Virus record (IMG/VR): IMGVR_UViG_3300037993_000246
Location: 1 to 24,388 of that record
From: a virus
DNA: 24,388 bases
Reading direction: 5' to 3' (one strand)
Shown: positions 1 through 24,388 of the stretch, one piece after another
Layout: the number at the start of each line of letters is the position of its first letter
Numbering within the stretch: the first letter of the stretch is position 1
Notes under the pieces: model-generated
Seen by the model: the letters and a program-made list of their open reading frames with translations, nothing else
What the model was told of the DNA's origin: nothing
Database searches by the model: none
Translations under genes and position numbers: made by a program

Positions 1-850
1 AGTTATAGCAGTAAAGGGTTTGGAGAGCCGTCAGCCCGGAGAAGTTCAAAGAAGTAGCGGAGGTACAGCTATTGCAGTCAAGGTAGGTAAGCGCCGTCAG
101 CCCGGTGAAATCCAAGGAGGGGACGGGATTGTTGTAAAAGACTAACCCTGTAAGGCTGGAAAGTCCAGTCACGTTGAGAAACGTCAGGTTCGCTTCCGAT
201 ACGTCAAGAAACCCTGTTCCGTTCCCTGCGAATGACACGGTATATAGCCCAAGACTTCCATAAGTATAGGCATAGGTCGGACCGTCGTCGGTAGGTCCGC
301 CTGTGGCGAGGGGTTCCAGCATCGGTATGCTTCCGTCTCCGGGGTCAAAAACAATGACGGGAAGGTTGTTCTGGGTAAATCCAAAATCACCAGTAAAATA
401 GACAGGAATCCTGTAGCCGAACCCGAAGCTTGTGGAGCCCAACCCTATGATAAAACTGAACTGCTGGGCATTAGGCCATGTTGAATTCTGCCATTGCCCC
501 AAGGTCGGGTTCCAGATGTAAAGCCCCGGCAGAACTCCTGTAGTAAGCAGCGCTTGTTGACCTTCCACGCCGAGGTCGGGCAGGGAGGTGACGATGGACA
601 ACGGTCCCACAGTCTCGTTCGTCGGTGCAGCCGCCACGATACCGTTGTCCAGCCAGTATTGCACGGTCAAAGGGGGGACTTGTATGTCCCCGAGATAATC
701 TTGGCTACGGTAGAGGTGGGCTATTCCCCCGTCTTCATTGGGGTCGAAAGACAGGATGTCGTTAACCAAGACATACTGCTGCACAGGCGTCTGGTACACG
801 GTGTCGAACCGTATAGCATTAAACGGTTTGAGAACTTGATAATTGGGCAA
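1..850 (-). CDS. Leucine-rich-repeat virion/tail protein, C-terminally cut by window edge
   Basis: The frame is open from a TTG start at 850 to the left edge (283 residues visible), so the C-terminus is missing. The TTG lies one base after the TAA of the upstream membrane-protein gene; the only Shine-Dalgarno-like sequence is a weak GAAAGAG. The first ~200 residues are not recognised (start MPNYQVLKPFNAIRFD). From about residue 215 there are at least three leucine-rich repeats of ~22 residues with the pattern L(D/N)F(T/S)GLTALxxLxC, including GLTALTYLDCNSC and GLTALQTLYC. This is the BspA/internalin-like type that usually forms a ligand-binding solenoid. Position downstream of Ig-like virion proteins suggests an exposed tail-fibre or adsorption protein. 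The repeats are visible; the role is inferred. Confidence 0.62.
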   Translation of the reverse strand, partial: MPNYQVLKPFNAIRFDTVYQTPVQQYVLVNDILSFDPNEDGGIAHLYRSQDYLGDIQVPPLTVQYWLDNGIVAAAPTNETVGPLSIVTSLPDLGVEGQQALLTTGVLPGLYIWNPTLGQWQNSTWPNAQQFSFIIGLGSTSFGFGYRIPVYFTGDFGFTQNNLPVIVFDPGDGSIPMLEPLATGGPTDDGPTYAYTYGSLGLYTVSFAGNGTGFLDVSEANLTFLNVTGLSSLTGLVFYNNPVPSLDFTGLTALTYLDCNSCTSATSLNFSGLTALQTLYCYN

Positions 851-851
851 G

Positions 852-1163
852 TTAGTGCTCTTTCAATTCCAAAATGTTGTGGACGACTACCCCGGCATAC
901 AGAGCGTCAAGGACCCCCAGCGCCCATGCCGCTGCCATCGGATACCCGCAAAGGAGAATCCCGGCTCCCAAGGCGGCACACAGTCCCTTGGCGGCAACAA
1001 TCCCCCCGTTGGTCCCGAGCCGCTTGATAATCAAACCCGTGACAGGGTCCCCCTCTTTTAATCCCGGAGTGGACAGGGCAAGCTTGGTAGTGATGCCATC
1101 CCCCGCCTGCAAGGCAAAGTAAGTTATGAATAACAAATAAGAAAGGCCCACAATATCCTCCAT
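852..1163 (-). CDS. Small membrane protein (DUF5658-like)
   Basis: A 103-residue protein with an N-terminal hydrophobic stretch (about residues 5-20) containing a DGITTK motif, a charged middle segment, and a long hydrophobic region from about 53 to 97 that could make two further membrane helices, ending in a charged tail LELKEH. The Asp in the first helix and a second LDALYAG segment resemble the DUF5658 family of small membrane proteins of unknown function. It sits between two virion-surface genes, and its TAA is one base from the TTG of the LRR gene, suggesting translational coupling. A holin-like role is possible from size and topology, but nothing in the sequence shows it. No strong Shine-Dalgarno precedes the ATG. 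Confidence 0.6.
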   Translation of the reverse strand: MEDIVGLSYLLFITYFALQAGDGITTKLALSTPGLKEGDPVTGLIIKRLGTNGGIVAAKGLCAALGAGILLCGYPMAAAWALGVLDALYAGVVVHNILELKEH

Positions 1164-1194
1164 TTATAGAATCAGAAAGTTAGTTGTTTTGCCA

Positions 1195-1791
1195 TCAAGT
1201 TCCCACCGGAATCACCACAATAAGATACGGTCCGTTTATGGGAGGGGTGTCATTTCCAATAGCGGCATCCTGAAAAGGAAAGGACGGAACATTGCCCTGC
1301 CCGGCAGAGAAGCATCGGGAGTTGGTGGTAAAAGTGGCAGAGTATAACTGGGTATAAAAGGATGGGGAGATGTTATGGGTGGTGCTCGAATCCAAGATGT
1401 CGTCCATGACCAGCACCACGGAGCTACTGCTGACGTTTATGACCGGGGTGTTACCATTCGTGTCTAAGTTTCCATAAGATACGGCTGGCGTGCCAGCGCC
1501 AGCTATCTCGCTAAGAACGAACCACCCCTTGTAGTAGGGGCCAGTGGGGATGCTCACGGTAAGGCTGGCGCTGTCCCCCGCCTGTGCCGTTCTCGTCCAC
1601 ACTAGCGCCCGATTGTTGTTGTATCCAACTGTCGGAAAAGTCTCATCTAGTATACTGGTGTATCCCGGCATGTCATAGACGGGATGCCCACTACTTATAT
1701 CCGTCCCAAGGCTTTCAAGGACCATAAGGCTTCCGGGGGCGGGGGCGGAAGGGAGGGTAATGGTGAAGGAGTTGTGGCCCATCGCCGTCAC
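1195..1791 (-). CDS. C-terminal copy of a repeated virion module, separated from upstream gene by an in-frame amber codon
   Basis: A 198-residue frame from a GTG at 1791 to TGA at 1195. It is homologous by eye to residues ~1-220 of the 598-residue Ig protein: both have a (F/L)Pxx(P/A)xPG(N/S)xM segment, then RxAQAGD, then an EI(T/A)G segment. The match runs upstream of the GTG, through SIDVV, to a TAG at 1804-1806 that is in the same frame and ends the 325-residue Ig protein. No Shine-Dalgarno sequence precedes the GTG or the ATG at 1782, unlike nearly every other gene here. It is therefore either the C-terminal module of a 1804-2781 protein made by amber readthrough, a remnant of a broken gene, or a poorly initiated separate gene. 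Probably an all-beta virion-surface module. Confidence 0.55.
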   Translation of the reverse strand: MTAMGHNSFTITLPSAPAPGSLMVLESLGTDISSGHPVYDMPGYTSILDETFPTVGYNNNRALVWTRTAQAGDSASLTVSIPTGPYYKGWFVLSEIAGAGTPAVSYGNLDTNGNTPVINVSSSSVVLVMDDILDSSTTHNISPSFYTQLYSATFTTNSRCFSAGQGNVPSFPFQDAAIGNDTPPINGPYLIVVIPVGT

Positions 1792-1803
1792 TACATCAAT
1801 AGA

Positions 1804-1806
1804 CTA
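1804..1806 (-). other. In-frame amber codon between two halves of a probable virion protein
   Basis: The TAG ends the 325-residue Ig-like protein (...ITIVGLA). The same frame then stays open for 203 more codons (TCT ATT GAT GTA GTG ...) to a TGA at 1195. In a comparison with the start of the 598-residue protein (PQIVQVGYS), the TAG falls where that homologue has Gln. Confidence 0.7.
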
Positions 1807-2781
1807 TGCCAAACCTACGATGGTTATCAGCACATTCTCCGTGGTTACGATGTTCCCCGAGGAGTCGTATGCTATGCATGTTACTACCGTACTTACTGAA
1901 AAACCATCCACAAATTCGTAAATTCCTGAACCGTTAGTGTTTATCAGGGTGGGAGCGCCCTCGATACTCACCGCTGCCACATTGTTGCTACTCCACAGGA
2001 TATAGACCGGTGTACCCGCTGTGGTGGTGGAAGGCACCGCCGTAAAAGTAGCCCACGCCGGAAGAGAGGTATCTCCCTCAGTACTGTAAGAAGCAAAGAG
2101 AGCAAATCCCGGCAAATCAAACAGTTCCGTGCCCCTCTGGCTCAAAACAAGTTGGATGAGGTTGATGTTTGATGAGTTGTAGGTGGTATCCCCACTATAC
2201 GCTGCCGTGATGAGGTGAGTGCCCGTGGACAGGGTGGAGATGGGTCCGTAAGAGGTTGCCCCGGCAACCAAAGAGAGCGTCTGCGGGGGGAAGCCACTCA
2301 GGCTGTCGGTCAACGTAATCGTTCCCGTAGGTGTCCCGGATGACCCGGTCACTGTGATGTTAAAAGTGACCGCATCTCCGTACCGGGAAGGGTTTTCCGT
2401 GCTAAGAAGGGTGAGAGTGGGGACCGCCTTGGACTCCACGTTTTGGGTCAAAAAATTACTGCTACCAGCAAAGCTGTAGCTTCCAAAGGAGTACTGGTCC
2501 ACGGTCTGTCCGACCGTCTGCACCCCTGAATTGTAGTTTACATCCCCGCTGTAAGTGGCGGTGATGGTGTGGGAGTTGACGGTAAGAATGCTATCGGTAA
2601 ATAGGGCCGCTCCACTGGCGAGCGTCACCATCCCCATGGTCCCATCCAGATTGGATGAGAAGGTCACCGTGCCTGTGGGCGTTCCGGCACCGCCGCTTAT
2701 CGTGACGACAAACTGCACCGTCTCTCCCGAATAAGAAGTGGACGGGGTATTGACTAGCAGGATTGTGGGGGTAGAGGGCAT
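1804..2781 (-). CDS. Ig-like repeat virion protein (325 aa)
   Basis: ATG at 2781 lies in a TAATG overlap with the upstream gene and is preceded by a strong GGGGGAGGTG. It contains two bacterial Ig-like (Big_3_5 type) domains. The first is at about residues 1-90, with GTPTGTVTF and HTITATYSGDVNYNSG. The second is at about 118-207, with GTPTGTITLTDS and HLITAAYSGDTTYNSS. A third Ig/PKD-like beta domain runs from about 235 to 325. Such domains typically decorate phage capsids or tail fibres and bind carbohydrate surfaces weakly. The second domain shares the PQTLxLxxGATSY signature with the last Ig of the neighbouring 598-residue protein, so the two arose by duplication. It ends at a TAG followed by an open in-frame extension, so the mature protein may be longer. 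Confidence 0.75.
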   Translation of the reverse strand: MPSTPTILLVNTPSTSYSGETVQFVVTISGGAGTPTGTVTFSSNLDGTMGMVTLASGAALFTDSILTVNSHTITATYSGDVNYNSGVQTVGQTVDQYSFGSYSFAGSSNFLTQNVESKAVPTLTLLSTENPSRYGDAVTFNITVTGSSGTPTGTITLTDSLSGFPPQTLSLVAGATSYGPISTLSTGTHLITAAYSGDTTYNSSNINLIQLVLSQRGTELFDLPGFALFASYSTEGDTSLPAWATFTAVPSTTTAGTPVYILWSSNNVAAVSIEGAPTLINTNGSGIYEFVDGFSVSTVVTCIAYDSSGNIVTTENVLITIVGLA

Positions 2782-4577
2782 TAGGCACCTCCCCCGTATG
2801 TTGCTGTGATGGTGTGATAGTCAATGGCAAGAGCGGTAGTGCTATAGGATGTCGCTCCACTCGATAGGGGAAGAGTCTGAGGGGAGAAACTACCCACGTC
2901 GTCGGTCAATACCACATTGCCCAAGGGGTATCCGGCTCCCCCGAAAACTTGCACCACCACGTAAGGAACTTCCGTGCCTGAACCCACACTGATATTTGCC
3001 GTAACCGCAGAGTTGGGAACCATGCCAAGGTAAGCGGCGGAGTCGGCGTTCAACCATAGAGGTTTAGCATATCCACTGGGTAACCAATTGGTTAAATTAC
3101 CCCAGCCTGCGGTACGGAAGAAACAGACAATTGCCAGTCCCGGACCTCCGGGCAAAACCGGAGTGGTGAGCAGGCTGTTACCGGGGCTGACATAGGTGCT
3201 GACCACGGTGCCTGCCGCCGCCCATATGACGGGTGTTCCGGCAAGTTCAATCATGTAATAGTCGTTGGCTGCGCCGTTATCATTGCTATCCGGCTTCGTG
3301 AAAGTCCACACCTTACCGTCATCTGATTCTACGATGTGCGTCCCCACCGTGGCGTTGGCATTACCGTTCCAAAAACTGCCGAGACAATCAAACTCCACAG
3401 GTAAGACGGAGGGGGAGTTTCCGTGGTTCACTCCTCCGATAGCCAGCATGATGTTGCCTATCGTGGGGAAATTCGACAAGGTTACCGTGACGGTTGTATC
3501 CCCGCCGTTGCTACTGGAGGATTGCACGACTGCGGGGGCAACGGGAGCAACCGTTATGTCGAATTCAACGTTATCTCCGAAAAACGATGGGTTGAGGGTG
3601 CTGCTGACGGCGGTTGTAGAGTTGAAATCCAAGCTGCTTTCAACCTGTTGTTCAAGGGTCGAAGACATGGGAGCGTAGGTACCGTCTCCACTATAAGCCG
3701 CCGTTATGCTATGAGCGCCTGCGGTGAGTGAGCTTACTACACAAGAGGCTATACCATTCACCAGAGGAAGGCTGCTTCCAAGCACAGTGCTGGTAGTCGT
3801 ATCCGTTACCGTCACCGTCCCCGTGGGGATGGAAGTGGGGCTTCCTATGGCATTGATGGAGATAAGCAACGGGGTAGAAGCAACCGAAGGGTTGGGGTTG
3901 GAGGATATGATAACTGACGGCAAAGCGACGGGTCCTGCTACGATGGCATTCCACGCCGGGGTGGAAACCCATGTCGCTGTTCCAGTGACCGTGTTGGGTG
4001 GAGGACTGCCAGCGGCGGAGAGGAATGCGGCATAGGCGTAGTTAGCGGGACTGCCGGTGTGGGTGGAATCCCCAAATTGATGTTGCAGCGTGTAGCCAGC
4101 GGGGAGGAACCCGCTTCCCGTTACTTGCTGGTCCCACACGAATGCCACTAAAGCCAAACTGGGACTGAGGACGGGGAAACTCGCCGTCATCGTACCGGTG
4201 GTGCTGGGAGTGGGGTTGGCTTGTCCACTGTGATAAGTCAAAGTGGGCTGCCCGGTAATCTCTACCAGAATTCCATCTTGTACAGCGGTGTAAACTTCAC
4301 TGTCACCACCGATGTAAAAGTTATAAGTCTTGCCATCTCCAGCTTGAGCAACCCTTGTGAAAGCCGCCCCGCCATAGGTAGACTCATCGAATCCATTGAA
4401 ATAGTTCCAATTGCCGGGACCGAGGACGTTAAGAATACCATTGCCGCTGCCCACTGTGAAGAACAGCATGGTGTTACCGGGGGTAGGGGTATTGGGGAAA
4501 CTGGTATTCCAACTCGCTATGGGTCCATCATTGCGAGAGTAACCCACCTGCACGATTTGTGGCGCTTGTAAGGGCAT
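2781..4577 (-). CDS. Ig-like virion protein with a nested repeat module (598 aa)
   Basis: ATG at 4577 overlaps the previous stop (TAATG) and has GGGGAGG upstream. Residues ~1-220 form a beta-rich module (SFPNTPTPGNTMLFF, FTRVAQAGDGKTYNF, ILVEITG). Residues ~221-312 are an Ig-like domain (PTGTVTVTD ... HSITAAYSGDGTY). A second Ig starts at ~320 (SSTLNPSFFGDNVEFDITVA), but its usual PxGxVxLTD strand appears only at ~551 (PLGNVVLTDD ... YHTITATYGGGA). The ~200 residues between are a divergent second copy of the N-terminal module (LSNFPTIGNIMLAI, DDGKVWTF, YYMIELAG). It is probably a tail or capsid-surface protein; the fold assignment is by motif only. The last Ig ends early (YGGGA) right at the gene junction. 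Confidence 0.75.
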   Translation of the reverse strand: MPLQAPQIVQVGYSRNDGPIASWNTSFPNTPTPGNTMLFFTVGSGNGILNVLGPGNWNYFNGFDESTYGGAAFTRVAQAGDGKTYNFYIGGDSEVYTAVQDGILVEITGQPTLTYHSGQANPTPSTTGTMTASFPVLSPSLALVAFVWDQQVTGSGFLPAGYTLQHQFGDSTHTGSPANYAYAAFLSAAGSPPPNTVTGTATWVSTPAWNAIVAGPVALPSVIISSNPNPSVASTPLLISINAIGSPTSIPTGTVTVTDTTTSTVLGSSLPLVNGIASCVVSSLTAGAHSITAAYSGDGTYAPMSSTLEQQVESSLDFNSTTAVSSTLNPSFFGDNVEFDITVAPVAPAVVQSSSSNGGDTTVTVTLSNFPTIGNIMLAIGGVNHGNSPSVLPVEFDCLGSFWNGNANATVGTHIVESDDGKVWTFTKPDSNDNGAANDYYMIELAGTPVIWAAAGTVVSTYVSPGNSLLTTPVLPGGPGLAIVCFFRTAGWGNLTNWLPSGYAKPLWLNADSAAYLGMVPNSAVTANISVGSGTEVPYVVVQVFGGAGYPLGNVVLTDDVGSFSPQTLPLSSGATSYSTTALAIDYHTITATYGGGA

Positions 4578-4864
4578 TAGAGAGCCTCCCCATATTGGAA
4601 CGGTGGGCTAGGCATGTGGTGGATGACCTGTATCACCCCTTGCAGGTTGAATGGCCGGTTGGCGAACAGCAGGTACCGATTGTTTACGGCGTCGTAAGAG
4701 GCATTTTGAATCACCAGCGGTATGCCATCCACGTAAACCTCCACATCCACCGTGGGGTCAAACTCTACCGGTGGGCTGGTAGGCTTAATAAGCGGACCGA
4801 TGTAGTTGCCCAACAGGAGTTGGATGCGGTTCGGATAGGGCGCATTGGTAACGGCGGTCAGCAT
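4577..4864 (-). CDS. Small virion-region protein of unknown function (95 aa)
   Basis: A 95-residue protein joined by TAATG overlaps at both ends, so it is probably translated in step with its neighbours. It has no membrane segment or cysteine motif. The sequence alternates short hydrophobic strands (IQLLLGNYIGPL, VDVEVYVDGIPLVI, RYLLFA), consistent with a small beta fold. Its place between the SWIM protein and the Ig-like proteins suggests a small structural or assembly part of the same surface structure. I do not recognise the family. Confidence 0.65.
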   Translation of the reverse strand: MLTAVTNAPYPNRIQLLLGNYIGPLIKPTSPPVEFDPTVDVEVYVDGIPLVIQNASYDAVNNRYLLFANRPFNLQGVIQVIHHMPSPPFQYGEAL

Positions 4865-6063
4865 TATTCCCCACTCTTAAGGAACTTCAAAAACTCCTCG
4901 TATCCTTCTTCGGAAGCATACTTCTCAATCATGCTCATCTCCAAGCTTGTGCGCTTGCGGAGTAGTTTCTTCCACCACTCACCGGGTATCTTCTCCTGCA
5001 ATCGCTCTAACCACCGTCTCGGTAGGTTGGGCTTCTTCCTTTGCTGGAGCTTCTTCTCCTCTTGCTTGATAAGGTCGTTAAGGTCCGGCTGTTTCTTGGG
5101 AGCGGGGGCTGGCGGCGGTGTAACATTTGTGGCCTTTTCATCCCGTTTGACTACCTGCTGCTTGGGTGGTTGCGGAGGCTTGGGGGCCGGTCCCTTCGGC
5201 TTTGGCTCCATGGGCTTGGGAGCCGTGGGTTTGTTCAACGGCGGCAAGGCGGGCGGTTGCTCCCCCTTACCCCTCTCCAACTTCTCTGTCTCTTCCTCCA
5301 GAAGGTCGTCAATCATCTCCTTCTGCTTGTCGGGGTCTGTGGTCTTCACAATCTGGTCAATTTCTTTGCGCTTGCGCATCTCTTCCTGACGCTCTTCCAG
5401 CCGAATGCCCTTCTCAGTTGGGATTTCCTCCTCCAACCGCTTCTTGTTAAGCTCCACCTGCCGCTTGCGCACAATGTTCTGGATGTTGTGCTGAATAGCG
5501 GGCAGGATGCGCTCGAAGACCGTCTTGACATGCTTGCAGATAACGAAGTTGCCCCGGAGGTCTAACCGTTCTGTGGGGGCTTGTAGAAGAGGCCGGGGCT
5601 GCCCATGCAGACCGTCCCGCTGGTGGAGATTCCATTGTGCGCCCCAATACAGGAATGCCGGGCAGGAGCAGGAGACCCGGACATCAATCTGCCTTGCATC
5701 CTGTGTTTTTTCCACCTGACTTAAATCGAACTGGACTTGCACGTCGTGTCCCTTGGGGTCGGAATAATTCTCGTGGCAGGTGACCTTGTAGGCAAGGTAA
5801 AGCTCCTTGGGTTTGGAACTGATGGGCTTGACCTCGCACCCGGCCCGGCGCTTGACGGAAAAAGCATTGGTCTGCCGGATGAGTTCCGGGAGGGAGATAG
5901 CTACCTTGGTGAAAGGTGGAGAAGTGAGGGATATGGGGATGCTAATCCATGTGCCTTGTTTGACTTGCCATGGGTTATATCCTCCCAGAATCATCCTGCT
6001 GAGCATCTGCTGGAAGTCTGGGGTCCAGTCTGGTGCGAGATTTTGCACTTGCGCTAAAGCCAT
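4864..6063 (-). CDS. SWIM-type zinc-finger virion-region protein (399 aa)
   Basis: The start is placed at ATG 6063 rather than the in-frame ATG at 6075 because AGGGAG lies between the two, well spaced for the second. Residues 132-178 carry CSCPAFLYWG ... VICKHV, a CxC...CxH pattern like SWIM zinc fingers with a long insert. SWIM domains bind nucleic acid or protein. From about 195 to 350 the protein is a charged, proline/lysine/glutamate-rich probable coiled-coil and disordered region (PKPMEPKPKGPAPKPPQPPK), followed by a basic, helical C-terminus. Such CSCPAF...CKHV proteins occur in structural regions of large phages, to my recollection without a defined role. It lies downstream of a GIY-YIG gene and couples by TAATG to the 95-residue gene. 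Confidence 0.68.
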   Translation of the reverse strand: MALAQVQNLAPDWTPDFQQMLSRMILGGYNPWQVKQGTWISIPISLTSPPFTKVAISLPELIRQTNAFSVKRRAGCEVKPISSKPKELYLAYKVTCHENYSDPKGHDVQVQFDLSQVEKTQDARQIDVRVSCSCPAFLYWGAQWNLHQRDGLHGQPRPLLQAPTERLDLRGNFVICKHVKTVFERILPAIQHNIQNIVRKRQVELNKKRLEEEIPTEKGIRLEERQEEMRKRKEIDQIVKTTDPDKQKEMIDDLLEEETEKLERGKGEQPPALPPLNKPTAPKPMEPKPKGPAPKPPQPPKQQVVKRDEKATNVTPPPAPAPKKQPDLNDLIKQEEKKLQQRKKPNLPRRWLERLQEKIPGEWWKKLLRKRTSLEMSMIEKYASEEGYEEFLKFLKSGE

Positions 6064-6080
6064 AGACTCCCTCATCTATG
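6061..6080 (-). promoter_or_regulatory. Possible hairpin holding the SWIM-gene start codon
   Basis: Perfect 6-bp inverted repeat CATAGA (6061-6066) and TCTATG (6075-6080) with an 8-base loop. On the minus-strand RNA the loop contains the Shine-Dalgarno AGGGAG and one stem arm contains the start codon at 6063. It may be chance; no expression data. Confidence 0.35.
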
Positions 6081-6092
6081 AACTGAAAAGCC

Positions 6093-6722
6093 TTATGAAT
6101 TTCTCTTACGTTTTCCCCGCATTAAGGAACGAGAGATTTCGGTGTGTTTCTTACCAAAAAACGGGTTACTTTTACCGGACATTTTTTGACGAATTTTTTC
6201 CTTTGTTGTTTCACTACAGGGAATCCCCCTCCTCCCTTTACTAATTTTTCGGCATGTCTCTAAGGTTGGTTTTCTTCCAAGACTAGCTTGACGTAGCTTT
6301 TCTATGGTTTCCAGCGTAAATTTCCGACTACTATTCCACTCTCTCAATGCCTGTTTTCGTTCTTTGGTCCACGCTTTTGACATTTTTAATCTGGTCTCAA
6401 GGGTGTGACTGCCGGTGTGTCCCTCCCCTCCGCTACAAAGATTATATCCTATATCCGGGTAGTGAGACCCGAGAGCTTTTATAAGAAATCGTTCCCAATA
6501 ACAAAGTTCTTCATTGGTTTGTAAATCAGAAATTACGGGGTGAATGCTCCATACAGAAGAGGGACATTTCCACATAGCTGAAAAAAGGTGGGACCCTCCT
6601 CGATAATTTCCTTTGATAGCATCGCTAATTTTTCTTCTTAAATAAGAGTTTAAGTTAGAACCGATGGTTTTGCCAACGTAGATTTTAAGAGTTTCTTGAT
6701 TAACTATGATGTAAACAAACAT
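6093..6722 (-). CDS. GIY-YIG homing endonuclease with NUMOD3-type repeats (209 aa)
   Basis: The N-terminal GIY-YIG nuclease domain shows YIIVNQETLKIYVGKT (Tyr4 and the YVG at 15-17), arginines near 29-30, the catalytic Glu context CYWERFLI, and GYNLCSGGEGHTG closing the domain. Downstream are repeated short DNA-binding motifs of NUMOD3 type (SLGRKPTLETCRKISKGRRG, KSNPFFGKKHTE). These selfish nucleases cut DNA to spread into phages lacking them. The gene is more AT-rich than its neighbours and is wedged between the 138-residue gene and the SWIM-protein gene, so it is probably a recent free-standing insertion. Its Shine-Dalgarno GGGGA (6731-6735) lies in a predicted hairpin stem. Confidence 0.9.
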   Translation of the reverse strand: MFVYIIVNQETLKIYVGKTIGSNLNSYLRRKISDAIKGNYRGGSHLFSAMWKCPSSVWSIHPVISDLQTNEELCYWERFLIKALGSHYPDIGYNLCSGGEGHTGSHTLETRLKMSKAWTKERKQALREWNSSRKFTLETIEKLRQASLGRKPTLETCRKISKGRRGIPCSETTKEKIRQKMSGKSNPFFGKKHTEISRSLMRGKRKRNS

Positions 6723-6728
6723 TTGAAA

Positions 6729-6772
6729 AATCCCCTATAAAGCCTTTAGGTAGTTCAAAAGTTACGGGGATT
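6729..6772 (-). promoter_or_regulatory. Inverted repeat sequestering the GIY-YIG ribosome-binding site
   Basis: AATCCCC (6729-6735) and GGGGATT (6766-6772) are perfect 7-base complements. In the minus-strand RNA the downstream arm contains the GGGGA Shine-Dalgarno of the 6722 start. The upstream arm overlaps the TAA stop of the 138-residue gene, so ribosomes finishing that gene would open the stem. The 30-base loop is long, so the effect is inferred. Confidence 0.5.
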
Positions 6773-7187
6773 AAGAGGGGGAAAGCTGGCTTTCCGTAGC
6801 TTCCTGCGGAGGGGCTTCATCAACGGGTGTTGACTCCACTCGTTTACGGCGCTTGAACGCTTTCTCGGTGGGAGGTTCCTCTTGAGGCAACGGGAGATGA
6901 GGAAGATTCTCCATAACATCCTTAGCGACCTTCTCCGCTGCGGCGGAAGAGATAAGCGCCATGCCTTCCACTTTACCGGCAGGTATCTTGACTTCCAAGA
7001 GGAACTTGCTTTTCAGAAAAGCCTCAATGACCAACGGAGCGACCTTGATGACCTTCTCAAATTTGCCGTTCCGAAAAACCGTGAGAGAGTTTCCATGCTT
7101 GGGGTCATAGGATAGCTGGTCCCCCGGTCGCACATAGAACTTGTAACCCTCAAAGTTTATCGTACTATTTGCCACAAAACTCTTCAT
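6771..7187 (-). CDS. Unknown 138-aa protein downstream of capsid genes
   Basis: A 138-residue protein with an ordered-looking N-terminal ~95 residues, beginning MKSFVANSTINFEGYKFYV with a short basic helix-strand mix, and an acidic/proline-rich, probably disordered C-terminus (PQEEPPTEKAF, VDEAPPQEATESQLSPS). GGGGGTG lies ahead of the ATG. There are no cysteine motifs or membrane segments. It follows the 144-residue gene by 22 bases in the same transcription direction, so it is likely co-transcribed late in infection. Family not recognised; a small head or head-completion protein is a guess from position only. Confidence 0.6.
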   Translation of the reverse strand: MKSFVANSTINFEGYKFYVRPGDQLSYDPKHGNSLTVFRNGKFEKVIKVAPLVIEAFLKSKFLLEVKIPAGKVEGMALISSAAAEKVAKDVMENLPHLPLPQEEPPTEKAFKRRKRVESTPVDEAPPQEATESQLSPS

Positions 7188-7209
7188 TTTTCACACCCCC
7201 GTTAATGGG

Positions 7210-7644
7210 TCAGATAGCGTACTCCTGCTTGATTTCCTTAATTTCCTTCCGATTCCCGGCAATGAACTTAATCAACCCCTCGGCATACTTGGTCTGCCGT
7301 TCGTCCCCGGAAAGGGCCTCATAATCAGCCTTGGTCTGAGTGATTTGTCGTTGCAGGTCCGCAACCCGTTTCTTTGCTTTCGCCAATGCTGTTTCTTCAT
7401 CAACGCTGGGAACACGTAGATACGGGTCGTAATCGTTCACCCCCTCGAAGCCATCAGGCAGAATGACGCAGGTTTCCAAGTCGGTGTCAAACTGTAGCCT
7501 AAGATATTCACCGTCAATAAGGTAACGGCCTACAAGTTCATCAACCTTGTCGTAAGGAAGCTTGCTTTGACGGGCAAAGGAATGAAGGTTAGACTCCAAA
7601 TCCTCATCGTCCGGGCAGTAAAGTGAAACCGTGAATCGGGGCAT
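7210..7644 (-). CDS. Unknown 144-aa protein with C-terminal coiled coil
   Basis: The start is placed at ATG 7644 (MPRFTVSLYC), which has a strong GGAGGAG seven bases or less upstream. The longer open frame back to 7803 runs through the capsid-gene terminator and the capsid 3' end and is not likely coding there. Residues ~1-75 look mixed alpha/beta. Residues ~85-140 (ETALAKAKKRVADLQRQI ... RKEIKEIKQEYAI) have heptad-like spacing of hydrophobic residues in a highly charged helix. It lies just past the strong terminator following the major capsid gene, so its transcript needs readthrough or its own promoter. Function not recognised. Confidence 0.65.
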   Translation of the reverse strand: MPRFTVSLYCPDDEDLESNLHSFARQSKLPYDKVDELVGRYLIDGEYLRLQFDTDLETCVILPDGFEGVNDYDPYLRVPSVDEETALAKAKKRVADLQRQITQTKADYEALSGDERQTKYAEGLIKFIAGNRKEIKEIKQEYAI

Positions 7645-7690
7645 AGACTCCTCCGTAGGATAATACTGAGTTTCGGAGGAAAGGTGGGCT

Positions 7691-7728
7691 AAAAAGAGAA
7701 CGGCGGGGGTCCCGAAAGACCCCCGCCG
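7691..7728 (-). terminator. Strong intrinsic terminator after the major capsid gene
   Basis: Perfect 11-bp GC-rich stem: CGGCGGGGGTC (7701-7711) and GACCCCCGCCG (7718-7728), with a 6-base loop. On the minus-strand RNA the stem is followed by TTCTCTTTTT (7700-7691). It lies 26 bases after the capsid stop codon and should end the capsid transcript. Confidence 0.88.
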
Positions 7729-7753
7729 TGGAGTTGTACAATCAGAGGGGCGA

Positions 7754-8755
7754 TTAGTTCTCGCCGATGTTCTGACCGGTGATGAAGGACTCGTACCGAC
7801 CATTGACGGTAAGCCGTTGAACTCCCGAAGGATTGAAGACTAAAAATCCGAGATTCTCAAAAATCGAAAACCCGATTTGCCTCAAATCCGGGCGGTCTGC
7901 CGACATAACGGTGAGCGGGATACGCTCCGGGATGACGCCCAAGAACTCGGCATCAGCGAGAATGTATACGCAGCCGTAGCCGACTTTACGGGACTGGAGG
8001 AGTGTAGCCCCCCACAGGTAGCCCATGACGCCGGTCTTGAGTAGCTTACGCTGCGTCTCACGGTCGATATTTTGCTGCGTCCACTTCAACAGGTCCGTGT
8101 AGTCACGGGGGTTGAAGAAACAGAACGCAACCGACAGGTCATGCCGCTGCACCTGTCCGAATCCATCAGCCATGGAGTTGATGTCAATGGGAGCGCTGAT
8201 GGCGATGTCCCCATTGTAGACTGGGTCAAACAGGCCCGAGCCTGCCTTGGCAACGTTGTCGGCAGCCACTTGCGTGTTGGCTGCGGCGGCAACTGCGTCG
8301 AACAATCCGAAAACGTATCCGTCTTCGGCTGCGCCGACTTCCGCCTTGGCGAGGTTCAGAGAACGAGCGACCAAGTCGAACCGACGTTCCTTAATCTGGG
8401 TGATGGGAATCATCGGGTTGCTGACGATTTCAAAGGTCGGAACGGTGACCCGCTTGGGCTTGGTGACCCGAACGATGTCTCCGCCTTCCTCACCAACGAC
8501 GAAGGCTTCAACAAATGACCCACCCGGTGTGCTGGACACCGTCTGTGCCATGATGTCAAATTCCTTGTCATAGATGGGGAGTGCGCCGTCCGGTAGCGTT
8601 TCGACCATAAGAGCCTTGCGAGCAATGCTCATATAGTCACGACGCCGACGAAGGGACGGTCCGAGGCTAGCGGCAAGCTTTTGGCGTCCGCCAGCGGTCT
8701 TGAGAAGCTGACCCAACATAGCAGTCTGCTGTTGGGTACGGGAAAGATTTGCCAT
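7754..8755 (-). CDS. Probable major capsid protein (HK97-fold)
   Basis: A 333-residue protein preceded by a strong AGAGG Shine-Dalgarno and followed by the strongest terminator in the window, as expected for the most abundant virion protein. It has a basic, helical N-terminal arm (about residues 1-45, LRRRRDYMSIARKAL), then LPIYDKEFDIMAQTV, and a C-terminal QIGFSIFENLGFLVFNP segment with alternating strands. This fits the overall plan of phage capsid subunits. The size, and position after the prohead protease, scaffold and decoration genes, support the call. A KTAG at residues 19-22 could be a maturation-cleavage point. I do not see a diagnostic catalytic motif, because capsid proteins have none; the fold is inferred. 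Confidence 0.78.
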   Translation of the reverse strand: MANLSRTQQQTAMLGQLLKTAGGRQKLAASLGPSLRRRRDYMSIARKALMVETLPDGALPIYDKEFDIMAQTVSSTPGGSFVEAFVVGEEGGDIVRVTKPKRVTVPTFEIVSNPMIPITQIKERRFDLVARSLNLAKAEVGAAEDGYVFGLFDAVAAAANTQVAADNVAKAGSGLFDPVYNGDIAISAPIDINSMADGFGQVQRHDLSVAFCFFNPRDYTDLLKWTQQNIDRETQRKLLKTGVMGYLWGATLLQSRKVGYGCVYILADAEFLGVIPERIPLTVMSADRPDLRQIGFSIFENLGFLVFNPSGVQRLTVNGRYESFITGQNIGEN

Positions 8756-8796
8756 TTGAATTACCTCTTTTTCCTGTTCCTTGCCTAATCGGTGGG

Positions 8797-8812
8797 GTAG
8801 CCTAAGCTACCT
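8797..8812. other. Hairpin between decoration and capsid genes
   Basis: GGTAGC (8797-8802) and GCTACC (8807-8812) form a perfect 6-bp stem with a 4-base loop in the 62-base gap between the 8818 stop and the 8755 start. There is no U-tract, so a full terminator is unlikely. It could be an attenuator or RNA-processing site that sets the decoration:capsid ratio. Confidence 0.5.
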
Positions 8813-8817
8813 TCCAA

Positions 8818-9450
8818 TTAGAGCAGACTTGCTACGCCCAGCCACGGCTCCTGAGTGCTGGGGACGTGAGTGCAGATGCCGACCGGGATGTAGCCGTTCG
8901 TTCCGCCAGTGGTGCCAGAGTGTGCCTTATCGGTGTAAAGTCCAACGTTACTCGTGGAATTTCCACCGCAGTACACATAAGCACCGGCGACAAACGCTAC
9001 GCCAGCCTGCGTGTCATACGACTCTTGGTTGATGTTGCCCTGCCAGAGACCACGAACCACTGGGGCCTTCTTGCTGCCCGCAGGTCCAATGGCACCGGAG
9101 AATTCACCGGGGCCGTTGATGAGGGCGGCGAACGGAACATTGCCCGCTGCTACTGTGGTTGTGGCGTTGGAGGTATACTGCCTGTCACCGGGGTTGAACG
9201 GACCCGTTCCAATGATGCCCGCAGTTGCAGTCTCGGTGCTGCCGAGAGTGCTGTCTACGTTACAAGGAACGATGACCGTTTCCACGTTGGAGGCGTTCTG
9301 GGGGTTTCCTGCGATAGCCATGATACGACCTGACAGATACCCTGCGTTAATCAGGGTGGTCTGGTCAGTTCCGGGGTCTCCGGTGAGGAGAACGTCGGGC
9401 GTAGCATTAACGCTATCGTTTTGACCGTAATAGACTAATTTAAGTCCCAT
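8818..9450 (-). CDS. Probable capsid decoration/head-stabilising protein (210 aa)
   Basis: A 210-residue, Gly/Thr/Asn/Ala-rich protein with almost no lysine or arginine, directly upstream of the major capsid gene. Short beta-type segments separated by glycine-rich turns (AGNVPFAALINGPGEFSG, GVAFVAGAYVYCGG, NGYIPVGICTHVP) suggest a beta-barrel surface protein. Phage decoration or head-stabilisation proteins commonly lie beside the capsid gene and are made at high level. AAGGAAAG precedes the ATG. The C-terminal ~50 residues resemble the end of many decoration proteins, where a YIPVG-type strand precedes a short tail. The assignment rests on position and composition; an accessory head-fibre protein is an alternative. 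Confidence 0.6.
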   Translation of the reverse strand: MGLKLVYYGQNDSVNATPDVLLTGDPGTDQTTLINAGYLSGRIMAIAGNPQNASNVETVIVPCNVDSTLGSTETATAGIIGTGPFNPGDRQYTSNATTTVAAGNVPFAALINGPGEFSGAIGPAGSKKAPVVRGLWQGNINQESYDTQAGVAFVAGAYVYCGGNSTSNVGLYTDKAHSGTTGGTNGYIPVGICTHVPSTQEPWLGVASLL

Positions 9451-9600
9451 AAGTTCTTTCCTTTGTTGAACTTAGGAGATTTTTGTCTCCATGTAGAAGG
9501 TTGGATTAACCTGTATACCCAATCCTCTGTCTAGGAGTAGACTCGGGACTATAGGAAAACAGGCTGCTTCATACATTTAAAGGAGTTGATAGCAAAGATA

Positions 9601-9630
9601 TTATTTTACCGACATTTGTCGATAAAATAA
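9601..9630. repeat. 30-bp near-perfect palindrome in a divergent intergenic gap
   Basis: Arms TTATTTTA (9601-9608) and TAAAATAA (9623-9630) enclose CGACA (9610-9614) and TGTCG (9617-9621). The only asymmetric positions are 9609/9622 and the central TT. It lies in the 234-base gap (9451-9684) between the minus-strand decoration gene and the plus-strand GIY-YIG gene. It could be an operator or a bidirectional terminator. I find no convincing promoter elsewhere in the gap. Confidence 0.6.
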
Positions 9631-9650
9631 CAGCTTGGCCATAAAACACA

Positions 9651-9681
9651 ACTATCCACTCCTTCATAAAGAGGGGATGGT
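9651..9681 (+). promoter_or_regulatory. Hairpin sequestering the GIY-YIG Shine-Dalgarno
   Basis: ACTATCCACTC (9651-9661) pairs with GAGGGGATGGT (9671-9681) with one mismatch (9658/9674) and one G-U, around a 9-base loop. The whole Shine-Dalgarno GAGGGG (9671-9676) is inside the stem, and the stem ends three bases before the start codon. This is the arrangement that shuts off translation of I-TevI from early T4 transcripts. Confidence 0.65.
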
Positions 9682-9684
9682 AAA

Positions 9685-10335
9685 ATGCAAATCTACTTGG
9701 TGACTAATCTTGTTAACAACAAGATGTACGTCGGACAAACAATTCAGAGCGTAGAAAGGCGATGGCGGAAACACCTTAGCAACGCTAGGATGGGGCAACA
9801 AGACCGTCTCTATCAGGCCATCCGCAAATATGGACCAGAGGCATTTATAGCAGAGGGCCTAACCCGATGTAATAGCCTGGAACAGATGAACAACCTGGAG
9901 AAGCTCTGGATTGCCTTGCTTGGGACTTACGATTACGAATCAGGATACAATATGACGCCTGGAGGAGACGGACGCCCCGTACTTTGCACAGAAGAAACAA
10001 GAAAAAAGATAAGTAAAACACGCAAGGGCCAACCTTGCCCGCAATCAACGAAAGAGGCGGTTGGTAAACGGCATAAGGGGAAACCCAAGCCCATATCTCA
10101 ACGGCAGAAGATGGCTGCCCACTGGAACACTGAAACTGAACAGGGTAGAAACCGACGTTCAAAACAAGCGGATGTTGCCCGCCAAGTTAACGCTATCGAA
10201 AATGTCAAACTTAAGGACTACACCTGTCCCACCTGTAAGAAAGAGTTTAAACAGGTGACAAAGGGAGCATATGGCGGTCATCGCAAGGCGTGTCTGTTTT
10301 GGAATATTCCCTATGAGGGTACTGTTATCGAATAA
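9685..10335 (+). CDS. GIY-YIG homing endonuclease with C-terminal zinc finger (216 aa)
   Basis: One of only two plus-strand genes supported here. The N-terminus MQIYLVTNLVNNKMYVGQT gives the GIY-YIG motif (Tyr4, YVG at 15-17). It is followed by the conserved Arg in RRWRKH, the catalytic Glu context NNLEKLWIAL and GYNMTPGGDG. Residues ~110-140 contain NUMOD3-like DNA-binding repeats (RKGQPCPQSTKEAVGKRHKG). The C-terminus has a CPTCKKEF ... GGHRKAC finger (CxxC...HxxxC). It lies between the scaffold-like gene and the decoration/capsid pair, against the direction of transcription. It is more AT-rich than the neighbours and probably a mobile insertion. It replaces no structural gene. Its ribosome-binding site is buried in a predicted hairpin. 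Confidence 0.9.
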   Translation: MQIYLVTNLVNNKMYVGQTIQSVERRWRKHLSNARMGQQDRLYQAIRKYGPEAFIAEGLTRCNSLEQMNNLEKLWIALLGTYDYESGYNMTPGGDGRPVLCTEETRKKISKTRKGQPCPQSTKEAVGKRHKGKPKPISQRQKMAAHWNTETEQGRNRRSKQADVARQVNAIENVKLKDYTCPTCKKEFKQVTKGAYGGHRKACLFWNIPYEGTVIE

Positions 10336-10392
10336 GGCAGGACGCCCGAAACTACTGTTAATGGCGGCTCCGGGCGCATGGTGGAAGGACTC

Positions 10393-10430
10393 ATAAAAAC
10401 TAACCCCCGGCGAGTGATAACTGCCGGGGG
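10393..10430 (-). terminator. Intrinsic terminator after the scaffold-like gene
   Basis: CCCCCGGC (10404-10411) and GCCGGGGG (10423-10430) form a perfect 8-bp GC stem with an 11-base loop. On the minus-strand RNA it is followed by TTAGTTTTTATG. It lies 20 bases past the scaffold-like gene stop, before the plus-strand endonuclease. Confidence 0.82.
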
Positions 10431-10449
10431 TGGGGTTGCACCTGCGAAA

Positions 10450-12234
10450 TTAGTCATTCGGGATACCGTCGTTGGGTCCGAACATCGCATCGCCAATGTT
10501 GATTGCCTTTGGCGTGGAGGCGTCGGAAGCCATCACCGGCTTAATTTTCTTAAGCGTCGGCTTGGCGGCGGGCTTGGCGGCTGCCTTGGGAGCGGCTGCC
10601 TTACCTTGGGACTGAGGAGTCTGTCCGGGGGCGGGTTCCTTCAAAGCGGGAACGGCGTCCTGCGGAGTACGGACGGGACCAGTGCCAGTAGAGTTTTCCT
10701 TGAACTCCTGCGGCTCGGGGGCGGCGTCAGTGATGACTTCGGCCCACAGGTCGTCCTTGTGGTCTTCCTCGTTGTTACGGCTATCGGCGGAAGTTTCCTT
10801 CTGCTCGAAGTGCTTAGCGGCGGTTCCGTCGTAGGCCGGGATGACTTCCATACCCGCCACGGAGGCGGCGGTACGGACCTGACCAAGGAGGGTTGCCAAC
10901 GGGTCGTCATCGGCACCTTGACGGCTGAACATGGAGGCTACGACATCCCCGAATTCCTGAATGCCGTTGTTGTCCAGAGCAGCTTCCATGGTAGAGGCGG
11001 CGGACGGCGAGAAGAAGTCAGCACCGGAGTTGTCACCTTCGTTGGCGAGGGCGGAGGTCTTCTCCTCCATGTTGTCCTCGTTAAAGATGTTCTCAAGGTT
11101 GAGTTCCTGTTCGGCACCTTCGCCTTCGAGGTTCTCTCCTTCACCTTCAACGGACTGCCCCTCGCCTTCGAGAGTCTCACCCACTTGCTCAAGTTCCTCA
11201 CCTTCGGTTTCAAGGACGCCCTCGGGCACGTCTTCTCCCTCGGTCTCTTCTTGAGCAACCGCTTCCTCAAGCTCGTGGATTTCGGTTACAAGTTCCTGTG
11301 CCTTTTCGCCGAGGTCCTTAATCTTCTCCTCGGTCACCATCTCACCAGCACCGGCTGCATCACCCATCGGTCCCTCGGGCGGCAGTCCACCTTCGGCGGG
11401 TGGCATTTCACCTTCCACCGGAGGCATATCAGCGGGCGGCATCTCGCCTTCCACGGGTGCTGCATCCATGGGGGGCGCTGTATCTACTGGAGGTGCGGCG
11501 GGCGGAGCGGCGGGGGCTGCCGGGGCGGCTGCCTCGGGTCCGGGATACGCCTTCTTACTCTTAACGGCGGCTGCCTTGGCGGCGGTACACTTGGCGCACA
11601 TCTTACCACCCTTGCAGTTCGGGCAAGTGGCTGTCTTGGCGGCTGCCTTGGGCGCTCCATCTCCACCTTCGGCCTTGGATGCACCTTCCGATAGATTCAC
11701 CGTGTCTCCGGGGCGCTCACCAGCACCGGGACGCTCGGCTGCTTTACCGGCATCGACTTCCTTCGGCTCCGAGGCGGTACCACCACCATGACCACGCCCG
11801 TCATTATAGGTCGGGGTCTGCGGTCCGGCATCCTGCCGGTCATCCGCTTTCTTGGCGGAGGCATTAACGGCCTCACCCTTGATTTCGGACTTCACGGCGC
11901 TCTTCTCTGCCGCCAAGTCACCGGGCTTATCAGCCTTCTCGGTGTCGTTCATTTCGTCCCTGTGGACTTCCTTGAGCGTACCGAGGTCAGCAAGCCGGGT
12001 ATAGTGGGCGTTGACGGCGGTCTGCTTGAGAGCAGCCTTCAAAGCGCTCGTCTTGTTGGCGAGCAGGCTTTGAGCAAACGCTTTCTGGGCTTCCACCGGA
12101 GCAGTGGGCAGCATCGTCTTGGCGATAGTCCAAGCAGCAGCCACACGAGTCTTGGCTTCCCGCTTGATAGCGTCCTTATCCGCCTTGACAGCGGCGATGG
12201 ATTCCTTCATTGAAACCTTAGTGTCTTTTGCCAT
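10450..12234 (-). CDS. Putative internally initiated short form of the scaffold-like protein (594 aa)
   Basis: Within the 786-residue gene, Met193 (ATG at 12234) is preceded by GAGAGGGG with a 7-base spacer, one of the best ribosome-binding sites in the window. It gives an in-frame product starting MAKDTKVSMKESIAAVK. The break falls where the N-terminal coiled coil and Pro-rich linker end and the lysine-rich helical region begins, so the two products would differ by a whole domain. Phage lambda makes its scaffold Nu3 by an in-frame internal start in the protease gene C, so there is precedent. Alternatively, two genes fused recently and the old start survives. Not shown experimentally here. 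Confidence 0.5.
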   Translation of the reverse strand: MAKDTKVSMKESIAAVKADKDAIKREAKTRVAAAWTIAKTMLPTAPVEAQKAFAQSLLANKTSALKAALKQTAVNAHYTRLADLGTLKEVHRDEMNDTEKADKPGDLAAEKSAVKSEIKGEAVNASAKKADDRQDAGPQTPTYNDGRGHGGGTASEPKEVDAGKAAERPGAGERPGDTVNLSEGASKAEGGDGAPKAAAKTATCPNCKGGKMCAKCTAAKAAAVKSKKAYPGPEAAAPAAPAAPPAAPPVDTAPPMDAAPVEGEMPPADMPPVEGEMPPAEGGLPPEGPMGDAAGAGEMVTEEKIKDLGEKAQELVTEIHELEEAVAQEETEGEDVPEGVLETEGEELEQVGETLEGEGQSVEGEGENLEGEGAEQELNLENIFNEDNMEEKTSALANEGDNSGADFFSPSAASTMEAALDNNGIQEFGDVVASMFSRQGADDDPLATLLGQVRTAASVAGMEVIPAYDGTAAKHFEQKETSADSRNNEEDHKDDLWAEVITDAAPEPQEFKENSTGTGPVRTPQDAVPALKEPAPGQTPQSQGKAAAPKAAAKPAAKPTLKKIKPVMASDASTPKAINIGDAMFGPNDGIPND

Positions 12235-12810
12235 AATCTTTCCCCTCTCGGAGTTAGGGCTGTTGCTGCCCTTCTTATCAGGTATTTGATAGTTCTGTTT
12301 TTTGCTCGCCATCATGGGTTGGGCGGGAGCGGGCGGTGGTTCCGGGGGTACCCCAGTGGTTCCCTCGGGGGTTTGCGGTGGTTCGGCGGGTATCTCAGCG
12401 GGTGGTTCTGCCATGGGTGCCTCAGCGGGTGATACTGGTGCTTCGGCGAGAGGGGGTTCTGCGGGTGGTTCTGCCTCGGGGGTTAGGCCGGGGCCGGGAG
12501 GAGTGGTATTTCCCAGCTTATCCCCGGTAGCGATATCTCCGAGGGTCTGGTCCAGTCCATCCAACTCACTCTTGAGTTCAGGAGACCAAGGACCTTGCTT
12601 GAAGCGTTCCCAAGCGTTCAGGAACTCTACTTTCTCCTTCATGCCTTGGATATCCTTCTCGATTTCCTTACGCTTTTCAGCGAGATAATCGAAAGTCTTC
12701 CCACCCTCACCCTCGGGAAGAGTCATATCCAAGTTCTTGATTTCATTGTCCAAAGCGCCAAGCTCTGCAACCTTGCGCCTATATACGGAGATGAGTGGAT
12801 TTATTACCAT
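10450..12810 (-). CDS. Scaffold-like/internal head protein, long form (786 aa)
   Basis: ATG at 12810 overlaps the prohead protease stop (TAATG). Residues 1-95 are a charged coiled-coil region (ELGALDNEIKNLDM, KRKEIEKDIQGMKEKVEFL). Residues ~103-166 are a Pro/Ala/Glu-rich linker. Residues ~195-330 are a lysine-rich helical region, and 396-408 is a CPNCKGGKMCAKC zinc knuckle. A second Pro/Ala/Glu-rich region (~425-490) and an acidic coiled coil (~495-575, with repeated EGEGE blocks) follow. The C-terminal half is mostly disordered in composition. Highly charged, helical, low-complexity content directly between protease and capsid genes is typical of phage scaffolding proteins, which are digested by the protease during maturation. 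The role is inferred; no catalytic motif is present. Confidence 0.7.
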   Translation of the reverse strand: MVINPLISVYRRKVAELGALDNEIKNLDMTLPEGEGGKTFDYLAEKRKEIEKDIQGMKEKVEFLNAWERFKQGPWSPELKSELDGLDQTLGDIATGDKLGNTTPPGPGLTPEAEPPAEPPLAEAPVSPAEAPMAEPPAEIPAEPPQTPEGTTGVPPEPPPAPAQPMMASKKQNYQIPDKKGSNSPNSERGKIMAKDTKVSMKESIAAVKADKDAIKREAKTRVAAAWTIAKTMLPTAPVEAQKAFAQSLLANKTSALKAALKQTAVNAHYTRLADLGTLKEVHRDEMNDTEKADKPGDLAAEKSAVKSEIKGEAVNASAKKADDRQDAGPQTPTYNDGRGHGGGTASEPKEVDAGKAAERPGAGERPGDTVNLSEGASKAEGGDGAPKAAAKTATCPNCKGGKMCAKCTAAKAAAVKSKKAYPGPEAAAPAAPAAPPAAPPVDTAPPMDAAPVEGEMPPADMPPVEGEMPPAEGGLPPEGPMGDAAGAGEMVTEEKIKDLGEKAQELVTEIHELEEAVAQEETEGEDVPEGVLETEGEELEQVGETLEGEGQSVEGEGENLEGEGAEQELNLENIFNEDNMEEKTSALANEGDNSGADFFSPSAASTMEAALDNNGIQEFGDVVASMFSRQGADDDPLATLLGQVRTAASVAGMEVIPAYDGTAAKHFEQKETSADSRNNEEDHKDDLWAEVITDAAPEPQEFKENSTGTGPVRTPQDAVPALKEPAPGQTPQSQGKAAAPKAAAKPAAKPTLKKIKPVMASDASTPKAINIGDAMFGPNDGIPND
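12242..12249 (-). promoter_or_regulatory. Strong internal Shine-Dalgarno for Met193 of the scaffold-like gene
   Basis: Minus-strand GAGAGGGG, 7 bases ahead of an in-frame ATG. It encodes Glu-Arg-Gly in a linker, so the purine run is not forced by a conserved domain. Confidence 0.6.
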
Positions 12811-13712
12811 TAGCGTAGGTTCCTTCCGTCGTCCCGAGAGAGGAGAAGCTCTCCCACATTAAGACCTTCATAGTTGCCATTTTCTGAGGCTGCTTTAGCA
12901 AAAACTGCTTTCTCGGACCCACGAATATGGTTGGTATACTTGGTAGCGGGGCCAAGCCACTCGTTGGAGACTATCGACCGCTTGACAGCGCCGGGAAACG
13001 CTGGAGTTTGTACCCAAGAAGCCTCTACGAATTTCACACCTCCCCCCGGAAGGTATTTATGTCCGCAAAGTTCTGCTACACGGCGTGGAATGCCGTTATC
13101 ATCCGGCATAAAACTGCCCTTATTGAACTGGAGGTGATGACAATAATTGCTGGAGTCGGTCACATGCTGACCACAGAAAGAGCAGATTACAAGGTCGGTA
13201 ACACACCCCATGGATAGGTACTTGACTCTTTCAGACCTAATATCATTGGCAAGCTTTTCATGCTTAAGGTCAGTAGCCACGAGTATGTCTACAAAATATA
13301 TATCATCCTGTGGGTCTTGAGTCAGATGTATCTTGCGGAGGACCGAATCAATAATATGACCCTTGGCATACTTACTGTTTTGAAAATGTTCCACAAAGTT
13401 AAAGGCACCCACAAAGGTTTTGTAGGACAACTTCAGTGTTTCTGGACCCCAAGCATCGTCATTGTTATTTACAAAAGCCGCACTAGCAGTCCTAATCAAC
13501 CAATCCTCCGGTTCTTTTTCTAAAGCAACTGATGCCATGATTGTACAGTGTGACAAAAGATAGCGGGTCTGACTTGCTGCGGTTTTGCAGAACGGATGAC
13601 TTTGGTCTACATTGTAACCACGAAACGCACTACTCCCATGCATCTTCTCCCAATCGCTAAAGCTAAGAAGAGGTTCGGCAAGCTCCGCATTGGCAAACTT
13701 CTTAAATGACAT
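12810..13712 (-). CDS. Prohead (capsid maturation) protease
   Basis: A 300-residue protein. Residues ~98-112 read KTFVGAFNFVEHFQN, with His109 as the likely catalytic histidine. Residues 164-170 read KYLSMGC, with Ser167 as the likely nucleophile. Between and after them are IDSVLRKI and IYFVDILVATDLKHEKLA, typical of the herpesvirus-protease-like fold of phage prohead proteases. A zinc-ribbon-like insert follows the serine (Cys177, Cys180, Cys191, His192/193), as known in proteases of several large myoviruses. Then come FVEASWVQTPAFPGAVKR and a basic tail. It cleaves scaffold and capsid proteins inside the prohead. The Shine-Dalgarno AGGGG overlaps the TAG stop of the upstream HNH gene. It contains KTAA (43-46), RTAS (74-77) and AKAAS (272-276), possible self-cleavage sites. 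Confidence 0.82.
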   Translation of the reverse strand: MSFKKFANAELAEPLLSFSDWEKMHGSSAFRGYNVDQSHPFCKTAASQTRYLLSHCTIMASVALEKEPEDWLIRTASAAFVNNNDDAWGPETLKLSYKTFVGAFNFVEHFQNSKYAKGHIIDSVLRKIHLTQDPQDDIYFVDILVATDLKHEKLANDIRSERVKYLSMGCVTDLVICSFCGQHVTDSSNYCHHLQFNKGSFMPDDNGIPRRVAELCGHKYLPGGGVKFVEASWVQTPAFPGAVKRSIVSNEWLGPATKYTNHIRGSEKAVFAKAASENGNYEGLNVGELLLSRDDGRNLR

Positions 13713-13718
13713 GTTCCC

Positions 13719-14528
13719 CTATACAGAGGTTTCAATAGCAATGACTTTTAACTGAAACCTTCCCGCTCGTCGTAAATAAGAGATAAACTCATCATATGTC
13801 TTGTCTTTTTTCATGTAGTTACAGTCCTTGCAAGCTGGGAGGACATTACCTGGAATATACCCCAGTGAATTATCTTTACGGTCTACACCGTTGCAGATGT
13901 AACCGCCATTATAGCGCTTGGAGCCCCTTCTTTCTGATGGTGGACTCCCGCAATAGTGACATGGTTGTTGAGTAATCTCGAAAAACTCGTCATTACTCAG
14001 TCCCCATTCATAGCCTCGCCTCTTTGCTGCTGCCTGATAAGTAGCCAGCAAGTGGTTACGCATACAGAGACCCAGCTCCAGTTTGCGGCTGTCAGTTCGC
14101 CAGCACCCACAACTCTTAGTCCTTCCCATAACCAAAGCATTGGTCCGTACAATAACCTCTTTTCCACAATCACAGACTGTTAGCCACCTTTTGACCGCTC
14201 GCTGACTTGGGTCAAAATCGTAAAAGCGAATAACGGTTAGGCGATTGAATTTATGCCCTAATAAATCTGACTCTAGCTGCCTGTTTTTCTTCTCCCGGAG
14301 TAACGCCATAGTTTCCCTGGCTCGTTCCCGAGACAAACATCCGCAGCTTTGGGCACCTTTCCCACGAAGGTTGGCACTAAGGTTGACCGTCTCATTCCCA
14401 CAATCACACCTACAGACCCACCTTGCCTGCCCACCTTTATGGTTGGGAGCCCCCTCAACAACAATCAATCGTCCAAACCGCTGACCTATCAGATTTATTT
14501 TTCTCATACCTAATAAACCCATAGTCAT
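13719..14528 (-). CDS. HNH homing endonuclease with two zinc-binding recognition modules (269 aa)
   Basis: Two similar N-terminal modules each have a G(Q/H)xF(G/N)RLxV start, a CDCG pair and an SCGC end: GQRFGRLIVVEG ... CRCDCG ... SCGC (about residues 14-70), and GHKFNRLTVIRF ... VCDCG ... SCGC (about 91-143). The C-terminal nuclease domain has CHYCGSPP, then NGVDRKDNSLGYIPGNVLP and ACKDCNYMK, the HNH-type Cys-zinc framework. It sits between the 896-residue gene and the protease gene. It is AT-rich and probably a mobile insertion. The start codon is uncertain: 14528, 14522 and 14507 are all in frame and a short duplication surrounds them. Its TAG stop forms part of the protease ribosome-binding site. 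Confidence 0.87.
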   Translation of the reverse strand: MTMGLLGMRKINLIGQRFGRLIVVEGAPNHKGGQARWVCRCDCGNETVNLSANLRGKGAQSCGCLSRERARETMALLREKKNRQLESDLLGHKFNRLTVIRFYDFDPSQRAVKRWLTVCDCGKEVIVRTNALVMGRTKSCGCWRTDSRKLELGLCMRNHLLATYQAAAKRRGYEWGLSNDEFFEITQQPCHYCGSPPSERRGSKRYNGGYICNGVDRKDNSLGYIPGNVLPACKDCNYMKKDKTYDEFISYLRRAGRFQLKVIAIETSV

Positions 14529-14547
14529 AAAACCTAATTAAACCCAT
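14504..14547 (-). repeat. Tandem duplication around the HNH start
   Basis: Two imperfect direct copies of ATGGGTTTA(A)TTAGGT...ATGA (minus strand; 14547-14525 and 14522-14504), each with a TTAGG and a following ATG. They create two candidate start sites for the HNH gene. Confidence 0.6.
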
Positions 14548-14550
14548 TCA

Positions 14551-17241
14551 TTACTTACTAAAGAACACCCCGCAATTCATACATTCCACGAGGTTTACTC
14601 CCTCAGCCTCAGAATCTTCCACGGGTTTGGTTTTGTCACACTTACAGTGGGGGCAAACGAGATTACCTTCCTCTATCGGAACGGAAACCTTGGCCCCGGC
14701 CTGCTTGGATACCATTTTGTCCAGAAGGAAATTCTTTACTTCCGGTTCAAGGCTATCAAGGTCGCCGTCACGGTCCATCTGCATTACCATGCTGTGATAG
14801 GCATAGCGTTCCTTGGGGTTGGCTCGAAGTGCCTGCTCCAACTGCTGAATAGCTGCTTTACTTTCTCCCGTCTGAGCAAACACAATACCTAGAAGAAAGT
14901 TAGCCTTCCCGTTATAGGGATTATGTACAAGGGATTGAGTGAGGAAATTACGGGCTACATCCCAGTTACCTTGTTTAGCGGCGTCTGCTCCATCGTCATA
15001 ATATTTCTTTGCAAGATTCGGGTCCCAATCCTTCCCCGCCGCCATGTGCGGAGTAGCATCCCACGCTTCCCGGATTTGCTGGTCTCGTTCGGAAACATGA
15101 GCGGGACCTTCCCACGCCTTTTCAATCTGCGTCTTTCTTTCCAGTTCCGGCAGGGTGACATTCACTTTCTGCTTGATTTCCTTGGGGAGAGAATCCCATG
15201 TAAAGTGGCTCCAGTACTTGTCGATTCCTAGTTTGTCGGCTACATTACGACGCTCGGTGTTCTGAGTACTTCTCCACCATCCCTCAGCATCGGCGGCAAT
15301 CTTGGAACTCTTGATGCCAAGAGACTTCATGAAATCCTTATCTCCCTTAGTGGGCCTGAATGGTTTAGCACGAGTCACATCCTCATAACCTTCCGGGCCG
15401 AACGGAGTGTCCCAGTGAGAATAACCAAAGTGCCTGCGCATAAGCCCCTCGGCTCCATGAAGAGAGGGTTTGCTATACTTGTTGCCCATGGCAATATCCG
15501 TGCGATTCAGTTCATCACTCGTGACACCGCACAACTTGCATTTAAGGGTAACATGTGGTACACCCGGACCTGCAAATGCAGGCCGACCGACAATTACGGG
15601 AGATTCTGTGGTCTCAGGAACCCCGGCTGCTTCCAGTAACTCAACGTCACCGGGTTCGATATAGTCAGCCAACTCCTGTAACTCAAGCAACTCACTTGTG
15701 CTTATGCGTTCGGCTCTAAGTTCACCTCTCAGATACTCCAAACGGTCCTTTACTGAATCGTTGGCTTTTGTACCGCCAAGGGGTTTGCCATAGAGCGTAC
15801 CCATGTCGGTAACTTCACCTTCTGGTTCATCCTCCTCACCCACACCTGCTCCCTTCTTAAGGGGTCTCGGCGGTTTGGTGCTCTCATCAACTAGAGTGGG
15901 GTCAAGATGCTTGCGAAGCTCGGTCCTCGGCGGCAACATATCGGTGCTGTCATATATCTTCACCTCCGAGTCCAAGGCGGACATCTTATCCTGCACCTTC
16001 TCCGCCACATCCTCCATCTCCGCTCTATTAACCTGTGGGTTATCCTTGGCGAGGTCGTTAACTACTTGCTTAACCTGCTGCTGTTCGGTTCCCGTGGGCT
16101 TTGCCTGTTGCTGGTCCGGCGCTGACGATGGGAGTGCCTTACTGTTTGTCTGTGGGTTTGTCTGAGCGGGCTTCGGTGGTGTAGGAGCCGTCCACCGGGG
16201 CTGATTGGGGTCATTCTGCACGGGAGCGCCGGGTGCTCCTCCAATAGGAGTACCTGTGCCAAAGGATTTCTCCGTGGCGGTCTTGAAGCCGTCCTCTTCA
16301 CCTTCTTTGAAAAACGTCGCTGTCTCCGGGTCGGGCGGCTGGAGAAGGGGATTATGGGGCTGAACGGTATCTACCAATCCCTTGAGAGACCCCCAAATCT
16401 TCATCTCCTTCATGAACTGCTCATCCTCGGGGGTATATTCACCGGGGACGATGGGTTCTTTCTCGATAGGGTCGCCACAATTGGCACACGTCTCCGCCCC
16501 GGATTCCAAAGAAAGCAGGGGTTGTGGGATGACCCCTGAGTCGGTCACATAATCCGGGTCATCAACTGGTCCCGGAGGGCCGACCTGCCCCTTGTCCAAC
16601 ATCTCATCAATCATCTCCATCCCACAGCGAGGACAGTAGACTTCCGACCGGAAGAGATATCCGTCCGGCTCTTCCCACTCTTTCTTGAGAGAGGCCCGGA
16701 ATTCTTCTCGGTCCTGTATCCGTTTACCGGAGGGGTGGAACTCCTCGGCGGCTACCTGAGTAATGGGGTCCTGTTTTGCTTTCAGGAGTTCGTTATCTGA
16801 ATCACTAACAATCTTGACAGGCACGGCGCTCACACTTCCGGTCTTCGCCGTAAACTTCTTGCACCGGCAGCGGGGACTCTTGCAACCAAACCTGCCCCGG
16901 TTCCAATGTTCGTGGAACTGATGACCACACCGGCACATGGAAGAATCGGAGGCTGTCCGTAGCTTGGGCTTGGTCCGTGGCTCCCAAAAGTCAACCACTC
17001 CATCGGATAGTCCATCTACCGCATCCGCTGACCCGTGCTTATTCTGCTCAATCTCCGTACCCTTCTCCCCAAACGGCTTGTTGTAGGGGATATCAGTAGT
17101 CGGCTCGGCGTGATGCTGCTGGGTCGCATAATCCGGGCTATCAAAAAGCTCCTCTTTGTCGAATCCCCCCACCCCGCCTCCGGGGACAGGAAGCATTTCG
17201 GCTTTTATGAGCAAGGGGCTGTGCGGTTTGGTTATAAACAT
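14551..17241 (-). CDS. Multi-zinc-finger and TPR protein of the head-assembly region (896 aa)
   Basis: The start is taken at ATG 17241 (MFITKPHSPLLIK) because GAGGAG lies upstream. The frame extends to a TTG at 17313, but that has no ribosome-binding site and overlaps the divergent gene. Zinc-type motifs are CRCGHQFHEH...CKSPRCRC (103-127), CPRCG (203-207) with CANCG (252-256), CKLCGVTSDE followed by two histidines (near 600-640), and CPHCKCDK...CMNCG near the C-terminus. A pair of TPR-like repeats (AAKQGNWDVARNFL, LVHNPYNGKANFLLGIVFAQ) spans about 751-815. The middle is Pro/Gln/Thr-rich and probably disordered. It is co-directional with the tube and protease. TPRs bind proteins, so an assembly or portal-vertex scaffold role is possible, but I do not recognise the family. 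Confidence 0.68.
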   Translation of the reverse strand: MFITKPHSPLLIKAEMLPVPGGGVGGFDKEELFDSPDYATQQHHAEPTTDIPYNKPFGEKGTEIEQNKHGSADAVDGLSDGVVDFWEPRTKPKLRTASDSSMCRCGHQFHEHWNRGRFGCKSPRCRCKKFTAKTGSVSAVPVKIVSDSDNELLKAKQDPITQVAAEEFHPSGKRIQDREEFRASLKKEWEEPDGYLFRSEVYCPRCGMEMIDEMLDKGQVGPPGPVDDPDYVTDSGVIPQPLLSLESGAETCANCGDPIEKEPIVPGEYTPEDEQFMKEMKIWGSLKGLVDTVQPHNPLLQPPDPETATFFKEGEEDGFKTATEKSFGTGTPIGGAPGAPVQNDPNQPRWTAPTPPKPAQTNPQTNSKALPSSAPDQQQAKPTGTEQQQVKQVVNDLAKDNPQVNRAEMEDVAEKVQDKMSALDSEVKIYDSTDMLPPRTELRKHLDPTLVDESTKPPRPLKKGAGVGEEDEPEGEVTDMGTLYGKPLGGTKANDSVKDRLEYLRGELRAERISTSELLELQELADYIEPGDVELLEAAGVPETTESPVIVGRPAFAGPGVPHVTLKCKLCGVTSDELNRTDIAMGNKYSKPSLHGAEGLMRRHFGYSHWDTPFGPEGYEDVTRAKPFRPTKGDKDFMKSLGIKSSKIAADAEGWWRSTQNTERRNVADKLGIDKYWSHFTWDSLPKEIKQKVNVTLPELERKTQIEKAWEGPAHVSERDQQIREAWDATPHMAAGKDWDPNLAKKYYDDGADAAKQGNWDVARNFLTQSLVHNPYNGKANFLLGIVFAQTGESKAAIQQLEQALRANPKERYAYHSMVMQMDRDGDLDSLEPEVKNFLLDKMVSKQAGAKVSVPIEEGNLVCPHCKCDKTKPVEDSEAEGVNLVECMNCGVFFSK

Positions 17242-17243
17242 AT

Positions 17244-17259
17244 GGAGATACTTCTCCTC
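17244..17259 (-). promoter_or_regulatory. Possible hairpin over the ribosome-binding site of the 896-aa gene
   Basis: On the minus strand GGAGA and TCTCC form a 5-bp stem with a 4-base loop (plus-strand 17244-17257), two bases before ATG 17241. The GAGGAG Shine-Dalgarno is in the first arm. It is 12 bases from the start codon unfolded. Short; may be chance. Confidence 0.35.
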
Positions 17260-17300
17260 ATTAAAGCACCGTATAGCTTTGATTTTCAGTATCAAGCAAT

Positions 17301-17687
17301 ATGGGGATGACAAAGAAGAGAGCCATCAGGCTCTTGCAGCGAGCCTTATCCGACGATTTGTTGAAAAAAGAGTGGCTGGAGAAACGCCAGCCGGGTGATG
17401 ACCCCACTTTCGGCCATTGTTACACGGCAACAGAAGCCCTTTATTATCTATGGGGTAAATCAAGAGGATACAGGCCGGGGGTACTACGAGGTTCCCGAGG
17501 AACTCACTGGTTTCTCTTTAATGATAAGGGAGATATAGCAGACCCCACCGTTAACCAGTGGAGGGAGAGAGTCCCCTACGAACGGGGAAGAGGATGCGGC
17601 TTCCTCACAAAAGGACCTTCTCGAAGATGTAGCAGATTGTTGGAGAGAGTGGGGGGAACAGGCCCTTGCCAATCCCATAAACAGTAA
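17301..17687 (+). CDS. Conserved phage protein with Cys-His-Asp arrangement (128 aa)
   Basis: A plus-strand gene. Residues 38-45 read GHCYTATE, 68-72 read THWFL, and 78-85 read DIADPTVN, followed by VPYERGRGCGFLTKGPSRRC. I recognise this as a family of small phage proteins with a conserved GHCY...HWF...DPT...GFLTK.PS pattern. Cys40, His69 and Asp81 could form a catalytic triad of the papain/NlpC-P60 or transglutaminase type. That function is inference; an inactive binding protein is possible. The start (17301 or 17307) has no clear Shine-Dalgarno. The divergent minus-strand gene begins 60 bases away. Its last ~200 bases overlap, in antisense, the 86-residue gene. Confidence 0.78.
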   Translation: MGMTKKRAIRLLQRALSDDLLKKEWLEKRQPGDDPTFGHCYTATEALYYLWGKSRGYRPGVLRGSRGTHWFLFNDKGDIADPTVNQWRERVPYERGRGCGFLTKGPSRRCSRLLERVGGTGPCQSHKQ

Positions 17688-17744
17688 AGTGCCTATGGGA
17701 ATAGCAGCGAGTACTCCAATGATTAGACCGACCGATGTAGCCAT
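17484..17744 (-). CDS. Small membrane-anchored protein overlapping a convergent gene (86 aa)
   Basis: The ATG lies in a TAATG overlap with the zinc-ribbon microprotein, with AAGAAGG upstream, so translation is probably coupled. Residues ~4-27 (VGLIIGVLAAIPIGTLLFMGLA) form one membrane helix. The rest is Ser/Pro-rich and probably periplasmic or disordered, with three cysteines. About 200 bases of its 3' end are antisense to the plus-strand Cys-His-Asp gene, and part of its tail may be shaped by that overlap. A spanin-like or signal-anchored role is only a guess. Confidence 0.5.
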   Translation of the reverse strand: MATSVGLIIGVLAAIPIGTLLFMGLARACSPHSLQQSATSSRRSFCEEAASSSPFVGDSLPPLVNGGVCYISLIIKEKPVSSSGTS

Positions 17745-17899
17745 TACGCCTTCTTAGCCGAACCCTCATTGCATTCCTTGCAGGTGTACAACGTCATTCG
17801 GGTAATTGTGGGAAGAGTGATGAATTGTGCCCCAGCGGGAATGGTCTTTTCGCACTTGGAACATTTTCTGTCGGTCATTGCTGTCTGGTAATAGGGCAT
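17744..17899 (-). CDS. Zinc-ribbon microprotein (51 aa)
   Basis: A 51-residue protein, starting MPYYQTAMTDRKCSKCEK, with CSKC (13-16) and CKEC (40-43) making a four-cysteine zinc ribbon. ATG 17899 is chosen because GGAGTGAGT lies directly upstream; the in-frame ATG at 17878 has no such site. Its stop overlaps the start of the 86-residue membrane gene (TAATG), and it begins three bases after the TGA of the 88-residue gene. Compact fingers of this kind often bind nucleic acid or a protein partner. Role unknown. Confidence 0.68.
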   Translation of the reverse strand: MPYYQTAMTDRKCSKCEKTIPAGAQFITLPTITRMTLYTCKECNEGSAKKA

Positions 17900-17901
17900 A
17901 C

Positions 17902-18168
17902 TCACTCCACAACAGTTGACTTGGTAAGAACGAGACCAAGGGAAGCAACCTTGTCAAGGCATTCCTGTTTACCCTCAGCACTGCTTACCGCACCCGGCTC
18001 ACCATCTGTTCGAGTAGAACAGAACAACGATTGCATGGTCTTACTCAGTCCCGATTTCTCAAAGAGGATAAAAACCCGCTTGGTCGTGGAGTTGTACACG
18101 AGCCGCCAGCATTTATACTCCGGGGAAACGTTAACCCAAACCTGTTCTCGGGTTACGGGGCTGGACAT
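17902..18168 (-). CDS. Unknown small protein (88 aa)
   Basis: An 88-residue protein starting at ATG 18168, eight bases after a perfect AGGAGG. Alternating hydrophobic residues (QVWVNVSPEYKCWRLVYN, KRVFILFEK) suggest a small beta-rich fold in the first half. The second half (AEGKQECLDKVASLGLVL) looks helical. It has three cysteines with no clear zinc pattern. It is the first of three closely spaced small genes running 18168 to 17484 and appears to have its own efficient ribosome-binding site. Family not recognised. Confidence 0.68.
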   Translation of the reverse strand: MSSPVTREQVWVNVSPEYKCWRLVYNSTTKRVFILFEKSGLSKTMQSLFCSTRTDGEPGAVSSAEGKQECLDKVASLGLVLTKSTVVE

Positions 18169-18205
18169 TAACCACGCCTCCTACTCACAAAGAATTGATT
18201 GCTGT

Positions 18206-19099
18206 TTAAGGTACTGATAAATGAGAATTTATTTCAATGTGTTTCTTACGGGGGTGGCTCTGGGCCTTTGCCTGTTTCTTCCCGACCTTCGGGTCACACA
18301 TAGGACTACGCCCACCATAACGTTCCAAGTTAGTGGTATCTCGTTTTGATAGTAAAGTTGAACTAAGCATAGGGTTGCTTACACCATATCTAGCAAGAAG
18401 AGTATATTTTGTCTTTCGCTTAATTTCCGCATCACTAAAAGTCCGTAGATTCTTCCAATGACTTGGACATTCACAGAAAGTATTAGAACAGCACGGCCTC
18501 TCATATTTCCCTAACAAAAACTTGGCATTGGTACCACAGCCGTAAGAACACAGCTTAGAGGAGTCATCTATAGGCTTGGATATCATCTTTTTCTTACACT
18601 GACAATAGGCGGGACATGCCCCGTGATGGCTGGAACAGCAGGGGTTTTCTTTATTTCCAATCAAGAAAGCGGCGGCCAACCCGCATCCATACCGACATAG
18701 AAGGTGAGAATCGGGAAGGATGGAAATGAAATGGTTCTTTGAACCCCTTGGTCGCCCTGTATTGCCTTTCTCCTTAGCGATACGACCGGCCTTTCTAGGG
18801 TCGGACAACCCTTGTTCGTTGATGTATTTGAAACCACCCTTGCCGCCTTCATGCAGATTGTAGCAAAGCGGGTCCTGCCGGGCATTCCGTAATAATTCTA
18901 CCTCCTTCGTATATGCCTCTGCGGAAACCTTAAATGTAAATAGGATGTCTTTCTTGAAGTTATGCTTACCATACTTCCTGACGGCACGCTTAATGGCAAT
19001 CCCCGAGCCAAGATAATTGTCATTTGGATTATTAGTTTCGTGAACGCCGTAGTAGTAACGGCGATTGAGAAGATTGATAACCTTATAGACGTTGAACAA
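18206..19099 (-). CDS. GIY-YIG homing endonuclease with Cys-rich repeats and YGVxNP motifs (297 aa)
   Basis: The TTG start at 19099 has GGAGGT four bases upstream. N-terminal GIY-YIG domain: VYKVINLLNRRYYYGVHET (Tyr5; YYG at 16-18), then NYLGSGIAIKRAVRKYG, the Glu in TKEVELLRN, and YNLHEGGKGG. Two ~50-residue Cys-rich repeats follow (LCRYGCGLAAAFLIG...CCSSHHGACP and LCSYGCGTNAKFLLG...CCSNTFCECP), probably zinc-binding DNA-recognition units. The C-terminus has RYGVSNPM and RYGGRSPM, matching the YGVxNP repeats of other phage homing endonucleases. It lies just downstream of the tail tube gene. It is AT-rich and probably a mobile insertion. The non-ATG start and upstream hairpin suggest low or regulated expression. 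Confidence 0.88.
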   Translation of the reverse strand: MFNVYKVINLLNRRYYYGVHETNNPNDNYLGSGIAIKRAVRKYGKHNFKKDILFTFKVSAEAYTKEVELLRNARQDPLCYNLHEGGKGGFKYINEQGLSDPRKAGRIAKEKGNTGRPRGSKNHFISILPDSHLLCRYGCGLAAAFLIGNKENPCCSSHHGACPAYCQCKKKMISKPIDDSSKLCSYGCGTNAKFLLGKYERPCCSNTFCECPSHWKNLRTFSDAEIKRKTKYTLLARYGVSNPMLSSTLLSKRDTTNLERYGGRSPMCDPKVGKKQAKAQSHPRKKHIEINSHLSVP

Positions 19100-19103
19100 A
19101 GAG

Positions 19104-19140
19104 ACCTCCGAGTATTAGACTGCTTTTGTCTAATACTCGG
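19104..19140 (-). promoter_or_regulatory. Perfect 13-bp hairpin touching the GIY-YIG Shine-Dalgarno
   Basis: CCGAGTATTAGAC (19108-19120) and GTCTAATACTCGG (19128-19140) pair perfectly around a 7-base loop. On the minus-strand RNA the 3' arm ends in GG (19109-19108), the first two bases of the GGAGGT Shine-Dalgarno (19109-19104). There is no U-tract after it, so simple termination of the tail tube transcript is less likely than translational control. A processing site is also possible. Confidence 0.65.
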
Positions 19141-19197
19141 AAAGTCACAATACCGAAACTTGCATTAAAGAATGAACAAAGCCGGAGTCTAAAAACT

Positions 19198-19893
19198 CTA
19201 ACTTATTGAATATAAAAGACTTTGACCCGTGGCGTCTCCCGGCCCTAACCCACTATCCAAAAATTCCCCATAAACCGTGCCGCTGACATCGAAGATGTCC
19301 GTGACACTGACCGTGACGTTTTCATTGACTGCCGCTGTTTCGATAACGTAGCCTGTCGTGTAGTTGGAAATCCAGCAGCCCTCGTACACCGTGGCAACGG
19401 CGAAGAGGCCCGGATTGCCTAAGTTGTTAAACCCGCCCTCGTTGGGGATGTCGGCGTTGGTAAGGTCTGGCTGTGCCCCGCCCGAATTGGGGGTAGGGGT
19501 TCCGGGAGTCGTGGACGCCAACTGGCTGAACACGATTTCCGTCTTGATGTCAAACGGCCAACGATGCTGACGGATGGACCTCACACCGCCGCTAACGCCA
19601 GCCTTGTAGCCCAAGACCTGCATGATGTTGGCAAGATAGAGACAGGTCCGTTGGATGGTGATACTCAACGGCTCGGTGACGCCGGGCACGAGTTCGGCAA
19701 CTTGGTCGCCGTACCCCAAACCACGGATGGTCTCCACCGTGCGGGTTTCAGAAATGTTGAACTGGGAGGTGACGCCCAACTTGACAAACTTGCCCACGCC
19801 CACCACGTCGGTGAAAATCTTGAAGCGAGACGAAATCACCGATTCCGTCTGAGGGCTTGCTCCCTGCTGATAGATGTAACCACCTTGCGCCAT
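19198..19893 (-). CDS. Tail tube protein (231 aa)
   Basis: The start is placed at ATG 19893 (MAQGGYIYQQG), with GGAGGAAGAT upstream; the in-frame ATG at 19905 lies on that Shine-Dalgarno itself. Matching features of contractile-tail tube proteins are an N-terminal SRFKIF segment, a conserved TSQFNISETRTVETIRGLG patch, ELVPGVTEPLSITIQR, and VYEGCWISNY near the C-terminus. The predicted all-beta fold stacks into hexameric rings inside the sheath, whose gene lies upstream. Between them are an HNH gene, a 155-residue gene and a 688-residue gene. Its stop is TAG (19198), followed by AGT TTT TAG in frame. Late-expressed virion protein. Confidence 0.78.
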   Translation of the reverse strand: MAQGGYIYQQGASPQTESVISSRFKIFTDVVGVGKFVKLGVTSQFNISETRTVETIRGLGYGDQVAELVPGVTEPLSITIQRTCLYLANIMQVLGYKAGVSGGVRSIRQHRWPFDIKTEIVFSQLASTTPGTPTPNSGGAQPDLTNADIPNEGGFNNLGNPGLFAVATVYEGCWISNYTTGYVIETAAVNENVTVSVTDIFDVSGTVYGEFLDSGLGPGDATGQSLLYSIS

Positions 19894-19906
19894 ATCTTCC
19901 TCCATT

Positions 19907-19919
19907 GCCGCCGAGCGGC
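19907..19919 (-). other. Small GC hairpin ahead of the tail tube gene
   Basis: GCCGC and GCGGC pair around a 3-base loop in the 63-base gap between the 688-residue gene and the tail tube, ending 9 bases before the GGAGG Shine-Dalgarno. It could stabilise the tube mRNA. Weak on its own. Confidence 0.3.
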
Positions 19920-19956
19920 GTTCTATTCAAAAACCCGAAAGTTTCTTTCCTTACAA

Positions 19957-22023
19957 TTACCAGTCCTTCTTGGAAGGTTTTTTCGGTCCTTCACCCTTCC
20001 GTTGTTTCTTTGCGCACTGGTGGCAAAGCTCAGATTCGGAACCACTTAGTTCTTTGCCACAAGACTCACAACGTTCTTCTTCCTCGGCAGCGAGAATCAG
20101 GTCACCGAGAATCGAGGACTTCTTGCTTTTTTCTTTCACCTTGACGGCCTCCTCTTCGGCCTTCTCCTGCATCTCCTGCTTGCCAAGAACCTTGGCTGCC
20201 TGACCGAGCAGGTCATAGGCAAGGAAGATGGCTTCCACGGCTTCCCGGACCATCCGGCTGTCGTTGACCTGAGTGATTTCCTTGGCATCAAGGTACATGC
20301 TCTGGAGTTTATCGGCGAGAGACTTCACCTTCTTGAGAGCGGTGCTGGCATCCCGCTTTTTCTCGGTAGCCGACTTGCTGTTCAAGGGGTTGTCATTAAG
20401 CTTGATGGGTTCGGTGGTCTCGGGACGGTCCAGCTTCGCCGGGGCCTCATCCTCCAACTTGTGGGCTTCCTCTACTTCGGGTGTAGCCCCACCGCTTTCC
20501 GTAACGTCACCGGTTTCCTCATCATGGATAAACCATCCGCCCGCATCGCCTGCGGCGGTGATGGTGTTGACAATCTCTGCCTGTGCTGCCTGTATCTTCG
20601 TCCAGTCAGCGGTAGAGAGCTTGCCTTCCCGGTATGCCTGATAAGCAACTTCGTGTGGAGACACACTGCTCTCCTTCTGCTTATTGTGGATAGCCCACAT
20701 CGTGGCATATGCCTTGTCCTTCTCACCGGGGTATTCTTTCTTGATGTCGTGCGCCGTTTCTTCGCTGATGCCGGGCGGAGTCACTGCGACCTTGATGCTT
20801 CCCGACTTGGAGCCTACAGACTGGTGACAGACGGCCCATGGATTGTATGGCTTCTTCTCACTGCCGCCTTCTTCCTTGTTCTGCTCCTTTACGTGATGCA
20901 CGCAACGCTCGAACTTTGCGTCCTCGGCTGACTGCTTGTCAACGGAGGCGGTGTTGAGTCCACCGAAGCAGAAGTGCTGCATGTCGGTCGGTTCTTCATT
21001 CATGGGTTCCATACAGTTGCACGTCTCCCCTTCTCTTAACTTGCCGCCGCACTCGGGACACTCGGACTCCCGGACCCAATCTCCAACTTCGGGGTCCCAG
21101 ACTTTCCTTTCGTTAGGGCATCCCCGCTCATGGCAATAGGTGCCATTGATGGTAGCGGAATAACATTGCGGGCACTTGCCCGGCCCGGTTCCCATTGGCT
21201 CTTCTTCCATTTCTTCTCCCGGTACTTCTGCTCCCACTGGGGTGTCATCGTAAAGGCCCAAAGCAGTCTTCACCGATGCCGACCGAGCGGCTCCCTGCTC
21301 TACTTCCACGGGACGGGTCTTAAGTTCTCCACTAAGGGATTGCACAAAGTCCCACGCCGCCTTGTCGTTGGGGTCAAGACCCTTGGAGATAGCGGTGACG
21401 ATGTTGGAAAGTGACTCGCTGCTCATTTGCTTGATATCAGCGGAGATGTTACCGTTTCCCGGCTTGGTTACTAGAGGGGCCGGGGGCGGTGGTGCCGGGG
21501 CGGCAGCGGGTGCGCCTGCGGCGGCAGGAGCGGCTGGTGCTGCGGCGGGGGCCAGTGCTCCGGGCTGGGCAACCTTCTTAGCTGCCACACGAGGAACCTC
21601 CGCATTCACAGGTTCCTTGGCTTCTGCCTTTTCGTTACGGTCGGTGACCCAATTCTCACCGGCACTACCAGCGCCCCGCTTCTTGGCGGCGGTCTGGGAG
21701 GCTACGGGCGGCATCTCGGTCTGTTCGATACCGTGAGTTTGAAACTGGGGTAGGTTACTCATCTGGCTTACCCACCGAACATACTTTTCCGCCTGCTGAG
21801 CAAATTGAGGATAAGCTTGGTCATCAAGCTGATTTTGCATGGCGGCGTTGCTTGCCACGTTCTTCAACCACTTGGCTACCTGCTGCATCTGCTGGAGACG
21901 AGCATCTCCAGTAGATTCCATGATAGCGATGAGGCCCTCCGCCTCTTGAGCGGCCTGTTGGATGGTCTGCGGAGTAGCCAGAATCCTTGCCTGCTTGCGA
22001 TGTGATACGAGATGCGATTTCAT
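19957..22023 (-). CDS. Multi-zinc-finger protein of the tail/head region (688 aa)
   Basis: ATG 22023 is preceded by TAGGAG, whose TAG is the stop of the 155-residue gene. Residues 1-100 are helical and glutamine-rich. An Ala/Pro-rich linker spans ~152-186. Zinc-type motifs: CPQCYSATINGTYCHERGC (284-302), CPECGG and CNC (322-337), and CESC...CHQC (652-670). Residues 368-404 read DAKFERCVHHVKEQNKEEGG then YNPWAVCHQSVG, and 428-447 read KKEYPGEKDKAYATMWAIHN. I recognise both blocks as recurrent in large-phage structural-region proteins of undefined role. The acidic, lysine-rich C-terminus is low complexity. It sits between sheath and tube. A scaffold or assembly chaperone is possible, but function is unknown. 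Confidence 0.68.
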   Translation of the reverse strand: MKSHLVSHRKQARILATPQTIQQAAQEAEGLIAIMESTGDARLQQMQQVAKWLKNVASNAAMQNQLDDQAYPQFAQQAEKYVRWVSQMSNLPQFQTHGIEQTEMPPVASQTAAKKRGAGSAGENWVTDRNEKAEAKEPVNAEVPRVAAKKVAQPGALAPAAAPAAPAAAGAPAAAPAPPPPAPLVTKPGNGNISADIKQMSSESLSNIVTAISKGLDPNDKAAWDFVQSLSGELKTRPVEVEQGAARSASVKTALGLYDDTPVGAEVPGEEMEEEPMGTGPGKCPQCYSATINGTYCHERGCPNERKVWDPEVGDWVRESECPECGGKLREGETCNCMEPMNEEPTDMQHFCFGGLNTASVDKQSAEDAKFERCVHHVKEQNKEEGGSEKKPYNPWAVCHQSVGSKSGSIKVAVTPPGISEETAHDIKKEYPGEKDKAYATMWAIHNKQKESSVSPHEVAYQAYREGKLSTADWTKIQAAQAEIVNTITAAGDAGGWFIHDEETGDVTESGGATPEVEEAHKLEDEAPAKLDRPETTEPIKLNDNPLNSKSATEKKRDASTALKKVKSLADKLQSMYLDAKEITQVNDSRMVREAVEAIFLAYDLLGQAAKVLGKQEMQEKAEEEAVKVKEKSKKSSILGDLILAAEEEERCESCGKELSGSESELCHQCAKKQRKGEGPKKPSKKDW

Positions 22024-22030
22024 GTGTCTC

Positions 22031-22498
22031 CTAAATGTCCACCGAAGGCAGTGAGGGAACTAAGCTCTGATTCCTCAGTGCCGTTAGGGCGACCGTGATT
22101 TCCGCTTGCATAGCCGTCCACCAAGCCTCCAAGGCCGCTGACGGATAAGGAGTAATGCAATCTAATTCACCCTGTATCGGTGCATGACGATTGGGATTAT
22201 TGACGGGCGGACTGCTGGGCAAAGCGGACATAAACTTTACCGTCTTGGAAGACATCTGGGTGGTTATCCCCACGTAATACTGACTGCATGGAAAGACAAA
22301 GCTGAAAACTGCCGGGGGGCTAGAACCTGGAACGGGAACATTGGCGAAAGTTCCATTCCCCACGAGGGAAATCTGAGGGTCGCCATATGCCGCAATGAGG
22401 GCCTTATCACTGGCATCCGTTGGGTCGCCGACAAACGTAGCCTGTAAACGGATACTGAGGATGCCGTTTGCTTGAGTAATAACAGGGGTTACTTGCAT
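22031..22498 (-). CDS. Unknown tail-region protein (155 aa)
   Basis: ATG at 22498 follows the HNH stop by one base, so translation is probably coupled to or reads through that insertion. The N-terminal ~115 residues are beta-rich (TPVITQANGILSIRLQATF, VFSFVFPCSQYYVGITTQ). The C-terminal ~35 residues look helical (AALEAWWTAMQAEITVAL). It is in the slot directly downstream of the tail sheath, where small tail proteins are common, but I do not recognise the family. The TAG stop at 22031 forms the 5' part of the next gene's Shine-Dalgarno. Confidence 0.6.
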   Translation of the reverse strand: MQVTPVITQANGILSIRLQATFVGDPTDASDKALIAAYGDPQISLVGNGTFANVPVPGSSPPAVFSFVFPCSQYYVGITTQMSSKTVKFMSALPSSPPVNNPNRHAPIQGELDCITPYPSAALEAWWTAMQAEITVALTALRNQSLVPSLPSVDI

Positions 22499-22499
22499 T

Positions 22500-22952
22500 T
22501 TACGCCACCGCCTTCATAACAAGAGGTTTGTGGGAATTCAGGTAAGTTATCAAGCATTCAAGGCGAGAAACGGAATCTTTAACTGACCCAAGAGCGACAT
22601 TACATGAATGACACAAGACCCCTCTGATTTCCTCGGTTTGATGATTGTGGTCCAACGACCACCCGTTTTTGTTTCCTGAGTTTGTAGAGCCACAACATGC
22701 GCATTTTAAACCTTGAGCCTCAAGAATCTTCTGTTTGTCCTCTATTGTTATTCCGTATTTGTGACGAAAATTCCTTATGGTGTTCTTTCTCCTGATTTCA
22801 GGTCCTTTTTCTGAATGGTACCGATGAAGACCTCTTTTGTTTTGGCATAATTTGCAATAACGGTCAAACCCATCCGAAGAGCGAGCAAGGCGATGGAAAT
22901 TCGCCTCGTTCACTTCTTTCTCAGTCCGGCACATTTTGCAAAACTTCATCAT
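22500..22952 (-). CDS. Endonuclease VII/HNH-type homing nuclease (150 aa)
   Basis: The C-terminal half has the recombination-endonuclease-VII pattern: KYGITIEDKQKILEAQGL then CACCG, the catalytic SLDHNHQTEEIRGVLCH segment, SCNVALG, and a final D-L-YL segment. Cys pairs bind zinc and DHNH carries the catalytic His-Asp. The N-terminus has another zinc-type pair of fingers (CKMC, CKLC). It is inserted between the tail sheath and the 155-residue gene, is more AT-rich than both, and is probably a free-standing homing endonuclease rather than a Holliday-junction resolvase of the phage's own replication machinery. AGGA precedes the start. Confidence 0.85.
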   Translation of the reverse strand: MMKFCKMCRTEKEVNEANFHRLARSSDGFDRYCKLCQNKRGLHRYHSEKGPEIRRKNTIRNFRHKYGITIEDKQKILEAQGLKCACCGSTNSGNKNGWSLDHNHQTEEIRGVLCHSCNVALGSVKDSVSRLECLITYLNSHKPLVMKAVA

Positions 22953-22964
22953 TTCTCGGTCCTA

Positions 22965-24388
22965 TCAGAGAGTAGTTGTGACAGTAAACGTCACAGAAAT
23001 ATATAACAAACTAAACATAGGTTTAAACGTCACAGTCACGTCCACCGTAGTGGGGTCGGTCGGGTCCGGCACCACGGATAGGCTCTTGTATCCACTGATG
23101 ATTTGGTTATTCACCAAGGAGACCAACCGGGAGTTGCAGACCACCTGAATATCCGTGGTCAGTCCGGTGACCAACTTCCTGCCGATGAACTGTGCAAGGT
23201 CTGCACGGAACTGCTGAGCCACGTAGTCGGTGACTGTGGTGCAGGTCGGTTCGGAAGTGATGGGGTTGCTCGGGTCGGTGCTCTTGTAGTGACGCACGTT
23301 GAGTGCCCCGTTGTTGTTGGTCAAAACTACCAGACCATTCGATGCCATGAGGTTCATGGTCGTGTCGTCGTACTGCACGAGCAGGCGGCTGAACCCAACC
23401 AAGTTCTGATTGGTGAGGGTGGTCGCCACATCGTTGGCGGGGTTGGCATTGAGTCCGGCAAGAGCGGCTGCCATGAAGCTGCCGTCCACGGCGTACTCAA
23501 GCTGCTGCCCGGTCTGGCTGTTGGTGATGAGAACTCCCGCCGCTGGCATACCGATGGCAATCATGCGGGCGTTCTTCAAGGCAACGGCGTTGGCACTTGC
23601 TTGGTTGGCGGAGGTGGTAGTGCTGTAGCCGACGAAGCCGATGGCCTCGCCCTTGTTACGAACGGTTGCCTGCGTGATGAGTTGACGGCTCAAGAACTGG
23701 TGAACCGTGGTGCTCACGCTGAGAGGAACGATGACATTCGCCTTCTGGTTGGTTCCGGGCAGGGCGGTTGTCAAGGTCTGGATGGCGCTGATAAAGTCAG
23801 CGTCCGAGGCCACATTGAGACCGGCTTGCTTCGGGACCTGAATGACGCCGAACTGCTGTGCGCCGTTCTGAGTCATCAACTGAATACCGAGCGACACCCG
23901 GTTGATGGTGCTCGGCTGACCGTAGGCGGCGTAAGCGTCGGACGGGTTGGTATAAAGGGTGATTGCCATGTCCGCTGCCGTCTTTTCGGTCTGGAAGCTG
24001 ACGTAGTAGTACTCACCGATGCTCGGCTGATTGGCGGACGGAGCAAAGGTGTTGATGATGGCGGTATCCCCGGCGTTGGCACCAAAAGTGGTAATGACTT
24101 CGGTGTGGAGACCGGCGATGGCTACCAAGTTGTTCGGCTCCGCCGTGCTGAAAGGAACGTAAACGGTTCCCGTTACACGGGGGGTTTCGCTGCTGACATC
24201 GAATACCAGTGTGTCGCCCGGCTGGAAGTTGTACTGGGGCGTCGGGAGACTGGTGTATCCGTAGTCAAGGGCATCTTGTGGGTTGACGATGGTGAACTTG
24301 AGACCGGTGATTTCGTCAACATACGTCTGGTCAAGGTAGCCCACATTGGTGCCTACTCCACCGGAACCCGAACCCTTGGGATTGCTGG
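22965..24388 (-). CDS. Tail sheath protein (N-terminus beyond the window edge)
   Basis: The frame is open to the right edge; 474 codons are visible, ending in TGA at 22965. A GTG at 24344 is in frame, but the upstream reading (a Gly/Ser linker SNPKGSGSGGVGTN) makes it internal. Features of contractile-tail sheaths include a central domain with repeated beta-alpha segments (YYYVSFQTEKTAADMAITLY, ARMIAIGMPAAGVLI), the segment DGSFMAAALAGLNANPANDVATTLTNQNL that matches the conserved G-x-AA-L-x-G patch, and a C-terminal YVAQQFRADLAQFIGRKL plus a beta-strand tail that links subunits. It is the outer, contracting layer of the tail, acting with the tube encoded downstream. An HNH gene begins 12 bases after the stop. 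Confidence 0.83.
   Translation of the reverse strand, partial: SNPKGSGSGGVGTNVGYLDQTYVDEITGLKFTIVNPQDALDYGYTSLPTPQYNFQPGDTLVFDVSSETPRVTGTVYVPFSTAEPNNLVAIAGLHTEVITTFGANAGDTAIINTFAPSANQPSIGEYYYVSFQTEKTAADMAITLYTNPSDAYAAYGQPSTINRVSLGIQLMTQNGAQQFGVIQVPKQAGLNVASDADFISAIQTLTTALPGTNQKANVIVPLSVSTTVHQFLSRQLITQATVRNKGEAIGFVGYSTTTSANQASANAVALKNARMIAIGMPAAGVLITNSQTGQQLEYAVDGSFMAAALAGLNANPANDVATTLTNQNLVGFSRLLVQYDDTTMNLMASNGLVVLTNNNGALNVRHYKSTDPSNPITSEPTCTTVTDYVAQQFRADLAQFIGRKLVTGLTTDIQVVCNSRLVSLVNNQIISGYKSLSVVPDPTDPTTVDVTVTFKPMFSLLYISVTFTVTTTL

Follow-up and report, generated by a model that had tools for sequence, protein, structure and literature searches.

We consider it fairly probable that the TAG codon closing a 325-aa Ig-like surface protein of this phage is an ordinary working stop, that the block of genes behind it was acquired, and that the beta-sandwich module lying in frame past it is at most a weakly made second product. 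Related phages usually have the terminator just after this Ig domain, with a different neighbour behind it, and the module lacks start signals of its own. From these we infer acquisition by recombination, with reinitiation as the route of translation. The TAG would terminate the Ig-like protein at the usual end of its family. Recombination would have brought a block made up of the surface module, a DUF5658-like gene and a leucine-rich gene, and the module would sit in the Ig frame by chance. It would have arrived without a start codon, a ribosome site and the first strand seen in relatives, or have lost them at the joint. Ribosomes that had just ended at the TAG might restart at GTG 1791 or ATG 1782 and give a weak second product, or the module may be silent.

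The first-pass annotation had an in-frame amber codon split the Ig-like protein from the module. It overlooked that this family usually has the Ig domain as its C-terminus, so the newcomer is the module and not the stop. The arrangement resembles the usual reshuffling of surface modules in phages, in which the stop is old and the module new; if so, it is a snapshot of such shuffling between neighbouring phage genes.

The locus and its stop codon

The window, that is, the whole stretch of DNA analysed, comprises the 24,388 bases of a virus record. Family matches to tail sheath, major head protein and head maturation protease were found among its genes, indicating that it is the structural region of a tailed phage. 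The sheath gene points to a contractile tail, and the Ig-like protein is presumably carried on the virion. The phage is related to very large phages. Genes resembling homing endonucleases (GIY-YIG with NUMOD3, endonuclease VII) lie amid the structural genes at 9685-10335, 6093-6722, 18206-19099 and 22500-22952, the matches at 18206-19099 being below the Pfam cut-off. All genes in the region of the Ig-like gene are on the minus strand, and the features used below are as follows.

4577..2781, minus strand: 598-aa neighbour; two modules of the same family, one N-terminal and one apparently within an Ig domain
2781..1804, minus strand: Ig-like surface protein of 325 aa with repeats of the Big_3_5 type and an Ig-like domain at the C-terminus; PF16640 in two stretches (E=5.8e-26); ends in TAG
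1806..1804, minus strand: TAG stop of the Ig-like gene, common to two other contigs of the strain
1803..1195, minus strand: open frame 3' of the TAG, with the beta-sandwich module; 202 codons, then TGA (1197-1195)
1791..1789, minus strand: GTG, first in-frame start candidate, 12 bases past the TAG; without Shine-Dalgarno
1782..1780, minus strand: first in-frame ATG, 21 bases past the TAG; without Shine-Dalgarno; upstream of the detectable homology
1163..852, minus strand: small DUF5658-like gene (E=0.0052, below the Pfam cut-off); without Shine-Dalgarno; found in this strain only
850..2, minus strand: leucine-rich-repeat protein, truncated at the contig end; LRR_4 match (E=2.8e-5) slightly below the Pfam cut-off

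The Ig-like protein belongs to PF16640 (Bacterial Ig-like domain group 3), which it matches with 91.3 bits against a Pfam cut-off of 35.5. Its TAG was confirmed in position and codon as first annotated. The frame behind it is indeed open, but for 202 sense codons before the TGA and not for the 203 originally counted. In the translation of the 598-aa protein (window 2781-4577), read by eye, the second module seems to be inserted in an Ig-like domain, with Ig-like sequence on both sides.

A sequencing or assembly error, one of the options first offered for the TAG, has next to no probability. The window does come from a metagenome assembly, but the junction is identical in 3300009548_000045 and 3300018026_000134, two contigs with different metagenome ids. 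Over 16,315 aligned positions one of these has six differences from the window, which all lie at 40-73 in the leucine-rich gene near the contig end, and the other shows no difference across window 1326-7803. Judged from their sequences, the three contigs with the junction are one strain. This indicates that the TAG is real.

The end of the Ig-like protein in related phages

The C-terminal Ig domain was compared with that of 13 other records. By inspection these fall in six sequence groups, so that they do not amount to 13 independent cases. The protein ends with the domain in 12 of them (five groups), with TAG in 11 and TAA in one, and the stop lies one codon past the strand matching VLITI of the window protein. 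Only in the thirteenth (L241) does the protein continue past the Ig domain, into other domains. The TAG is therefore the ordinary C-terminus of the family. In the window it lies four codons past the last Ig strand against one in the relatives; it is thus not base for base the relatives' stop, and the terminus is equal within three codons. In a broader and weaker set of Ig matches, some proteins have 10-21 residues past the domain and a few have more (L073, L057 and L101). A pattern search with alignment A3, which has fewer rows, gave no new contig. The comparison of related genomes for a sense codon at this position, as originally proposed, thus found the protein ending there in 12 of 13 records, and the module directly 3' of the Ig domain in none of the 13. 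Conversely, alignment A1 contains eight module homologues, and in no case is the homologue preceded by a C-terminal Ig domain.

A different small gene (script-called) begins 31-106 bases past the stop in the 12 records. Its product carries K(I/L)A.(V/I)DA near the start and has no likeness to the module. The closest relatives, a 237-kb and a 317-kb record, share DNA of 93% identity with the window, and this similarity does not extend past the Ig gene. A conserved stem, CCCTTTATAGGG, considered behind the Ig gene was dropped, as its matches in the window and one relative were no more than expected by chance.

The block of module, DUF5658-like gene and leucine-rich gene is absent at this place in the 12 relatives. 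No close match was found in related loci for the module, for the DUF5658-like gene or for the N-terminal stretch of the leucine-rich gene, and weak module matches occurred in three of 48 other related records. Searches for a donor of the module gave two same-strain records in viral_contigs and none in genome_contigs (single-protein pattern searches, which reach close relatives only), a single weak match of 38 residues in phages (E=0.3) and none in plasmids. As no donor was found, acquisition is read from the absence of the module in relatives.

The 317-kb relative 3300041809_000571 (L221, L222, L223 and L224) carries about 60 tRNAs, which by the ARAGORN labels serve all twenty amino acids, together with a tmRNA (RF00023, 124 bits) and an RNase P RNA (RF00010, 191 bits). 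A literature search for RNase P RNA together with jumbo phages gave a single paper, on an amoeba virus. At L225:830-930 the 237-kb relative has a tRNA-like gene that scores 58.7 bits, over the Rfam cut-off. Its variable arm is long and, in the loop read by eye, GAT takes the anticodon position; ARAGORN made no call there.

The module and its upstream edge

The region past the TAG had been described as homologous to the 598-aa protein, and this homology is real though weak. The pairwise BLASTP comparison is not significant (E=0.26), but a profile built from 11 other module sequences (eight distinct modules) matches the frame with 48 bits, and the module carries the conserved P, G and D of the family. 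The family occurs twice in the 598-aa neighbour and also in related phages; 15 of 50 records matched at E<=0.001, two of them of this strain. AlphaFold2 predicted a beta-sandwich (pTM 0.81, mean pLDDT 77). Among 851 Foldseek matches of the module to structures none reached E<=0.001 (best E 0.053), and the best VIA-align match was to Red clover necrotic mosaic virus (Z 5.2, rmsd 2.9 over 84 residues), with no clear fold; the module is therefore called only a beta-sandwich. A sequence-based search of solved structures gave one match (lactadherin, E=0.68) for the module profile and none for the Ig profile.

The second half was said to lack a Shine-Dalgarno sequence while its neighbours have strong ones. 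The first part holds: the pairing energy is -1.5 kcal/mol at GTG 1791 and -2.6 at ATG 1782, against a median background of -3.1 in the window. The second part holds for the Ig gene (-12.6) and the 598-aa gene (-11.5), but other window genes pair weakly (-3.4, -3.5 and -3.9) and the DUF5658-like gene has no Shine-Dalgarno (+0.6), so that a missing Shine-Dalgarno does not set the half past the stop apart. Neither a start with Shine-Dalgarno nor a stop-start overlap was found for the module, and it does not look like an independent, well-initiated gene. According to PMC10666635, reinitiation at +14 nt was lowered by 40-80% in three E. coli pairs, was almost abolished at about 20 nt and was near zero at +38. 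By these distances weak reinitiation is possible at the GTG (+12), and less so at the ATG (+21).

The similarity was also said to begin right at the stop, before any plausible start, and this did not hold up. With a profile built without the window module, the match starts at residue 9-10 past the stop, downstream of both GTG 1791 and ATG 1782. When the 27 residues around the stop were scored, 1133 of 2000 random peptides did equally well or better, in a test whose power is limited, since its leave-one-out control recovered five of eight homologues (random peptides did as well in no more than 5 of 1000 cases) and missed the other three true ones (201, 424 and 947).

There are, nevertheless, features that a separately started gene leaves unexplained. 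The TAG had been matched to Gln in the 598-aa homologue, and our alignment bears this out: Gln is present there in all eight module homologues, and the spacing here, 20 residues, is the commonest, being found in three of the eight. When the modelled sequence had Gln in place of the TAG and began eight residues upstream, an extra strand (residues 7-14) ran across the TAG; in the model of the part past the stop alone, residues 1-11 are coil. As the Gln was set by hand in the alignment used for the read-through model, that model leans toward a strand across the TAG. Together the Gln alignment and the modelled strand suggest that the edge of the module may have been cut at the TAG or once have lain before it. 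The module was probably cut off, either having been joined so or having been split by a nonsense change. Either event may have occurred, as the present evidence fits both truncation at the joint and a nonsense split.

For the second of these, an in-frame fusion of Ig protein and module would have formed by recombination, and a sense codon would later have changed to TAG, making the module a silent remnant. We regard this as possible but rather unlikely. It would account for a TAG that faces the conserved Gln at the commonest spacing, for a joint just past the last strand of the Ig domain, for the modelled strand and for a module without start signals. However, the fusion is present in none of the 13 other records, the random-peptide test gave no family signal flanking the TAG (though it missed three of eight true homologues), the strand was modelled on a hand-set Gln, and the residue before the TAG is Ala, whereas V or I precedes the Gln in the eight homologues. 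The nonsense mutation of the first-pass annotation thus keeps a modest chance as the splitting of a short-lived fusion.

Readthrough and comparison with known systems

Programmed amber readthrough, by which a minority of the Ig proteins would be extended by the module, is unlikely, and we give it little credence. The open frame, the module with its conserved P, G and D and the domain-to-domain joint would be as expected, and there is a precedent in frameshift recoding that adds domains to phage virion proteins (PMC5009743). The same option was raised at the outset, together with a search for a suppressor tRNA, but no positive evidence for it emerged. No CTA anticodon was found among the 60 ARAGORN tRNAs in four tRNA-bearing stretches of the 317-kb relative (two had no anticodon call), nor any tRNA in the 39.6-kb contig of the strain, whose genome is known in part. 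RNA folds in four stretches around the stop were no better than shuffles (z -0.87 to 0.95), and the arrangement of Ig domain, TAG and module was conserved in none of the 13 other records. TAG followed by T is, besides, a poor suppression context.

The TAG is also an ordinary stop in the Ig family and elsewhere in the window, where it ends four of 23 mechanically called ORFs of at least 100 aa, the Ig gene included; the pattern of a sense codon, unused as a terminal stop and frequent inside genes, was not found. When such ORFs were counted in the window plus L229 (part of the strain's other contig, beyond the window), three of the seven other TAG-ended ones were followed by 248-307 open in-frame codons, and each of these three is followed by a gene with a purine-rich ribosome site and an ATG of its own. 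The opening seen here is therefore not unusual. Same-frame neighbours are common in gene-dense phage genomes, and an open frame past a TAG is weak evidence for readthrough in them. It is similarly improbable, and slightly more so, that the amber on the conserved Gln is passed by a few ribosomes, leaving a minority of surface fibres with an extra module; if true, the phage would test a newly acquired domain in small amounts ahead of permanent fusion.

A working stop with an acquired module behind it, the reading we prefer, can be set against three known systems. Like the Big_3_5 phage surface proteins, the Ig-like protein has tandem Ig-like domains and is encoded near structural genes (sheath, head protein and protease); unlike them, it has an extra module in frame past its stop, where the 13 other records have none. 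Ig-like extensions of phage virion proteins are made through frameshifting (PMC5009743), and these share with the present case a two-domain arrangement with a boundary between the halves; here, by contrast, the two halves are in the same frame and separated by an amber codon, no recoding signal was found, and the arrangement is not conserved. Finally, there are phages that read TAG as glutamine (PMC9523058 and PMC10607447), in which, as here, a structural gene has an open frame divided in two by a TAG. In our phage, however, TAG is a normal terminator, and a matching suppressor tRNA was not found among the tRNAs searched.
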